From Ancylobacter mangrovi (GTDB lineage Bacteria > Pseudomonadota > Alphaproteobacteria > Rhizobiales > Xanthobacteraceae): a stretch of DNA of 64,000 nt. The notes under the pieces were generated by a model that saw only the letters and a program-made list of their open reading frames with translations, searched no databases and was not told the DNA's origin. A program made the translations under genes and the position numbers. Location: assembly GCF_024752355.1 (NCBI RefSeq), contig NZ_JANTHZ010000005.1, positions 1 to 64,000 on the forward strand. Direction: 5' to 3'. Shown here piece after piece: positions 1 through 64,000 of this stretch. Numbering within the stretch: the first letter of the stretch is position 1; each line of letters begins with the position of its first letter.

Positions 1-126
1 CAGGTTCAGCTCCGAGCCGAACAGCCAGCGCGCGTCATATTCGCGAAACCCCGTCGGCTTCACCAGAGGCACCGTCTCATACGCATAGGTGTTCGGAACA
101 AGTGACGCCGAGGGCTTCGGGAACAT
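1..126 (-). CDS. Phosphomannomutase/phosphoglucomutase, N-terminal fragment
   Basis: Forty-two codons are present, running off the left edge. The ATG at 126 has an AGGA about ten bases upstream. The peptide contains KPTGFREYDARWLF, the N-terminal signature of alphaproteobacterial phosphomannomutase/phosphoglucomutases of the alpha-D-phosphohexomutase family, which interconvert hexose 1- and 6-phosphates for envelope polysaccharide synthesis. The active-site serine and sugar-binding loops lie outside the window. The family call rests on this short N-terminus, so the choice between phosphomannomutase and phosphoglucomutase is open. Confidence 0.7.
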   Translation of the reverse strand, partial: MFPKPSASLVPNTYAYETVPLVKPTGFREYDARWLFGSELNL

Positions 127-196
127 GCTGCATCCTGTCGGTGGGGAAGGAACCGGCGAGTTATGACGGCTGGCGCGCGAGCTCGTCAATGCGCGC

Positions 197-1048
197 CTAC
201 ACCGCCCGCCGCAGCGAGCGCGCCCCGCGCCACAGCGCCCAGATCCGCAGCAGCGGCGGCAGGGCGGGCACGCCGGTGAAGGGGTCGTGCGGGCGCGTCA
301 TGCGCGACAGGTCGCCGGGCACCAGCGCCAGCGGCAGGAAGGCCGGCAGATTGGCGGGGTCGGTGCCCGCCAGCGCCGCGATCGCCTTGTCGTAGTGGCG
401 CCGCGCCAGCGCCCGCATCTCGCCGAGCGCCGCGCGCAGGGCCGGGCTCGCCTGTCCGGAGACGGCGTCCTCGCGCGTCAGGCCATGCGCCGCGAGGATG
501 TCGAGCGGCACGTAGCACTGGCCGCGCCGCGCGTGGAAGGGAAAGGCGCGCAGCAGCCCGGTGATCGCATAGGCGACGCCGGCATGGCCCGCCACCTCGG
601 CCGACGCCCGGTCGGCCGCCCCGGTCAGCACGATGGTGGCGAGGCGGATCAGCGCCGAGGACGTCTCGCCCGCATAGCCCTCGAGGTCGTTCACCGACGG
701 CATCGGGTCGTCATAGAGGTCGAAGATGCGCGCATCGAGCAGCGAGAAGAAGGTCTCGCGCGGCAGGTCGTAGGTCTCGACCGCTTCGAGCAGCGCGCCC
801 GCCACCGGGTTGGCCCGCACGTCGCCGCGCGCGCCGCCGATCAGCGCGTCGCTCCACCATTGCAGCCGCACCTCGCCCGCCATCGGGTTGGTGATCGCCT
901 CGCGCACCCGCGCGACCTCGGCATTGAAGGCGTGCAGCGCGAACAGCGCCCCGCGCTTGTCGGCCGGTGCGAACAGGTCGGCGATGTAGCGGTCGCGGTC
1001 GAGCCCGCGCACCAGCGCGGCGCAATAGTCGGTGTCGCTGGTGGTCAT
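197..1048 (-). CDS. Squalene/phytoene synthase-like protein (NDUFAF6 type)
   Basis: A 283-residue all-helical protein of the squalene/phytoene synthase fold. Where active synthases have an aspartate-rich NxxRDVxED segment before GRxYxP, this protein reads LLRAFPFHARRGQCYVP (residues 165-181), so the second metal-binding aspartate motif is gone. The first is reduced to LYDDP (111-115). Loss of these motifs is typical of the NDUFAF6 branch, whose human member is a complex I assembly factor without demonstrated prenyl synthase activity. The start overlaps the stop of the upstream Mth938-domain gene by four bases (ATGA), which implies translational coupling. Likely role: complex I biogenesis rather than carotenoid or hopanoid synthesis (inference). 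Confidence 0.8.
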   Translation of the reverse strand: MTTSDTDYCAALVRGLDRDRYIADLFAPADKRGALFALHAFNAEVARVREAITNPMAGEVRLQWWSDALIGGARGDVRANPVAGALLEAVETYDLPRETFFSLLDARIFDLYDDPMPSVNDLEGYAGETSSALIRLATIVLTGAADRASAEVAGHAGVAYAITGLLRAFPFHARRGQCYVPLDILAAHGLTREDAVSGQASPALRAALGEMRALARRHYDKAIAALAGTDPANLPAFLPLALVPGDLSRMTRPHDPFTGVPALPPLLRIWALWRGARSLRRAV

Positions 1049-1422
1049 GGCAGCGCCAGCAGCGCGGCGGCGACCGCCCTGTCCTCGGCGAGGAGCACGT
1101 TATAGGTCGAGGCCGCCGCCCGCGTCGGCATGGCGTCGACCGAGATGCCGGCATCGCGCAGACGCCAGCGCAGCGCGTCGGGTATCGCCCAGGGATCGAC
1201 GCCGGTGCCGATCAGCAGGAGCTCGATCCGCGACGCCTGCTGGAACACGCGCGCCAGTGCGCCCGCGTCGATATCGGCCGGCACGCGCGGCGCCCAGGCG
1301 TGCATGCCCGAAGGCAGCGCCAGCAGCGAGCCCTCGGACGCCATGCCGGAGAAATGGAAGGCGAAGCGGCCATAGCCATCGATCGGCACCTGGAGCGGCA
1401 GATGGGCGTCGGGCGTGGCCAT
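1045..1422 (-). CDS. Mth938-like domain protein (NDUFAF3 type)
   Basis: A 125-residue single-domain protein with the Mth938/DUF498 pattern: an opening beta region (YGRFAFHF), a central LLLIGTGVDPWAIP and a C-terminal ASTYNVLLAEDRAVAAALL. Human NDUFAF3 has the same fold and helps assemble respiratory complex I. Alphaproteobacterial homologues are known next to secDF. Here it sits 90 bases after secF and overlaps the NDUFAF6-like gene by four bases. The biochemical activity of this family is unknown. The family assignment is well supported by the motifs; the complex I role is inferred from the human relative and the context. Confidence 0.82.
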   Translation of the reverse strand: MATPDAHLPLQVPIDGYGRFAFHFSGMASEGSLLALPSGMHAWAPRVPADIDAGALARVFQQASRIELLLIGTGVDPWAIPDALRWRLRDAGISVDAMPTRAAASTYNVLLAEDRAVAAALLALP

Positions 1423-1475
1423 GGCTTCCTCTTCGGGCGCCGGGATCGCGCCCTGCTCCGGGCGGCGAGGCTGCG

Positions 1476-1497
1476 GGGAGCCCGACCGCGGGCTCCC
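1476..1497. other. Intercistronic hairpin between secF and the Mth938 gene
   Basis: Perfect 9-base arms (1476-1484 and 1489-1497) with a four-base loop lie between the secF stop and the next start on the minus strand. There is no T-run after it, so it may be an mRNA-stabilising or attenuating structure rather than a strong terminator. It would separate expression of secF from the two assembly-factor-like genes. Confidence 0.5.
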
Positions 1498-1512
1498 GTC
1501 AGGCCGGAGGCA

Positions 1513-2469
1513 TCAGGGCGCGATGCGCTCCGCGCGCGGATTCGCCGTCTTCGGCTCCTTCTCCACCAGCGTGCGCGTGGTGACGCCGAGATAGATCAGC
1601 AGCGGCGAGGCGATGAAGATCGAGGTGTAGGTTCCCACCAGCACCACGCCGAACAGCATCGTCACCGAGAAGGAGTGGATCGCCCGCCCGCCGAACAGCA
1701 CCAGCGCCAGCAGCGCCAACGTCACCGTGACATGGGTGATGACCGAGCGCGAGAGCGTCGAGTTGATCGAATGGTTGAGCAGTTCCTCGGTCGGCATCTT
1801 CTTGTAGCGACGCAGCATCTCGCGGATGCGGTCGTAGATGACGATCGTGTCGTTCAGCGAGTAGCCGAGGATGGTGAGCAGCGCCGCCACGCTCGTCAGG
1901 TCGAAGTCGATCTGGAAGATCGCCATGAACCCGATGGTGAGCACGATGTCATGGAAGTTGGCGATCGAGGCGCCGAGCGCGAACTGCCATTCGAAGCGGA
2001 ACCACAGATAGACCAGGATGCAGAACACGGCGAGCATCAGCCCGACGATGCCGTAGCTCAGCAGCTCCTGCGAGACGCGCGGGCCCACCACCTCGACGCG
2101 GCGGTACTCCACCGTGTCGCCGAGCGTGCCGCGCACCTTGCCGACCACCGCCTGCTGCGCCTGCTCGCCGCCCGGCTGCTCGGCGACGCGGATCAGCACC
2201 TCGCCGTCATTGCCGATCTCCTGGATCTGCACCTCGCCGAGGTCGAGCGCCTCGAGCTTGGAGCGGACGTCGGCCATGTTCAGCGAGTTGTTCGGGTAGC
2301 GCACCTCGAGCAGCGTGCCGCCCTTGAAGTCGATGCCGAAATTCAGCCCGAGCGTGAGGAAGGCGGTCAGCGCCACGATCGACAGCAGCGCCGAGATCGG
2401 GAAGCTGATGCGCCGGAAGCGGATGAAGTCGAAATTGGTGTCGTCCGGAACGATGCGGAGCAGACGCAT
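1513..2469 (-). CDS. secF: Protein translocase subunit SecF
   Basis: At 318 residues it has the usual SecF length. It has the SecF N-terminal membrane segment followed by the periplasmic motif NFGIDFKGGTLLEV, and five further membrane segments in the C-terminal half, including the conserved GYSLNDTIVIYDRIRE and LSRSVITHVT. SecF pairs with SecD and uses the proton-motive force to help proteins leave the SecYEG channel on the periplasmic side. It starts 15 bases after the secD stop, so the two are one transcription unit with yajC. Confidence 0.97.
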   Translation of the reverse strand: MRLLRIVPDDTNFDFIRFRRISFPISALLSIVALTAFLTLGLNFGIDFKGGTLLEVRYPNNSLNMADVRSKLEALDLGEVQIQEIGNDGEVLIRVAEQPGGEQAQQAVVGKVRGTLGDTVEYRRVEVVGPRVSQELLSYGIVGLMLAVFCILVYLWFRFEWQFALGASIANFHDIVLTIGFMAIFQIDFDLTSVAALLTILGYSLNDTIVIYDRIREMLRRYKKMPTEELLNHSINSTLSRSVITHVTVTLALLALVLFGGRAIHSFSVTMLFGVVLVGTYTSIFIASPLLIYLGVTTRTLVEKEPKTANPRAERIAP

Positions 2470-2484
2470 GGGTGCTCGCCTTTC

Positions 2485-4083
2485 TCAGATCGGCACGTGC
2501 TGGGGGCGCCGCCAGCGTACCCACATCGCCACCATGAGGCGCGTGAGGGTGAAGGCGGTGAACACGGTCGTCATGATGCCGATGCCGAAGGTGATGGCGA
2601 AGCCGCGTACCGGGCCCGAGCCGACATAGAACAGCACGGCGGCCGCGATGAAGGTGGTGATGTTCGAATCGAGGATGGTCGCCAGCGCGCGCGAGAAGCC
2701 CGCGTCGATGGCCGAGATGGCCGACCGGCCCGCCCTCGCCTCCTCGCGTATGCGCTCGTAGATCAGCACGTTGGAATCCACCGCGATGCCGACCGTGAGC
2801 ACCACGCCGGCGATGCCCGGCAGGGTGAGCGTCGCGCCGAGCATGGCCAGCAGGCCCATGATCATCGCCACGTTGATCGCCACGGCGAAGACGGCGACGA
2901 TGCCGAACACGCCGTAGGTCGCGACCATGAACACCGCCACGGCGGTTGCGCCGACGATGGAGGCGATGATGCCGGCCCGGATCGAATCCGCGCCGAGGCC
3001 GGGACCGACCGTGCGCTCCTCCACCACCTGCAGCGGCACCGGCAGCGCGCCCGCGCGCAGCAGGATGGCGAGGTCGTTTGCCTCCTGCACGGAGAAGCTG
3101 CCGCTGATCTGGCCCGAGCCGCCGAGGATGGGCTCGCGGATCACCGGCGCCGAGATCACCTTGTTGTCGAGGATGATGGCGAAGGGCCGCCCGACATTGG
3201 CCTGCGTCGCCTCTGCGAAGCGGCGCGCGCCGTTGGTGTTGAAGCGGAAGGTGACGACCGGCTCGCGCGTCTGCGGATCGAAGCTCGGCTGGGCGTCGGT
3301 CAGGTCCTCGCCTGCCACCAGCACCCGGTCCTCGATCAGGTAAGGCACGGGCGGGTTGGCGTCGGAATAGAGCACCTGGGTGCCCGCGGGCGGACGGCCC
3401 TGCAGCGCCTGCTGCGCGCTCATCGTGTTGTCGACGAGGCGGAAGCTCAGCTTGGCGGTCTGGCCGAGCAGTGCCTTGAGGCGCGAGGGGTCCTGCAGGC
3501 CCGGCACCTGGACCTGGATGCGGTCCGATCCCTGGCGCTGGATCGAGGGCTCGGTGGTGCCGAGCTGGTCGATACGCTTGCGGATGATCTCGATCGACTG
3601 CGACACCGCCTGGATGGTGCGCGCCTGGATGCCGGTGCTGGTCGGGGTGATGGTGATCACGTTGCCGTCGCGCGACACGTCGGTGTCGAGCTGCCCGGTC
3701 GCCGACAGGGCGCCGCCGATCGGCTGGGCGAGCGCGCGCAGCTTGGTGTAGGCGCCGTCGGCATCCTGCCCCTCGCGGATGCGCACCTGCACGGAATCGC
3801 CCTGGATGCCGAGGCCGCTATAGCCGATGCGGTCGTCGCGCAGCACGCGGCGAGCATCGTCGCGAAGCTGCTCGAGCCGAGCCTTGCGCACCTCGGACTG
3901 GTCGACCTGAAGCACGATGTAGGACCCGCCCTGCAGGTCGAGCCCGAGCACGATCTTGCGCTGCAGGAAGCTCGGCAGGGCGTCGTAAGCGGCCGACGGG
4001 ATCAGGCTCGGCACGATCATCAGACCGATGATCGCGCACGCCGCCAGGATCGCGATGGCCTTCCATTTGGAAAAGTAGAGCAT
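2485..4083 (-). CDS. secD: Protein translocase subunit SecD
   Basis: 532 residues. An N-terminal membrane segment (residues 8-28) is followed by GLDLQGGSYIVL, the SecD signature, then the long periplasmic P1 domain and a C-terminal bundle containing GIAGVVLTVGIAVDSNVLIYERIREE. It works with SecF and YajC as an accessory translocase that pulls and releases secreted proteins using the proton gradient. Length and motifs match alphaproteobacterial SecD. It is the second gene of the operon, 49 bases after yajC. Confidence 0.98.
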   Translation of the reverse strand: MLYFSKWKAIAILAACAIIGLMIVPSLIPSAAYDALPSFLQRKIVLGLDLQGGSYIVLQVDQSEVRKARLEQLRDDARRVLRDDRIGYSGLGIQGDSVQVRIREGQDADGAYTKLRALAQPIGGALSATGQLDTDVSRDGNVITITPTSTGIQARTIQAVSQSIEIIRKRIDQLGTTEPSIQRQGSDRIQVQVPGLQDPSRLKALLGQTAKLSFRLVDNTMSAQQALQGRPPAGTQVLYSDANPPVPYLIEDRVLVAGEDLTDAQPSFDPQTREPVVTFRFNTNGARRFAEATQANVGRPFAIILDNKVISAPVIREPILGGSGQISGSFSVQEANDLAILLRAGALPVPLQVVEERTVGPGLGADSIRAGIIASIVGATAVAVFMVATYGVFGIVAVFAVAINVAMIMGLLAMLGATLTLPGIAGVVLTVGIAVDSNVLIYERIREEARAGRSAISAIDAGFSRALATILDSNITTFIAAAVLFYVGSGPVRGFAITFGIGIMTTVFTAFTLTRLMVAMWVRWRRPQHVPI

Positions 4084-4132
4084 GTCGATCTTTCCGGCCG
4101 CTTAGCAGGCGCGCGGCCGCAGGGGTAGGCCG

Positions 4133-4471
4133 TCAGGCGGCGCCTTCTTCCTTGGCCGGCTCGCCCTTGGCGCGCACTTCCGAGACCATGCTGCGAAGCT
4201 GGCGGATCTTCACGCCTTCGGCGAGCTGCAGCTCGATCTCCGAATCGTCCACCACCCGCGACACCTTGCCGATCAGGCCGCCGGACGTGACCACCGTGTC
4301 GCCGCGGCGGATGTTCTTCACCATCTCCTGATGCGTCTTCACCTTCTTCTGCTGGGGACGCAGGATCAGGAAGTACATGATCACGAAGATCAGCACGAAG
4401 GGCAGCAGCGACATCAGCATGTCGGTGCCAGCGGGGCCGGCGGCCTGCGCATAGGCGGGCGTGATGAACAT
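4133..4471 (-). CDS. yajC: Preprotein translocase subunit YajC
   Basis: 112 residues with a single membrane helix (about 22-41, containing FVLIFVIMYFLILRPQ) followed by a basic cytoplasmic tail with the family pattern RPQQKKVKTHQEM and RRGDTVVTSGGLIGKV. YajC is a small subunit associated with SecDF. It is the first gene of the operon, transcribed from a good sigma-70-type promoter about 57 bases upstream (see 4528..4555). Confidence 0.96.
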   Translation of the reverse strand: MFITPAYAQAAGPAGTDMLMSLLPFVLIFVIMYFLILRPQQKKVKTHQEMVKNIRRGDTVVTSGGLIGKVSRVVDDSEIELQLAEGVKIRQLRSMVSEVRAKGEPAKEEGAA

Positions 4472-4527
4472 GTCGGTTCCTTGTCCGTCAGATATAGGCG
4501 GGCGAAAGGCCCGGCGAAGCGGCGCGG

Positions 4528-4555
4528 ACTATACTGGTGCGCCTGCCGATTGCAA
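4528..4555 (-). promoter_or_regulatory. Predicted sigma-70-type promoter of yajC-secD-secF
   Basis: On the minus strand TTGCAA (4550-4555, four of six matches to the -35 consensus) and TATAGT (4528-4533, five of six to the -10) are separated by 16 bases. Transcription would begin near 4521, about 50 bases before the yajC start. It lies in the 197-base divergent space between yajC and the DUF815 ATPase gene. Confidence 0.55.
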
Positions 4556-4668
4556 ACGCCGTCCACAAGCCCGCCGGTCACGGATAGGAAAGCCCGCGCC
4601 GCGGCGCTGCGACGGCTTGTCCGGAAGCTCCGGTCTGGCTATTCCCGCCGGGCTGAAGGAGCCTCGAC

Positions 4669-5580
4669 ATGACCTCGCTGCCTGACGACCTCACCTCCCC
4701 GGACCTCGGCGCCGTTCTCGTGCGCATCGCCGACGCGCTGGAGCGCATCGCCCCGGCCCGCGCCGCCTCGGCCGACTTCGACGCCGCCGACGCCTTCGTC
4801 TGGCAGGCCGAGGCCCGCCACCTCGAGCCGGTGCCGCGCGTCAACCGCGTCGAGATGGAGCTGCTCAAGGGCATCGACCGCACGCGCGACATGCTGGTGG
4901 ACAACACGCTGCGCTTCGCCCGCGGCCTGCCGGCCAACAACGCCCTGCTCTGGGGCGCGCGCGGCATGGGCAAGAGCTCGCTGGTCAAGGCCTCGCATGC
5001 CGACGTCAACCGCAGCATGGCGGCGGAGGGGCTGAAGCCGCTCAAGCTGGTCGAGATCCACCGCGAGGATATTGAGACCCTGCCGGCGCTGATGACGCTG
5101 ATGCGCGCCAGCGCCTACCGCTTCATCGTCTTCTGCGACGACCTGTCCTTCGATGCCGACGACACCTCGTACAAGTCGCTCAAGGCAGTGCTGGAGGGCG
5201 GCATCGAGGGGCGGCCGGAGAACGTGATCTTCTACGCCACGTCGAACCGCCGCCACCTGATCCCGCGCGACATGATGGAGAACGAGCGCTCGACCGCCAT
5301 CAATCCCGGCGAGGCGGTGGAGGAGAAGGTGTCGCTGTCCGACCGCTTCGGGCTGTGGCTCGGCTTCCACAAATGCGACCAGGACGACTATCTCGCCATG
5401 GTGAACGGCTATGCCGCCCACTTCGCCATCCCGCTCGACGCCGAGACGCTGCGTAGCGAGGCGCTGGAATGGGCGACGACGCGCGGGGCGCGCTCGGGCC
5501 GTACGGCGTGGCAGTATGTTCAGGATGTCGCGGGGCGGCTTGGGGTATCGCTGTCGGAACCGCCCGCCGCCCCGCGCTGA
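4669..5580 (+). CDS. DUF815-family AAA-type ATPase
   Basis: 303 residues. Walker A is WGARGMGKSS (95-104) and Walker B is FIVFCDDLSF (152-161, with the paired aspartates), followed by a sensor-like ATSNRRHLIPRDM. These are the marks of the DUF815 P-loop family, small AAA-type ATPases of unknown substrate that are widespread in proteobacteria. It is transcribed on its own, against the surrounding minus-strand genes, and ends at a symmetrical hairpin. Family membership is secure; the cellular role is not known. Confidence 0.9.
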   Translation: MTSLPDDLTSPDLGAVLVRIADALERIAPARAASADFDAADAFVWQAEARHLEPVPRVNRVEMELLKGIDRTRDMLVDNTLRFARGLPANNALLWGARGMGKSSLVKASHADVNRSMAAEGLKPLKLVEIHREDIETLPALMTLMRASAYRFIVFCDDLSFDADDTSYKSLKAVLEGGIEGRPENVIFYATSNRRHLIPRDMMENERSTAINPGEAVEEKVSLSDRFGLWLGFHKCDQDDYLAMVNGYAAHFAIPLDAETLRSEALEWATTRGARSGRTAWQYVQDVAGRLGVSLSEPPAAPR

Positions 5581-5617
5581 CCGGCGCCAAGGTCCACTCG
5601 TCGCGCCGGCATCGTGT

Positions 5618-5639
5618 CAGGCGGGTGTGACCCCGCCTG
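5618..5639. terminator. Bidirectional hairpin between convergent genes
   Basis: CAGGCGGG (5618-5625) and its complement CCCGCCTG (5632-5639) flank a six-base loop. The hairpin lies in the 77-base gap between the convergent DUF815 and LysM/LytM genes, a usual place for a shared terminator. There is no T-run, so termination may need Rho. Confidence 0.5.
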
Positions 5640-5657
5640 GCTGATCGGGTGCGGCGC

Positions 5658-6905
5658 TCAGAGCCCGGCGAGATACTGCGAGGGGTCCACCGGCTGAGAG
5701 CCCTTGCGGATCTCGAAGTGGAGCTGCGGGGTCGAGACGTTGCCGGTCTGGCCCGCCTTGGCGATCACCTGGCCGCGGCGGACGGTGTCGCCCTTCTTCA
5801 CGTCGATCTCGCTGTTGTGGGCGTAGGCGGTCACGTAGCCGTCCGAGTGCTTGATCAGCACCAGATTGCCGTAGCCCTTCAGCTCGCTGCCGGCATAGGC
5901 GACGACGCCGTCCTCGGCGGCCTTGATCGAGGTACCTTCCGGCACCGAGACGTTGATGCCCTCGTTCTGCTGCCCGCCCGGCTTCGGCCCGAAGCCGGAG
6001 ATGACGCGCCCGCGCACCGGCCAGCGGAACTGAACGTTGTTGTCGGTGCGCACCTCGTCCGGGGTCTCGGAGGGCTTCACGGCGGCAATCGTCTGCGGCT
6101 TGGCGGCGGCAGGCGCCGCGTTCGGGGCGGCGGCGACGGACGGGGTCGGCGCGGCGAGCGGCTTTGCCGCCGGGGCGGCCGGCACGGCCGGCGGCTCGGG
6201 GACACGGGACGCGCTGGCGACGACCGGCGCGCCGGCGGCGGGGATGGTCAGCTTCTGGCCGATCCGCACCTGCGCGTTCATATCGAGGCCGTTCGCCGCC
6301 GCGAGCGAGCCGCGGGCGATGCCATAGGTGCGGGAGATCGAGCTCAGCGTCTCGCCCGAGGTGACGACATGCGAGCCGCCGCCGGTGGCGGCCGCCGTGG
6401 CGACGGGCGCGGGAGAGGCCGGCGGCTCGGGCGTGGCGGCGACGGGCGCCGGCTGCGGGCGGGTGCCGTAGAGCGGCTGCGGCTGGCCATAGGCCGGCTG
6501 GCTGCCATAGGCGGGCTGGGCACCGTAGGTCTGCTGGGGCTGCGCGCCGTAGCCGGGCTGGGCGCCGTAGCCGGGCTGGGCGCCATAGGCCGGCTGCGTG
6601 CCGTAGACCGGCTGCTGCGGGTTGGCGCTGGCCATCTGGCGTGGCGAACCATAGGGCTGCGGCACCGGCTGGCCGTAGGGCGAGGGATAGTTGGAGGCGA
6701 CCGCTCCGCCGGGAGGCGCCATCGGCGCACCCTGCACTGAACCTGTCGGCGCTGCGGCGACCGAGCCGGTATAGGCCGGCGCCCCGGTCTGCGCACCGAA
6801 GCGGCCGACATCCGAACTACACGCGGCCGCGACCCCTCCAAGAAGAGCCACGATGGACAGCCGCACAATAGGCCTGCAACCGGACGCCGGCAGGAAATTA
6901 CGCAT
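5658..6905 (-). CDS. LysM / degenerate LytM (M23-like) lipoprotein, NlpD type
   Basis: 415 residues. The N-terminal signal ends in a lipobox around Cys29 (GVAAAC). Residues 100-147 are a low-complexity stretch of YGAQP/YG repeats, residues 179-222 a LysM peptidoglycan-binding domain, and 291-411 a LytM domain. In that domain the usual first zinc ligands are lost: the HxGID motif reads NEGIN (314-318) and the HLHFEI motif reads QLHFEI (395-400). Such degenerate LytM factors (EnvC, NlpD) do not cut peptidoglycan themselves but activate amidases during cell separation. It lies downstream of pcm, surE and serS, as nlpD does elsewhere. Confidence 0.88.
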   Translation of the reverse strand: MRNFLPASGCRPIVRLSIVALLGGVAAACSSDVGRFGAQTGAPAYTGSVAAAPTGSVQGAPMAPPGGAVASNYPSPYGQPVPQPYGSPRQMASANPQQPVYGTQPAYGAQPGYGAQPGYGAQPQQTYGAQPAYGSQPAYGQPQPLYGTRPQPAPVAATPEPPASPAPVATAAATGGGSHVVTSGETLSSISRTYGIARGSLAAANGLDMNAQVRIGQKLTIPAAGAPVVASASRVPEPPAVPAAPAAKPLAAPTPSVAAAPNAAPAAAKPQTIAAVKPSETPDEVRTDNNVQFRWPVRGRVISGFGPKPGGQQNEGINVSVPEGTSIKAAEDGVVAYAGSELKGYGNLVLIKHSDGYVTAYAHNSEIDVKKGDTVRRGQVIAKAGQTGNVSTPQLHFEIRKGSQPVDPSQYLAGL

Positions 6906-7015
6906 CGCACCACACCCGTACTCTAGACACGCATGGATTAAAGACCTGTATAGGTAAACGTCGGCTTAAGTCGGTGGCGCTGCGGCAGGATTGGCGGCGA
7001 ATTCACGGCAAAAAA

Positions 7016-7687
7016 TCAGAGGCTGGCCGCGATTCCCGCCATTATCGGAACAAAACGCACCCGGCCGAGGTCGCGCCGCTCCATTACCTGCCCCTCCCGC
7101 CCCTCGCCCGGCTTGCGCAGCCGCACCAGCGTCTGGGTGTCGTCGGGCGGGCCGAGCGGGGCGATGAGGATGCCCTCGGGCGCAAGCTGCTCGATAAGCG
7201 GCGCCGGCACCTCGCTCACGGCGGCGGTGAGCACGATCCGGTCGAAGGGCGCGCGGGCGAACAGGCCCTGCGTGCCGTCGGCGACGATCACCTCGACATT
7301 GGCGAGGCCGAGCTGGCGCAGCCGCACCGCCGCCGAATGGGCGAGCGTGCGATAGCGCTCCAGCGTCACCACGCGGCGGGCGATGTGGCCCATGATGGCG
7401 GCCTGGTAGCCGGTGCCGGTGCCGACCTCCAGCACCGAATGGGTCGAATCGAACTCCAGCGCCTGCGTCATCGAGGCGATCACCGAGGGCTGGCTGATGG
7501 TCTGCCCGCATTCGATCGGCAGCGTCTGGTCGGCCCAGGCGAGATCGCGGAAGGCGGGGTCGACGAAGCGCTCGCGCGGCACCTCCTCGAAGGCGCGCAT
7601 GACGCGGTTGTCGAGCAGCCCTCGCCGGCGCAGCGCCAGAAGCAGCTCGGCACGCTCCACCAGTTCGTTCTTCTCGGCTTCCGTCAC
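7016..7687 (-). CDS. pcm: Protein-L-isoaspartate O-methyltransferase
   Basis: 223 residues starting at a GTG with GGAGG six bases upstream. The SAM-binding motif LEVGTGTGYQ (86-95) and the PIMT active-site segment TISQPSVIASM (63-73, containing the catalytic serine) are intact. The enzyme methylates isoaspartyl residues in damaged proteins with S-adenosylmethionine so that they can revert to aspartate. It follows surE, a very common pairing in proteobacteria. A second PIMT-fold gene without the active-site segment lies at 33332..33994. Confidence 0.95.
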   Translation of the reverse strand: MTEAEKNELVERAELLLALRRRGLLDNRVMRAFEEVPRERFVDPAFRDLAWADQTLPIECGQTISQPSVIASMTQALEFDSTHSVLEVGTGTGYQAAIMGHIARRVVTLERYRTLAHSAAVRLRQLGLANVEVIVADGTQGLFARAPFDRIVLTAAVSEVPAPLIEQLAPEGILIAPLGPPDDTQTLVRLRKPGEGREGQVMERRDLGRVRFVPIMAGIAASL

Positions 7688-7752
7688 CGCCGCCTCCGCT
7701 CGCCTTCCCTATGGGATCTGTGAGCGCAGACTCGTCAACGTGCGGTTACCAT

Positions 7753-8517
7753 TCAGCCGCGGAATACCTGCGCGAGGCGCGTCATCATCGGCTCGTCGGT
7801 CATATCGAGCCGCAGCGGCGTCACCGAGATGCAGCCCTCGTCGAGCGCATGCAGGTCCGAGCCGTTGGCCGGCTCGAACACCCGCTTCTCGAAGGCGATC
7901 CAGAAATAGGGGTTGCCGCGCCCGTCGGAGCGCTGGTCGATGCGCAGCAGGTCCTGGTTGCGCTGGCCCTGCGCCGTCACCTTCACGCCCCGCACCTCCT
8001 CAACCGGACGGTTGGGGAAGTTGACGTTGACGAGGATGCCGGCCGGCATCCCCTCCTCCAGCAGCGTGCGCACAACGCCGGGCCCGAAATGCTCGGCCAC
8101 GGTGTAGGGCGGCGCGGTGCGGGTGGCGAAGCCGAAGGCCTGCGACAGGGCGATCGAGGGGATGCCCAGCACCGTGCCCTCCATCGCGCCGGCGACGGTG
8201 CCGGAATAGCCGACATCCTCGGCGACGTTCTGGCCGCGGTTGACGCCGGAGAGCACGAGGTCCGGCTTGCCCTCCTTCAGCAGGTGCCGCACCGCCATGA
8301 TGACGCAGTCGGTCGGGGTGCCCTTCACCGCGAAGCGCCGCTCCTCGACCTGGCGCAGGCGAAGCGGATCGGACAGCGAGAGCGAATGCGACACGCCGGA
8401 CTGGTCGGTCTCGGGCGCCACCACCCACACATCGTCCGACAGCGCCTGCGCGATCCGCGCGCACGCGTCGAGGCCGGGGGCGTGGATGCCGTCGTCATTG
8501 GTGACCAGAATGCGCAT
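7753..8517 (-). CDS. surE: 5'/3'-nucleotidase SurE
   Basis: 254 residues from the ATG at 8517, where the protein opens with the invariant [15 protein letters not shown]. An in-frame extension further upstream is not conserved in character and was dropped. The paired aspartates at 8-9 coordinate the divalent metal, and SGVNRGQNV carries the conserved asparagine. SurE removes phosphate from nucleoside monophosphates and is tied to survival in stationary phase. It lies between serS and pcm in one operon. Confidence 0.96.
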
Positions 8518-8571
8518 GGATCCGCTCGTTTCTCCCGCAGGACCGCGGCCGGGCACGCCCCGGCCCGCGGC

Positions 8572-10050
8572 TCAGTTCCGCTCGATCGTCTTCAGCCCGC
8601 CCATATAGGGCACCAGCACGTCCGGCACCGTGACGGAGCCGTCCTCGTTCTGGTAGTTCTCGAGGATCGCCACCAGCGCCCGCCCGACCGCGACGCCCGA
8701 GCCATTGAGCGTGTGGACGAAGCGCGGCTGCTTGGAATCCTTCGGCCGGTAGCGCGCATTCATGCGCCGGGCCTGGAAGTCGGTGCAGGTCGAGACCGAG
8801 GAAATCTCGCGATAGGCGTTCTGGCCCGGCAGCCACACCTCGATGTCGAAGGTGCGCGCCGAGGCGAATCCCATGTCGCCGGTGCACAGCTCGACCACCC
8901 GGTGCGGCAGGTCGAGCTTCTTCAGCACCGCCTGCGCGCAGGCGAGCATGCGCTCCTGCTCGTCCAGCGACTTCTCGGGCGCGACGATCGAGACCATCTC
9001 GACCTTGTTGAACTGGTGCTGGCGGATCATGCCGCGCGTATCGCGCCCCGCCGCCCCGGCCTCGGCGCGGAAGCAGGGCGTGAGCGCGGTGAATCGCAGC
9101 GGCAGCTCGTCCTCGGCGAGGATCGACTGGGCGACGAGGTTGGTCAGCGGGACCTCGGCGGTGGGGATGAGCCAGCGGCCGGTTTTCGATAAGATGATGT
9201 CTTCATACCGCGCCAGCCCCTGCGCGGTCATATACGGTACTATCCAGCCGTCCGACTTCGTATCTTCGAAGTATCCCGCAGCTCGACCATCTTCGCGACG
9301 CCCAAAGTCAAACTCTTCAAAAACTTGATCAAACGCAGCTTCTCGTTCCTCGTCAGTCGAAAGAGAATGGGCCAAGAACTGATCATCCCGGAACTTCGGC
9401 AGCTGCGCGGTGCCGAACATCGCCTCGTCCTTCACCAGCACCGGCGGCGCGACCTCGGTGTAGCCGTGCTCTTCCGTATGGGTGTCGATGAAGAACTGGC
9501 CGATGGCGCGCTCGAGCCGCGCGATGCGGCTCTTCAGCACCACGAAGCGGGCGCCGGAGAGCTTGGCGCCGGCTTCGAAATCCATCTGGCCGAGGCCCTC
9601 GCCGATCTCGAAATGCTGCTTCGGCGTGAAGGGGAAGACGCGCGGCGCGCCGAAATGGTCGATCTCGACATTGGCGCTCTCGTCCGCCCCGTCCGGCACG
9701 CTGTCGAGCGGCGCATTGGGGATCGCGGCAAGCGTGTCGTTCAGTTCGCGCTCGGCCGCCTTTACGTCCGTTTCCAGCGCGGGGATGTCGGTCTTCAGCG
9801 CGGCGACCTCGGCCATCAGCGTCTCGGCGCGGTCGTTCTCGCCCGCCTTCTTGGCGGCGCCGATCTCCTTGGAGGCGGCGTTGCGGCGCGCCTGCAGCTC
9901 TTCCAGCCTGGCGATGCCGGCGCGGCGGCGCTCGTCCAGCGCCAGCAGGGCGTCGATTTGCGCCCGCGCCTCGTCCTCCGGCGTGCCGCGCCGCACCAGC
10001 GCACGGGCGAGGCCCTGCGGCTCCTCGCGAATCCATTTGATGTCGTGCAT
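8572..10050 (-). CDS. serS: Seryl-tRNA synthetase with an extra catalytic-domain insert
   Basis: 492 residues against the usual ~430. The N-terminal coiled-coil arm (about 30-105) that grips the long variable arm of tRNA-Ser is present. The class II motifs are intact: the serine-binding TAE at 298-300, motif 2 [14 protein letters not shown] and motif 3 near [15 protein letters not shown]. Between LPKFRDDQF (ending at 225) and [10 protein letters not shown] (from 291), where bacterial enzymes have about four residues, there are 65 extra residues (see 9181..9375). The frame is open throughout and all catalytic motifs survive, so the gene is probably functional. It lies between tatC and surE. 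Confidence 0.96.
9181..9375 (-). other. In-frame low-GC insertion in serS
   Basis: These 195 bases encode residues 226-290 of SerRS. The 120 bases from 9241 to 9360 contain 61 G or C (51 %), far below the surrounding gene, and use A/T-ending codons that are rare nearby. The peptide is acidic (15 D/E against 7 K/R), with a helix-like segment [19 protein letters not shown]. It lies directly before the TAE motif, the same region where eukaryotic cytosolic SerRS carries a short insertion. It lacks splicing motifs and is too short for an intein. Confidence 0.8.
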
Positions 10051-10212
10051 GGAAGTCTCGCTCCCGCCCTTCGGCGTTGCCCTCGGGCGTCGTTACCCAT
10101 GGGCCTCGGCCCGTTGGGGCACGGACCTACCCAATCGGCGCGGTCGCGACAAGAGCGGCTTTGGAAAGAGAGGGTTCGCAGGCGTCGGCCATGCGGGCCG
10201 GAGGGGTGACGC

Positions 10213-11007
10213 TCAGGTCGCCCCGCCCGTGGCCGCCCCGTCCGCCGCCGCCTTCTTCTTCTCCACCATGCGCACCAGCAGCAGCGAGACCTCGTAGAGC
10301 ATGAGGGTCGGCACCGCGAGGGCGATCTGGCTCACCACGTCCGGCGGGGTGAGCACTGCCGCCGCGATGAAGACGCCGACGATGGCGTAGCGGCGGAACT
10401 TCCGGAGCTGGTCCGAGGTGACGATGCCGATCTGCGCCAGCAGCGTCAGCACCACCGGAAGCTGGAAGCAGATGCCGAAGGCGAAGATGAGCGTCATGAT
10501 CAGCGACAGATACTCGCTGACCTGCGGCAGCATGGAGATTTCGGCCGAATCCGGCCCCGCCATCTGCTGCATGGAGAGGAAATAGGTCATCGCCAGCGGC
10601 ATGGCGACGAAATAGACGAAGGCCGCCCCGATCAGGAAGCACACCGGCGTCGCGATGAGATACGGCCTGAAGGCACCGCGCTCGTGCTTGTAGAGGCCCG
10701 GCGCGACGAACATGTAGATCTGCGTCGCCACCACGGGGAAGGAGATGAACGCCGCCCCGAACATGCCGAGCTTGATCTGCGTGAACAGGAACTCCTGCGG
10801 CGCCGTGTAGATCAGCTTCACATGTTCCGTCCCGCCGGCCGCGAACTCGTAGGGCCAGAGCAGGATGTTGTAGATGTGCTTGCCCAGCAGGAAGCAGGCG
10901 AAGAACGCGACGAAGAACGCGATCAGCGACTTGATGAGCCGCGAGCGCAGCTCGATCAGATGTTCGATCAGCGGCGCCTTGCTGGCGTCGATGTCCTCCT
11001 GGCTCAT
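10213..11007 (-). CDS. tatC: Sec-independent translocase subunit TatC
   Basis: 264 residues with six predicted membrane helices. The N-terminal signature HLIELRSRLIKSL (16-28) marks the region that, with the first cytoplasmic loop, recognises twin-arginine signal peptides. TatC is the core receptor of the pathway exporting folded proteins. Its ATG overlaps the tatB stop by four bases. The C-terminal tail is Lys/Ala-rich. It is the last gene of tatABC, with serS following about 160 bases later. Confidence 0.97.
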   Translation of the reverse strand: MSQEDIDASKAPLIEHLIELRSRLIKSLIAFFVAFFACFLLGKHIYNILLWPYEFAAGGTEHVKLIYTAPQEFLFTQIKLGMFGAAFISFPVVATQIYMFVAPGLYKHERGAFRPYLIATPVCFLIGAAFVYFVAMPLAMTYFLSMQQMAGPDSAEISMLPQVSEYLSLIMTLIFAFGICFQLPVVLTLLAQIGIVTSDQLRKFRRYAIVGVFIAAAVLTPPDVVSQIALAVPTLMLYEVSLLLVRMVEKKKAAADGAATGGAT

Positions 11008-11825
11008 GCCGCCGGCCCTTCATTGCCGTCGCCCGACGGAGCGGTCGGCGGTTCGTCCGGCGCCGCCTTGGGCGCGCGGGGCTTGCGGACGCTCGCCTTG
11101 CGGACGGTCTTGGCGGTGGCCTTGGCGGGCGCGGCCGGGCTGGCGGCGGCAGGCGACGTCGAATCGTCCAGCGCGGCGACGGCCTGCGCGACTTCCGGCT
11201 CCGCGGCCGGCGATGGCGCCTTGCGCCGCGGCGCGCGCTTGGGCTTCGCCTCGCCCGCCTCCGCAGCGGATGCCTTCGCCGCGGGAGATGCCTCGGTGAC
11301 GACAACGGGAGGCTTGGCCGCGCGGCTGCGCTTCGGCTTGGCCGGCGCGGCCTCCGCCGGCGTCTCGGCCGCCTTGCGGTCCGCCTCGAGCTTGGCGGCG
11401 GCCGCCTTCACCTCGTTGGCCACGTCCTCGAACGCATAGGGCTCCAGCTCGCTCGGCTCGGGAAGCTGCGTCACCGGCTCGGCGGCAGGCAGGTCCGCCC
11501 GCTCCACCGGCTGGGTCGCGCTCTTCAGCTCGCTCTCGATATCGTGCAGCGGATTGGTCGGCAGCGCGCCGGAGATGCTCTTCTGCGCGTCGCTCGCCAG
11601 ACCGCTGATCTCGTTGCGAAGGCCGCTGACGCTGTCCTTGAGGTCGGACAGCTCCGCCTCGCGCAGCGCCTCGTTGAACTGCCCCTGGAACTCGCCCGCC
11701 ATGCGGCGCAACTTGGCCACGGACTGCCCCAGCGTGCGCAGCACGCGCGGCAATTCCTTCGGCCCGATCACGACTAGCGCGATGATGGCGACGACCAGAA
11801 GCTCGGACCAGCCGATATCAAGCAT
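11004..11825 (-). CDS. tatB: Sec-independent translocase subunit TatB
   Basis: 273 residues. It begins MLDIGWSELLVVAIIALVVIGPKELPRVLRTLGQ, a single N-terminal membrane helix ending in the GPKELP hinge and followed by an amphipathic helix, as in all TatB proteins. The remainder (about 115-273) is a long Ala/Lys/Pro-rich, probably unstructured tail, which makes it longer than the ~170-residue E. coli protein. TatB forms the signal-peptide receptor with TatC. Confidence 0.96.
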   Translation of the reverse strand: MLDIGWSELLVVAIIALVVIGPKELPRVLRTLGQSVAKLRRMAGEFQGQFNEALREAELSDLKDSVSGLRNEISGLASDAQKSISGALPTNPLHDIESELKSATQPVERADLPAAEPVTQLPEPSELEPYAFEDVANEVKAAAAKLEADRKAAETPAEAAPAKPKRSRAAKPPVVVTEASPAAKASAAEAGEAKPKRAPRRKAPSPAAEPEVAQAVAALDDSTSPAAASPAAPAKATAKTVRKASVRKPRAPKAAPDEPPTAPSGDGNEGPAA

Positions 11826-11887
11826 AGGTTATGACAGGGCCGCGCGGCGGCGCCCCTCCCCGATCCTTGGAACCCGAAGATCGGGAA

Positions 11888-12115
11888 TCAGCCGACCTTG
11901 GTACGTTCGGCTTCGGTGGCCGGCTGATGGTCGATGTTACGCACCGGTTCCGCGGGCTTCGCGGGCGGCGCGTCGTCGTCGTCGGCCATGCCCTTCTTGA
12001 AGGCCTTGATGCCCTTGGCGGCGTCTCCCATCAGTTCGGACAGCTTGCCGCGACCGAAGAGGAGGAGCACGACCACCAGCACTATGATCCAATGCCAGAT
12101 GCTCAACGAACCCAT
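11888..12115 (-). CDS. tatA: Sec-independent translocase subunit TatA
   Basis: 75 residues from the ATG at 12115, which has GGGAG nine bases upstream; a TTG two codons earlier is less likely. The protein opens [25 protein letters not shown], the single TatA membrane helix with the FGRGK hinge, followed by the amphipathic helix [19 protein letters not shown]. TatA assembles around TatBC to form the passage for folded substrates. It is the first gene of tatABC; upstream on the same strand is an ABC ATPase instead of scpB. Confidence 0.96.
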
Positions 12116-12182
12116 AATCAAACTCCCTTATCGAAGCGCCGCCGGCCCCTAGCGGCCGCGCATCGCAATTCCACCCGGGACA

Positions 12183-13262
12183 CTAGGGCCGGGCCGAGGC
12201 GAAGACAAGAACCTCTGCCGGATCGATGTGCACGCCTACGTCATGCCCGCGCGAAAGCCCTGCGGTCGTTCGCCGCCGTACAACCAGCGGGCGGTCCAGC
12301 CCCTCGACCGCCACCTCGTAGAGATCGAGCTCGCCGAGGAATCGGTGGCTCACCACCCGGCCCGCTATGCCGGTGCCGGGCGCGCGCAGCTCCAGCCCCT
12401 GCGGGCGGATCGCGGCGACCGCCCCGCTCCCCTCCCTGAGGTCCGGCGCGGGGAAGGAGCCGAGCGGGGTCGCGATCCGGCCCGCGCCAACGATGCCTTC
12501 CACCTCGTTGATTTCGCAGAAGAAGCGGGCGACCTCCACATCCACAGGGCTGCGGTAGAGCTTCTCCGGCGTGCCGACCTGAACCAGAGTGCCGGCGCGC
12601 ATCAGCGCGATGCGGTCGCCCATCCGCATCGCCTCTTCCGGGTCGTGGGTAACGATGATGCAGGTGGCGCGCGCCTCGCGCAGCACGCTCAGCGTTTCCG
12701 CGCGCACACTGCCGCGCAGGCGACTGTCCAGCCCCGAGAACGGTTCGTCCATAAGGAGAATGCCGGGGCGCGGCACGAGCGCGCGGGCCAGCGCAACCCG
12801 CTGCTGCTCGCCGCCGGAAAGCGCATGGGGAAAGTCGCCCGCATAGTGTTCGAGCCGCACCCGGCGCAGCGCACGCAACGCCTCCTCGCGGGCCTCCTTC
12901 GGGCTCAGCGCGCGCAGGCCGAAGGCGACGTTCTCGAGATTCGTCAGGTGCGGAAACAGCGCGTAGTCCTGGAACACCAGCCCGATATTGCGCTGCTCGG
13001 GCGGCACGAACGCTCCCGGCCCGGCCACCTCGGTGCGGTCGAGCCGGATGCTCCCGCGGCTCGGGCGCTCGATGCCGGCGATCAGGCGCAGCAGCGTGGT
13101 CTTGCCGCAGCCGGACGGGCCGAGCAGGCACAGGATCTCGCCCGGCTCGACCACCAGCGACACGCCGGCCACGGCCTCGAGCGTCCCGTAGTCGTGGTGG
13201 ACGTCGTCCAGCACCAGCCGGCTGGCCAGCGAGACCGGGGTACGGGAGGGGGAAGGCTGCAT
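12183..13262 (-). CDS. Orphan ABC transporter ATP-binding protein, FbpC/PotA-like
   Basis: 359 residues. Walker A is GPSGCGKTT (48-56), the signature is LSGGEQQR (148-155) and Walker B is ILLMDEP (168-174), followed by the H-loop VTHDPEEAM. A C-terminal extension of about 110 residues resembles the TOBE-type regulatory domain of ferric iron, spermidine or sulfate importer ATPases. No permease or binding-protein gene lies nearby, so the substrate cannot be read from context. The gene sits between scpB and tatA, two genes that are often adjacent in this order. Confidence 0.88.
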   Translation of the reverse strand: MQPSPSRTPVSLASRLVLDDVHHDYGTLEAVAGVSLVVEPGEILCLLGPSGCGKTTLLRLIAGIERPSRGSIRLDRTEVAGPGAFVPPEQRNIGLVFQDYALFPHLTNLENVAFGLRALSPKEAREEALRALRRVRLEHYAGDFPHALSGGEQQRVALARALVPRPGILLMDEPFSGLDSRLRGSVRAETLSVLREARATCIIVTHDPEEAMRMGDRIALMRAGTLVQVGTPEKLYRSPVDVEVARFFCEINEVEGIVGAGRIATPLGSFPAPDLREGSGAVAAIRPQGLELRAPGTGIAGRVVSHRFLGELDLYEVAVEGLDRPLVVRRRTTAGLSRGHDVGVHIDPAEVLVFASARP

Positions 13263-13327
13263 CGCGGCTCTTTCATCGGCGCGGAGACGGGGCTTATCGG
13301 AGGCCGGACGCGTTCGCGGCCCCGCCT

Positions 13328-14059
13328 TCAGCCTTCCGCGTCCTCGCCCGCGTCTTCGTCTTCGCCCGCCTCGGGCTCGGGCGCGAAGGAGAGGTCGAAT
13401 TCCGGCTCCAGCGGGTCCTCGTCGTCCTTCAGCGCCGTGTCGTCGTCGGGCAGCGGCACCGTTAGGCCAGCCGATACCCTTGCGTCAATCAGGCCGGTGC
13501 CGCGCAGTTCCTCGAGGCCCGGCAGGTCGCCGATCGCGTCGAGGCCGAACTGCACCAGGAACAGCTCGGTGGTGCCATAGGTCACCGGCCGGCCCGGGCT
13601 GCGCCGGCGCCCGCGCATGCGCACCCATCCCGCCGCCAGCAGCACGTCGAGCGTGCCCTTGTTGGTGGAGACGCCACGGATTTCCTCGATCTCGGCGCGC
13701 GTCGCCGGCTGGTGGTAGGCGATGATCGCCAGCGTCTCCAGCGCCGCGCGCGACAGGCGGCGCGGCTCAGGCTTGTCGCGGGAGAGCAGGAAGCCGAGGT
13801 CCGGCGCGGTGCGCAGCATCCACTTGCCGGCGACGCGCACCAGGTTCACCCCGCGCGCGGCGTAGTCTTCAGAGAGCTCGGCGAGCAGCGCCGGCAGGTC
13901 CGCGCCCTCCGGCAGGCGGGCGGCCAGCGTCGCCTCGTCGAGCGGCTCGCCGGCGGCGAACAGCATCGCCTCCAGAAGGCGAAGCGCCGGCTTGCGGTCC
14001 CCCTCCTGCCCGGAAGCGCCATGGACGTCGTGCGGCACGCGCGCCGCTTCGGCGCTCAT
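13328..14059 (-). CDS. scpB: Segregation and condensation protein B
   Basis: 243 residues from the ATG at 14059, which overlaps the scpA stop by four bases (ATGA). Two winged-helix domains are visible: LRLLEAMLFAAGEPLDEATLAARLP, and SRAALETLAIIAYHQPATRAEIEEIRGV with VTYGTTELFLVQFGL. The last 45 residues are strongly acidic. ScpB dimers bind ScpA and the SMC ATPase in the bacterial condensin that compacts and separates chromosomes. Confidence 0.95.
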   Translation of the reverse strand: MSAEAARVPHDVHGASGQEGDRKPALRLLEAMLFAAGEPLDEATLAARLPEGADLPALLAELSEDYAARGVNLVRVAGKWMLRTAPDLGFLLSRDKPEPRRLSRAALETLAIIAYHQPATRAEIEEIRGVSTNKGTLDVLLAAGWVRMRGRRRSPGRPVTYGTTELFLVQFGLDAIGDLPGLEELRGTGLIDARVSAGLTVPLPDDDTALKDDEDPLEPEFDLSFAPEPEAGEDEDAGEDAEG

Positions 14060-14892
14060 GCGTCCTCCCCGTCCGAAGAATTGTCCGAGGCTTCGCGCGC
14101 CCGCCCCTCGGTCCGGCTGCGGATCCAGATCGGGGCGAAGGGCGCTTCCTGCTGCACGTCGATCAGCCCCTCGCGCACCATTTCCAGGCTCGCCGAGAAG
14201 CCGGAGGCGAGCGCGGTGGCGCGCATCTTCGGGTCGGCCATCCAGTTCAGCAGGAAGCCGTCGAGCCGCGCCCATTCCCCGCCCAGGGCCAGCCGGCCGA
14301 TCAGCCGCTCCAGCCGCTCGCGGGCGTCGGCGAGGGGAATGACGTTGCGCGGCGCGAAGCGCACGCGCGAGAGCGCCATCTTCTGGCGCTGCGCGCCATA
14401 GGCGGAGAGCAGGTCGTACAGCGTCGCCTCATAGACCGGCGTTCCCTCGCTGCGCAGCGGCTCCGGCGCGCCGCGCCCGAACACCTCATGGCCGATGCGG
14501 TCGCGCGTGGCGAGATGGGCGGCGGCGCCGCGGATCCGCTCCAGCCGGCGCAGCCTCTCGGTGAGGTCGGCGGCGAGATCGGCCGCGCTCGGCCCCTCCT
14601 CGCGAGGCGGCTCGGGCAGCAGCAGCCGCGATTTCAGATAGGCGAGCCACGCCGCCATGACGAGATAGTCGGCCGCCAGCTCCAGCCGGATGCGCCGCGC
14701 CTCCTCGATGAAGACGAGATACTGCTCGGCGAGTTCCAGGATGGAGATGCGCGCCAGGTCCACCTTCTGCGTGCGGGCGAGCGCGAGCAGCAGGTCGAGC
14801 GGCCCTTCGAAGCCGTCGACGTCCACGACGAGCGAAGGCTCGCCCGTCCGGCGTAGGGCGTCCGCTTCGAAAGCGAATTGGCTCTGTTCCAT
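14056..14892 (-). CDS. scpA: Segregation and condensation protein A
   Basis: 278 residues, a kleisin. The N-terminal FEGPLDLLLALARTQKVDL (28-46) is the SMC-neck-binding region, LVMAAWLAYLKSRLLLP is the conserved middle helix, and a C-terminal winged helix (about 205-260) would bind the SMC head. ScpA bridges SMC heads and binds ScpB. The start lies 20 bases after the nagZ stop and the stop overlaps scpB, so nagZ, scpA and scpB are co-transcribed. Confidence 0.94.
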   Translation of the reverse strand: MEQSQFAFEADALRRTGEPSLVVDVDGFEGPLDLLLALARTQKVDLARISILELAEQYLVFIEEARRIRLELAADYLVMAAWLAYLKSRLLLPEPPREEGPSAADLAADLTERLRRLERIRGAAAHLATRDRIGHEVFGRGAPEPLRSEGTPVYEATLYDLLSAYGAQRQKMALSRVRFAPRNVIPLADARERLERLIGRLALGGEWARLDGFLLNWMADPKMRATALASGFSASLEMVREGLIDVQQEAPFAPIWIRSRTEGRAREASDNSSDGEDA

Positions 14893-14911
14893 GGAAGATC
14901 GCGGCTGACGT

Positions 14912-15940
14912 TTAGGATGCCGCGATCATATCCGAAAAACGAGCGCGCGCCTGCGCTTGTTCGATTTTATGCGGCTGGGCGAGCCGGGCCAGCGCCGCCT
15001 CGCAGCGTCGTGCCGCCTCGCCGGCGAGAAGCGGCGAGCGCGAGGCGACCTCGCGCATCTCCGCGAAATCGCCGTTGCAGTGCAGGGCGAGGTCGCAGCC
15101 GGCGGCGAAGGAGGCCTCGGCGCGATCGGCCAGCGAACCCTTGAGCGCGCCCATGGAAAGATCGTCGCTCATCAGCGCGCCATCGAAGCCGATCTCGCCA
15201 CGGATGATCTCCTCGATCATCCGGCGCGAGGTGGTGGCGGGGCGTTCGGCGTCGATCGCGGCATAGACCACATGGGCGGTCATGCCGAGCGGCAGGTCGT
15301 TCAGGCGGCGGAACGGCTCGAAGTCGGTCGCCTCCAGCACCGCGCGCGGCGTCTCCACCACGGGCAGGCTGAGATGGCTGTCGGCGCGGGCGCGCCCGTG
15401 GCCGGGAATGTGCTTGAGCACCGGCAGCACGCCGCCGCTCATCATGCCCTCGGCGACCGCGCGGGCCAGCGGGACCACCTCGTCCGGCGTCGCGCCATAG
15501 GCACGGTCGCCGATGATGCCGTGGCCCTCGGGCAGGCGCAGGTCCGCGCAGGGGACACAGTCGACATTGATGCCGAGCGCGGCGAGGTCCTCCGCCATCA
15601 GCCGCGCCCCGAGCCGGGCGGCCTCGACGGCGCGCTCGCCCTCGCCCGCCTCGGCGATGGCGGCGAAGGTGCCGGCGGGCGGATAGGCCGGCCAGTGCGG
15701 CGGGCCCAGACGCTGCACGCGCCCGCCCTCCTGGTCGATCAGCACCGGCGCCTCGGGCCGGCCGCCGATGTCGCGGAAGGCGGAAACCAGCGCCGCCACC
15801 TGCTCGGGCGTCTCGACATTGCGCCGGAACAAGATCAGCCCCCAGGGGCGCGCCTCGCGCAGGAAATCGGTTTCCTGCGCCGACAGGCGGGCCCCGGCGC
15901 AGCCGGTGATGAAGGCGCGCGGCGCCGCACGGGAAGTCAT
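14912..15940 (-). CDS. nagZ: Beta-N-acetylhexosaminidase NagZ (GH3)
   Basis: 342 residues from the ATG at 15940 (MTSRAAPRAFITGCAG). It is a single-domain GH3 enzyme containing LIDQEGGRVQRL and KHIPGHGRARADSHLSLP, where the conserved His/Asp pair sits and KHIPGHG is the family signature, plus MSDDLSMGAL with the nucleophilic aspartate. NagZ works in the cytoplasm, removing N-acetylglucosamine from 1,6-anhydro-muropeptides during cell-wall recycling. It lies between the SPOR-domain gene and scpA. Confidence 0.95.
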   Translation of the reverse strand: MTSRAAPRAFITGCAGARLSAQETDFLREARPWGLILFRRNVETPEQVAALVSAFRDIGGRPEAPVLIDQEGGRVQRLGPPHWPAYPPAGTFAAIAEAGEGERAVEAARLGARLMAEDLAALGINVDCVPCADLRLPEGHGIIGDRAYGATPDEVVPLARAVAEGMMSGGVLPVLKHIPGHGRARADSHLSLPVVETPRAVLEATDFEPFRRLNDLPLGMTAHVVYAAIDAERPATTSRRMIEEIIRGEIGFDGALMSDDLSMGALKGSLADRAEASFAAGCDLALHCNGDFAEMREVASRSPLLAGEAARRCEAALARLAQPHKIEQAQARARFSDMIAAS

Positions 15941-15956
15941 CGGGTCGGGCCGGCGG

Positions 15957-17870
15957 TCAGTTACGCTGGACCATGCAGTCGCCGCCCTGGGAGCGCAGCG
16001 CCTGGCACAGATTGTTCGCCTCGTCGCGGCTCGCGAACGAGCCCACCTGGGTGCGGTAGTAGATGCCGCGATCGCCCAGATCGGCGCGACGGATGGCGAC
16101 CTGCTGGCTGCCGAGGATGCCGGGATACTTCGCCTGCATCGACTTCCAGGTGGCCTGCGCCTCGGCCTCGGAGCGGACCGAGGCGACCTGCACCACATAG
16201 GTGCCGGCCGGCGCGGGCTCGGAGGTCGCCGCCGGGGCCGGCGGGGTGTTGTCGGTCGAGGGCACCGCCGCGACGCGGGTCGGCGGCAGCGGGACGTTCG
16301 GCACGATCGACGGCGTGTTGGACATCGGCGTCGGATCGGTCGAGACCGGCGCGCCAGAGCCGGGGCTCAGCGCGATGGGCGTGGAGGCGGTCGGCTGGAC
16401 CGAGGATTCGACCGCGGACGGGCTGTCCGTGGGCATCGGCGAGGGCGAGGGCGAGGCGTCGTCGACGATGGTGCCGTCCGCGCGGACGGTCAGCGTGCGC
16501 ACGCGCTTCGGCTCGGTCATGTCGGAGGGAGCGGGCGCGGCGGCCTGCTGGCCGGAACTGGCCTGCCCATTGCCGGGCGTGGTCTGGATCACGCGCGGCT
16601 GCGGCTGGGCGGCCTGCGACATGTCGACCGGCTGCTCCTCGCTGGAGACGACCTTCTCATTGCCCGTGGTCGGGGCGCCGCCGACGCGGTCATAGATCAG
16701 CTTCTGGCCCTCGCTCGCCTGATCCTGCGGCGGCTTGTCGGGCACGACCTTGTTCGGACCCTGGTCGGCATGGATCACCGGCGGCTCGCCGTTGACGGTG
16801 GTGACGCTCGGGCCGGACATGTAGGCGTAGACGCCGGCGGTGGCGGCAACGGCGACCACGACCAGGCCGCCGACCATAACCAGCCGGCTGCGGCCGCGAC
16901 GGCGCGGCTCCTCGTCGGCCTCGACCTCATAGGTCTGGTCGACGCCTTCCTGCGCCTCGTAGCCGTCGCCTTCCAGCGCGGAACGGCCATAGTCATAGGC
17001 ATCGTCGCCGGCGCCGAAATCGGGGGTAGCAGACGGGGCGCGCGCGCTCGAGGCCTGCTCGGCGGCGCTGCGCGCCATCCAGGACGGCAGCGGGCGGTCG
17101 GGCGGCGGCGGCTCGGTGCGGTAGGCATCGGCGCGCGGCGCGGGATGGCCGAGATCGTCGCCGAGGTCGAACGGCTCGGACAGGGCGCGCGAGATCGCGT
17201 CGGCCGCGCCGTCGGAGATCGCGCCGCGATCGGTCGGGCGCGGGGACGGCGCGGGGGCGCGCGCCGCCGGCTCGGTCGGGCGCGGGGACGGAGCGGGCGC
17301 GCGCGTCGCCGACTCGGTCGGGCGCGGACGCGGCGGCAGGAAGGGCGGCTGCTCGGAGGCGGGCGCCGAACGCGCTTCAGGCGCACGCGGCTCGGGAGCG
17401 CGCGGTTCCGGAGCACGCGGCTCTGGGGCCCTGGGCTCGGGGGCACGCGGCGCGGGAGCGGCCGGGCGCTCGGGGCGCAGGCTGCGATTGAGATCGCGCG
17501 CCGTGTCCTCCAGCGACGAGCGCTCGGTGCGCGGACGCGCCGGCGCGTCGACCCGGGGCTCGGAGCGGAAGTCGGCGGCAAGCCCGGAGAACGGCCCCGG
17601 CGTAGCGGGACGGGAGGGCGCGGCCGGGCGCGGCGCGGGAGCGGCGGGGCGCGGGGGCATCGGCGCGCGGGGCGCGGCGCCGGCACTGCCGGCTCCGGGC
17701 GCCGGCGCCGCGGGGCGCGGACGGGCGGGAGCGCCAGCCGGCGGCGCGGAGGCCTGCGCCTTCTTCAGAAGGTCGGCGAACTCGTCTTCCTGGCCCATGA
17801 GGCGTGCGAGTTCGGCAAGCGGATCCTCGGCCGAAGAATCCTGCCGATTACGCATCGTATCGTTGCCCAT
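15957..17870 (-). CDS. SPOR-domain membrane protein
   Basis: 637 residues. The cytoplasmic N-terminal half is Pro/Ala/Arg-rich and contains tandem APEPR units near residues 150-175. One membrane helix (about 328-352) follows a basic RRRGRSRL stretch. A Pro/Ser-rich periplasmic linker leads to a C-terminal SPOR domain (about 555-637; GTYVVQVASVRSEAEAQATW, YYRTQVGSFASRDEANNLC). SPOR domains bind peptidoglycan stripped of stem peptides at the division septum. The position between argS and nagZ is shared by many Hyphomicrobiales. Specific role unknown; probably septal. Confidence 0.9.
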   Translation of the reverse strand: MGNDTMRNRQDSSAEDPLAELARLMGQEDEFADLLKKAQASAPPAGAPARPRPAAPAPGAGSAGAAPRAPMPPRPAAPAPRPAAPSRPATPGPFSGLAADFRSEPRVDAPARPRTERSSLEDTARDLNRSLRPERPAAPAPRAPEPRAPEPRAPEPRAPEPRAPEARSAPASEQPPFLPPRPRPTESATRAPAPSPRPTEPAARAPAPSPRPTDRGAISDGAADAISRALSEPFDLGDDLGHPAPRADAYRTEPPPPDRPLPSWMARSAAEQASSARAPSATPDFGAGDDAYDYGRSALEGDGYEAQEGVDQTYEVEADEEPRRRGRSRLVMVGGLVVVAVAATAGVYAYMSGPSVTTVNGEPPVIHADQGPNKVVPDKPPQDQASEGQKLIYDRVGGAPTTGNEKVVSSEEQPVDMSQAAQPQPRVIQTTPGNGQASSGQQAAAPAPSDMTEPKRVRTLTVRADGTIVDDASPSPSPMPTDSPSAVESSVQPTASTPIALSPGSGAPVSTDPTPMSNTPSIVPNVPLPPTRVAAVPSTDNTPPAPAATSEPAPAGTYVVQVASVRSEAEAQATWKSMQAKYPGILGSQQVAIRRADLGDRGIYYRTQVGSFASRDEANNLCQALRSQGGDCMVQRN

Positions 17871-17963
17871 ATCACCGAACCTGTTCGCTGCGTCTCGAAA
17901 CCTCGCCCCCGGGTGGGAGGCGGCGGTACGGCGGCGGCGGGCGCGAGAATTCGCGCGGCACGC

Positions 17964-19730
17964 TCACCGCATTTCTTCAGGAGCACCGACCCCAAGAATG
18001 GAAAGTCCTGAAGCGATGACCAGCGCGACGGCGTGAACGAGTGCCAACCGCGCATAAGTCAGTTTTCGATCATCTTCGATAATGAAGCGTAAATGAGGCA
18101 AGTCTTTGCCGCGATTCCACTGTGCATGCAGCGCACTGGCAAGATCGTAGAGGTAGAAGGCGAGCCGGTGCGGCTCGCGCGCGATCGAGGCTTGCTCGAC
18201 AAGTCGCGGATAGTTGGCGATCAGCCTGGCGATCGCGACTTCCCCTTCGTCGCCCAACATCTCCAGCGGCGCCTCGGTGAAGGCGGAGGCCGACGGCGGC
18301 AGATCGGCGAACGCCTCCTTCGCGTTGCGCAGGATCGAATGCGCCCGCGCATGGGCGTACTGGACGTAGAAGACCGGGTTGTCCTTGCTCTGCTCGATCA
18401 CCTTGGCGAGGTCGAAATCGAGCACCGCGTCGTTCTTGCGGTTGACCATCATGAAGCGCACCGCGTCGCGGCCGACCTCGTCGACCACCTCGCGCAGGGT
18501 CACGAAGTCCCCTGCCCGCTTCGACATCTTCACCGGCTCGCCATTGCGCAGCAGCCGCACGAGCTGGCACAGTTCGACGTCGAGGCTCGCCGCGCCGTCG
18601 CTCGCCGCCTTCACAGCCGCCTGCATGCGCTTGACGTAGCCGCCATGGTCGGCGCCCCACACGTCGATCATGCGGGTGAAGCCGCGGTCGAACTTGTTCT
18701 TGTGGTAGGCGATGTCGGCCGCGAAATAGGTGTAGGCGCCGTCCGACTTCATCAGCGGACGGTCGACGTCGTCGCCGAACAGGGTGGCGCGGAACAGGGT
18801 CTGCTCACGGTCCTCCCAGTCCTCCACAGGCTGCCCCTTGGGCGGCGCGAGGCGCCCCTCATAGACGAGGTCGCGCGCCCGCAGCTCGGCCAGCAGCCGG
18901 TCGATGACGCTCGCATTGCCGGCCGCGCGCTCGTGCAGCGTGCGCTCGGAGAAGAACACGTCGTGATGGATGTTCAGCGCGGCGAGGTCGTCGCGGATCA
19001 TCGCCATCATGGAATCGATGGCGATGGCGCGCACCGCCGGCAGCCAGTCCGCCTCGTCCCGCTCGAGCAGCGTGCGGCCGTACTTCACCACCAGTGCCTT
19101 GCCCACCGGCACCAGATAGTCGCCCGGATAGAGGCCCTCGGGGATGGCGATGGTCTCGCCCAGCGCCTCGCGGTAGCGCAGGAAGGCCGAGCGGGCCAGC
19201 ACGTCGACCTGCGCCCCGGCGTCGTTGATGTAGTATTCGCGCGTCACGCTCCAGCCGGCGAAGGCGAGCAAATTCGCCAGCGCGTCGCCGAACACCGCGC
19301 CGCGGCAATGGCCCACATGCATCGGCCCGGTCGGGTTGGCCGAGACGTATTCGACGTTGATCGACGTGCCCCCGCCGATGTCCGCGCGGCCGAACTCGAG
19401 GCCCTGCGTCAGCACCGCCGCGATCACGCGCGGCCAGTAGGAAGCGTCGAGCGCGATGTTGATGAAGCCCGGCCCGGCCACCTCCACCCCGGCCACGCCA
19501 GCCACCGCGCTGAGCTTGCCGGCGATCTTCTCGGCGAGGTCGCGCGGCTTCATGCGCGCCTCCTTCGACAGCACCATCGCCGCATTGGTGGCGAGGTCGC
19601 CATGGCTGGCGTCGCGCGGCGGTTCGACGACCACGCGCGTCACATCGACATCCGCCGGCAGCGTGCCTTCGCGGGCGAGCTCTTCGACGGCAGAGCGGAC
19701 GTGATCGGCGAAGGTCGCGAACAGATTCAT
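17964..19730 (-). CDS. argS: Arginyl-tRNA synthetase
   Basis: 588 residues from the ATG at 19730 ([11 protein letters not shown]). A longer in-frame start exists at 19796, but MNLFATF is the usual N-terminus. The class I motifs are HVGH (138-141) in [10 protein letters not shown] and the KMSK-type sequence in [12 protein letters not shown]. An N-terminal Arg-tRNA-synthetase domain and the C-terminal anticodon-binding DALR domain ending [15 protein letters not shown] are complete. It heads the run argS-SPOR-nagZ-scpAB. Confidence 0.97.
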
Positions 19731-19823
19731 GAGGAGACGCTCCCGGCACGGCAGGCCGAAATGGGGGACCGCATCCGCGGTCACAACGGAGGCCATATCT
19801 GAGGCCAGATGGGGCCGCTGCCG

Positions 19824-20996
19824 CTACCGCAGTTCCGGTGCCCTGTCAAAGAGCCGCGCATATTCCGCCAACGCATAGCGATCGGTCTGGCCGGCGAGGA
19901 AATCGGCGATCCGTCGCGCGCGCCCGTCCTCCGCCCGCCCCTCGATGCCGGCCCGCCACTCCGGCGGCAGTGCCGAGGGGTCGGCCATGTAGCGGGTGAA
20001 CAGGGCGCGCACCACCTCGCCGGCGGCTTCCATCTCGCGCATCACGCGCGGATGGCGGTACATGCGCGGGAACAGGAAGGCCTTGATCGCCCGCTCCGCC
20101 TCGGCGAACGGCGCGGAGAAGGCGACGACCGCCCCCTCGTGGCGGCGCACCTCGTCCGAGGAGCCCGGCGCAGCGGCGGCTAAGCGCCGGCGGGTCTCCC
20201 CCACCACATCCTCGATCAGCGCCGTGATCATCCGCCGGCCGATCTCATGGATGAAGCGCGAGGCGTCGAGGTCGGGCCAGCGCACCGCGATCTCGGCGAT
20301 GATGTCGCCGACCAGCGGCAGGTCGGCGATCTCGTCCACGGTGAACAGCCCGGCCCTCAACCCGTCGTCGAGGTCGTGCACGTCATAGGCGATGTCGTCG
20401 GCGATCGCCGCCACCTGCGCCTCGGCGCCCGGCCAGCTCCACAGCCACAGGTCCTGCCGCTCGGCATGGACGGCCATGGCATGCGGCAACGGCCCCGCCA
20501 CCGGGCCGTTGTGCTTGACGATTCCCTCGTGCGTCTCCCAGGAGAGGTTGAGCCCGTCGAAGGCCGGGTAGCGGCTCTCCAGCCGCGTCACCACCCGCAG
20601 CGACTGCGCGTTGTGGTCGAACCCGCCATAGGCCTTCATGCACGCGTCGAGCACCCGCTCGCCGGCATGGGCGAAGGGCGGATGGCCGAGATCGTGCGCC
20701 AGCGCCAGCGCCTCGGCGAGGTCCTCGTCGAGCCCGAGCGCCCGCGCCAGCGAGCGCGCTACCTGCACCACCTCCAGCGTATGGGTCAGCCGGGTGCGGT
20801 AATGGTCGCCCTCGTGGTACGAGAAGACCTGCGTCTTGTAGGCCAGCCGCCGGAACGCGGACGAATGGATGATGCGGTCCGCATCGCGGCGGAAGGCGCT
20901 GCGCCCGTCGCTTTCCGGCTCGGCGAACAGCCGACCCCGGCTTTCCTCCGCCCGCGACGCCCACGCCGCGCGCGGCTCGGCTCCGGCCACCGCCAT
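19824..20996 (-). CDS. dgt: dGTPase-like HD-domain triphosphohydrolase
   Basis: 390 residues. The HD-domain metal ligands are seen in RTRLTHTLEV (His72) and LAHDLGHPPFAHAGE (His101/Asp102), and GGFDHNAQSLRV is typical of the type-2 dGTPase-like family. These enzymes hydrolyse deoxynucleoside triphosphates, often dGTP, to the nucleoside and tripolyphosphate and help balance dNTP pools. The gene precedes argS by about 90 bases and diverges from erpA. Confidence 0.92.
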   Translation of the reverse strand: MAVAGAEPRAAWASRAEESRGRLFAEPESDGRSAFRRDADRIIHSSAFRRLAYKTQVFSYHEGDHYRTRLTHTLEVVQVARSLARALGLDEDLAEALALAHDLGHPPFAHAGERVLDACMKAYGGFDHNAQSLRVVTRLESRYPAFDGLNLSWETHEGIVKHNGPVAGPLPHAMAVHAERQDLWLWSWPGAEAQVAAIADDIAYDVHDLDDGLRAGLFTVDEIADLPLVGDIIAEIAVRWPDLDASRFIHEIGRRMITALIEDVVGETRRRLAAAAPGSSDEVRRHEGAVVAFSAPFAEAERAIKAFLFPRMYRHPRVMREMEAAGEVVRALFTRYMADPSALPPEWRAGIEGRAEDGRARRIADFLAGQTDRYALAEYARLFDRAPELR

Positions 20997-21024
20997 GCGC
21001 GGATCTCCCTTGCAGAATGCCCCT

Positions 21025-21052
21025 TTGACTCGGGGCCGCCAGCACTTAACTA
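21025..21052 (+). promoter_or_regulatory. Possible promoter of erpA
   Basis: TTGACT (21025-21030, five of six to the -35 consensus) is followed after 16 bases by TAACTA (21047-21052), a weak -10. It lies in the 92-base divergent space between dgt and erpA. The -35 is good; the -10 is uncertain. I see no obvious iron-regulator box. Confidence 0.35.
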
Positions 21053-21088
21053 TTCGGGCAAGTCATATTCAACCCGAAGGCCCGCGAC

Positions 21089-21484
21089 ATGAGCGCAAGC
21101 ACACAGGGCGCGAACGCGTCGAGCCCGCCCGTCTCTCCCGAGACGGCGGCCCCGCTGTCCCTTTCCGTCGGCGTCACCGCCAGCGCCGCGAAGCGTATCG
21201 CCGAAATTCTGTCGGCCGAGCCGGCCGAGAGCATGCTGCGCGTCAGCGTGGAAGGCGGCGGCTGCTCCGGCTTCCAGTACAAGTTCGACATCACCCGCGA
21301 GCGCGAGGCGGACGACGTGCTGATCGACGAACGCGGGGCGCGGGTGGTGATCGATCCGGTGTCGCTGGAATATATGTCGGGCTCGCATATCGACTTCGTC
21401 GACGACCTGATGGGCGCCTCGTTCCGCATCGAGAACCCGCACGCCACCGCTTCCTGCGGCTGCGGCACCAGCTTCGCGCTGTGA
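21089..21484 (+). CDS. erpA: Iron-sulfur cluster insertion protein ErpA
   Basis: 131 residues of the A-type carrier family. The three cluster-binding cysteines are in place: Cys59 in VEGGGCSGFQYKF, and Cys123 and Cys125 in ASCGCGTSF. The glutamate-rich middle and SHIDFVDDLMGASFRIENPHA are typical of ErpA/HesB. ErpA hands Fe-S clusters to target enzymes, including radical-SAM proteins. Its stop codon overlaps the start of the nucleosidase gene by four bases. Confidence 0.95.
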   Translation: MSASTQGANASSPPVSPETAAPLSLSVGVTASAAKRIAEILSAEPAESMLRVSVEGGGCSGFQYKFDITREREADDVLIDERGARVVIDPVSLEYMSGSHIDFVDDLMGASFRIENPHATASCGCGTSFAL

Positions 21485-22233
21485 GCGGGCCGGTCGGCGT
21501 TCTCTGCGCCATTCCTCAGGAACTCGCCTTTCTCGCCGACAATCTCGACCACGCGGACATCTCCGACGCCGCCGGCATGCGCTTCCATGCCGGTCGGCTC
21601 GACGGGCACAAGGTGGTGCTGGCGCAGGCCGGCATGGGCAAGGTCAACGCGGCCATCGCCGCCACCCTGCTGATCGAGCGCTACGACTGCCGCCTGGTGC
21701 TGTTCTCCGGCATCGCCGGCGGGCTCGACCCGGCGCTCGCCATCGGCGACGTGGTGGTCGCCGACCATGTGGTCCAGCACGATGCGGGCTACACCACGGC
21801 GGACGGGTTCACCGTCTACCAGGCCGGGCACCTGCCCTTCTTCAGCCCGCATGAGGAGCTTGGCCACGCCGCCGATGCCGCGCTGATGGAGCGCGTGCGC
21901 GCGGCCCTCGCCGATCTCGAGCTCAGCCCCCTCACCGCCGGCGAGGGCAGCCGCCCGCCGCGTCTCCACTTCGGGCGCGTGCTCACGGGCGACCAGTTCG
22001 TCGGCAGCGAAGCCATGCGCGAGCGCCTGTTCGGCGAGCTCGGCGGGCTCGCGGTCGAGATGGAGGGCGCGGCCATGGCGCAAACCTGCGCCGCCTTCGG
22101 CGTGCCATGGCTGGTGGTGCGTGCACTGTCCGACCTCGCCGGGCACGAATCCCGTTTCGATTTCCGGCAATTCGTGGACGAGGTGGCGCTTTCCTCGGCG
22201 CTGATCGTGCGCCGGCTGCTGCCTGTGCTGTAG
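21481..22233 (+). CDS. mtnN: 5'-methylthioadenosine/S-adenosylhomocysteine nucleosidase
   Basis: 250 residues from a GTG at 21481 that shares bases with the erpA TGA (GTGA). The catalytic features are the N-terminal IPQEL (Glu14), LFSGIAGGL, VEMEGAA (Glu195, ribose binding) and ALSDLAG (Asp218, the general acid). The enzyme splits the glycosidic bond of methylthioadenosine, S-adenosylhomocysteine and 5'-deoxyadenosine. Coupling to erpA is notable because radical-SAM enzymes need both Fe-S clusters and removal of 5'-deoxyadenosine. Confidence 0.92.
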   Translation: MSGPVGVLCAIPQELAFLADNLDHADISDAAGMRFHAGRLDGHKVVLAQAGMGKVNAAIAATLLIERYDCRLVLFSGIAGGLDPALAIGDVVVADHVVQHDAGYTTADGFTVYQAGHLPFFSPHEELGHAADAALMERVRAALADLELSPLTAGEGSRPPRLHFGRVLTGDQFVGSEAMRERLFGELGGLAVEMEGAAMAQTCAAFGVPWLVVRALSDLAGHESRFDFRQFVDEVALSSALIVRRLLPVL

Positions 22234-22278
22234 AGTGCCGGCGAATCCTTCCCGAGCGCCCGCCCGGAGTGCCCGCCG

Positions 22279-23067
22279 ATGCGCATCGCCACCTGGAACG
22301 TCAATTCCGTCCGGCTCCGTCTCGAGAACACGCTCGCCTGGCTGAACGAGACCCGGCCGGACGTGGTGTGCCTGCAGGAGATCAAGTGTCAGGACGACCA
22401 GTTCCCGCGCGAGGCGTTCGAGCAAGCGGGCTACAACGTCGCCGTCCACGGGCAGAAGGGCTTCAACGGCGTCGCCGTACTCTCGCGCCTGCCCTTCGAC
22501 GAGATGAACACCGGCCTGCCCGGCGGCGATGGCGACGTGCAGTCGCGCTTCATCGAGGTGGTGGTCTCGACCCCTGAGGGCGTCGTGCGCGTGTGCGGCA
22601 TCTACCTGCCCAACGGCAACCCGGTCGGCACGGACAAGTACCCCTACAAGCTCGGCTGGATGGAGCGGCTCAAGGCCCATATCGCCGAGCGCCTGACGCT
22701 CGAGGAACCGCTGGTCGTGTGCGGCGACTACAACGTCATCCCCGAGGCGAAGGACGCGGCGCGGCCGGAGATGTGGGTGAACGACGCGCTGTTCCTGCCC
22801 GAGACGCGCAGCGCCTTCCGCGAGCTTCTCAATCTCGGCCTCACCGACGCGGTGCGCGCGACGACCGACGAGGGCGGCATCTACAGCTTCTGGGACTACC
22901 AGGCCGGCGCCTGGCAGAAGAACAACGGCATCCGCATCGATCACCTGCTGCTCTCTCCGCAGGCCGCCGACCGGCTCAAGGCGGTGGGCGTCGACAAGGA
23001 AGTGCGGAGCTGGGAGAAGCCGTCCGATCACGTCCCGGTCTGGGCGGAGCTCGGCCTGGGCAGCTGA
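22279..23067 (+). CDS. xthA: Exodeoxyribonuclease III
   Basis: 262 residues. MRIATWNVNSVRLRL, VCLQEIKCQD (metal-binding Glu34), GDYNVIPEAKD, IDHLLLS and the terminal SDHVPVWAEL are the residues of the ExoIII/APE1 endonuclease-exonuclease-phosphatase fold. It cuts DNA at abasic sites and trims 3' ends during base-excision repair. The start lies 45 bases after the nucleosidase gene on the same strand, so it may be co-transcribed. Confidence 0.96.
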   Translation: MRIATWNVNSVRLRLENTLAWLNETRPDVVCLQEIKCQDDQFPREAFEQAGYNVAVHGQKGFNGVAVLSRLPFDEMNTGLPGGDGDVQSRFIEVVVSTPEGVVRVCGIYLPNGNPVGTDKYPYKLGWMERLKAHIAERLTLEEPLVVCGDYNVIPEAKDAARPEMWVNDALFLPETRSAFRELLNLGLTDAVRATTDEGGIYSFWDYQAGAWQKNNGIRIDHLLLSPQAADRLKAVGVDKEVRSWEKPSDHVPVWAELGLGS

Positions 23068-23075
23068 TTTCTGTT

Positions 23076-23100
23076 AAAAACCGAGCGTTGCCAGTCGCTC
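23076..23100 (-). terminator. Probable intrinsic terminator of the Sel1-repeat gene
   Basis: On the minus strand GAGCG...CGCTC (23096-23100 and 23083-23087, eight-base loop) is followed by GG and five T (23076-23080). The hairpin begins within the stop codon of the Sel1-repeat gene. The stem is short, so strength is uncertain. Confidence 0.5.
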
Positions 23101-23956
23101 AACGGGCGATCTTCATGTACTTCTCGAGGTAGACGAGAGCCATGGACCGCTCGTCCGGCGTCGCCGAGGCGAAGGCGTCGTCATAGAGGTCGACGACCCA
23201 TTTGTCGTCCGGACCGGCCGCCGCGTCGCGTGCCAGCGTGAGCCACATCAGGCCCTGCGCCGCCTGGCGGGGCACGCCGTCGTCGCCCTTGAACAGCAGC
23301 CCGCCCAGCGCCGCCTGCGCCTGGTACTGGCCCTTATGCGCGGCGAGGCCGAGCCAGCGGGCGGCGAAGCGCGGGTCGCGCCGCACGCCGTCGCCGTCGA
23401 TATAGAGCCGGGCCAGATGGTACTGCGCGTCCGGGTCGCCGAAATAGGAGGCGGCATAGGCGAACATGTCGCGCGCCCGGCTCGTGTCGCGGTGGATCTT
23501 GGTGTTGGGAATGCCGACCAGATAATAGCCGCCCAGCGCCACGAAGGCGTCCGCCACGAAGCGGGCCTGCGGCGTCGCCGGGTTGTCGTCGGCGTGCATG
23601 TTGGCGATCTGGCTGAAATACTGGAACGCCTTGATGTCGTTGCGCTCGACGCCCTCGCCCTCGGCATACATGCGCCCGAGCTTCCACTGCGCGCCGGCAT
23701 GACCCTGGTCGGCCGCGTAGCGCAGGGAATCGATGCCCTTCTCGGTCTCGCCCGAGCGCAGCGCCTGGGTGCCGAGGCGCACCATCTCCTCGAGCGGGCG
23801 CGCACCGCCGGGCGTGACCGGCAGCGCGGCATCGGTAGTGCCGGTGCCGTTGGTCGAGCCGTCGAATGCGGCCACGGGGACGAGCGTGGCCGCCATCGCG
23901 GACGCCACGATCACGCCCTTGAGGACGGAAAGGGGGAGTCGCTCAGATATCCGCAT
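23099..23956 (-). CDS. Periplasmic Sel1-repeat protein, ExoR-like
   Basis: 285 residues from the ATG at 23956. A signal-peptide-like N-terminus (LKGVIVASAMAATLVPVAAF) precedes Sel1-type helical repeats: LRYAADQGHAGAQWKLGRMYAEGEGV, MFAYAASYFGDPDAQYHLARLYIDGDGV and LGLAAHKGQYQAQAALGGLLFKGD. Length, signal and repeat pattern recall ExoR, the periplasmic inhibitor of the ExoS/ChvI two-component system in rhizobia. I cannot separate ExoR from other Sel1 proteins without alignment. The start overlaps the end of ilvD by 14 bases. Confidence 0.75.
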   Translation of the reverse strand: MRISERLPLSVLKGVIVASAMAATLVPVAAFDGSTNGTGTTDAALPVTPGGARPLEEMVRLGTQALRSGETEKGIDSLRYAADQGHAGAQWKLGRMYAEGEGVERNDIKAFQYFSQIANMHADDNPATPQARFVADAFVALGGYYLVGIPNTKIHRDTSRARDMFAYAASYFGDPDAQYHLARLYIDGDGVRRDPRFAARWLGLAAHKGQYQAQAALGGLLFKGDDGVPRQAAQGLMWLTLARDAAAGPDDKWVVDLYDDAFASATPDERSMALVYLEKYMKIAR

Positions 23957-25670
23957 AGCACGATGTCTCAGCCGCGCCGCCGGGATGGGTGACCGCGCCC
24001 TCACGGGCGGGCCCCACGGCCTGCGCGAACTTCCAGATGGCCCCCGAGCCCACGGGCGACGGACGCGGCGCCCACGCCGCCTTGCGGGCGGCGAGTTCCT
24101 CGTCCGAAAGCGCCACGTCGAGCGTGCCCTCGATCGCGTCGATGGAAATGATGTCGCCGTCGCGGATCAGCCCGATCGGGCCGCCGACCGCCGCCTCCGG
24201 CCCGACATGGCCGATGCAGAAGCCCCGCGTGGCGCCGGAAAAACGGCCGTCGGTGATGAGCGCGACCTTGTCGCCCATGCCCTGGCCGTAAAGAGCGGCG
24301 GTGGTCGCCAGCATCTCGCGCATGCCGGGGCCGCCCTTCGGCCCCTCATAGCGGATCACCAGCACCTCGCCTTCCTCATAGGCGCGGTTGGTCACCGCCT
24401 CGAAGCAGGCCTCCTCGCCGTCGAAGCAGCGCGCCGGGCCGGAGAACCGCTGGTTCTTCAGCCCCGCGACCTTCACGATCGCCCCGTCCGGCGCGAGATT
24501 GCCCTGGAGCCCGACCACGCCGCCGGTGGGGGTGATGGGATCGTTCGCCGGGCGCACCACATCCTGATGCGGGTTCCACTTCACCGAGGCCAGGTTCTCG
24601 GCGATGGTGCGGCCGGTCACGGTCATGCAGTCGCCGTGCAGGAAGCCGTGCTCCAGCAGCGTCTTCATCAGCAGCGGAATGCCGCCCACCTCGAACATGT
24701 CCTTGGCGACATAGCGCCCGCCGGGCTTGAGGTCGGCGATGTAAGGCGTGCGCCGGAAGATTTCGGCGACGTCGAACAGGTCGAACTTGATGCCCACCTC
24801 GTGGGCCATCGCCGGCAGGTGCAGCGCGGCGTTGGTGGAGCCGCCCGAGGCCGCGACCACGGTCGCCGCGTTCTCCAGCGCCTTCAGCGTGACGATGTCG
24901 CGCGGGCGGATCTTCTTGGCGAGGAGGTCCATCACCTGCTCGCCCGCCGCCATGCAGAACCGGTCGCGGATCTCGTAGGGCGCCGGCGCTCCGGCCGAAT
25001 AGGGCAGCGCGAGGCCGATCGCCTCGGAGACGGTCGCCATGGTGTTGGCGGTGAACTGCGCGCCGCAGGCGCCGGCCGAGGGGCACGCCACCTGCTCGAG
25101 CTCGTCGAGATCGTCGCCCGACATGGCGCCGACCGAATGCTTGCCGACCGCCTCGAACAGGTCCTGAACGGTGACCGGCTGGCCGCGGAACGAGCCGGGC
25201 AGGATCGAGCCGCCATAGATGAAGATCGACGGCACGTTGAGGCGCAGCATCGCCATCATCATGCCGGGCAGCGACTTGTCGCAGCCGGCGAGGCCGATCA
25301 GCGCGTCATAAGCGTGCCCGCGCATGGTCAGCTCGACGCTGTCGGCGATGACTTCGCGCGAGGCGAGCGAGGCCTTCATGCCCTCGTGGCCCATGGCGAT
25401 GCCGTCGGTGACGGTGATGGTGCAGAACTCGCGCGGGGTGCCGCTGGCGGCGGAAACGCCCTTCTTCACCGCCTGCGCCTGGCGCATCAGCGCGATGTTG
25501 CACGGCGCGGCCTCGTTCCAGCAGGAAGCGACGCCCACCAGCGGCTGGTGGATCTGCTCCTTGGTCAGGCCCATGGCGTAGAGATAGGACCTGTGCGGGG
25601 CGCGCGCCGGGCCTTCCGTCACATGACGGCTCGGCAGGCTCCGCTTGTCGATAATGGTCCTGGCGTCCAT
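23943..25670 (-). CDS. ilvD: Dihydroxy-acid dehydratase
   Basis: 575 residues of the IlvD/Edd family. The Fe-S ligands are Cys50 (VASCWN), Cys130 ([10 protein letters not shown]) and Cys202 ([14 protein letters not shown]), and [19 protein letters not shown] is a family signature. It converts dihydroxy acids to the 2-keto acid precursors of valine and isoleucine (and pantothenate). The 242 bases upstream hold an interrupted palindrome but no obvious leader peptide of the branched-chain attenuation type. Confidence 0.96.
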
Positions 25671-25808
25671 TCTTGATCACACATCCCGGCGCGGAGGTTT
25701 CACACGGGCAACCGCGCCCGGACACCACTCTCCTCCGTCTATCAGTCGGATTTCGTGCCGGTTTGTGGCGGCTTCGGGGCGTGCGGCCCGCCGCCTCTTC
25801 ATATGGTT

Positions 25809-25848
25809 GCGAATGCGTGACACTGTTGCGGTCCGGTCACAAATTCGC
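25809..25848. repeat. Interrupted inverted repeat in the ilvD upstream space
   Basis: GCGAATgcGTGAC (25809-25821) faces GTCACaaATTCGC (25836-25848) across 14 bases: eleven of thirteen positions pair. It lies about 140 bases upstream of ilvD on one side and 65 bases before a small gene on the other. It could be an operator for either gene or a 5' leader hairpin. Confidence 0.5.
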
Positions 25849-25912
25849 GATAGCTGCTCGGGCCGGGAATAGAGCCCTTTGTCGGCCGAAAAAGCCGGTT
25901 CTGGAGAGCATC

Positions 25913-26116
25913 ATGACGAGCGGCAACATCGTCGAACGACTGCGGGCCATGGCGGCCGACATTGACAGCTTCCGTCGCGACAAGGTCGAGGACGAACTCT
26001 CCGAAGCCGCCGACGTCATCGAGAGGTTGCGCGCCGAGCTCGACCGGATGGAGAGCCTGCTGAAGCAGGCCGCGCCCGCGAGCCCCGGCCTCTCCGGCCA
26101 GAACCAAGCCTCCTGA
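25913..26116 (+). CDS. Small coiled-coil protein of unknown function
   Basis: 67 residues from the ATG at 25913, with GGAG seven to ten bases upstream. The sequence is almost entirely charged helix (NIVERLRAMAADIDSFRRD, EDELSEAADVIERLRAELDRMESLLKQA) with heptad spacing of hydrophobics at the C-terminal half, predicting a short coiled coil. No signal or membrane segment. I do not recognise a named family. Coding character is supported by the ribosome-binding site and regular amphipathic pattern. Confidence 0.7.
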   Translation: MTSGNIVERLRAMAADIDSFRRDKVEDELSEAADVIERLRAELDRMESLLKQAAPASPGLSGQNQAS

Positions 26117-26173
26117 GACGCCCGCGCGGACGGACACTCCCGGCAGCGGTGCGCCCTCCCGGGTAAGCCGCGC

Positions 26174-26890
26174 TCAATCCGACGCGCTGCGGGTCCAGGT
26201 CGCGGAGGCGACGCCGTCCAGCCCACGCACGCGGGCGAGGGCCGCATCGAGTTCCTTGAGGCTCACCGACGTGTTGATGAGCGTCGCGCGGAGCTCGACC
26301 TTGCCGTCCGGCCGGTTCTGCGGCTCGATCGCGTCGACCGGAAACTGCGCCGCTTCCAATAAGTCGGACAGCCGGCCCTGCAGCCCGGCCGCCTCGCCGG
26401 CCTGCGCCACCACGCTCACGCCATAGGTCGCCTCGGTCGATTCCGGGGTACGCGGCGCGCGCTCCAGGGCGCCGACGAGCGGGCGCAGCGTCGTGTTGCC
26501 GGCGAGGACGAACGCCGTGAGCAGCGCCGCCTGCGCGATCAGGTCCGCGCCGGCGCAGGCGCCCACCGCGGCCGAGCACCACAGCGTCGCCGCCGTGTTC
26601 AGCCCGCGTATGTTCGCGCCGTCCTTCATGATGACGCCGGCGCCGAGGAAGCCGATGCCCGAGACCACATAGGCGATCACGCGCACCGCGCCCTCGGGCC
26701 CGGTGAGGTGCATCGCCATGTCCACGAACTGGCAGGCGCCGAGCGCCACCAGCACGTTGGTGCGCAGCCCGGCCGTGCGCTGGCGGAACTGGCGCTCAGC
26801 GCCGATCAGCGTGCCGAGGGCGAATGCCACCGCCAGGCTGATGAGCGTCGAGAGGAAGTCGCCCGGATCGAAGCTTTCGATGAACGGCAT
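26174..26890 (-). CDS. MgtC/SapB-family membrane protein
   Basis: 238 residues. The N-terminal half has about five membrane segments with the MgtC signatures LGTLIGAERQFRQRTAGLRTN and GIGFLGAGVIMKDGANIRGLNTAATLWCSAAVG. The C-terminal ~80 residues form a soluble ACT-like domain as in other long MgtC proteins. MgtC proteins help cells survive low magnesium and acid, in part by restraining the F-type ATP synthase; they are not themselves magnesium importers. It stands alone between the small coiled-coil gene and valS. Confidence 0.9.
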   Translation of the reverse strand: MPFIESFDPGDFLSTLISLAVAFALGTLIGAERQFRQRTAGLRTNVLVALGACQFVDMAMHLTGPEGAVRVIAYVVSGIGFLGAGVIMKDGANIRGLNTAATLWCSAAVGACAGADLIAQAALLTAFVLAGNTTLRPLVGALERAPRTPESTEATYGVSVVAQAGEAAGLQGRLSDLLEAAQFPVDAIEPQNRPDGKVELRATLINTSVSLKELDAALARVRGLDGVASATWTRSASD

Positions 26891-26934
26891 TCAGCCCCCC
26901 GCCCGCCCTTCCGTCCGTCGTGAAGGCCGCCGCG

Positions 26935-29772
26935 TCAGGCGGCCTTGCCCAGGCGCGAGAGCGCCTCGCGGATCTTGGCGGCGCGCGCCTCGGCACCCTC
27001 GCGCCGCTCGCGCTGCTCCTCGATCACCTCTTCCGGCGCCCGGCGGATGAAGTCGGCATTGCCGAGCTTGGCGTCGACGCGGGCAATGTCGTCCGCCGCC
27101 TTCTTCAGCTCCTTGGTGAGGCGCGCGGCTTCCGCCTCCATGTCGATGAAGCCGGCGAGCGGCAGCGCGACGGTCTCCCCGCGCACCACGATCTGAGCCG
27201 AGCCGGCCGGCGCCTCGGGCTCGAACACGACGCTCGACAGCCGGGCGAGCCGGGTGAGCGCATCGTGCCAGATCACCACCCGGTCGCGCGTCTCCTCGCC
27301 CGCGCCGACCAGCACCAGCGGAAGCTGGGCGCCGGCGGGCACGTTCATCTCCGCCCGCACCGAGCGGATCTCGGCCACGAGGTCGATCAGCCAGCCGAGC
27401 TCGGCCTCGGCGCCCGCCGCCTCCAGCCCCGCGGGCGCGGGCCATTCCGCCAGCGCCAGCATGGTGGCGCGCGGCGCGCCGGCATCGCCCGTCAGGCCCC
27501 ACAGCTCCTCGGTGAGGAAGGGCATGAAGGGGTGCAGCATCTTCAGGATCTCGTCGAGCACGAAGGCGGTGGTCGCCCGCGTTTCCTCCTTCCAGCCGCC
27601 GCCCGGGCTCATGAAGACGGGCTTGGCGAGCTCGAGGTACCAGTCGCAGAAGATGTTCCACACGAAGCGGTAGGCCGCGCCGGCCGCCTCGTTGAACTTG
27701 TACGCCTCCAGCGCCTGCGTGATCTCGGCGCTGGTCTTCTGCATCTCGCCGAGGATCCAGCGGTTCAGCGTCGATTCCGCGTTGCGCGGCCGGAAGGAGG
27801 GGTCGCGCTTGCAGCCGTTCATCTCGGCGAAGCGGGCGGCGTTCCACAGCTTGGTCGCGAAGTTGCGGTAGCCCTCGACGCGCGAGGTGGCGAGCTTGAT
27901 GTCGCGCCCCTGCGCCGCCATCGCCGCCAGGGTGAAGCGCAGCGCGTCGGCGCCGTAGGTCGCCACCAGGTCGAGCGGGTCGATGACGTTGCCCTTCGAC
28001 TTCGACATTTTGGCGCCCTTCTCGTCGCGGACGAGGGCGTGGATGTAGACGTCCTTGAAGGGCACTTCGCCGTCCATGAAGTGCAGGCCCATCATCATCA
28101 TCCGGGCGACCCAGAAGAAGATGATGTCGAAGCCGGTGATCAGCACCGAGGTCGGGTAGTAGCGCTTCAGCTCCGCCGTCTCGTCCGGCCAGCCCAGCGT
28201 CGAGAACGGCCACAGCGCCGAGGAGAACCAGGTGTCCAGCACGTCCTCATCGCGGGTGATGAGGGCGGCGCGCCGGTCCGCGTCCGCCGCCAGCGCGCGC
28301 GCCTCCTCGTCGGTGACGATGCCGTTCTGCACGCAGTGCGCCAGCGCGGCGGCCACCGCCTCCTCCTCGGTCTCCTCGACGAAGACCGAGCCGTCCGGCC
28401 CGTACCAGGCCGGGATCTGGTGGCCCCACCAGAGCTGGCGCGAGATGCACCAGGGCTGGATGTTCTCCAGCCACTCGAAATAGGTCTTCTCCCAGTTCTT
28501 CGGCACGAAGGTGGTGCGCCCCTCGCGCACCGCCGCCAGCGCCGGCTGGGCCAGCGTGTGGGCGTCGACATACCACTGGTCGGTGAGCCAGGGCTCGATC
28601 ACGACGTTGGAGCGGTCGCCATGCGGCACGGTGTGGGCGTGCGGCTCGATCTGGTCGAGCAGGCCGCGCTCCTCCATAAGCGCGACGATCGCCTTGCGCG
28701 CCGCCTCGCGGCTCTGGCCGTCGAGGCCGAGCACGATGTCGAGGTCCGGGCCCGGCTGGACGCCGTCGAGGAAATCGCCGTTGCCGACCAGCGTGAGCCG
28801 CGCCTCGGAATCGAGCACGTTGATCATCGCCAGCTCGTGGCGGCGGCCGACCTCGAAGTCGTTGAAGTCGTGCGCCGGGGTGATCTTCACCGCGCCGGTG
28901 CCCTTGGTCGGGTCGGAATATTCGTCGGCGACGATCGGGATCAGGCGGCCGACCAGCGGCAGGCGCACCTTCGCCCCCGCCGCGACCAGGCCCTGGTAGC
29001 GCGGGTCCTCGGGATGCACCGCGACCGCGGTATCGCCGAGCATGGTCTCCGGGCGCGTGGTGGCGACGACGATGTAGTCGCGGGTCTCGAACTCGACCGG
29101 CTGGTCGTTCTCGTCGAACACGATCGGGTGCTCATAGGTGACGCCGTCCGCCAGCGGGTAGCGGAAGTGCCAGAGATGGCCCTTCACCTCGACCTGCAGC
29201 ACCTCGAGGTCGGAGATCGCGGACTGGAACTTGGGGTCCCAGTTCACGAGCCGCTTGTCCTTGTAGATCAGCCCTTCCTTGTAGAGCCGGACGAACACCT
29301 TGAGGACCGCGCGCGAGAGCCCCTCATCCATGGTGAAGCGCTCGCGCGACCAGTCGCAGGAGGCGCCGAGCTTCTTGAGCTGGTTGATGATGGTGCCGCC
29401 CGATTCTTCCTTCCACGCCCAGACCTTCTCGACGAAGGCGGCGCGGCCCATGTCGCGGCGGCCGGGAAGCTGGCGCTCGGCGAGCTGGCGCTCGACCACC
29501 ATCTGGGTGGCGATGCCCGCATGGTCGGTGCCGACCTGCCACAGCACGTCCTTGCCGCGCATGCGCTCGAAGCGGCAGAGGATGTCCTGCAGCGTGTTGT
29601 TGAGCGCGTGCCCCATATGGAGCGAGCCGGTGACATTGGGCGGCGGGATGACGATGCAATAGGGCTCGGCCCCTACCCGCTCCGCACGCCCGGCCTTGAA
29701 CGCCTCGGCGTCCACCCAGGCCTGGTAGATGCGGTCTTCGACGGCGGCGGGATCGAACCTGTTGTCGAGCAT
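26935..29772 (-). CDS. valS: Valyl-tRNA synthetase
   Basis: 945 residues. The class I motifs are HMGH (52-55, in [12 protein letters not shown]) and KMSKS (588-592). The editing (CP1) domain, anticodon-binding domain and a C-terminal coiled coil ([21 protein letters not shown]) are complete, as expected for ValRS. It charges tRNA-Val and hydrolyses mischarged threonine. It follows the PopZ homologue on the same strand after a 352-base space. Confidence 0.97.
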
Positions 29773-30124
29773 GATGGCTCCGGCACCTCATTTGGAACGG
29801 GAGCGAGAGAAAGCGGAGCCGGTCGCTCAAGTCAACTCGCGCCGCGCCATGAAGCCGCGCATACGCTGCGTCGGAGCGGCAAAACGCGCCGGCGGGGATG
29901 ATTTTGTCTTGATGGAGAGAATGAGCGACGCCCTGAGACGCCCGGCCGCTCACGCGGGGTGGGACACCCACGGGGCGGCTGTCAGCCGTCGACGCGCACA
30001 ACGAGCCGCGATGCGCAGCCCAGCGTCAAGATGACCACTGGAAAGAGCAGAGTGCCCTCGCCTGCCCCTCGCCATCGAAGCAGCGGCCGACCTCGGAGGA
30101 TCGGGCCGCCGTAACCCGAACTGC
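29773..30124. other. 352-base space between popZ and valS
   Basis: No convincing gene: the open frames here are short, overlap each other and lack ribosome-binding sites. Two tandem five-base-pair hairpins (GTGGG/CCCAC at 29959-29971 and CGGCT/AGCCG at 29976-29988) lie about 200 bases upstream of valS. The space may hold the valS promoter; I could not identify a good -35/-10 pair or a T-box (not expected in this group). Confidence 0.5.
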
Positions 30125-31522
30125 TTACTGCCCCTGGCGGGCGACGCGCTCGATCTCGGCGCGCACGAGTCGCTCCACCAGCTCCGGCAGGTGCTCGTCG
30201 AGCCATTCCTTCAGCATCGGACGCACCGCCTCGGCGACGAGGTCGTCCACCGTCCGGGAGTTTGAGGCGACCGTGCGCGCCAGCGAACCGAAGGCGGCCG
30301 AGACGGCGTTGTTGGTCGCTCCCGAGACGAGACGCTCGCGGACCGCATCGGCAAGCGGCCCCGACGCCGCCTCCGCAGCCGGACGCACCGGGGCGGAACG
30401 CTCGGCCGCACGCGGGAAGGACGCGCCGGTCTCGGACGGCCGGAACTCCGCCGAGCGGCGCTCCTCCGCCGGCTCGGCGGTACGCTGGACGGCGGCGGGC
30501 TGAGCCGCGGCGGACTTCGGGTTCACCTGCATGTCGGCGGCCTCCGTGGCGGTTCGGGCAGCGAAACTCGCCGCCTCGGCGGGCGGCGCTTCGAAAGGAT
30601 CAGATTCGGCATCATCCGGGACGGCGGCCATCACGTCGCCGGCGTCCTCGCGGGCATCTTCGTCGGAGGTCTCGACGTCGACGGGGTCGGCCTCGAGCTC
30701 GAGAGCTCCAGCCTCCTCGGCCTCGACGATGTCCGTGTCGCTATCGGCGTCGACGTCCGAGCCGACGGCCACTGCGGCGAGTTCGGCCTGCACCGCCCGC
30801 TCGACCATGGCGAGGTCGGCCAGCGCCGAGGAGAAAGGCCGCTCGAAGTCCATCTCCTCGCCGGCGGCCGGCTCGGGAGACGGCTCCGCGGCGGGTGCCG
30901 GTGCGCGCTGCGCCGCGCCGGAGGCGCGGGCCGAACCGGGCAGGCGCGAACGCGCGGCGAAAGGATCGGCCGCCGGAGCCCGCCCGACCGGCGCGTAGGT
31001 GGAATAGCCCTGTCCGCCAGCCGGCACACCGCGCGAGGGCGCATAGCCGCGCGCGGCGGCCTCGGCAGCACGCGGGCGAAGGGAGGATTCGGCCTCGGAA
31101 GCCGAGGAGCGCATCGCGGCGAGGCGCATGCCCACCGCGCTCTCGCGCCGCCAGCCGGCGACGGCGGGGCGCGCCATCTCCTCACGCGTATCGGCCTCGG
31201 CCTGCGCGGCGGACTCGTCGTGAGCAGAGATGTCGTCTTGGACGGGAACGTCGTCGGCAGCAGCCTGCCGGCGTCCGGCATCGCGGGAGCGCGACCGCTC
31301 GGGCGTGCTGCCGGCAGCAGGCGAGGTATCGTCGGCTCGGCCGGACTTCCCGGCGCCGGGAGCCGGCTCTACCGATTCCGCGTCCGCCGCAGCCGCTTCC
31401 GCAACCGGAGCGGCGGGGGACGGGTCGCCCGCGACCTCGTCGGAGATGATGCGCCGGATGGAGGCGAGTATCTCCTCCATCGACGGTTCGCTGCCCCTCG
31501 CACCCACCGACATGCGCTGCAT
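30125..31522 (-). CDS. popZ: PopZ homologue (DUF2497, polar organizing protein)
   Basis: 465 residues. The N-terminal helix EPSMEEILASIRRIISDE is the PopZ/DUF2497 signature, and the C-terminal helices (LVAEAVRPMLKEWLDEHLPEL, VERLVRAEIERVARQ) match the PopZ oligomerisation region. Between them are about 350 disordered residues rich in Ala, Glu, Asp and Pro, much longer than the Caulobacter linker (177-residue protein). PopZ forms condensates at cell poles that anchor chromosome centromeres and signalling proteins. The gene precedes valS. A second ATG three codons downstream (31513) is an equally possible start. Confidence 0.88.
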   Translation of the reverse strand: MQRMSVGARGSEPSMEEILASIRRIISDEVAGDPSPAAPVAEAAAADAESVEPAPGAGKSGRADDTSPAAGSTPERSRSRDAGRRQAAADDVPVQDDISAHDESAAQAEADTREEMARPAVAGWRRESAVGMRLAAMRSSASEAESSLRPRAAEAAARGYAPSRGVPAGGQGYSTYAPVGRAPAADPFAARSRLPGSARASGAAQRAPAPAAEPSPEPAAGEEMDFERPFSSALADLAMVERAVQAELAAVAVGSDVDADSDTDIVEAEEAGALELEADPVDVETSDEDAREDAGDVMAAVPDDAESDPFEAPPAEAASFAARTATEAADMQVNPKSAAAQPAAVQRTAEPAEERRSAEFRPSETGASFPRAAERSAPVRPAAEAASGPLADAVRERLVSGATNNAVSAAFGSLARTVASNSRTVDDLVAEAVRPMLKEWLDEHLPELVERLVRAEIERVARQGQ

Positions 31523-31663
31523 CCGATTATTGTGACCGGCGCCGCCGAAGACCCGCGCGAATCACGCGAATCACTCGTTAACGCCTCATGAATATGGCAT
31601 TGCGCCAAGCGGCGCGCCAAGCCGACAGACCTTCAGGACTGTGGACGGGAGAACCGGCGGCGC

Positions 31664-33070
31664 TTACTGGCCGCCGGGGGTGCGCACGCCGATCCAGGCA
31701 TCTCGGACCTGGTTGTAGTGCACCTGCGGATTGTAGTGCGTGACCTTGAGGCTGAGGCGGCTCGCGCTCAGGCCGCCGGCCGCCGACAGCACCGCGTAGG
31801 AGGCCACCACGCGGTCGCGCTGCGCCACCACCAGGCTGGCGCGGGCGTCGAACAGCGCCGTCTGCGCGTTCAGCACGTCGAGCGTGGTGCGCTGGCCGAC
31901 GCGCCATTCCTCGCGCACGCCGCGCAGCGCGATCTCGTTCGCGGCGACCGAGGCCTGTGCGGAGTCGATCGCCGCCTTGGCCGCCTCGAGCGCGCCCCAG
32001 TACTGCACCACATTGGCGCGGACCTGGTCGCGGTTCACGTCGACCTCGATGCGCTGCTGGCTCAGCAGTTCCTTGTTTTGGCGGATCTGCGCGTACTCGG
32101 CGCCGCCCTGATAGATCGGCACGGTGAGGTTGAGCGCGACCGCGGCGGAGGTCGAGCGCTCCACGTTCTGCGTGCTGTTGTAGTCGGACGCCGCCGAGCC
32201 GTTCAGGGTCAGCGAGGGCGACAGCGCGGCCTCGGCCACCTTGACGTTGGACAGCGCGGCGTCGACCGCGAACTCGGCCGCCTTCACCGCCGGATGATGG
32301 CTGAGACCGTCCTGGACCGCGCTGTTCATCGACTTCGGCAGCAGATTGTCGATCGGACGGCCCGGCTTGAGGTTGGTCGGCTGTAGGCCGATGACCTGGA
32401 AGAACACCGCGTTGGAGGTGTTGAGGTTGGACTGGGCGAGCGCCAGCTCGCTCTCGGCATTGGCGACGCTCGCCTCGGCCTGGGCGACGTCGGTACGGGT
32501 GATCTCACCCACCGAGAAACGGTCGCGCGCCGCGCGCAGCTCTTCGCGCAGGGCCTCGAGGTTCTGCTGCTGCAGCTCCAGCAGCGCCTTGTTCTGCAGC
32601 ACGTTCATATAGGCGGTGGCGGCATCGAGCAGCACGAGCTGCTCGGTGTTGCGCAGCAATTCGCGCTGGCCCCGCACCTGCGATTCGGCACCGCGGACCG
32701 AGTTCGCGGTCTTCAGCCCGTCATAGATGGTCTGGCTGATCGTGATGCCGAAGCCGGACGGGTAGGTCTTGTTGTTGGTGATCGACCCGGTGCCGAGCGC
32801 CGCCGCCTGGGCGCTGTCGACCCGCGTCTCCGCCCACTGCATGCCGACATAGGCGCTGCCGAACACCTGCGGACGGTAGCCCGACAGCGCGATCGGCACG
32901 TACTCGTCGGTCGCGCGGGTGGCCGCACGCTGCGAGTTCAGTGTCGGATTGTTCATATAGGCGGCGGAGAGTGACTGCTCGAGCGTTTGGGAACGAGCCG
33001 GATGGGCACTCACGACAAACGCCACCGTCGCGAATGCGACGATCCTGCCCCCGGTAGCAGACAGCGACAT
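31664..33070 (-). CDS. tolC: TolC-family outer-membrane efflux protein
   Basis: 468 residues from the ATG at 33070 (AGGGG nine bases upstream); a TTG at 33094 is possible but weaker. A cleavable signal (IVAFATVAFVVSAHPARSQ) precedes two repeated halves with the coiled-coil and strand pattern of outer-membrane channel proteins: TLEQSLSAAYMNNPTLNSQRAA and KAAEFAVDAALSNVKVAEAALSP. It forms the outer duct for type I secretion and multidrug efflux pumps; no pump genes are adjacent. Its promoter is overlapped by a perfect palindrome (33176..33195), pointing to a dimeric repressor. Confidence 0.92.
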   Translation of the reverse strand: MSLSATGGRIVAFATVAFVVSAHPARSQTLEQSLSAAYMNNPTLNSQRAATRATDEYVPIALSGYRPQVFGSAYVGMQWAETRVDSAQAAALGTGSITNNKTYPSGFGITISQTIYDGLKTANSVRGAESQVRGQRELLRNTEQLVLLDAATAYMNVLQNKALLELQQQNLEALREELRAARDRFSVGEITRTDVAQAEASVANAESELALAQSNLNTSNAVFFQVIGLQPTNLKPGRPIDNLLPKSMNSAVQDGLSHHPAVKAAEFAVDAALSNVKVAEAALSPSLTLNGSAASDYNSTQNVERSTSAAVALNLTVPIYQGGAEYAQIRQNKELLSQQRIEVDVNRDQVRANVVQYWGALEAAKAAIDSAQASVAANEIALRGVREEWRVGQRTTLDVLNAQTALFDARASLVVAQRDRVVASYAVLSAAGGLSASRLSLKVTHYNPQVHYNQVRDAWIGVRTPGGQ

Positions 33071-33102
33071 GGTCCCAAACCCCTGAGAACGCAACTTCTA
33101 CG

Positions 33103-33125
33103 GAGTCTCCTTGAAAGGGAGACTC
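33103..33125. other. Leader hairpin upstream of tolC
   Basis: GAGTCTCC (33103-33110) and GGAGACTC (33118-33125) are exact complements around a seven-base loop. The hairpin would lie in the 5' untranslated leader, between the predicted transcription start (near 33146) and the ATG at 33070, some 30 bases before the start codon. Confidence 0.5.
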
Positions 33126-33152
33126 TCAATTTCTGTGCATGATGCGAATCTC

Positions 33153-33181
33153 AGAATAGGGGCTCGAACGGTGCATGTGAA
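33153..33181 (-). promoter_or_regulatory. Predicted promoter of the tolC-family gene
   Basis: On the minus strand TTCACA (33176-33181, five of six to TTGACA) and TATTCT (33153-33158, four of six to TATAAT) are spaced by exactly 17 bases. Start of transcription is expected near 33146, giving a leader of about 75 bases. The -35 box is inside the palindrome at 33176..33195. Confidence 0.6.
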
Positions 33182-33195
33182 CCGGTCGGTTCACA
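33176..33195. promoter_or_regulatory. 20-base perfect palindromic operator (TetR-type) over the tolC promoter
   Basis: TGTGAACCG (33176-33184) and CGGTTCACA (33187-33195) are exact inverted repeats with a two-base centre. The palindrome covers the -35 box of the tolC promoter, so a bound dimer would block RNA polymerase. Length and symmetry fit TetR/AcrR-family operators, which commonly control efflux genes. No regulator gene is adjacent, so the protein must be encoded elsewhere. Confidence 0.65.
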
Positions 33196-33331
33196 CCCGG
33201 ATACGTTTTGCCGTGAACGCGGCAGAACGGCCACAGCACAGCGCCCATGCGGGGCCGCTGGCCCTATAAGGAACGGGCGCGCGGGGCGCATCACCGCCAC
33301 GCGCGCCCGCGCCGTCCACAATCAGAAATAT

Positions 33332-33994
33332 TCAGAAAACGAAGCCCGGCCGGGGCTCGAAGCCCGGCAGCGGCGGCACCGCCGCGTCGAACACGATGCG
33401 CGCGCCGACGCCGCCCGGCGTGTTGGTGTAGACCGTCGCGCGGGCCGAGCGCCCCTGCCCGACCACCGCCACCAGCCGCCCCTCGGGCTTGAGCTGGGCG
33501 AACAGGGCCTCGGGCGGCGAATCGATCGAGCCGTTCAGCAGGATCACGTCATAGGGCGCCTCGGCAGACCAGCCGGCCGTCATCGGCCCCTGCACATAGG
33601 CCGCATTCAGCAGCCCGAGCTCGACCAGCAGGTTCGAGCCCTGCGCCGCGAGCTCGGCGTCCTCCTCGAGCGCGACCACCTGTCCCGCCAGCCGGGCCAG
33701 CACGGCGGTGGAATAGCCGGTGGCGGCGCCGACATCGAGCACCAGCGCGTCCGGCCCGATCTCCGCCGCCTGCAGCAGCTTGGCGAGCACCATCGGCTCC
33801 ATCAGGTAGCGGGCCGGGTTGCCCGGCTTCACCAGCAGGTCCTCGTCGATATAGGCGAAATTCTTCAGCCCCGGCGGCACGAAGCGCTCGCGCGGGGTGT
33901 CCAGCATGGCGGCAACGATCCTGAGGTCGGTGACGTCGTTGGCGCGCACCTGCGCGTCCACCATGGCGCGCCGCATCTCGGCGAAATCGATCAT
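33332..33994 (-). CDS. PIMT-fold methyltransferase paralogue without the PIMT active-site motif
   Basis: 220 residues from the ATG at 33994. The SAM-binding motif LDVGAATGYS (86-95) is intact and the overall order follows protein-L-isoaspartate methyltransferase. However, the catalytic SQP...MT segment reads YLMEPMVLAKLL (63-74), so the hydroxyl residue that acts on isoaspartate is absent. The true Pcm is at 7016..7687. This paralogue probably methylates something else or has lost activity. It lies upstream of tolC on the same strand, 261 bases away. Confidence 0.85.
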   Translation of the reverse strand: MIDFAEMRRAMVDAQVRANDVTDLRIVAAMLDTPRERFVPPGLKNFAYIDEDLLVKPGNPARYLMEPMVLAKLLQAAEIGPDALVLDVGAATGYSTAVLARLAGQVVALEEDAELAAQGSNLLVELGLLNAAYVQGPMTAGWSAEAPYDVILLNGSIDSPPEALFAQLKPEGRLVAVVGQGRSARATVYTNTPGGVGARIVFDAAVPPLPGFEPRPGFVF

Positions 33995-34241
33995 TCTGGG
34001 ACAACCTCGCAAACAAAGCCGCCGGGCGGCGGCGGCTCCTGGCCGGAAACTGGAAGGGAGGATTGCGGCACACGCGCGCGCAATGCAAGCCTTCTCGAAG
34101 CTTTCCAATGTCGCGGAACGCCTCGCCCGGCCGGTTCGGCGCCCGGAAGCGGGGGACCGGCACGGATGCGCCGTTGCCGATCCCGGGCGGCTCTGTTATG
34201 AGGCGCCCCGGTCTTTCGGCCCGGCTGCGCGCCGGCCGTCT

Positions 34242-34315
34242 GGCCACGTGGCGGAGTGGTTACGCAGCGGACTGCAAATCCGCGTACGGGGGTTCGATTC
34301 CCTCCGTGGCCTCCA
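34242..34315 (+). tRNA. tRNA-Cys (GCA)
   Basis: 74 bases including the encoded CCA. The acceptor stem GGCCACG pairs with CGTGGCC, followed by discriminator T, as expected for tRNA-Cys. The anticodon loop CTGCAAA gives anticodon GCA, and the T loop is GGTTCGATTCC. Cysteine identity depends on the GCA anticodon and U73, both present. Confidence 0.97.
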
Positions 34316-34324
34316 GTTCACACG

Positions 34325-34362
34325 CGCGTCGCCGGCTCCCCGTAGGGAATGCCGGCGACGCG
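34325..34362. terminator. Strong hairpin after tRNA-Cys
   Basis: A 12-base perfect stem (34325-34336 with 34351-34362) is capped by an inner TCCC/GGGA pairing. It starts ten bases after the tRNA-Cys 3' end, the expected place for a terminator or processing signal. There is no T-run downstream. Confidence 0.55.
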
Positions 34363-34547
34363 TGATGCGTGCGACACACCGGGGACGCTGCCGCCTGCGT
34401 TAGGACCTCCCATCGTTTGACAAGACCGGTTGATCGTCGTTGATGAAGCCGGAGTTCGACGCTGCGCGCCGCATGGGACGCGCCGTTTCGGAGCACCCTG
34501 TGGCCGAAGGTCCCCACAAGCGTGCTTCGTTGCAAAGGAAGTATCTG

Positions 34548-36350
<1,803 letters not shown>

Positions 36351-36450
36351 GGGATATCAACAGGCTGCGCATTGCGGCTTCACAAACCGGCCGAGCATTG
36401 CTATACGGCCGGCCTCCGAGACGCACAGCGCCCCGCGCCGGCGTCTCTGG

Positions 36451-36526
36451 TCCCTGATAGCTCAGTTGGTAGAGCGTTCGACTGTTAATCGAATGGTCGC
36501 AGGTTCGAGTCCTGCTCAGGGAGCCA
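36451..36526 (+). tRNA. tRNA-Asn (GTT)
   Basis: 76 bases with encoded CCA. The acceptor stem TCCCTGA pairs with TCAGGGA, the discriminator is G, the anticodon loop CTGTTAA gives GTT, and the D loop (AGCTCAGTTGGTAGAGC) and T loop (GGTTCGAGTCC) are standard. Confidence 0.97.
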
Positions 36527-36681
36527 ACCCTCTTCCCGCACAGCCGAAGCCGGCAAGATGGCGTCCGCGATAGAGCGACCGCCGGCAGGTTCAGCCGCGC
36601 GGGCGAGCCTCCTCGTCCCACGAAGCAATAAACGCCGCCGGCCCGGACGCGTCGCCCCGGCAGCCCACTCCCCGACTCGCT

Positions 36682-37962
36682 TCAGGCGCCGTGGCCGGCT
36701 TCCGCTGCTTCCTGCTTCAGCGCGTCGAGCTGGGCACGGATATGGGCGGCTTCGGCGGCGGTGGTGGCGAGGCTTATCGCCGACATGAAGTCGTCGCGCG
36801 CCTCGCGGGGCCGGCCGAGCTGCATCAGCAGCGCGCCGCGCAGCCCGTGATAGTGGAAATAGCCCGACAGCCGGTCGCCCAGCGGCTCAACCATGGCGAG
36901 CGCCGCCGCCGGACCGCGCAGCTTCGACACCGCCACCGCCCGGTTCAGCGTCACCACCGGCGAGGGCTGCATGATCTCCAGCGTCGCGTAGAGCGCGTCG
37001 ATCCCGGCCCAGTCGGTCTCCTCCGGCCGGGCGGCGCGGGCGTGCAGCGCCGCGATCGCCGCCTGCACCTGGTAGGGGCCGGGCCGGCGATGGCGGATCG
37101 CCTTGTCGAGCAGGGCGAGACCCTCGGCGATCATCGGCCCGTTCCACAGCCGGCGGTCCTGCCTGTCGAGCAGGATCACCGTCCCCTCCCCGTCGAAGCG
37201 CGCCGCGGCCCGGGCGTGCTGGAGCAGCATCAGCGCGGCGAGCCCCATGATCTCGGGTTCGGCCGGAAACAGCCGCAGCAGCAGGCGGGCGAGGCGGATC
37301 GCCTCCTCGCACAGCGGCTCGCGCGCCGCGGCGGTGTCGCCCGCGGCCGAATAGCCCTCGTTGAACACGAGATAGATCATCGCCGCCACGACACCGAGCC
37401 GCTCGGCGCGCTCCACCGCGCCCGGCGCCTCGAACGGCACTCCGGCCTCGCCGAGCTGGGCCTTGGCAATGCGCGCCTTGGCGCGGGTGATGCGCTGCTC
37501 CATCGCCGCCTCGCCGACGAGGAAGGCGCGCGCGATCTGGCCGACCGAGAGGCCGGAGACGATGCGCAGCGCGAGCGCGATCTGCTGCGTCGCCGGCAGC
37601 TCGGGATGGCAGCAGATGAACAGGAGCCGCAGCACGTCGTCGCGGTAGTGCGAGCTGTCGAGGCGCTCGGCGATCTCGGCCTCGGCGTCCTCCGCGTCGG
37701 AAAAGGTCTCCTCCGGCGGCAGCGGCGCCTGCTTCGCCCGCCGGCGCACCGCGTCGATCGCGACGTTGCGGCCGACGAAGACCAGCCAGGCCGCGGCGTC
37801 GCGCGGCGGGCCCTTCTGCGGCCAGGTCTTCAGCGCGCGCAGGCACGCTTCCTGGAAGGCTTCCTCGGCGAGGTCGAGGTCATGGAAATAGCGCAGCAGC
37901 GCGGCGAGCGCCTGCGGCCGGGCGGCGGCGAGCGTCGTGCCGATCCACGGCGCCTCGTCCAT
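36682..37962 (-). CDS. ECF42-type sigma factor with C-terminal TPR-like extension
   Basis: 426 residues from the ATG at 37962, which overlaps the preceding stop by one base (TGATG). The sigma-2 region (LLRYFHDLDLAEEAFQEACLRAL) and sigma-4 region (LALRIVSGLSVGQIARAFLVGEAAMEQRITRAKARI) are followed by about 230 residues of helical, TPR-like sequence (DUF6596). This length and the neighbouring DGPF gene define ECF group 42, which has no classic membrane anti-sigma factor; the C-terminal extension is thought to control activity. It is the last gene of a five-gene operon. Confidence 0.9.
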   Translation of the reverse strand: MDEAPWIGTTLAAARPQALAALLRYFHDLDLAEEAFQEACLRALKTWPQKGPPRDAAAWLVFVGRNVAIDAVRRRAKQAPLPPEETFSDAEDAEAEIAERLDSSHYRDDVLRLLFICCHPELPATQQIALALRIVSGLSVGQIARAFLVGEAAMEQRITRAKARIAKAQLGEAGVPFEAPGAVERAERLGVVAAMIYLVFNEGYSAAGDTAAAREPLCEEAIRLARLLLRLFPAEPEIMGLAALMLLQHARAAARFDGEGTVILLDRQDRRLWNGPMIAEGLALLDKAIRHRRPGPYQVQAAIAALHARAARPEETDWAGIDALYATLEIMQPSPVVTLNRAVAVSKLRGPAAALAMVEPLGDRLSGYFHYHGLRGALLMQLGRPREARDDFMSAISLATTAAEAAHIRAQLDALKQEAAEAGHGA

Positions 37963-38333
37963 CACGGCCTCGCGCCGCCGTCATGGAACAGGCCGATCGG
38001 CCGGATCTCGTAGGAGCCGCCCGGATTGGCCGCGCCGAGCTCGCGGGCGATGTCGAGCGCCTCCTCCAGATTCGCGCAGTCGAGGACGTAGAAGCCGAGA
38101 AGCTGCTCCTTGGTCTCGGCGAAGGGGCCGTCGAGCACCAGCGGCGGGTCGCGGTCCTTGCGCAGCGTGGTGGCGGCGGTGGTCGGCAGCAGCCGGGCCA
38201 CCGGGCCGAGCTTACCCGCCTTGGCGAGCCGCTCCTGCACCACGGCGAGTTTCTGCATCACCGCATCGTCCTCCTCCTTGGTCCAGGCGCAGACGACATC
38301 TTCCTGATGGTAGCAAAGGAGGGTGTAGAGCAT
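37962..38333 (-). CDS. YCII-related DGPF-domain protein
   Basis: 123 residues from the ATG at 38333 (MLYTLLCYHQEDVV). It has the DGPF motif in LVLDGPFAETKEQLLGFYVLDC and the closing SYEIRPIGLF. DGPF proteins are near-universal genetic partners of ECF42 sigma factors; their biochemical role is unknown, although the fold is that of small ferredoxin-like enzymes. The stop overlaps the sigma gene start. Confidence 0.93.
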   Translation of the reverse strand: MLYTLLCYHQEDVVCAWTKEEDDAVMQKLAVVQERLAKAGKLGPVARLLPTTAATTLRKDRDPPLVLDGPFAETKEQLLGFYVLDCANLEEALDIARELGAANPGGSYEIRPIGLFHDGGARP

Positions 38334-38356
38334 GGCGGGCCTTTTCCGTGTTGAGG

Positions 38357-38674
38357 TCAGCCGCCGCTGATGGCGGTGATGACGAAGACGTCCGCGCCGG
38401 CGGCGAGCGGGGTCGACAGGCTGGCGCGGCGGCCGCCGACGAAGACGTTGATGTGGCGCCGGATCGCCGGCGTCTCGTCGCACAGGCGCTCGCGCATGCC
38501 GGGCCAGAGCGCGTCGAGCCCGTCCACCATCTCCGCCACGTCGCGGGCGGAGACGGAAACGAGCCGCCCGGCGCCGGGGAACAGGACGACGAGATGAGGC
38601 GGCAGGCGCACGAGGACCGGCGCGCGCGCCGCGTCCCCTCGCTCCTGCAACGTCCCCTCGCCCGTCGTCCTCAT
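38357..38674 (-). CDS. MoaD/ThiS-like beta-grasp protein with terminal Gly-Gly
   Basis: 105 residues. It has the pattern of small sulfur-carrier beta-grasp proteins (VLVRLPPHLVVLF, INVFVGGRR, LAAGADVFVITAISGG) and ends exactly in Gly-Gly, the residue pair adenylated and thiocarboxylated in MoaD and ThiS. No ThiF/MoeB-type activating enzyme, thiamine or molybdopterin gene is nearby. It sits 25 bases after the BNR-repeat gene with a good ribosome-binding site (GAGGA). Role unknown. Confidence 0.8.
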   Translation of the reverse strand: MRTTGEGTLQERGDAARAPVLVRLPPHLVVLFPGAGRLVSVSARDVAEMVDGLDALWPGMRERLCDETPAIRRHINVFVGGRRASLSTPLAAGADVFVITAISGG

Positions 38675-38699
38675 CGTCCGGTCCTCACGGCTCGGCTCC

Positions 38700-39785
38700 T
38701 CACGGCTCGATCACCAGCGTCTCGACCGAGGTGATGGTCGGCAGGTAGGGCGCGAGGCAGTCCCAGCTCTCGCCCTCGTCGGCGCTGCCATAGAGCCCGC
38801 CGGCATTGGTGCCGAAATAGACCCCCGCCGGCTCCAGCGTATCCGTCGCCATCGCCTGGCGCAGCACGTTGAAATAGGCGCCGTCCTGCGGCAAGCCCTC
38901 GCGCCGTGCCTGCCAGCTCCGTCCCGCGTCGCCGGTGCGCCAGACCGCGGTCCGGCCCTCCGGCATGAAGCGGCCCTTGATGTCACCGTTCAGCGGAATG
39001 AGGTAGAGGCTGTCCGGGTCGCGCGGATGGGCCGCCGCCGGGAAGCCGAAGGAGGACGGAAGCCCCTCCTCGATGCTCTCCCACTGCCGCCCGCCATCGT
39101 CCGAGCGGTACATGCCGCAATGGTTCTGCTGGTAGAGCCGCCCGCCCCCGCCCGGCGCCATGACGAGGCAATGCACGCACTGGCCGAATTCGGGGTAGTT
39201 CTGGCCCTCGGGCATGTAGTCGGCGCGGGTGCCGCGGTTGCGGGCCTGCCAGCTTTCGCCGCCATCCTCGGTGGCGAACACGCCGGCGGCGGATATGCCG
39301 ACCCAGATCCGGTCCGCATCCGCCGGGTCGAGCACCAGCGAGTGCAGGATCAGCCCGGCGCCGCCCGGATTCCATTCCGGCCGGCTCGGATGCTTCTGCA
39401 GGCCCTCGACATGGACCCAGCTCTCCCCGCCGTCGCGGCTGCGGAACAGCCCGGCCGGTTCGACGCCGGCATAGAGGCTGCCGTCGCGGCCGACGGCGAG
39501 GCTCCACACCGCCTTCACCGGCGCCTGCCCGGCCTCATAGGCGAGGCCCTGGCTCGAATGGGTCCAGCTGCGGCCGAGATCGGTCGATTTCCACACCGCC
39601 GGACCGAACCATTCATTGCCGCCGCCGGCATAGATCGTGCCGCTCGCCGGATCGGCGACGACGTGGTTGGTCGGCCAGGTCTCGCAGAACGGCCCGCGGA
39701 CCTGCCATGAGCGGCGCGCGGCGTCGCTCTCGAGGATGAAGGCGCCCTTTCGGGTGCCGACGAGAATGAAGACCTGTTTCGCCAT
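38700..39785 (-). CDS. BNR/sialidase-like beta-propeller protein
   Basis: 361 residues made of repeats with Asp-box motifs of the SxDxGxxW type: STDLGRSW, SRDGGESW, TEDGGESW, SDDGGRQW, TGDAGRSW and SADEGESW. This predicts a six- or seven-bladed propeller like those of sialidases and VPS10 proteins. No catalytic sialidase residues or signal peptide are evident, so it is probably a cytoplasmic binding protein. It is next to the Gly-Gly beta-grasp protein in the ECF42 operon. Confidence 0.85.
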   Translation of the reverse strand: MAKQVFILVGTRKGAFILESDAARRSWQVRGPFCETWPTNHVVADPASGTIYAGGGNEWFGPAVWKSTDLGRSWTHSSQGLAYEAGQAPVKAVWSLAVGRDGSLYAGVEPAGLFRSRDGGESWVHVEGLQKHPSRPEWNPGGAGLILHSLVLDPADADRIWVGISAAGVFATEDGGESWQARNRGTRADYMPEGQNYPEFGQCVHCLVMAPGGGGRLYQQNHCGMYRSDDGGRQWESIEEGLPSSFGFPAAAHPRDPDSLYLIPLNGDIKGRFMPEGRTAVWRTGDAGRSWQARREGLPQDGAYFNVLRQAMATDTLEPAGVYFGTNAGGLYGSADEGESWDCLAPYLPTITSVETLVIEP

Positions 39786-39797
39786 GATGCCCGCCCG

Positions 39798-40214
39798 TCA
39801 CGTGGTCGAAACCAGGACCATCCAGGAAACGCCGAAGCGGTCGGTCAGCGTGCCGAAGCTCGGCGAGAAGAAGGTCTTGGCGAGCGGCATGGTAACCGTC
39901 CCGCCCTCGGCGAGCGCGGCGAATTTCGCCTCGGCCTCCTCCGTCGAGGTGACCGAGAGCGCCAGCGAGATGCCCTGGAAGGTGCCGCCGCCGGACTGGC
40001 AGCCGTCGGAAGCCATCAATTCGACCTCGCCGACCCGGAAGCTCGCATGCATGATCTTGTCGTCCCACCCGTCCGGCGTCATGCCGGGCGGCGGCGGCTC
40101 CGGCGCTTCGCGGAAGCGCAGCAGCATCGTGACCTCGGCGCCCACCGCCTTCCCGTAGAAGGCGATCGCCTCCTCGGCGCGGCCGTTGAACATCAGATAA
40201 GCCTGTACATTCAC
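39798..40214 (-). CDS. VOC-family (PhnB-like) protein
   Basis: 138 residues beginning at a GTG (40214) with GGGAGGA eight bases upstream. The paired beta-alpha-beta halves (AYLMFNGRAEEAIAFYGKAVGA; SVTSTEEAEAKFAALAEGG, FGTLTDRFGVSWMVLV) are those of PhnB/YjdN-like glyoxalase-fold proteins. Such proteins bind metals or antibiotics or have unassigned enzymatic roles. It is the first gene of the operon ending in the ECF42 sigma factor. Confidence 0.88.
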   Translation of the reverse strand: MNVQAYLMFNGRAEEAIAFYGKAVGAEVTMLLRFREAPEPPPPGMTPDGWDDKIMHASFRVGEVELMASDGCQSGGGTFQGISLALSVTSTEEAEAKFAALAEGGTVTMPLAKTFFSPSFGTLTDRFGVSWMVLVSTT

Positions 40215-40440
40215 CGTCTTGTCCTCCCTTTGCCGATCCCCGTGCCCGGCATCGCGCCCATGCCGGGCGGCGCCGTCGACACGAGGACGAACGGGAACAG
40301 CCTAGCCCGACATCACGGCGGGATTTTTTCGCGGCCGCCTCCGGCATCTCCCCGGCGCTTCGCCGCGGCGCTCCAATCTAGGGAGCGACAGGGTACTGGG
40401 ACCCGCCGCGCGGGACGACTTACCCACGGTAAGATTTTCT

Positions 40441-40466
40441 GGAACCGAATGCCGGGCGCCGCCGTT
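40441..40466 (+). promoter_or_regulatory. EcfG (general stress response) promoter
   Basis: GGAAC (40441-40445) and CGTT (40463-40466) are separated by 17 bases, matching the alphaproteobacterial EcfG consensus GGAAC-N16/17-CGTT exactly. Transcription would begin near 40473, about 30 bases before the YeaQ-like gene. EcfG is released by the PhyR-NepR partner switch under stress. Confidence 0.75.
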
Positions 40467-40501
40467 CTACCGGCGTCCTGAAAATCCGTTTGGGGGCTCT
40501 C

Positions 40502-40753
40502 ATGGAAGACGCACAGATCGGCTGGATCGCCGCCATCATCATCGGCGGGCTGGCCGGATGGATCGCATCCGCAATCATGGATTCCGGCACCGGAATCCTG
40601 ATGAACATCATCCTCGGCATCATCGGCGCGGCCATCGCCAGCTTCATCTTCAGCTTCGTCGGCGTCGGCTTCGGCGGCTGGCTCGGCTATCTCATCGCCG
40701 GCATCATCGGCGCCTGTATCCTGATCTGGCTGGCACGCGCCATCCGCAGATGA
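40502..40753 (+). CDS. GlsB/YeaQ/YmgE-family stress membrane protein
   Basis: 83 residues from the ATG at 40502. Three glycine-rich membrane helices (GWIAAIIIGGLAGWIASAIM, GILMNIILGIIGAAIASFIF, GGWLGYLIAGIIGACILIWLA) are separated by short loops, the standard layout of this family, often annotated as transglycosylase-associated although no enzymatic activity is established. Expression from an EcfG promoter fits the known stress inducibility of such genes. Confidence 0.9.
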   Translation: MEDAQIGWIAAIIIGGLAGWIASAIMDSGTGILMNIILGIIGAAIASFIFSFVGVGFGGWLGYLIAGIIGACILIWLARAIRR

Positions 40754-40965
40754 CGACGCCACAATGACCCGGCGATGGTGAAGCGGCAAAGGTGAAACGG
40801 CGCCGCAACCTGGCCACTCACCGCACCGGCCGGTGCGGCGGATCGTGAACGGGTCCAATGGGTTCGGTCGCGCCCCGCGCGGCCGGAGGGGGCGGACCAT
40901 GTGCCTAAAATACCGCACTGCAAAATTTTCGTGCCGCAGGCGTGCGTTTGGGTTAACATTCGTTC

Positions 40966-41286
40966 ATGGACGGAATCGAGGGTCGCGCACGCGCGATATG
41001 CGAGATCGGCCTGCGGGGCGGAGCCCTGATTAACGAGATCGATCTCCCCGCTGCGGTAGATCGCTACTGGCCGGTGTTCGCGGTCGAAATCGCCGCCGGC
41101 GTGATAAATCTCGATGCCCGCTGCTCGCTCGGCGACCTCGAAGCCGCGCTTGCCGCCTATGTCGCGTGGAAGGAGCGCCCGATGAGCGTTCCCCCGCTTC
41201 CCCCGGTCGATCCCCTCGCCCCGTCCCGCCGCCGGCCACGCCCGCGCGGCCGGATAGCTTGCGGCCCCACACTCAAGACTCCATAG
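40966..41286 (+). CDS. Possible small protein of unknown function
   Basis: 106 codons from ATG to TAG. The first ~70 residues (ICEIGLRGGALINEIDLPAAVDRYWPVFAVEIAAGVINLDARCSLGDLEAALAAYVAWKE) look protein-like, while the Pro/Arg-rich tail does not. There is no clear ribosome-binding site. If it is not a gene, the whole 40754-41429 stretch is empty apart from an AT-richer patch near 40912-40965. I do not recognise a family. Confidence 0.35.
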   Translation: MDGIEGRARAICEIGLRGGALINEIDLPAAVDRYWPVFAVEIAAGVINLDARCSLGDLEAALAAYVAWKERPMSVPPLPPVDPLAPSRRRPRPRGRIACGPTLKTP

Positions 41287-41429
41287 TCGCGGTAACGGAT
41301 TCGGCAGGTCGGGCGGGCTCGGGATTTCCTGCGCCCCGCCTCCGGCTGGCGACCCGGCCGAGCGTCGCCGCGGTACCCGCACGGCGTGAGGCCGGCCTCC
41401 CTCCACGACGTCTTCCCGGCCCCCGCACC

Positions 41430-43139
41430 ATGCCGCGCAAGCCTTCCAACATTCTCTACGGCGCAGAGGACAAGGTCCCGCTCGGAACGCTGGTCAGCCT
41501 CGGCGTGCAGCACGCCTCGCTCGCCCTGCTGTTCGTGGTCTATCCGCTCGTCGCCGCCGCCGAGGCGGGCCTGTCCTTCGAGGCGACGCAGAGCCTCATC
41601 ACCAGCTGCGTCATCTTCATGGGGATTGCGACCATACTGGAATGCTGGCCGCGCTTCGGGTCCGGCGTCCTGCTGGTGCAGATTCCCAACACCTCGCACC
41701 TGCCGATGGCGGTGCAGTCGCTCGCGGCCGGCGGGCCGGCGCTCTACGCCGCCATGAGCCTCGTCGCCGCCGTCTCCCAGCTCTCGCTGACCTTCTTCAC
41801 CGGCGCGCTGCGCAAGCTGTTCCCGCCGGAGGTCTGCGGCGTCGCCGTTACCATGCTCGGCGTCGCGCTGGCCGAGCCCGCGCTGCGGCGCATGTTCGGC
41901 CTCGCCCACCAGGCGAGCAGCGCCGGCATGGACCTGCGCTACCCGATGGTCAGCTTCGCCGCGCTGGTCGTCATCGTCGTGCTGGCCATCTTCTCGCGCG
42001 GCATGCTGCGCCTGTTCGCGGTCGCCATCGGCACCGGCGTGGGCTGGCTCCTCGCCCATTATGTCGGCCTCACCCACGGGCCGGCCGGCCGCGCCCTCGC
42101 CGACCTGCCTCTCATCGACCTGCCCGCCATCGCCTGGCCCGGCCTCGCCTTCTCCTGGGCCATGCTGCCGGCGGCGATCCTCACCGGCATCATCTCGGCG
42201 GTGGACATGATCAGCACGGTCGTCTCCATGCAGCGCATGGACGACGCCGACTGGCGCCGCGCCGACATGGGGCAGGCCGCGCGCGCCATCCGTCCCAACA
42301 CGGTGAGCGACATGGGCGCCGCCCTCACCGGCGGCTTCGCCAGCGCCTCCTCATCGGCCGCCATCGGCGTCGCCTTCGCCACCGGCGCCACGGCGTGGCG
42401 GGTGGGCGTGGCTTCGGGCATCATCATCCTGCTCGCCGCCTTCTCGCCCCGGCTCATCGGCGCGCTGTCGGTGATCCCGGACCCGGTGGTCGGCGCGATC
42501 CTGGTCTACAGCTCCGCCTTCCTCGTGGTCGCCGGCATGGAGCTCATCCTCTCCCGCCGCCTCAGCGACCGGCGGATCTTCACCGTCGGCCTCGCCATCA
42601 TGGCGGGCCTCGCGGTCGCGATCCTGCCCGAGCTGGTGCAGGCGACGCCGAGCTGGGCGCACCCCATCCTCGGCTCGCCGCTCTCGGTCTCCACCGGCGT
42701 CGCCATCGGGCTGAACCTGTTCTTCCGCATCGGCATCCGGCAGGAGGCCTCGGTGCCGGTGACCGTGGACGACAACCCGTTCGAGGCCACCACCACCTTC
42801 CTCGAGTACCAGGGCGACATCTGGGGCGCGCGCCGCGACGTCATCGCCTCCGCCATCCCCGTCGTCGCCGAGGCGGCGGAGATGCTGCTCGACACCGGCG
42901 TCGCCGAGGACGGGCTCGTCATGCGCGCGCGCTTCGACGAGAACGACTTCGACGTCACGCTGCTCTATCGCGGCGCGCCGATAGAGATCCCGACGCTCCG
43001 CCCCTCGCCCGAGGACCTGCTGGGCGACGCCGCGGCGGTGGCGCGCTTCGTCGGCTACATGCTCTCCAAGCGCGCCGACAAGCTGGTGCTCGGCAAGCTG
43101 GGCGAGCGGCAGGCACTCACGCTGCGCTTCGAGCACTGA
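41430..43139 (+). CDS. NCS2 nucleobase permease with C-terminal degenerate GHKL-like domain
   Basis: 569 residues from the ATG at 41430. Residues 15-440 are a 14-helix NCS2 (uracil/xanthine) transporter, with PNTSHLPMAVQSLAAGG near helix 3 and a conserved acidic residue in helix 8 (SAVDMIST, Asp259). The usual NxG motif of helix 10 is changed to SSSAAIG. Residues about 448-569 are soluble and follow the RsbW-like protein encoded downstream, but where that has an N-box asparagine and DDGDPF this has EAAEMLLDTG and YRGAPI, so ATP binding is probably lost. It heads a permease-STAS-kinase run. Substrate unknown. Confidence 0.85.
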   Translation: MPRKPSNILYGAEDKVPLGTLVSLGVQHASLALLFVVYPLVAAAEAGLSFEATQSLITSCVIFMGIATILECWPRFGSGVLLVQIPNTSHLPMAVQSLAAGGPALYAAMSLVAAVSQLSLTFFTGALRKLFPPEVCGVAVTMLGVALAEPALRRMFGLAHQASSAGMDLRYPMVSFAALVVIVVLAIFSRGMLRLFAVAIGTGVGWLLAHYVGLTHGPAGRALADLPLIDLPAIAWPGLAFSWAMLPAAILTGIISAVDMISTVVSMQRMDDADWRRADMGQAARAIRPNTVSDMGAALTGGFASASSSAAIGVAFATGATAWRVGVASGIIILLAAFSPRLIGALSVIPDPVVGAILVYSSAFLVVAGMELILSRRLSDRRIFTVGLAIMAGLAVAILPELVQATPSWAHPILGSPLSVSTGVAIGLNLFFRIGIRQEASVPVTVDDNPFEATTTFLEYQGDIWGARRDVIASAIPVVAEAAEMLLDTGVAEDGLVMRARFDENDFDVTLLYRGAPIEIPTLRPSPEDLLGDAAAVARFVGYMLSKRADKLVLGKLGERQALTLRFEH

Positions 43140-43272
43140 CGATCGTTTCGCGCGCGCCGACTTCCCTTTCGTCGTCTTGCGCGCCCGACCCTTTGTGTTT
43201 AGTTCTGAGCACGCTCATGCGACAGGATCGACGGCTACCCGCCCCTGCGGGACGGCACCTTCCTGTTGACGC

Positions 43273-43635
43273 ATGACGGACCGACGAGAGCTGGAAAGCG
43301 CGATGCAGATCGACCGGCTGGTGGAAGGCAATACCGTCGTGACGGTGGTCAAGGGCCGCCTCGACAGCAGCTCCTCGCCGCGCCTCGACGAGATGCTCGC
43401 CGTGATCCCCGATGGCAGCACCGCGGTGCTGCTCGACTTCGAAGAGCTGACCTATATCAGCTCGGCAGGGCTGCGCGTGGTGCTGAAGGCAGCCAAGCTC
43501 GCCCGCTCCTCCAGCGTCGCGCTGGCGGTCTGCAGCCTCACGCCGCAGGTGCACGAGGTGTTCGAGGTCAGCGGCTTCTCCTCGCTGATCCCCATTCACC
43601 AAAGCCGCGAAACGGCACTTGCTTCCTTTACGTAG
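43273..43635 (+). CDS. STAS-domain anti-sigma-factor antagonist
   Basis: 120 residues, a stand-alone STAS domain of the SpoIIAA/RsbV type. The signature YISSAGLRVVL (61-71) puts Ser64 at the position phosphorylated in SpoIIAA. In partner switches the unphosphorylated form captures an RsbW-type kinase; phosphorylation frees it and a PP2C phosphatase resets it. A likely kinase is encoded 39 bases downstream and a likely phosphatase at 48589..49761. An internal ATG at 43303 with GGAAAG upstream is an alternative start. Confidence 0.93.
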   Translation: MTDRRELESAMQIDRLVEGNTVVTVVKGRLDSSSSPRLDEMLAVIPDGSTAVLLDFEELTYISSAGLRVVLKAAKLARSSSVALAVCSLTPQVHEVFEVSGFSSLIPIHQSRETALASFT

Positions 43636-43674
43636 GGGTGTCTTTCTGAGGTGCTTCAGCCCTCGGACGGAAAC

Positions 43675-44100
43675 ATGACGCTCCGTGAGATGGATGTCCG
43701 CCTCCCCAACGACCTGTCGCAGATGCCGGCGCTCGTCGCGCGGCTCGACAGCTTCGCGGAAGCGGCCGATCTGTCGCCCAAGGCGACCCACCGGCTCCAG
43801 CTCGCGGTCGACGAGTTCGTCAACAACGCCGTCGATTACGGCTATCCCGACGGGCGCCCCGGCGAGATCGGCGTGCAGGTGCGCTGCGCCGACGATTCGG
43901 TCGAGCTCACGCTGAGCGACGACGGCGATCCGTTCGATCCCTTCACCGCGCCGTCGCCGGACCTCGACGGCACCCTCGACGAGCGGCGCATCGGCGGGCT
44001 GGGCGTCCATCTGATCCGCACGCTCGCGCGCAGCTTCGCCTATCGCCGCGAGAACGGGCGCAATGTGGTCACCCTCTCCCTCGCCCGCGACGCGGCATAG
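43675..44100 (+). CDS. RsbW/SpoIIAB-like serine kinase (GHKL ATPase)
   Basis: 141 residues from the ATG at 43675 (a GTG at 43651 would add eight). The ATP-binding boxes are intact: N-box AVDEFVNNAVDYGYPDG (Glu47, Asn51), D-box LSDDGDPFDPF (82-83) and G-box GGLGVHLIRTL (107-117). Such proteins phosphorylate STAS antagonists and sequester a partner, classically a sigma factor. No sigma-B-like gene is near. It ends 18 bases from the convergent Na/Pi transporter gene. Confidence 0.92.
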   Translation: MTLREMDVRLPNDLSQMPALVARLDSFAEAADLSPKATHRLQLAVDEFVNNAVDYGYPDGRPGEIGVQVRCADDSVELTLSDDGDPFDPFTAPSPDLDGTLDERRIGGLGVHLIRTLARSFAYRRENGRNVVTLSLARDAA

Positions 44101-44118
44101 CCGCCGGCTTCCCGCCCG

Positions 44119-45723
44119 TCACAGCCCCTCGGTCTGGGCGCGGTGAACCTGCGTGAAGCCGTTCACCAGCCGACGCGACAGCCACACGATCCGCTCGAAC
44201 AGCACCGTCATGCGGAACAGCCCGTCGAGCGCCTGCGGCGGGACGCCGGCCTGCGTCGACAGCCGGTGTCGCAGCTCGTCCATGAGCTGGTCGCGATGCC
44301 CGAGCAGGGTCAGCACCAGCTCGGGGTCCTCCGCGCCAAGACTGACGGCATGGTCCGCCACCGCCTCCAGCAGCGCGTGCAGCGCCTCGATCAGCCTGCC
44401 CGCGGCGGGAAGCTGGCGCGCCGGCGCCGAGGCTTCGACGAACTCGGCCAGCGCCTCGTGCAGCGCTGCGGCCGTCCCCGCCGCATCGTCCAGCAGCAGC
44501 GCGCGCGACACCCGCCGCGCCGAGAGCTCACGGTCGAGCAGCGAGGCGAGATAGGACTTCACCAAGCTCGCCAGCCGCGTCCCGGCGACGCTCAGCTGCG
44601 CCGGCGGCGGGGTCTCCTGCACCTTCTCTTCACGCACATGGTCGAGCATCAGCGGCAGCCGGGCGGAAAGCCGCGCCAGCTCGCGCATGGCGAGGTCGAG
44701 CGCGGTGCCGGGGTCCGAGAGCGCCTCGCGCATGAGGAAGGCCGGCTCGCCCAGCGTCTCCGCTGGGTTCGAGGCCATCCGCGCCACCAGCCGGCGCGTC
44801 GGCATCTCGGCGAGATTGGTGATCAGCGCGCCCCCCGCCTGCGCGATTACGAACAGCACGGCGAGCTGCGCCGCCGCGCTCTCGCCCATCAGGCCGAACA
44901 GCCGGCCCATCTGCTGCGGCTCGGCGAGACCGTAGAGGTAGAGCGCCAGCAGCAGCAGCGAGCCGCCGAGCTTCTGCATCACCTGCAACCCGAAGACGAT
45001 ACGCCCGGCCCGGTTCTCGCCCGGGATCAGCAGCGCATTGTTGAGCGCCGACGCGGTGTTCGCGCCGATGATCAGAGGCAGCGCGGCGGCGAGGTCGAGC
45101 AGGTCGCTGCTCACCGCCGCGACGGCGATCGCCGCGGCGACCGAGGAGGATTGCGCCGCCAGCGCGAAGGCCGCGCCGATGCCGGCGAGCAGCAGCGGCG
45201 ACTGCAGCGCCGCCGCCCACCAGGCGTCGTGCATCAGCGCCTCGCGCAGCGGGCCGACGGTCTCCGAGACCAGGTGCATGCCGAACAGCAGCAGCCCGGC
45301 GCCCAGCGCCGCGTCGAGCATCCGCCGCAGCCGGTCGCCCCGCGCCAGCTTGAAATAGGTGGCGAAGCCGACGACGCCGATCACCAGCCCTGCCGCCACC
45401 GAGGTGTCGATGGCGACGATGATCGGTAGCAGCGCGGTGCCGACATTGGCCCAGGTCGGCGCCAGCAGCGCCGCCCCCTCTCCCAGCACACCGCCCTTCA
45501 CGAAGGAGATGATGATCCAGGAGACGGCGGTCGAGCTCTGCGTCGCCAGCCCGGCGACGATGCCGCTCAGCGCGCAACTCACAGGCCCGCGCAGCGCGGC
45601 GGCGAAGGCAACCCGGGCGCGCCGCCCCACCAGCGGCACGAGGTTCGACGACAGCCCGCGCACGCCGAGGAAGAACAGACCCAGCCCGCTCATGAGGGAG
45701 GCGATGGTGGCGATGGTGCTCAA
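44119..45723 (-). CDS. Na/Pi-cotransporter-family protein with PhoU-like tail
   Basis: 534 residues from a TTG at 45723 (GGGGAA eleven bases upstream, protein beginning STIATIASLMSGLGLFFLGV); ATG 45693 is the alternative. The duplicated QSS motifs ATQSSTAVSW and AAQSSSVAAAIAV are the hallmark of the NptA/SLC34-like family. About nine membrane helices precede a helical PhoU-like cytoplasmic domain (from about residue 340). Members move phosphate with sodium or serve as phosphate sensors. It is the last gene of the minus-strand signalling run. Confidence 0.9.
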   Translation of the reverse strand: MSTIATIASLMSGLGLFFLGVRGLSSNLVPLVGRRARVAFAAALRGPVSCALSGIVAGLATQSSTAVSWIIISFVKGGVLGEGAALLAPTWANVGTALLPIIVAIDTSVAAGLVIGVVGFATYFKLARGDRLRRMLDAALGAGLLLFGMHLVSETVGPLREALMHDAWWAAALQSPLLLAGIGAAFALAAQSSSVAAAIAVAAVSSDLLDLAAALPLIIGANTASALNNALLIPGENRAGRIVFGLQVMQKLGGSLLLLALYLYGLAEPQQMGRLFGLMGESAAAQLAVLFVIAQAGGALITNLAEMPTRRLVARMASNPAETLGEPAFLMREALSDPGTALDLAMRELARLSARLPLMLDHVREEKVQETPPPAQLSVAGTRLASLVKSYLASLLDRELSARRVSRALLLDDAAGTAAALHEALAEFVEASAPARQLPAAGRLIEALHALLEAVADHAVSLGAEDPELVLTLLGHRDQLMDELRHRLSTQAGVPPQALDGLFRMTVLFERIVWLSRRLVNGFTQVHRAQTEGL

Positions 45724-45868
45724 GGCAGGACGGTTCCCCGGATGGAGTCTTTCCCACGGACGACGGCACGCAGGTGTCCGCGTCGGATGAAAGACCGGGT
45801 CGGTTTGGTGCAGCGCAGCGTGAGGCAGGTCGGCGGCCAGCACAAGCCGCCGGAGACGGCGGGCGGCC

Positions 45869-46237
45869 TCAGCCCGGTGCGAGGAAGGCGTTGATCTTGG
45901 ACAGCAGGCGCGGCATTTCCACCGGCTTGGTGTCGAAATCGTCGCAGCCTGCCGCCATCGCCTCCTCGCGGTCCTGCGCCATGGCGTGGGCGGTCAGGGC
46001 GATGACGGGGATCGCCGCGGTCTCCGCGTTGCCCTTCACCTGCCGCGTCGCCTCCCAGCCGTCGAGCACCGGCAGGCTCATGTCCATGAGGATCAGGTCC
46101 GGCTTCTGCGCCACGGCGAGGTCCACCCCCTCCCGGCCGTTCACGGCGACGATCACCTCGAAGCCATTGCGCGTCAGCCGCCGCGAAAGCATGTCGCGGT
46201 TCATCTCGTTGTCTTCCACGAGCAGGATCTTCGCCAT
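45869..46237 (-). CDS. Single-domain response regulator (CheY/DivK-like)
   Basis: 122 residues, a receiver domain only. VEDN (7-10), the phospho-acceptor Asp52 in LILMDMSLP, Thr in ALTAHAM and Lys104 in DTKP are all present. There is no output domain, so it must signal by binding, perhaps back to the hybrid kinase encoded 16 bases upstream. Confidence 0.94.
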   Translation of the reverse strand: MAKILLVEDNEMNRDMLSRRLTRNGFEVIVAVNGREGVDLAVAQKPDLILMDMSLPVLDGWEATRQVKGNAETAAIPVIALTAHAMAQDREEAMAAGCDDFDTKPVEMPRLLSKINAFLAPG

Positions 46238-46253
46238 CGCCTGAACGTCCCGT

Positions 46254-48569
46254 CTACTTGGCCACCGGCCGGGCCGGCTTTTCCTGCCCGGCGATCGCCG
46301 CCAGCGCCGAGCCGAGCGTGCCGATCGGCTGGGCGCTCTTGCTCAGGATCAGCAGCGTGTTTCGTGCGAGGAAGCTGCGCTCGTCCTCGGTCAGCTCCTT
46401 GGCCGTGAGCACGACCACCGGCAGGTCCGCGAAGTCCGGCCGCTGGCGCACCTGCTCGAGGAAGGTGAAGCCGTCCATCTCCGGCATCATCAGGTCCAGC
46501 AGCACCAGCGAGGGTCGCGGGTGGCGGTCGAGCCATTCCAGCGCCTCGCGCCCGTTGGCGGCCTCGATCGCGGTCAGCCCTACGCCCTCGATGGTCGTGC
46601 GCACCATGGCGCGCACATGCGGATCGTCGTCGACGACCAGCACCGCGTGCTCGTCGCCCGGGGCGAATTTATGGATCAGCGCGATCAGCCGCTGCCGGTC
46701 GATCGGCTTGGTCATGTATTCGGCCGCGCCGAGCGAATAGCCGAGATTCCGGTCGTCGACGATGGTGAGCATGATCACCGGGATATGCTCCAGCGCCGGC
46801 TCGGACTTCATGATGCCCAGCACCGACCAGCCGTCGACCTTCGGCATCATCACGTCGAGCGTCACGATGTCCGGCGGGTCGGTGCGCATGATGTTGAGCG
46901 CCTCGATCCCGTCGCGGGCATGGCGCAGCACATAGCCTTCCTTGCCCAGCGTCGCGGTCAGCACCTCGTGCACCGCCGGGTCGTCGTCCACCACCAGAAC
47001 GGTGATCGCGCCCGGATCGGCGACCGCGCCGGTGTCGATCTCCGGAAGCTCGGCGGCGACCTCGGCCTCGCGCGCGACCGGCAGGTCGATGGTGAAGGTC
47101 GAGCCCTTGCCCGGCTCGCTGGTCACCGTGATGTTCCCGCCCAGCATCACCGCGAAATGCTTGGTGATGGTGAGGCCGAGCCCGGTGCCGCCGAAATTGC
47201 GCGTGGTGGAGGAATCCGCCTGCGTGAACGCCTGGAACAGCCGGCCGAGCTGTTCCTCGGTCATGCCGATGCCGCTGTCGGTCACCGCGAAGCGGATGAA
47301 GCCGCCATCCTCGCTCTCATGGCGCGACAGGTGCAGCGCCACCTCACCCTGCTTGGTGAACTTGGCGGCGTTGCTGAGCAGGTTGATGAGGCTCTGCTTG
47401 AGCTTGGTGACGTCCGTGCGCAGCGTGCCGATGTCCTTCGGACAGTCGATGACGAAGCGGTTCTCGTTCTTCGCCATCATCGGGCCGACGATGGTCTTCA
47501 CCTCCTCGACCATGCGGGCGAGGAACACCTGCTCCAGATAGACGTCCATGCGCCCGGCCTCGATCTTCGACAGGTCGAGGATGTCGTTGATCAGCCCCAG
47601 CAGGTGCTTGCCGGCGCCCTGGATCTTGTCGAGATCCGCGACCATGGCCGTGTTGCCCTCGTCAGCGGCGTCCTCGGCGAGGATCTCGCTGTAGCCGATG
47701 ATGGCGTTGAGCGGCGTGCGCAACTCGTGGCTCATATTGGCGAGGAAGGCGGACTTGACCCGGCTGGCGGATTCGGCCGCCTCCTTGGCCTCGCGAAGCT
47801 GCTGCTCCATGCGCACGCGGTCAGAGATATCGACGAAGGTGGCGATCACCGCAGGTGTGCTGCGGAACTCGAGCGGCTCGTGCGAGACCATGGTGCAGAT
47901 CTCGGTGCCGTCGGCGCGCGGCAGGTAGAATTCGCGGCCCTCGGCGAGCGGGGTGAGCATCAGCTCGGCCATCTCCGCGCTCTTGGCCGGATCGGCGAAC
48001 AGCTCGGCCATCGGACGGTCGATGAGGTCGCGCGTGTCGCGACCGACCAGCCGCCCGAAGCAGCCATTGGCGTGACGCACGGCGCGCTTCTCGACATCCA
48101 TGATCAGCAGGCCGACCGGCGCGGCGGCATCGATGGCGCGAAGCTGCTCCTCGTCCTCGCGCAGCTTCATCTCGGCGAGCTTGCGCTCGGTGATGTCGGT
48201 GTAGATGGCGATGAAGCCGCCGCCCGGCACCGGGTCGCGGCGCACCTCGAGGATGGTGCCGTCCGGCCGCACCCGCTCGAAGGAGTGGGAGTGGTCGAGC
48301 TGCGCCACCCGCTTGGCGAGCGCGGTCTCGATGTCGACGTCGCCGAACTCGCCGCGCGAGCCGAGATAGCGGATGTAGTCCTCGAAGGTGTGCTCGGTGC
48401 CGAGGAACTCCGCCGGCATGTCGAGATACTCGCAGAACAGCGTGTTCCACGTCACCAGCCGGTGCTTGGCGTCGTACATGGCGACGCCCTGGGACATGTT
48501 CTCCAGCGTCGCGCGCAGCAGGGTCGCCTCGCGGCCCGCCTGCGATTCGTCCAGCGCGTTCTCCGGCAT
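46254..48569 (-). CDS. Hybrid histidine kinase with PAS domains and two receivers
   Basis: 771 residues from the ATG at 48569 (GGGAAG seven bases upstream). Two PAS domains (about 15-130 and 140-255; NMSQGVAMYDAKHRL, GLLIMDVEKRAVRHANG), a HisKA segment with His281 in NMSHELRTPLN, a catalytic domain with GGTGLGL, and two C-terminal receivers with Asp572 (LDVMMPKVDG) and Asp692 (LDLMMPEMDG). No membrane segment, so it probably senses a cytoplasmic cue. The second receiver lacks the usual KP loop (ILSKSAQP instead). It lies between the PP2C regulator and the single-domain regulator. Confidence 0.94.
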   Translation of the reverse strand: MPENALDESQAGREATLLRATLENMSQGVAMYDAKHRLVTWNTLFCEYLDMPAEFLGTEHTFEDYIRYLGSRGEFGDVDIETALAKRVAQLDHSHSFERVRPDGTILEVRRDPVPGGGFIAIYTDITERKLAEMKLREDEEQLRAIDAAAPVGLLIMDVEKRAVRHANGCFGRLVGRDTRDLIDRPMAELFADPAKSAEMAELMLTPLAEGREFYLPRADGTEICTMVSHEPLEFRSTPAVIATFVDISDRVRMEQQLREAKEAAESASRVKSAFLANMSHELRTPLNAIIGYSEILAEDAADEGNTAMVADLDKIQGAGKHLLGLINDILDLSKIEAGRMDVYLEQVFLARMVEEVKTIVGPMMAKNENRFVIDCPKDIGTLRTDVTKLKQSLINLLSNAAKFTKQGEVALHLSRHESEDGGFIRFAVTDSGIGMTEEQLGRLFQAFTQADSSTTRNFGGTGLGLTITKHFAVMLGGNITVTSEPGKGSTFTIDLPVAREAEVAAELPEIDTGAVADPGAITVLVVDDDPAVHEVLTATLGKEGYVLRHARDGIEALNIMRTDPPDIVTLDVMMPKVDGWSVLGIMKSEPALEHIPVIMLTIVDDRNLGYSLGAAEYMTKPIDRQRLIALIHKFAPGDEHAVLVVDDDPHVRAMVRTTIEGVGLTAIEAANGREALEWLDRHPRPSLVLLDLMMPEMDGFTFLEQVRQRPDFADLPVVVLTAKELTEDERSFLARNTLLILSKSAQPIGTLGSALAAIAGQEKPARPVAK

Positions 48570-48588
48570 GGCGTCACTTCCCATCGAT

Positions 48589-49761
48589 CTAGACTTCCCG
48601 TGCGCCGAAGGTGAGCAGAATGGCGGCCATGTCGTCAAAGGCGGGCAGCCCGGCCTCGAACGCCCGGACCTGCGTGGCAAGCCGCGTGAGGACCTGCCCC
48701 CCCGCCCCGTCGGCGAAGAAGGCACCCACCCGGTCCTCGCCGAACAGTTCGCCGGCCGCGCTCTGCGCCTCGGTGAAACCGTCCGTCACCACCAGCAGCC
48801 GGTCGCCCTCGTTCAGATCGACCTGCGCCGCCTGGTAGTCGAAGCCTTCCACCACGCCCAGCGGCGGCCCGCCCGGGCCGCCGAGCCGCTCCACGCCCCC
48901 GTCCGCGCCCTGCAGATAGGGCGGCACATGGCCCGCGCGCACATAGGCGAGCCGGCCGGTCGCGACGTCCACGCTCGCCAGCACGAAGGTGACGAACATG
49001 CACCCCGCATTGCCGCGCGCCAGCCCGTCATTGGCGATCGAGACCGCCCGCGCCGGGTCGGCGAACAGTTCGGCGGCGTCCGGTCGGCCGGAGAGCGCGC
49101 GGAACATGGAATGGGTGCGCGCCATCATCAGCGCCGCCGCCGCGCCCTTGTCGGAAACGTCGCCGATGGCGAGCACCATCAGCCCGTCGCCAACCGGGAA
49201 ATAATCGACGAGATCGCCGCCGACCTCCTTGGCCGGCTCCAGCAGCGCATCGACGTCGAGCCGGCGTCCGGCGACGGCGCCGGCGAAGGAAGGCGGCACC
49301 AGCGAAAGCTGAAGCGTGCGCGCCTCATTGAGCTCGACCTGCTTGCGCCGGAGCTCCTCGCGGGTCCGGTCGCGCAGCGCCTTCTTCTCCAGCGTCGCGA
49401 GCACGCGGGCACGCAGCAGCGTCGGGTTGAACGGCTTGAACAGGAAGTCGTCGGCGCCGAGCTCGATGCAGCGCACCACCGGGTCGATCTCATTGAGCGC
49501 CGAGATGACGATCACCGGAATGTCGTTGATCCGCCCGTCGCTGCGTAACGCCTCGAGCACGCCGAAGCCGTCGAGCTCGGGCATCATGATGTCGAGCAGC
49601 ACGAGGTCGAAGGCCGCCTGGCCGATGGCGGCGAGCGCCTCAACGCCGTCGGCGGCCTCCTCGATCCGCGAGAAGCCGAGCCGGCGCAACCGGCGGATCA
49701 GCAGGTCGCGGTTCTCGGCGACATCGTCGACCACCAGAATCGCCGCGTTCTGGTCTGCCAT
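48589..49761 (-). CDS. Response regulator with PP2C (SpoIIE/RsbU) phosphatase output
   Basis: 390 residues from the ATG at 49761. A receiver (1-125; Asp57 in LLDIMMPELDG, Lys109 in FKPF) and a coiled-coil linker (ALRDRTREELRRKQVELNEARTLQLSLVP) lead to a PP2C domain with the metal-binding GGDLVDYF (Asp183), GDVSDKG (201-207), VVTDGFTEA and a final DDMAAILL. Such proteins dephosphorylate STAS antagonists when their receiver is phosphorylated. It heads the minus-strand run and provides the phosphatase for the STAS/RsbW pair. Confidence 0.93.
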   Translation of the reverse strand: MADQNAAILVVDDVAENRDLLIRRLRRLGFSRIEEAADGVEALAAIGQAAFDLVLLDIMMPELDGFGVLEALRSDGRINDIPVIVISALNEIDPVVRCIELGADDFLFKPFNPTLLRARVLATLEKKALRDRTREELRRKQVELNEARTLQLSLVPPSFAGAVAGRRLDVDALLEPAKEVGGDLVDYFPVGDGLMVLAIGDVSDKGAAAALMMARTHSMFRALSGRPDAAELFADPARAVSIANDGLARGNAGCMFVTFVLASVDVATGRLAYVRAGHVPPYLQGADGGVERLGGPGGPPLGVVEGFDYQAAQVDLNEGDRLLVVTDGFTEAQSAAGELFGEDRVGAFFADGAGGQVLTRLATQVRAFEAGLPAFDDMAAILLTFGAREV

Positions 49762-49928
49762 AGGCCCGAATCCGTGATTTGCCGCGAGGAAGGCGAGCGA
49801 AAGCCGCGGGCGGGGAATATCCACGCAAAGCCCCCGCTGCGCAACGGCGCAGGCGGCTTTTCCCTTTCCCGCATCCGACGATGGCAAAAGCGGGCGCGTG
49901 ACCCCACATTCAGACGAGGAGAATCGGC

Positions 49929-50285
49929 ATGATGAGACTGAAGGAGCTTGCCCTCACCCTCGCCATGCTCACGCCGCCCGCGCTGGCACAGGCCCAGACG
50001 CCGGGGCTGCGCGGCACGTCGGCGGGTACGACGCTGAACCCGATCCTTTCCAATCCCGGAGCGGCCACGCCGCGGCCGTCGATACCGCAGGCCTCGGGTT
50101 CCGCCATACCCACGCGCCCCGACGCGGTGAAGCCCAACAGCCAGAACCTCATGCAGGGCCCGTCCTACTGGACGCCCGGCCAGCGCCGGCTGAACGTGCC
50201 GAACGCCGACGCCAATCCGACGACGCGGCGCGAGACACAGCCCTGGCCGCCGCCGCCCGCGATCCCGCCCGGGCCGAACAGGTAG
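49929..50285 (+). CDS. Small secreted Pro-rich protein of unknown function
   Basis: 118 residues with GAGGAGAAT just before the ATG. A signal peptide (LKELALTLAMLTPPALAQAQ) is followed by a proline-, asparagine- and serine-rich sequence without recognisable domains and no cysteine. It is transcribed away from the PP2C regulator gene and ends at a strong hairpin. I do not recognise a family. Confidence 0.7.
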   Translation: MMRLKELALTLAMLTPPALAQAQTPGLRGTSAGTTLNPILSNPGAATPRPSIPQASGSAIPTRPDAVKPNSQNLMQGPSYWTPGQRRLNVPNADANPTTRRETQPWPPPPAIPPGPNR

Positions 50286-50296
50286 CCTGAAAGTGA

Positions 50297-50324
50297 AAGG
50301 CCGGGGAGTTGCCTCCCCGGCCTT
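50297..50324. terminator. Strong hairpin between the secreted-protein gene and thrS
   Basis: A perfect 12-base stem (50297-50308 with 50313-50324) and four-base loop. The arms carry AA on one side and TT on the other. It lies between two convergent genes and would serve both. Confidence 0.7.
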
Positions 50325-50365
50325 CGTGATTCTCGACGCTGTCGAACGTGCCTGCCGCGGCGGGC

Positions 50366-52375
50366 TCAGTCGCGCTCGCAGTCCGGCGGGGACGCCTCGG
50401 CGACCAGCGCCTCCAGTGCCTCGTCGAGCGGCAGCGTGGTCTGGTTCGGCGAGCCCAGCCGGCGGATCGAGACGGTGCGCTCCGCTGCCTCCTTGCGGCC
50501 GACCACCAGCAGCGCCGGCACCTTGGCCAGCGAGTGCTCGCGGACCTTGTAGTTGATCTTCTCGTTGCGCAGGTCGGTCTCCACCCGCAGCCCCATCTTG
50601 GTGGCCGCGGCGGCGATCTCGCGCGCATAGTCGTCGCCGTCGGAGGTGATGGTCGCCACCACCGCCTGCGTCGGCGCGAACCACAGCGGGAAGTGGCCGG
50701 CGAAGTGCTCGATCAGGATGCCGGTGAAGCGCTCCATCGAGCCGCAGATGGCGCGGTGGATCATCACCGGCGTCTTCTTCTGCCCGTCGGCATCGACATA
50801 GAAGGCGCCGAAGCGCTCCGGCAGGTTGAAGTCGACCTGCGTGGTGCCGCACTGCCACTCGCGGCCGATCGCGTCGCGCAGCGTGTACTCGAACTTCGGG
50901 CCGTAGAACGCGCCTTCGCCCGGCAGGATGCCGGTCTTGATCTTGCCGCCGGCCTGCTTCTCGATGGTCTCCAGCACGTCGCGCATCACCGCCTCGGCGT
51001 GGTCCCACACCGCGTCGGAGCCGACCCGCTTGTCCGGGCGGGTGGAGAGCTTCACCACGATCTCCTCGAAGCCGAAATCGGCGTAGGTGGAGAGGATCAG
51101 CTCGTTGATCTTCAGGCACTCGGCCGCCATCTGCTCCTCGGTGCAGAAGATGTGGGCGTCGTCCTGGGTGAAGCCGCGCACCCGCATCAGCCCGTGCAGC
51201 GCGCCGGAAGGCTCGTAGCGGTGCACCGCGCCGAATTCCGCAAGCCGCATGGGAAGATCGCGGTAGGACTTCAGGCCATGCTTGAAGATCTGCACATGGC
51301 CCGGGCAGTTCATCGGCTTCAGCGCATAGACCCGGTCATTGTCCTCGGCATCGCCGGCAGGCTGCACCTTGAACATGTTGTCCTTGTACCAGCCCCAGTG
51401 GCCGGAGGTCTCCCACAGCGACTTGTCGAGCACCTGCGGGGCGTTGACCTCGGCATAGTCGGCCTTGATGCGCCGGCGCATGTAGGAGACGAGGTTCTGG
51501 AACATGTTCCAGCCCTTCGGGTGCCAGAACACGACGCCCGGGCCTTCCTCCTGGAAGTGGAACAGGTCCATCTCCCGGCCGAGCCGGCGGTGGTCGCGCT
51601 TCTCCGCCTCCTCGAGCTGGTGGATATAGGCGTCGAGCTCCTCGCGGCTGCGCCACGCGGTGCCGTAGATGCGGGTCAGCATCGGGTTCCTGGCGTCGCC
51701 GCGCCAATAGGCGCCGGCCACCTTCATCAGCTTGAAGGCGTCGCCCACCTTGCCCACGCTCGGCATGTGCGGGCCGCGGCACAGGTCGAACCACTCGCCC
51801 TGCCGGTAGATCTTGATCTGCTGGTCGGCGGGGATCGCGTCCACCAGCTCGACCTTGAACGCCTCGCCCTTCTCGGCGAAGACGCGCTTGGTCTCGTCGC
51901 GGTCCCACACCTCCTTGGAGAAGGGAGCGTCGCGGGCGATGATCTCGCGCATCTTCTTCTCGATCGCCGGGAAGTCGTCGAGCGAGAACGGCTCGTTGCG
52001 GAAGAAGTCGTAATAGAAGCCGTTCTCGATCACCGGGCCGATGGTCACCTGCGTGCCCGGCCACAGCTCCTGCACCGCCTCGGCGAGCACATGCGCCGCG
52101 TCGTGCCGGATCAGCTCCAGCGCCTCCGGGCTCTCGCGGGTGACGAGCTCGAACCGCGCGTCGCGGGTGATGGGATCGGAAAGGTCGCTGAGCACCCCGT
52201 CGAGCTTCATCGCCAGCGACTTCTTGGCGAGCGACTTGGCGATGGAGGCGGCGATCTCGGTGCCGGTGGTGCCGGAGGCATAGGCTCGGACGGCGCCATC
52301 GGGGAAGGTGAGATTGACGTTTGCCGGCGCCGCGGCGCCCTCGTCAAAATTGTTGCTCACGAGACTGTCGGACAT
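50366..52375 (-). CDS. thrS: Threonyl-tRNA synthetase
   Basis: 669 residues. The TGS domain ([19 protein letters not shown]), editing domain ([17 protein letters not shown]), class II core with the zinc-binding [11 protein letters not shown] and the C-terminal anticodon-binding domain are complete. Length is close to alphaproteobacterial ThrRS. It charges tRNA-Thr and removes mischarged serine. It is followed on the minus strand by no gene before the terminator at 50297. Confidence 0.97.
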
Positions 52376-52424
52376 GCGCTTTTCTCCTGCCCACTCCTGC
52401 GAACCACGCAGGTAGGCTTGTTTG

Positions 52425-52769
52425 TCAGGTGTCGCCCGCGTCCTTCATCGGAGCGCGCGCGTAACGCCACGGCATATACCACGCGGCTTTTGGCGGCAAT
52501 TCGACGGGCACCGCCTCGTAGCCATGCCCGCCCCAGGGGTGGCAGCGGCACACCCGGCCGGCCGCCATCCAGCCGCCCGCCCAGGCGCCGTGCCGCTCGA
52601 TCGCCTCCTCGGCGAATTCCGAGCAGGTCGGCAGGTAGCGGCACTGCCGGCCCATGAAGGCGGAGAAGGTGTAGCGGTAGACGAGGATCGGCACGCGCAG
52701 CGCCAGCCGCGGCAGGCGCGCGGCGGCGTGGGCCAGCCGAGGCGGCGGGCGCAGGAAACGCGCGCTCAT
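52425..52769 (-). CDS. yidD: Membrane protein insertion efficiency factor YidD
   Basis: 114 residues. The core [31 protein letters not shown] and [17 protein letters not shown] are the YidD signature, with the conserved cysteines. YidD is a small amphipathic protein that assists YidC. It is slightly longer than the ~85-residue E. coli protein. It lies directly upstream of thrS. Confidence 0.95.
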
Positions 52770-52855
52770 GGCCTTCTCCCCTTAACCCGGAACCACCGGG
52801 AGTCCGGAACGTTGCCTTTCGAACGATACACCGGCACCCGGCGGAGAACCGATCG

Positions 52856-53467
52856 ATGAAAATGTCCCACCCGTCCGCCGCCTGCACCACCGTTCTCGGC
52901 GTGCTGGCGGGCCTTCTGCTGGCGATGGCCGCCATGGCCCAGGACGCGCCCTCCGCCCCCGCCGGGGCAGCCCCGACCGCTCCGCCCAACGTGGCTCCCC
53001 CGCCGGCCGCCAAACCGCCCGAAAAGAGCCCGCCCGAGAAGGCCGCGCCCGCAGCGAACGCACCGGCCGCGAAGCCGCCCGCTGCCAAACCTCCCGCCGC
53101 CACGCTTCCCGCGACCAAGCCGCCGGCAACGCCCGCTCCTCCGCCCGGCCCCACCGGCGGGACGCAGCCCGCGCCCTCGGCGGCGGATTCGCCCGAGGTC
53201 GACCCCGACATGCAGCGCATCGCCGCCTGCAAGGCCGAGGCGCTGAAGCGCCTGAAGCTGCGCTCCCCGGCGGTCGACGACATCTATCTCGACGTCGACG
53301 GCCTCACCGTGGCGCATGCCGACCTCAAGATCGGCGACACGCCGGTGAAGGGGGTCATCATGGGCGAGGCCTATATCCAGCGCGACCGCTCCGACACCGC
53401 CAACCGTTTCCTCTGCCTCACAGGCGACAAGGACCAGGTGATTTTCACCTTCTTCACGGAGCGATAG
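52856..53467 (+). CDS. Secreted Pro/Ala-rich protein of unknown function
   Basis: 203 residues. A signal peptide (TVLGVLAGLLLAMAAMAQD) is followed by about 80 residues of Pro/Ala/Lys repeats (AAKPPAAKPPAA type) and a compact C-terminal domain of about 90 residues (DPDMQRIAACKAEALKRLKLRSP, IYLDVDGLTVAHADLKIG, NRFLCLTGDKDQVIFTFFTER) containing two cysteines. The design suggests a globular periplasmic domain reached through a flexible, possibly wall-spanning linker. Family not recognised. ATG 52862 is an alternative start. Confidence 0.78.
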   Translation: MKMSHPSAACTTVLGVLAGLLLAMAAMAQDAPSAPAGAAPTAPPNVAPPPAAKPPEKSPPEKAAPAANAPAAKPPAAKPPAATLPATKPPATPAPPPGPTGGTQPAPSAADSPEVDPDMQRIAACKAEALKRLKLRSPAVDDIYLDVDGLTVAHADLKIGDTPVKGVIMGEAYIQRDRSDTANRFLCLTGDKDQVIFTFFTER

Positions 53468-53495
53468 GCCCATGCCACGGCCCCGGCGCTGCCCG

Positions 53496-53948
53496 CTATT
53501 CGGCAGCCTGGGCGGTGCCCTTGCGCGCCTCGATCTGGCCCAGCGCATCGACCACGGCATCGAAGGTCAGCATGGTCGAGGCGTGGCGCGCCTTATAGTC
53601 GCGCACCGGCTCCAGCACCGAAAGCTCGGCCCAGCGCCCGGTCGGCGGCGGGCCGTTCTCCTTCAGCATCTTGCGCATGGCCTCGCGCACCTCGCGCAGC
53701 TCGTCCGGGGTCGAGCCGACCACCAGCTCGCCCATGAGCGAGGACGAGGCCTGCCCGAGCGCGCAGGCGCGCACCTCGTGAGCGAAGTCGCTCACCCGGC
53801 CGTCCTTCAGCGCGAGATCGATGGTCACGGTGGAGCCGCAAAGTTTGGAGTGCGCCGTTGCCGTCGCATCGGGCGAGGCAAGCCGGCCCAGCCGTGGTAT
53901 ATCGGCAGCGAGCTCCAGTATGCGGCGATTGTAAACCTCGTTCAGCAT
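53496..53948 (-). CDS. NifU/IscU-like scaffold with third cysteine missing
   Basis: 150 residues of the IscU/SufU fold. Cys37 (SKLCGS) and Cys62 (RACALGQA) are present, but the third ligand position reads RHASTMLTFDAV with Ser123 in place of cysteine. Classic IscU/SufU scaffolds use three cysteines, so this protein may hold clusters differently or act as a transfer factor. It lies between a secreted-protein gene and folE, convergent with the former. Confidence 0.87.
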   Translation of the reverse strand: MLNEVYNRRILELAADIPRLGRLASPDATATAHSKLCGSTVTIDLALKDGRVSDFAHEVRACALGQASSSLMGELVVGSTPDELREVREAMRKMLKENGPPPTGRWAELSVLEPVRDYKARHASTMLTFDAVVDALGQIEARKGTAQAAE

Positions 53949-54177
53949 GGCCCTTCCGTCCGTCAGCCCCGCTGCGCCATCATCGCATTGCAGCGTCCGG
54001 CGCGTTCCTTATATAGGAGCGGATATTGCGGGTGAAAGCAGCCGGCTTTTCGGCAACCTTCTCCGCATTCGTCGAGTACGATGCAAGGAACAAACAGCGT
54101 GCCGGCACGTATGTGGCGAGTTCAACCGGTGACACCCCGGCGCCCGGTCCCAGATGCGCCGTCGAACGGAGTTCGTC

Positions 54178-54825
54178 ATGGATGCCGTGCTTAAATCCCT
54201 GATGGCCAGCGCGAAAAGCGAGGCGGAATCGGCCGTCCCGGTCAATCCGGCGCGTCCCTCGCGCGAGGAGGCCGAGGCCGCGGTGCGAACGCTGATCGCC
54301 TGGGCCGGGGACGATCCGGAGCGCGAGGGCCTGCTCGACACGCCCAAGCGCGTCGTGCGCGCCTATGAGGAGCTCTACAGCGGCTACCGCACCTCCGCCG
54401 ACAAGATCCTCGACCGCACCTTCGGCGAGATCGGCAATTTCGACGACATGGTGCTGGTGCGCGACATCGAGTTCCACTCGCATTGCGAACACCACATGGT
54501 GCCGTTCATCGGCAAGGCGCATGTCGCCTATTTCCCGGTGGAACGGGTGGTCGGCCTGTCCAAGATCGCGCGCATCGTCGACATCTTCGCCCGCCGCCTG
54601 CAGACGCAGGAGCACCTGACCTCGCAGATCTTGACCGCCATCGACGAGGCGCTGAAGCCGCGCGGGGTCGCGATCCTCGTCGAGGCCGAGCACATGTGCA
54701 TGGCGATGCGCGGCGTGCGCAAGGCGGGCGCCTCCACCGTCACCACCCAGTTCACCGGCGTGTTCCGCGACGACCCGCAGGAGCAGGTTCGCTTCATGAG
54801 CCTGCTGCGCGGCATGCGTCCGTGA
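54178..54825 (+). CDS. folE: GTP cyclohydrolase I
   Basis: 215 residues from the ATG at 54178 (GGAG nine bases upstream); an in-frame ATG at 54154 is less likely. The zinc ligands Cys103, His106 ([10 protein letters not shown]) and Cys174 (EHMCMAMRG) are in place, as is [17 protein letters not shown]. It makes dihydroneopterin triphosphate from GTP, the first step of folate synthesis. It is followed 19 bases later by hisI. Confidence 0.97.
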
Positions 54826-54843
54826 GCGCGCGGCGCTGATTCC

Positions 54844-55335
54844 ATGCCCGATACCGTCCCGAGCTTCGCCCCGCGCGGCGACAAGGCCGCGGTCGAGGAA
54901 GGCGATCGCCTCGCGCCGAAATTCGATGCCGACGGGCTGATCACCGCCGTCGCCGTCGACGCGCGCGACGGCGCGGTGCTGATGCTCGCCCATATGGACG
55001 CGCAGGCGCTCGCCCTCACCATCGAGACCGGCTTCGCCCACTACTACAGCCGCTCGCGCCGCCGGCTGTGGAAGAAGGGCGAGGAAAGCGGCCATGTGCA
55101 GAAGGTGGTCGAGCTTTCCATCGACTGCGACCAGGACGCGGTGCTGATGCGGGTGGAGACGGCGGGCCCGGGCGCGGCCTGCCACACCGGGCACCGCTCC
55201 TGCTTCTTCCGCTCGGTGCCGCTGGGCGCTCCGCCCTCGCCCGAGCTGCAGCTCACGGTCAATGACGGCGGCAAGCTGTTCGACCCCTCGCAGGTCTACG
55301 CCGCGGCGAAGAAGACCGACACCCCGCGCTTCTGA
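54844..55335 (+). CDS. hisI: Phosphoribosyl-AMP cyclohydrolase
   Basis: 163 residues. The zinc and magnesium ligands are seen in [11 protein letters not shown] (Cys95 with flanking Asp94 and Asp96) and [10 protein letters not shown] (Cys113, Cys120), and [15 protein letters not shown] is the substrate-binding signature. It opens the purine ring of phosphoribosyl-AMP in histidine synthesis. The stand-alone form without a fused HisE domain is usual in alphaproteobacteria. The N-terminus is about 20 residues longer than in E. coli-type domains. Confidence 0.96.
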
Positions 55336-55421
55336 GCGGCGACAGGCGCATTGCGGCACGCACCGGACGAGCACGCGGCGTCTAGCGCGCGAACACCCCT
55401 CGCGAGCATTCCGCCCTCGCA

Positions 55422-55439
55422 CGCCGCCTGCCGGCGGCG
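55422..55439. terminator. GC-rich hairpin between hisI and the CBS gene
   Basis: Seven-base arms (55422-55428 and 55433-55439) with a four-base loop in the 135-base convergent gap. Without a T-run, so only a possible terminator. Confidence 0.35.
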
Positions 55440-55470
55440 CCGGAACCCGGTCCAGCGCCCGCGCGGGTCT

Positions 55471-55902
55471 TCAGGTCGACATGATGTATTCGCGCATGGC
55501 GACGCTCTCGCGCTCCATCTCGGCGAGGCGGTGCTTCACCACGTCGCCGATGGAGATGATTCCGATGAGCTTGCCGCCCTGCACCACGGGCAGATGGCGG
55601 AAGCGTCCGCCCGTCATGTGTTCCATCACCTGATGCACGGTTTCGTTGCCGTCGGCCGTAACCACCTTGGTGGTCATCACCGCGCTGACGGGATCGCTCA
55701 GCCGGGCCGGCCCGTCGCGGCCGATGACGCGCACCGCGTCGCGCTCGGACAGGATGCCCACCACGCGGCGCTCGCCATCCGTCACCACGATGGCGCCGAT
55801 GCGCTTCTCGGCCAGCACTTCCACCGCTTCGCGCAGCGAGGCGTTCGGGCTGATGGTCTGAACGTCGTAACCCTTCTCGTCGAGTATCGACCTCACGGTC
55901 AT
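55471..55902 (-). CDS. Paired CBS-domain protein
   Basis: 143 residues consisting of two CBS motifs: ASLREAVEVLAEKRIGAIVVTDGERRVVGILSERDAVR and ETVHQVMEHMTGGRFRHLPVVQGGKLIGIISIGDVVK. Such two-CBS proteins bind adenine nucleotides and sense energy state. No catalytic domain is present. Widespread in Hyphomicrobiales, function not established. Confidence 0.93.
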   Translation of the reverse strand: MTVRSILDEKGYDVQTISPNASLREAVEVLAEKRIGAIVVTDGERRVVGILSERDAVRVIGRDGPARLSDPVSAVMTTKVVTADGNETVHQVMEHMTGGRFRHLPVVQGGKLIGIISIGDVVKHRLAEMERESVAMREYIMST

Positions 55903-56080
55903 GGTCTATCTCCTTCCCGCCGGGACGGGCGCGGCCAGCCCGGTTCGGGGCATCGGCCGCGTCGCCCTCACCATCCGTCTCCTTCCGCCATCGGTGTGCG
56001 GGAGTGCGGACATTTAGGGGATAATGATCGACCTTAACGCTACGGGAGGCAATAGGGTCCGCGCGGCGGCGCCGTCGGCC

Positions 56081-56860
56081 TCAGCCGCGCTGCCGTGCAT
56101 AGGGCCCCTGGCCGGGAAAGCGGCCGATGGGGTCGAACAACGGGAACAGCAGCAGTCCGACGAGGAAGCCGCCAATATGCGCCTCCCAGGCAATGCTGCC
56201 GTCGACCAGCTGGCCGGGCGAAGCGAGGCCGACACCCAGATTGATGAGGAACCAGACCGCGACGAAGGCGATCACGCGGCGGTCGCGCATCACCGCCATC
56301 AGCGGCTCGGCCGGGTAGTTGACCGATTGGCCGAACATTTCCGGCCCCCAGGCGACATAGCGCTCGGAGGCGAACATGAAGCGGATCGCCGCCGCCATGC
56401 AGCCCGACACCGAGGCCGAGGCGCCGATCATCGGCACCACTTCGCCCTCATGGGTGAGCAGATGCAGCCCCGCCCCCGCCGCCGCCGTCACGGCGAAGAA
56501 CAAGAGAAAGCGCACCGGGCCGAAGCGCCGCGCCACCGGGCTGCCGAAGGCCAGCAGCCATAGCAGGTTGAGCCCGACATGGGTCCAGCCGCCATGCAGG
56601 AAGGCATAGGTGACGAAGGTCCACACATCCGCGCCCCACCCGCCCGGCAGCACGCCCGCGGCCAGAACCGAGGGATCGAACCGCGCCGGGATGAAGGCGA
56701 ACAGCGCCAGTATGTCGACGCCGGTCTCCGGGTCGAGATGGTCGCGCACCAGCTGGATGGCGAGCATCGTCACGGCCAGGGCGGTTATGACCGCCGGCAC
56801 GTTCAGAAGCGGCTGGCCTTTCTGGTGGGAAAGCTGGGTCGTATCGAGCACTCCGATCAC
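56081..56860 (-). CDS. Rhomboid-family intramembrane serine protease
   Basis: 259 residues from a GTG at 56860 (no clear ribosome-binding site, so the start is uncertain). About six membrane helices with HxxxN (His94-Asn98, oxyanion), the nucleophile region GASASVSG (Ser148; the usual residue after the serine, Gly, is Ala here) and the catalytic AHIGGF (His228). Rhomboids cut membrane-spanning segments of substrate proteins. Substrate unknown. Confidence 0.88.
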   Translation of the reverse strand: MIGVLDTTQLSHQKGQPLLNVPAVITALAVTMLAIQLVRDHLDPETGVDILALFAFIPARFDPSVLAAGVLPGGWGADVWTFVTYAFLHGGWTHVGLNLLWLLAFGSPVARRFGPVRFLLFFAVTAAAGAGLHLLTHEGEVVPMIGASASVSGCMAAAIRFMFASERYVAWGPEMFGQSVNYPAEPLMAVMRDRRVIAFVAVWFLINLGVGLASPGQLVDGSIAWEAHIGGFLVGLLLFPLFDPIGRFPGQGPYARQRG

Positions 56861-56972
56861 ATAGGCGCCGGCGCGCGGCGGGGCAAGTCGGCAGGGCGCG
56901 ACGCGGGCAAAAGGCTGCGGCCGGCAGACCTTGCGAGGGGCTTAAACGGCGTCGTGAACAAGTTGCCTATAG

Positions 56973-57001
56973 TTGTGGTTAATGCCAATAGAAAAGATAT
57001 T
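56973..57001 (+). promoter_or_regulatory. Possible promoter in an AT-rich space
   Basis: TTGTGG (56973-56978) and GATATT (56996-57001) are 17 bases apart in an unusually AT-rich stretch (56955-57090) ahead of the transglutaminase-like peptidase gene. A CTGTCT...AGACAG pair (57061-57089) could form a leader hairpin just before the start codon. Confidence 0.35.
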
Positions 57002-57103
57002 AACAGGCTCTATCCGCTGTACTCGCGAATCTTCCGCATCGCTTAGATCAGAATAAAAATCTGTCTGCCATGATGTCTTTCATAGACAGGAATGAGGTGC
57101 GCG

Positions 57104-57769
57104 ATGAAAAAGAGGCTCGAACGGGCCCTTCTCGCGGCGGCGGTGGCGGTCGTGGCAGGTACGATGGCAGGCTCGGTGGCGGGGAGCATCCCCGCCGAGG
57201 CGAATGACCGGCTGGCGATGCACGCCAACCTGTCCGCGAACATGATCGCGGGCGACAAGACCTCGACGCCGATCGGCTATGTCCAGTTCTGCACCGCCTT
57301 CCCCGGCGATTGCGGCGGCGGCAACCATCGCGGCGGCAAGATCGCGCTCAGCGAGGCCGACCTCGCCCAGCTCCGCGCGGTCAATGACGACATCAATGAG
57401 CGCATCAAGCCGATGACCGACATGGATCATTACGGCGAGGTCGAGCGCTGGACCTATCCCGAGGACGGCTATGGCGACTGCGAGGACTATGTGCTGCTCA
57501 AGCGCCGCACGCTGATCTCGCTCGGCTGGCCGCCGGAGACCCTGCTCATCACCGTGGTGCGCGACCATCAGGGCGAGGGACATTCGGTCCTCACCGTGGT
57601 CACCGACCATGGCGATCTGGTGCTCGACAATCAGGAATCGGCGATCATGCCGTGGCAGGAGACCGGCTATCGCTTCGTGAAGCGGCAGGCGCAGGGCAAT
57701 CCGGACCAGTGGGTCTCGCTCGGCGACGTGCTGGCTCCGCTCACTGTGGGCCGCAACGGCACCCACTGA
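57104..57769 (+). CDS. Transglutaminase-like cysteine peptidase (BTLCP, C93)
   Basis: 221 residues from the ATG at 57104, with GAGG seven bases upstream. A signal peptide (about 1-33) is followed by the BTLCP domain with the catalytic triad Cys126 (YGDCEDYV), His160 (GHSVL) and Asp175 (LVLDNQ). Members such as LapG cleave large surface adhesins in the periplasm under c-di-GMP control, but no LapD-like receptor or adhesin gene is seen here, so the substrate is unknown. Confidence 0.9.
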   Translation: MKKRLERALLAAAVAVVAGTMAGSVAGSIPAEANDRLAMHANLSANMIAGDKTSTPIGYVQFCTAFPGDCGGGNHRGGKIALSEADLAQLRAVNDDINERIKPMTDMDHYGEVERWTYPEDGYGDCEDYVLLKRRTLISLGWPPETLLITVVRDHQGEGHSVLTVVTDHGDLVLDNQESAIMPWQETGYRFVKRQAQGNPDQWVSLGDVLAPLTVGRNGTH

Positions 57770-57805
57770 GCGGCCAGCTTCCCGGCCAGCCTTTTCGGCG
57801 GCCGG

Positions 57806-57833
57806 CGCCCGCGGGCCCTTCCGGCCGCGGGCG
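57806..57833. terminator. GC hairpin between the peptidase and carbonic anhydrase genes
   Basis: Nine-base all-GC arms (57806-57814 and 57825-57833) with a ten-base loop in the 73-base convergent gap. Probably a bidirectional stop, without a T-run. Confidence 0.5.
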
Positions 57834-57842
57834 TCAGCGTGT

Positions 57843-58373
57843 TCAGTCGACCCGGCTCAGCCCGGTCGAGAAGCGCCGCCAGTTGCGCACATAATGCGCG
57901 GCGGTGCCGTGGATACGCTCCGCCCAGCTCTCGTCGAGCGTGCGGATCGCCTTGGCCGGCGCCCCCACGATCAGCGAATTGTCGGGGAATTCCTTGCCCT
58001 CGGTCACCAGCGCGCCGGCGCCGACCAGGCAGTTGCGCCCGATCTTCGCCCCGTTCAGCACGGTGGCGCCCATGCCGACCAGGCTGTTCTCCCCGATCGT
58101 GCAGCCGTGCAGAATCGCCTTGTGGCCGATGGTGCAGTCGTCGCCGATCATCATCGGGAAACCGGGATCGGTGTGCAGCACGCACAGTTCCTGGATGTTC
58201 ACCCGGGCACCGAGCGTGACCCGCTCATTGTCGCCCCGGATGACCGAACCGAACCAGACGCTCGCCTCGTCGCCGATCAGCACATTGCCGATCACTTCGG
58301 CGGAGGGAGCGATCCAGCAGCGGCCGAGCGCCGGGAGGTCCGGCGCCACGCCGTCGAGAGCATAGATCGCCAT
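57843..58373 (-). CDS. Gamma-carbonic anhydrase-family protein
   Basis: 176 residues of left-handed beta-helix hexapeptide repeats. The zinc histidines His67, His84 and His89 (VLHTDP, TIGHKAILHGC) and VIRGDNERVTLGARVNIQE are conserved, as in CamH/YrdA-type proteins. These bind zinc or iron; carbonic anhydrase activity varies, and in plants relatives are part of complex I. It is followed by DUF3126 on the minus strand upstream. Confidence 0.93.
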   Translation of the reverse strand: MAIYALDGVAPDLPALGRCWIAPSAEVIGNVLIGDEASVWFGSVIRGDNERVTLGARVNIQELCVLHTDPGFPMMIGDDCTIGHKAILHGCTIGENSLVGMGATVLNGAKIGRNCLVGAGALVTEGKEFPDNSLIVGAPAKAIRTLDESWAERIHGTAAHYVRNWRRFSTGLSRVD

Positions 58374-58388
58374 GCCGCAGCCCCTTCC

Positions 58389-58604
58389 TCAGACCTCTTC
58401 GAGATCGGTGTCGAGGATGGCCATCTGGAAGTTGTAGGAGAGGTCGCCGTCCTCCTTGTCCTCGAACAGGACGCCGATGAACTCGTCACCGAGATAGACC
58501 TCGGCCGAATCCTTCTTCTTCGGGCGACCGACGACGCGAAGCTGCGTGTTGCTGAACAGGCGGCGCATATAGGTCTGGATGCGCTCGCAATCCTTCTTCT
58601 CCAA
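58389..58604 (-). CDS. DUF3126-family protein
   Basis: 71 residues starting at a TTG (58604) with GGGAG about nine bases upstream. The sequence ERIQTYMRRLFSNTQLRVVGRPKKKDSAEVYLGDEFIGVLFEDKEDGDLSYNFQMAILDTDL fits DUF3126, a small alphaproteobacterial family of unknown role. It lies 15 bases before the carbonic anhydrase gene and is probably co-transcribed with it. Confidence 0.88.
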   Translation of the reverse strand: MEKKDCERIQTYMRRLFSNTQLRVVGRPKKKDSAEVYLGDEFIGVLFEDKEDGDLSYNFQMAILDTDLEEV

Positions 58605-58775
58605 GGCGGATGCTCCCGGAACTGGTTTCAGTGGGCCGCAGGCTTGCCACGCCCGGCGCGCAGGCGCAACCGGGGTCGGGCACCATCCTCAGGCCGTATC
58701 GTCCCCGGGCGCTTGGCCCCGGACGGTTTCGACGGAGACCGATCCCGTGCGGGCGCCGGCCTCAAGCGTACGGGC

Positions 58776-59624
58776 TCAGCCCGGCTCGCCGGAGCCGCTC
58801 GGCTCGAAATTCTGGTTCATGCTGCGCGAGGGCTCGGCACAGCCCGCCTCCCCGACCACGCGCGCCGGCACGCCCGCCACGGTGGTGTTGTGCGGCACGG
58901 CCTTCAGCACCACCGAGCCGGCGGCGACGCGCGCGCAGTGGCCGACCTCGATATTGCCCAGCACCTCGGCCCCGGCGCCGATCAGCACGCCGCGGCGGAT
59001 CTTCGGGTGGCGGTCGCCGTGCTCCTTGCCGGTGCCGCCCAGCGTGACGCCCTGCAGGATCGAGACGTTGTCCTCGATCACCGCCGTCTCGCCGACCACG
59101 ATGCCCGTGGCGTGGTCGAAGAAGATGCCCCGCCCGAACGGCGCGGCCGGGTTGATGTCCACCTGGTGCACCACCGAGGAGCGGCTCTGCAGGTAGAGCG
59201 CGAAGTCCTTGCGCCCGTTCTTCCACAGCCAGTGCGCCAGCCGGTGGGTCTGGATGGCGTGGAAGCCCTTGTAATAGAGCAGCGGCTCGATCGCGCGCTG
59301 GGTCGCCGGGTCGCGGTCGCACACGGCGAGGATGTCGGCCCGGATGGCGACGCCGAGCTCGGGATCATCGGCCACCGCGTCGTCGAACGCCTGCCGGATC
59401 AGTTCGCCCGGCACGTCGACATGGTCGAGCCGCTGGGAGATGCGGTGCGCCACCGCGCGCTCCAGCGTGTGGTGGTAGAGCACCGTGGAAAAGATGAAGC
59501 TCGCCAGCGCCGGCTCGCGCGCGGCGATGTCCTCCGCCTCGGCGCGGATGCGGGTCCATACCGGATCGACCTTGTCGAGCGCGCGCCCCTGCGCGTCGAC
59601 GCGATGAAGTGAGTTCTGCGCCAT
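58776..59624 (-). CDS. cysE: Serine O-acetyltransferase
   Basis: 282 residues from the ATG at 59624. The N-terminal helical domain (VDPVWTRIRAEAEDIAAREP) is followed by hexapeptide repeats with DINPAAPFGRGIFFDHATGIVVGETAVI, the CysE active-site His/Asp region. It makes O-acetylserine for cysteine synthesis and usually binds CysK through its C-terminus. The final residues (EPSGSGEPG) do not end in isoleucine, the usual CysK-docking residue. Confidence 0.95.
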   Translation of the reverse strand: MAQNSLHRVDAQGRALDKVDPVWTRIRAEAEDIAAREPALASFIFSTVLYHHTLERAVAHRISQRLDHVDVPGELIRQAFDDAVADDPELGVAIRADILAVCDRDPATQRAIEPLLYYKGFHAIQTHRLAHWLWKNGRKDFALYLQSRSSVVHQVDINPAAPFGRGIFFDHATGIVVGETAVIEDNVSILQGVTLGGTGKEHGDRHPKIRRGVLIGAGAEVLGNIEVGHCARVAAGSVVLKAVPHNTTVAGVPARVVGEAGCAEPSRSMNQNFEPSGSGEPG

Positions 59625-59842
59625 GGACGTATGTCCCTCCGCGCCGGCCCGGCCTTGGCTGGCAGGTGGCCGGCGCCCTGTTACGAGTTGCCCCGGTTTT
59701 AGCACAGGCCGCACGATGAGCCTATGTCCGCCGCGCCCGCGCGGGGCCGGGGAGGAGACCCGCGGAATCACTTTCTCAACACCGCCCGACAACCGATTCC
59801 GTCCGCTCGCCTTTCGGGCGCCCCGGACGGGTAACTGCGCGC

Positions 59843-60595
59843 TCAGGGCCGCCCGTCGAGGAAGGCCAGCGCGGCCTGCTTGAACACCTTGTCACCCACC
59901 GCACGCATGTGGTCGCGGCCGGGAATGTCGACCACCTGCGCGCCGGGGATCAGCGCCCCGAGCGGGGCCGCCGCGCCCGCCACGTCGTCGGTCGTTCCCA
60001 CCGCGATCAGCGTCGGCACGGCGATGCGCGCCACCTCTTCGCGGCTGAGCGTGCGGCGCGAGCCGACGATGCAGGCCGCCAGCGCCTCGCGGTCGGCCCT
60101 GGTCTGGTCGGCGAAGGCGCGGAAGGTGCGCCCCATCGGGTCGGTGACGTCCTCGAGGCTCGGCGCGCGCATCGCGTCGGCAATGGTCAGCGGCAGGCCC
60201 GCCCCTTCCACCAGATGGATGCCGATGCCGCCGAGGATGAGCGAGCGCGCCCGCTCGGGCGCTTCGAGCGCCAAGCAGGCGCTGATCCGCCCGCCCATCG
60301 AATAGCCCATCAGGTCGGCGCGCGGCAGGCCGAGATGGTCCATCAGCGCCAGCACGTCGCGCGCCATGATCCGCGGGTCGTACGCCGCCGAATCGTAGAT
60401 CTTGCCCGAGGCGCCATGGCCGCGATTGTCGAGCGCGATCACCCGCCGCCCGGCGCCGGTCAGCGTCGTCACCCAGCCCGGGCCGACCCAGTTGATCTCC
60501 TTGGTCGAGCCGAAGCCGTGGACGAGGATCACCGGATCGCCCTGCCCCTCGTCGAGATAGGCGAAGTCGATACCGTCGTGCTGGAAGGTCGGCAT
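59843..60595 (-). CDS. Alpha/beta hydrolase
   Basis: 250 residues with the catalytic triad: nucleophile Ser99 in GYSMGG, acid Asp202/203 in VGTTDDVAG and His228 in GRDHMRAV; the oxyanion segment is VHGFGST. Family members include esterases, lactonases and dehalogenases. Sequence alone does not give the substrate. It lies downstream of a membrane-protein gene on the same strand. Confidence 0.92.
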   Translation of the reverse strand: MPTFQHDGIDFAYLDEGQGDPVILVHGFGSTKEINWVGPGWVTTLTGAGRRVIALDNRGHGASGKIYDSAAYDPRIMARDVLALMDHLGLPRADLMGYSMGGRISACLALEAPERARSLILGGIGIHLVEGAGLPLTIADAMRAPSLEDVTDPMGRTFRAFADQTRADREALAACIVGSRRTLSREEVARIAVPTLIAVGTTDDVAGAAAPLGALIPGAQVVDIPGRDHMRAVGDKVFKQAALAFLDGRP

Positions 60596-60643
60596 GGTCT
60601 CTCTCTGGCGTCCTTGCGGGTGTCCGCGCGAATTCGCGGGAAG

Positions 60644-61657
60644 CTAGACAGCCAGCATGCCCCTGCCAAGCGCCGCCAGCGCATGGGTGGCTCCCGTCCG
60701 CCGGCGGCGCCAGAGCGGGCGCACCATCGCCACTACCAGCGCGTTGAACGAGCTGACCAGCCCGAACGCGTTCACCGCCAGCGCGATGATCCAGAAGGCG
60801 AGCTTCCACATCGCCTCGGTGACGAACAGCGCCCCGCGCCCCAGCGTCTTGATGATCGCCAGCGTCTTCCCGCCCTTCGCGCCGGAAAGCCGCGCCAGCC
60901 GCGCCGCGCCGGCAGCATCGTCGACATGGCGCAGCCCGGCGAGGGTGGCGCGCGTGCCCGCCTTGGCGGCGGTGCGCCCGACATCGGCGACAACCAGCGC
61001 CGCCTCGGCGCGCCGGCCGCCGCGCAGCGCGGTGACGAGGTGGCCCGCGAGCCGCGCGCTCAGCGCCCCGGCCCGACGCGCGCCCTTGAGCAGGCTCAGC
61101 CCGGCCCGCAGCGTCAGCGGCGCGCCGAACACCGCATAGGTCGCCCCGGTCGCGACGATGCCGGCGCCGGCAAGGCCCAGCATCACGTCGTCCACCGGCT
61201 CGCCCCGCGCCCAGTGCAGCGCCTCGCGCCCCGCATCGCGCAGGTCGCCCCAGACGGTGAGGTCGCCCGCCGCCGCGCCGGCGAGCCCGGCCATGTCGTC
61301 GGCCGTGCCGGTGACGAAGCCTTCGCCGAACGCTCCCGCGCGCCGCGCCGCGACCACCGCCGTGCTGTTCGCCGCCGCGACGCGCAGCCGAAGCGACGTG
61401 TCGACCGCGATGTCGCGCGCATCCGCGAGCTCGACGAAGCTGGCCGCGAGCTCGCCATCGTCATTCGCCAGCGCGTCCTCGATCTCCTGCGCGACGCGCG
61501 GGGCGGTCAGCTCCCGGTCGAGCTGGAGATCGGCGATCCGCGCCGCATCGTCGCCCGCCGCCACCAGCTCATAGGCATAGCGCCCCGCCGGCACGACCCA
61601 ATGGGCGGCGCCGGCGAAGGCGAGCAGAAATCCGGCGGCGGCAAGAATGCGATACAT
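60644..61657 (-). CDS. Membrane protein of unknown function
   Basis: 337 residues from the ATG at 61657. A membrane or signal segment begins the protein (YRILAAAGFLLAFAGAAHWV), another lies mid-protein (VMLGLAGAGIVATGATYAVFGA), and a long hydrophobic stretch near the C-terminus (FVTEAMWKLAFWIIALAVNAFGLVSSFNALVVAMV) is followed by an Arg-rich end. The rest is Ala/Arg-rich helical sequence. I recognise no family. It is 48 bases upstream of the hydrolase gene. Confidence 0.75.
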   Translation of the reverse strand: MYRILAAAGFLLAFAGAAHWVVPAGRYAYELVAAGDDAARIADLQLDRELTAPRVAQEIEDALANDDGELAASFVELADARDIAVDTSLRLRVAAANSTAVVAARRAGAFGEGFVTGTADDMAGLAGAAAGDLTVWGDLRDAGREALHWARGEPVDDVMLGLAGAGIVATGATYAVFGAPLTLRAGLSLLKGARRAGALSARLAGHLVTALRGGRRAEAALVVADVGRTAAKAGTRATLAGLRHVDDAAGAARLARLSGAKGGKTLAIIKTLGRGALFVTEAMWKLAFWIIALAVNAFGLVSSFNALVVAMVRPLWRRRRTGATHALAALGRGMLAV

Positions 61658-61722
61658 GAACGGTTCCCGGGGAGCCCTCCATATGGGGAGCCATTGTGGC
61701 GACGCGATGGGAGGCAGAGCGC

Positions 61723-62421
61723 TCAGCCACCTACCCGTTCGCGCAGAAACGCGTTGAGCTTCTGCCTGTCCTCGACGCTGATATGGGCCCCGCTCAGATG
61801 CAACACGCCCGTCGCCGGGCTTCCCCACAGCTCACCCGTCCGCCCGAGAACACGTCCTCTGTCCGAGACGAGCGCGTGGCGAACGGCAGCGGCTTCCGCC
61901 ACGCCCACCACGCGCTGGAACGTTCCGAGCCCGATCACCACGATGTGGCGGGGCGCAAGAGCACGGACGATCCGGACGGCACGCGGCAGGCTGAATTCCT
62001 CGAGCTTCGCGCGGAGGGAGAGCGGAAGCCGCCGCCACTCGCCTTGGCTTGCCGACCTGAAGAAGTTGAGGTTGAGCCCGGTACTTTCTCCCATTGGCGG
62101 ATCGTCCCACACGTTCCGGATTCGCTTCGCCAGTTTCCAGCAGGCGGTCGCATAGTCGCTCGTCTCCGGCCAGCTCTCGCGCTCGCCATCCGCCAGGCCC
62201 TTGCGATTGTCCTTCTCGCCGCCGCCGGGCTGGTCACCGAGAAACAGCAGCGGCGTCGCCACCCTGGGCGGCCCATAGAGAATGCGGAATCCGAAGTCAG
62301 CCTCTCCGAGTTCCATCGCGGTCCCGGCATGGAATGCGCGCGTTTCCTCATAGACCGACCGACAGATCGCCAGGGCCGATGTCGCCGCTCGCTCGGCCTC
62401 GCCTTCACCCCTTCCGCCCAC
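61723..62421 (-). CDS. Possible uracil-DNA-glycosylase-fold protein
   Basis: 232 residues from a GTG at 62421 (ATG 62316 is possible). LLFLGDQPGGGEKDN (58-72) resembles the GxxPG active-site loop of family 4/5 UDG-like proteins, LNLNFFRS would sit where a conserved Asn-rich segment occurs, and VLHLSGAHIS near the end recalls their His-containing closing motif. The match is to pattern only. Composition is slightly less GC-rich than neighbours. It could be a DNA repair enzyme or a DUF4918-like relative; no enzymatic claim is made. Confidence 0.6.
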   Translation of the reverse strand: MGGRGEGEAERAATSALAICRSVYEETRAFHAGTAMELGEADFGFRILYGPPRVATPLLFLGDQPGGGEKDNRKGLADGERESWPETSDYATACWKLAKRIRNVWDDPPMGESTGLNLNFFRSASQGEWRRLPLSLRAKLEEFSLPRAVRIVRALAPRHIVVIGLGTFQRVVGVAEAAAVRHALVSDRGRVLGRTGELWGSPATGVLHLSGAHISVEDRQKLNAFLRERVGG

Positions 62422-62575
62422 GCTCCGCTATCCCTTTTCCCGCTGCCGCCATCTCTGTGACGGAACGGCATGATAGAGGAATCGCGGCTGCAATCGCCCT
62501 CTCGCCCCTTTGCCCCGGCGGTTTCAGCGGTTATGGTCCGCGCGGGTTTCAATTCGTGCGGACAGGCGAAAGATC

Positions 62576-62824
62576 ATGGCGGGCCACGTCGTTCCCCATT
62601 TCCACAATTCGGCCGGCGTGCCGAGCATCGCCATCGGCGCGCGGAAGTTCATGTGCGTGGGCGCCCTGCCGCCCTACGACCATCCGCATGTCTTCCTCGA
62701 CATGGGGGCGGACGACGAGATCATCTGCCCCTACTGCTCGACGCTCTACAAGTTCGACGCCAAGCTCCACGGCACCGATTCGACCCCGCCGGGCTGCCTC
62801 TACGAGACGCCGGTCGCGGCCTGA
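62576..62824 (+). CDS. NDUFS6-type zinc-finger (zf-CHCC) protein
   Basis: 82 residues from the ATG at 62576. The metal ligands are Cys27, His36 (in YDHPHVFLDMG), Cys51 and Cys54 (ICPYCSTLYKF), the CHCC finger seen in the accessory complex I subunit NDUFS6 of mitochondria and in its alphaproteobacterial homologues. It probably binds zinc and takes part in complex I assembly or stability. It precedes the monooxygenase gene by 15 bases. Confidence 0.92.
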   Translation: MAGHVVPHFHNSAGVPSIAIGARKFMCVGALPPYDHPHVFLDMGADDEIICPYCSTLYKFDAKLHGTDSTPPGCLYETPVAA

Positions 62825-62839
62825 CCGGGCAGCCGATCC

Positions 62840-64000
62840 ATGCCCCGGGGCTCCATCGCCATTGCCGGTGCCGGTATTGGCGGCCTCACCGCGGCCATCG
62901 CGCTGGCGCGGGCCGGGTTCGAGGTCGCGGTGCTGGAGCGCGCCCATGCGCTGGAAGAGGCCGGGGCGGGTGTCCAGCTCGCCGCCAATGCCACGCGCTG
63001 CCTGCAATCGCTCGGCCTCTATGACCGCATCGCCGCTGACGCGGTGATTCCGGGCGCCTTCGCGGTGATGGACGGGCGCCAGGGCACCGGCATCACGCAG
63101 GCCGCAATGGGCGCCGAAGCCGAGGCCCGCTTCGGCGGCCCCTTCATCGTCATCCACCGCGCCGATCTGCAGGCCGCCCTGCTCACGGCCGCACGCGAGA
63201 CGCCGGGGATCTCGATCCTTCTCGACTGCGCGGTGCACGGCTTCGAGCGGCAGGGCGACGCCCTCGCCATCCACGCCCATGGCGGGACCACGGTGCGCGC
63301 CGATGCGCTGATCGGCGCCGACGGGCTGCGCTCCTTCGTGCGCCTCCAGCTCTTTCCCGAGGCCAGGCCATCCTTCCGCCACCGCGCCGCCTGGCGTGCC
63401 ACCGTGCCGACGGACGCCCTGCCCGCCGCCCTCGCCGACCCGGTGACGCGGCTCTGGCTCGGCCCGGGTGCCCATCTCGTCAGCTATCCGGTGAAGGCGG
63501 GCACGGCGGTCAATCTGGTCGCGGTCACACCCGACGAGCGCGAGGACCATGGCTGGAGCCAGGAAGGCTCGCCCGACGAACTCATCGCCCATTATCGCGG
63601 CTGGAGCCGGCAGGCCCTCGCGCTGCTCGGCGCGCCCGAGCGCTGGCTGCGCTGGGCGCTGTTCGACCTCGACCCGCTGCCCGGCTGGGGCGCGGCGACG
63701 GGGCCCGTCACCCTGCTCGGCGACGCCGCCCATGCGATGCCGCCCTTCCTCGCCCAGGGCGCGGCGCAGGCGATCGAGGACGCTGTCGTGCTCGCCCGCT
63801 GCCTTGCGGACGGCGCCGACATTCCCGCCGCGCTCGCCCGCTACGAGGCCGCGCGCCGGCCGCGCACCGCCGCCGTGCAGCGCGCCGCCCGCTCCATGGA
63901 CCGCATCTACCACCTCTCCGGCCCGGCGCGGATGGCGCGCGATTTCGTCATGCGGGCCCGCTCGGGCAGCGCGGTGCTGGAGCGCTATGGCTGGATCTAT
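62840..64000 (+). CDS. FAD-dependent monooxygenase, N-terminal part
   Basis: 387 codons present, cut by the window edge. The FAD-binding GAGIGG (about 10-15), the DG motif IGADGLRS and the GD motif LLGDAAHAMPPFLAQGA are complete, placing it among class A flavin monooxygenases such as salicylate and 3-hydroxybenzoate 6-hydroxylases or UbiH-type enzymes. Substrate unknown. It is co-oriented with the zf-CHCC gene. Confidence 0.92.
   Translation, partial: MPRGSIAIAGAGIGGLTAAIALARAGFEVAVLERAHALEEAGAGVQLAANATRCLQSLGLYDRIAADAVIPGAFAVMDGRQGTGITQAAMGAEAEARFGGPFIVIHRADLQAALLTAARETPGISILLDCAVHGFERQGDALAIHAHGGTTVRADALIGADGLRSFVRLQLFPEARPSFRHRAAWRATVPTDALPAALADPVTRLWLGPGAHLVSYPVKAGTAVNLVAVTPDEREDHGWSQEGSPDELIAHYRGWSRQALALLGAPERWLRWALFDLDPLPGWGAATGPVTLLGDAAHAMPPFLAQGAAQAIEDAVVLARCLADGADIPAALARYEAARRPRTAAVQRAARSMDRIYHLSGPARMARDFVMRARSGSAVLERYGWIY

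Follow-up and report, generated by a model that had tools for sequence, protein, structure and literature searches.

A UraA-fold permease with a predicted RsbW-like pseudokinase tail, a possible membrane client of STAS partner switching in Ancylobacter mangrovi

We found that a permease of Ancylobacter mangrovi carries a C-terminal domain that is a predicted RsbW-like pseudokinase, and that linkage to single-domain STAS genes recurs with permeases bearing this tail, and not with tail-less ones, in unrelated lineages and arrangements. We propose, giving the idea slightly less than an even chance, that these permeases form a widespread class of UraA-fold proteins, seemingly not described before, whose dead RsbW-like tail is the membrane client or receptor of STAS phospho-switches, in which case partner switching would act on membrane traffic and not on transcription. 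Among the papers listed in literature searches, in several of them the best 20 of 32-526, no description of this combination was found. The window, meaning the whole stretch of DNA analysed, comprises 64,000 nt (contig NZ_JANTHZ010000005.1, positions 1 to 64,000, forward strand; assembly GCF_024752355.1), and the features of the block are collected in Table 1.

Table 1. Features of the permease and partner-switch block in the window.
Feature	Position	Strand	Evidence
NCS2 (SLC23/UraA-fold) permease with C-terminal pseudokinase tail, 569 aa	41430..43139	+	Pfam Xan_ur_permease PF00860 E 1.6e-37
Predicted RsbW/SpoIIAB-like GHKL tail of permease, without ATP-site Asn and Asp	42762..43136	+	hhalign, AF2, Foldseek, residue counts
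Single-domain STAS protein (RsbV/SpoIIAA-like)	43273..43635	+	PF01740 E 4.5e-16; TIGR00377 above cut-off
RsbW-like serine kinase, N/G1/G2 boxes intact	43651..44100	+	HATPase_c_2 PF13581 E 4.6e-28
Na/Pi-cotransporter-type membrane protein, about 545 aa (start uncertain)	44119..45843	-	Na_Pi_cotrans PF02690 E 2.8e-26, two stretches
Single-domain response-regulator receiver	45869..46237	-	Response_reg PF00072 E 7.8e-26
Hybrid histidine kinase PAS-PAS-HisKA-HATPase-REC-REC	46254..48725	-	Pfam: two PAS, HisKA, HATPase_c, two Response_reg
Receiver-PP2C (SpoIIE domain) phosphatase, RbaY/RsbY-like	48589..49761	-	PF07228 E 1.4e-41; PF00072 E 2.2e-27

A sequence-only reading of this stretch had described seven genes in this order, with 18 bases between the kinase stop, ending at 44100, and the low end of the Na/Pi ORF at 44119, and the ORFs, sequence and Pfam matches agree with it; judged from relatives, the hybrid kinase probably starts near 48570-48584. 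The same reading had seen a complete partner-switch module, and the expected parts of an Rsb/Spo-type switch are present, namely a STAS protein with a phosphorylatable Ser, a GHKL kinase with intact boxes and a PP2C/SpoIIE phosphatase. The kinase, which likely starts at 43675, retains all of its ATP boxes in the alignment (DEFVNN, DDGDPF and GGLG), and it and the single-domain STAS protein were the only ones of their kind found genome-wide. The STAS motif is ISSAG, and Ser occupies the putative phospho-acceptor position in 35/35 linked STAS rows. This residue had been numbered Ser64, which is correct for the ATG at 43273, but relatives point to 43303 as the likelier start, and the residue would then be Ser54.

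Rsb-type phosphorylation switches usually target gene-reading (sigma) factors. In a profile search of the whole genome, no SigB/F/G-type sigma factor, the cognate partner of Rsb/Spo-type switches, scored above the TIGR02980 cut-off, and the four sub-threshold matches were RpoD, an RpoD-like factor and two RpoH-type factors. The earlier remark that no sigma factor of the SigB/SigF kind is present thus extends from the window to the genome. A sigma gene of ECF type (DUF6596) does lie in the window, at 36682-37965, some 3.5 kb upstream of the permease gene. This gene was ruled out as a member of the block by its absence from related loci, as it had no match at E 1e-10 in 33 of them (L074-L106; flanks of up to 10 kb) and was also unmatched in the shorter flanks of same-genus loci.

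The C-terminus of the permease had been described as GHKL-like, a description that holds for the predicted fold and fails for the catalytic residues. A profile of the tail matched an RsbW alignment over the whole domain (hhalign, E 6.6e-6 over 114 columns), and its AF2 model (pLDDT 89.3) gave its highest TM-scores among the listed PDB matches to the anti-sigma kinases SpoIIAB, RsbW and UsfX (Foldseek TM 0.57-0.62, E 2.5e-3 to 1.9e-2), a predicted Bergerat-type fold. For several of these kinases the structure includes a STAS or sigma partner (SpoIIAB, RsbW/RsbV, UsfX/RsfB). By E-value the first PDB match was the histidine kinase AgrC (2.1e-3), no PDB match of the model reached E 0.001, and the window's tail alone matched no Pfam family. 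The RsbW profile match and the Foldseek results rule out an alignment artefact or a STAS domain. At the mapped ATP-site positions, the N-box Asn and the G1 Asp were each found in 0/84 distinct tails, ruling out an active kinase, while the fold Gly was kept in 82/84. Each position of an FDE motif was likewise kept in 82/84 tails, and a terminal His in 80/84. The tail marks a permease subfamily that is present in several phyla. Candidates for a tail-like domain on non-NCS2 proteins of the fetched loci were, among the matches listed (E up to 1), ORFs at RsbW positions, and were rejected.

By predicted fold and family profile, the membrane core belongs with the NCS2/NAT nucleobase symporters. Its AF2 model (pLDDT 85.6) best matched SVCT1, UapA and UraA in the PDB, with SLC26 entries also among the matches, and PF00860 and NF037981 scored over their cut-offs, with TIGR03173 and TIGR00801 below theirs. 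The window permease has Ala at position 310 in place of the conserved TM10 Glu/Gln of these symporters, a position that we take to be part of their substrate site. In the alignment, this Glu/Gln was kept in 0/87 tail-bearing rows versus 40/40 tail-less rows, the tail-bearing rows having Ala, Ser, Gly, Thr or Pro in 87/87 cases. The replacement suggests, from sequence, that the substrate site is altered or that coupled transport is lost; the remainder of the UraA fold is predicted to be intact. Since the TM10 residue of NCS2 carriers is missing from all tail-bearing rows, a nucleobase, which had been suggested as the transported substrate, is now doubtful.

The nearest named relatives are Ancylobacter, and the whole block was present in 23/24 fetched same-genus loci. 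Of 30 genomes of the genus, the same 25 were positive for orthologues of the kinase, PP2C and Na/Pi genes; in one species the two halves are both retained but lie on different contigs. The proposal that the two halves co-occur across genomes is therefore upheld across the genus, where common descent is also expected to produce linkage. Among the fetched loci, the Na/Pi gene was linked to the block within this genus only, which weakens the suggested role in phosphate transport. The sequence-only reading thus stands in part, for the complete switch and the co-occurrence, and loses ground on both substrates.

A single-domain STAS gene lay within 8 kb in 11/35 clusters (60% identity) of tail-bearing permeases, or 13/35 if two long-frame STAS matches (L124, L151) are included, versus 0/40 tail-less controls. 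The Fisher values for this linkage are optimistic because 8/40 controls share the window's family, seven of these also its genus, where some are near-copies, and because one locus (L202) is truncated; some tail-less rows (near contig ends, tandem copies, further genus copies) were left out, as were long-frame rows of unclear tail state. One control genome (G082) has a SulP-type STAS domain, in a 550-aa frame, 7.7 kb from its tail-less permease. On the permease tree, the linkage label requires at least 11 changes. Among 65 loci (L107-L171, with L074-L106 not counted), 18 were STAS-linked, and 15 of these had a PP2C gene and 11 an RsbW gene, while the 47 unlinked loci had neither. STAS was the most constant neighbour, lying within 300 bp in 11/65 loci; a single Zavarzinia locus accounts for two of these, and STAS was the sole neighbour found there. 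The neighbouring PP2C phosphatases vary in their sensor parts (REC, HAMP, Cache-HAMP, 5TM-LYT and GAF). An apparent RsbW-PP2C fusion in Bosea-type loci was discarded, as the two matches fall in different frames.

Linkage is far from universal. A single-domain STAS was not found within 8 kb in 66/97 tail-bearing loci, some of them on short contigs and one (L078) a copy of the block with an STAS frame longer than the limit applied; the 97 include three pairs of identical permeases (L099/L157, L149/L156 and L143/L160). All 17 loci of a Xanthobacter/Azorhizobium/Aquabacter cluster lacked a single-domain STAS within 8 kb, and 2/18 fetched loci of an evenly drawn class sample were STAS-linked. Since the STAS, RsbW and PP2C models were built from tail-linked loci, an independent Pfam check, for STAS alone, was carried out on 37 control genomes. 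Genome-wide, STAS proteins of at most 300 aa were found in 10/12 tail-bearing genomes, six of the 12 being from one genus, versus 11/25 others, with a twelfth positive (G129) not counted owing to an internal stop. In two genomes whose permease tails are divergent (G126, G139), no single-domain STAS was found genome-wide (PF01740, E 0.001).

We put at about even the chances that the block is a partner switch without a sigma factor, read by the dead kinase tail of the permease and with a membrane protein as its output, a scheme in which we infer binding, phosphorylation, transport, substrate and direction of control. The RsbW-like kinase would phosphorylate the STAS protein at its conserved Ser, and the phosphate would be removed by the receiver-PP2C phosphatase, with the hybrid kinase, and perhaps the lone receiver, driving it. 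Unphosphorylated STAS would then dock on the pseudokinase tail and change permease activity, so that STAS would have two alternative partners, the working kinase and the catalytically dead tail. The Na/Pi carrier may be a second client or may belong to the same physiology.

The permease could instead be the input, a transceptor whose tail responds to ligand binding in the atypical NCS2 core and, by holding or releasing STAS or the kinase, controls an output elsewhere. The tail and linkage evidence is identical for this arrangement, and the consistent replacement of the TM10 residue in tail-bearing rows, against its retention in tail-less ones, favours it. We nevertheless consider it unlikely, as the neighbouring phosphatases bring sensors of their own, the other parts of the UraA fold are predicted to be intact, and beyond the genus no conserved output gene was found beside the block (STAS, RsbW, PP2C and Na/Pi were the genes counted systematically). 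Equally improbable in our judgement is a conventional partner switch with a transcriptional or other target, of the type suggested for RbaVWY in Rhodobacter capsulatus, the permease being a neighbour by descent. RpoD, the RpoD-like factor and the two RpoH-type factors are conceivable clients for such a switch, but they are not of the expected kind, a SigB/F/G sigma over the cut-off being absent from the genome search; the recurrent linkage of STAS with tail-bearing permeases in unrelated lineages also speaks against it, as does the position of an RsbW-like domain on the permease itself.

SpoIIAB and RsbW dimerise, and GHKL anti-sigma kinases are dimers. The tail might accordingly be a dimerisation or kinase-recruiting domain that pairs with the RsbW kinase or the other permease subunit without binding STAS, which would suit both the tail-bearing loci with no linked STAS and the conservation of the FDE motif and terminal His. 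Against this, STAS is a commoner neighbour than the kinase (18 versus 11 of the 65 loci), and in seven loci (L107, L109, L110, L123, L146, L149 and L156) STAS is present with no kinase found nearby; of the three alternatives, we regard this one as the least probable.

The proposed membrane-directed switch resembles several known systems. RbaV-RbaW-RbaY of R. capsulatus likewise comprises an alphaproteobacterial STAS protein, RsbW-like kinase and receiver-PP2C phosphatase, has gene transfer agent production as its output and, in the part of that report available to us, has no identified cognate sigma (PMC3999984), as is the case here when the two are compared by gene content, not orthology. The window block adds a permease with a predicted pseudokinase tail, a hybrid kinase and an Na/Pi carrier; the available part of the RbaVWY report does not mention a permease (PMC3999984). 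With RsbU/V/W and SpoIIE/SpoIIAA/SpoIIAB of Bacillus, the block shares a PP2C phosphatase, a phospho-Ser STAS antagonist and a GHKL kinase, and the best TM-scores of its tail model are with SpoIIAB and RsbW-type proteins, but here no SigB/F/G sigma was detected in the genome and an extra, apparently dead RsbW-like domain is fused to the permease. Direct action of a free-standing STAS protein on a transporter, as we propose, has a precedent in MlaB, which binds and stabilises the ABC transporter ATPase MlaF with its phospho-site residue in the interface, and for which the accessible part of the source reports no experimental evidence of phosphorylation (PMC7367683). The partner in that case is an ABC ATPase, whereas here STAS is proposed to dock on the GHKL pseudokinase tail of a carrier with the UraA fold.

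SLC26/SulP carriers share the UraA-type 7+7 fold and, at the C-terminus, a cytoplasmic regulatory part linked to STAS. Their STAS domain is covalent, whereas in the window the covalent domain is GHKL-like, of the STAS-binding type, and STAS is encoded separately. The NCS2/NAT symporters PbuX, UraA and UapA share fold and Pfam family with the window permease, but differ from it in the GHKL tail and the lost TM10 Glu/Gln. What is new is a tail of predicted RsbW/SpoIIAB fold, devoid of the ATP-site residues, that marks a permease subfamily. If the proposal is true, tailed permeases mirror SLC26 carriers, with the same core and the STAS partner in trans, and partner switching can also adjust how active a membrane carrier is, the phosphorylation state of STAS being read by a pseudokinase. 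This would bear on the occurrence of STAS in both anti-sigma switches and SLC26 carriers, and the block, from a soil bacterium, would be a small system for testing this, with STAS, kinase, PP2C and a single permease. The subfamily also draws attention to proteins that match xanthine/uracil permease models yet lack a hallmark residue of the substrate site.

Seven genes of the window form the block under study, and the ORF list, the sequence and Pfam bear out both their places and the 18 bases that separate the plus and minus runs where these meet (table below). As the sequence-only reading had claimed, the ATP boxes of the RsbW-like kinase are intact when aligned with its relatives. That reading had described a partner switch built around two transporters and proposed that it gates the transport of a nucleobase and perhaps phosphate; the observation is confirmed, and the interpretation stands in part and is sharpened here. 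A small ORF at 40966-41286, just upstream of the permease gene, had no Pfam match.

Genes of the seven-gene block, with evidence and remarks
Gene	Coordinates	Strand	Evidence	Remarks
NCS2 permease	41430-43139	+	ORF list, sequence, Pfam	
Single-domain STAS protein	43273-43635	+	ORF list, sequence, Pfam	relatives suggest later start at 43303
RsbW-like kinase	43651-44100	+	ORF list, sequence, Pfam	relatives suggest later start at 43675
Receiver-PP2C	49761-48589	-	ORF list, sequence, Pfam	first in transcription order of minus run
Hybrid kinase with two PAS domains and two receivers	to 46254	-	ORF list, sequence, Pfam	second in transcription order of minus run; relatives suggest later start at about 48570-48584
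Lone receiver	46237-45869	-	ORF list, sequence, Pfam	third in transcription order of minus run
Na/Pi-type carrier	to 44119	-	ORF list, sequence, Pfam	last of minus run

The claim that no sigma factor of the SigB/SigF kind is present held for the whole genome (22 contigs), in which the SigB/F/G model had no match over its cut-off and its four weaker matches were assigned to RpoD, an RpoD-like factor and two of RpoH type. With PF13581, the window's kinase was the sole RsbW-type protein found in the genome; five other matches, at 1.7e-6 or worse, were weak and fell within frames of 483-914 aa. The window's STAS protein was likewise the sole short-frame STAS match, with four others in frames of 410-913 aa. 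By these results the switch consists of one kinase and one STAS protein, with no obvious sigma client. A few kb upstream of the permease gene, an ECF-type sigma gene with a DUF6596 C-terminus (36682-37965) is followed by a YCII-domain gene, the pair spanning 36682-38483 on the minus strand; the ECF-type gene had no match in 33 related loci (flanks up to 10 kb).

The GHKL-like domain noted at the permease C-terminus was supported by both profile and predicted fold. In hhalign, an alignment of 19 tails was matched to one of 13 RsbW-like kinases (114 columns, E 6.6e-6, probability 84.8), and Pfam HATPase_c_2 was matched weakly by 4/19 tails (best 2.5e-4), the window's own tail having no Pfam match. 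The tail's AlphaFold2 model (pLDDT 89.3, pTM 0.82) matched SpoIIAB (1til, 1tid, 1l0o), RsbW-RsbV (6m36, 6m37), UsfX-RsfB (8ih8) and SigF/anti-sigma (8jzt) in the PDB at TM 0.57-0.62, the remaining chains listed lying at 0.32-0.50, with modest E-values (none below 0.001; the first by E-value was the histidine kinase AgrC, 2.1e-3). With positions transferred by the profile alignment, none of the 84 distinct tails has the N-box Asn or the G1 Asp, the latter being replaced by Tyr, His, Trp or Phe; the G1 Gly and each residue of an FDE motif were kept in 82/84. We interpret the tail, on these residues, as a pseudokinase that would have lost the usual mode of ATP binding.

The permease core fits the NCS2 part of the earlier claim, as the full model (pLDDT 85.6) matches UapA, UraA and SVCT1 with target-normalised TM of 0.65-0.83; the nucleobase part was weakened. 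At the TM10 position, 40/40 tail-less NCS2 permeases carry Glu or Gln, whereas Ala, Ser, Gly, Thr or Pro stands there in all 87 tail-bearing rows (near-copies among them, and the window's permease twice). At the acidic position in TM8, 40/40 tail-less permeases have Glu or Asp, and most of the same 87 rows have either Asp (53) or Lys (29). Both residues bind substrate in UraA and UapA. By these differences, the tail-bearing permeases are a distinct subfamily for which a nucleobase substrate should not be assumed. Among six NCBIfam models matched by the window's permease, only the broad NF037981 scored over its cut-off.

Scanning GTDB contigs with the tail-bearing permease alignment gave 149 confirmed relatives, the best 80 of which were kept and come from Alpha- and Betaproteobacteria, several 'Delta' groups, Bacillota, Armatimonadota, Elusimicrobiota, Sumerlaeota, Cloacimonadota and others. 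In an evenly drawn class sample, the tail was found in at least 14/289 genomes, the window's own included, a count that may be low as at most 15 candidates per genome were scored. We checked 97 tail-bearing loci (79 from the GTDB scan, 18 from the class sample) for STAS, RsbW, PP2C and Na/Pi genes, and called a locus linked if a single-domain STAS gene (frame of at most 300 aa) lay within 8 kb of the permease. By this rule 31/97 were linked, a figure that includes 13 copies of the window's block. After clustering at 60% identity, 11/35 clusters were linked versus 0/40 tail-less control loci (Fisher 8.5e-5), or about 9/35 with one random member per cluster (5.6e-4); at 50% identity the values were 5/21 (0.0034) and about 3/21 (0.037). 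Run on the control genomes, the Pfam STAS model found near the control permeases just one SulP-type domain, 7.7 kb from one of them. Within loci L107-L171 (n=65), 18 were linked, with PP2C in 15 and RsbW in 11 of these, and neither PP2C nor RsbW occurred in any of the 47 unlinked loci. The phospho-acceptor Ser is present in all 35 linked STAS rows, a set that counts near-copies and two rows with long frames.

Linkage requires at least 11 changes on well-supported branches of a 72-permease tree, and is therefore not one frozen neighbourhood. Arrangements vary, from PP2C-STAS-permease in Syntrophales and PP2C-RsbW-STAS-permease in genome G153 to a divergent STAS gene in Bosea, Mesorhizobium, Kaistia and Oryzicola and STAS alone in Zavarzinia. 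Among the loci examined, the phosphatase had REC, HAMP, Cache-HAMP, 5TM-LYT or GAF as its sensor part; the module is a constant core with exchangeable inputs. Compact Syntrophales runs of PP2C, STAS and permease lie at L107:2226-5790, where the PP2C is of the 5TM-LYT type, and L110:8232-11710. Two NCS2-type genes stand side by side in loci L154 (G219), L156 (G229) and L149, and heteromeric permeases are possible there.

Under the strict rule 66/97 loci were unlinked, some of the contigs being too short to show neighbours; the count includes L078, a copy of the block with a long STAS frame. Unlinked loci made up 17/17 of the Xanthobacter/Azorhizobium/Aquabacter cluster and 16/18 of the class sample. 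Genomes G126 and G139, whose tails are divergent, showed no single-domain STAS protein at E 0.001, and the Syntrophales loci had no linked kinase, though RsbW-type proteins occur elsewhere in those genomes. Given these cases, either the tail and the STAS protein pair partly in trans, or the pairing is not universal; the Syntrophales runs are possibly the module in its minimal form.

The results are most economically read as a partner switch whose STAS protein has two alternative partners, the active kinase and the permease's dead kinase-like tail. Dephosphorylated STAS protein would dock on the tail, phosphorylation by the kinase would release it, and the hybrid kinase would drive the receiver-PP2C protein to restore docking; the permease may be client or sensor. 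MlaB-MlaF offers a precedent for a STAS protein that acts directly on a transporter, and its interface contains the phospho-site residue (PMC7367683). By its parts the nearest system is RbaVWY, which, like the window's switch, is without a known sigma client (PMC3999984). In the available portions of their texts, a STAS review (PMC8256260) does not contain the word permease, and an NCS2 classification paper (PMC6308229) contains neither 'C-terminal' nor 'fused'. Literature searches for this combination returned no description among the matches listed, in part the best 20 of longer lists. The system is a new variant of partner switching, and the pseudokinase-tailed subfamily appears undescribed among those matches.

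Relatives bringing named records were mostly Ancylobacter species, and all seven genes kept their order and orientation in 23/24 orthologous loci fetched from the genus. The proposed co-occurrence was seen here, as orthologues of the Na/Pi carrier (at least 61% identity), the kinase (at least 57%) and the PP2C protein (at least 70%) are in the same 25/30 genus genomes. The permease orthologue is in those 25, and one more genome, G021, for which 8% contamination is listed, has a partial match on a contig of 3.2 kb. G022 keeps both halves of the block on separate contigs, permease, STAS and kinase on C8 and Na/Pi and PP2C on C6. Four of the five genomes without the block (G006, G018, G021, G023) have a different locus with a 35-36% identical permease plus PP2C, kinase and STAS genes, a permease class that the search of the genus found in none of the 25 block-bearing genomes; the distribution of the two loci looks complementary. 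These alternative loci are L058, L059, L060 and L073; that of G023 (L060) encodes a HAMP-SpoIIE phosphatase, with an ABC_sub_bind protein nearby. Shared descent accounts for part of the genus pattern. As to phosphate, the Na/Pi gene belongs to the block in the genus, and a Na/Pi-type gene of about 30% identity adjoins the alternative locus in two of the four genomes, but among the 97 tail-bearing loci this link was seen nowhere outside Ancylobacter. A second permease, whose tail is more divergent, is encoded elsewhere in the window's genome (L061, G000:C17:57644-59266). The 19.6 kb fetched around it held no relative of the window's STAS, RsbW or PP2C proteins, and histidine-kinase and receiver-like matches lie 6-9 kb upstream of this permease.
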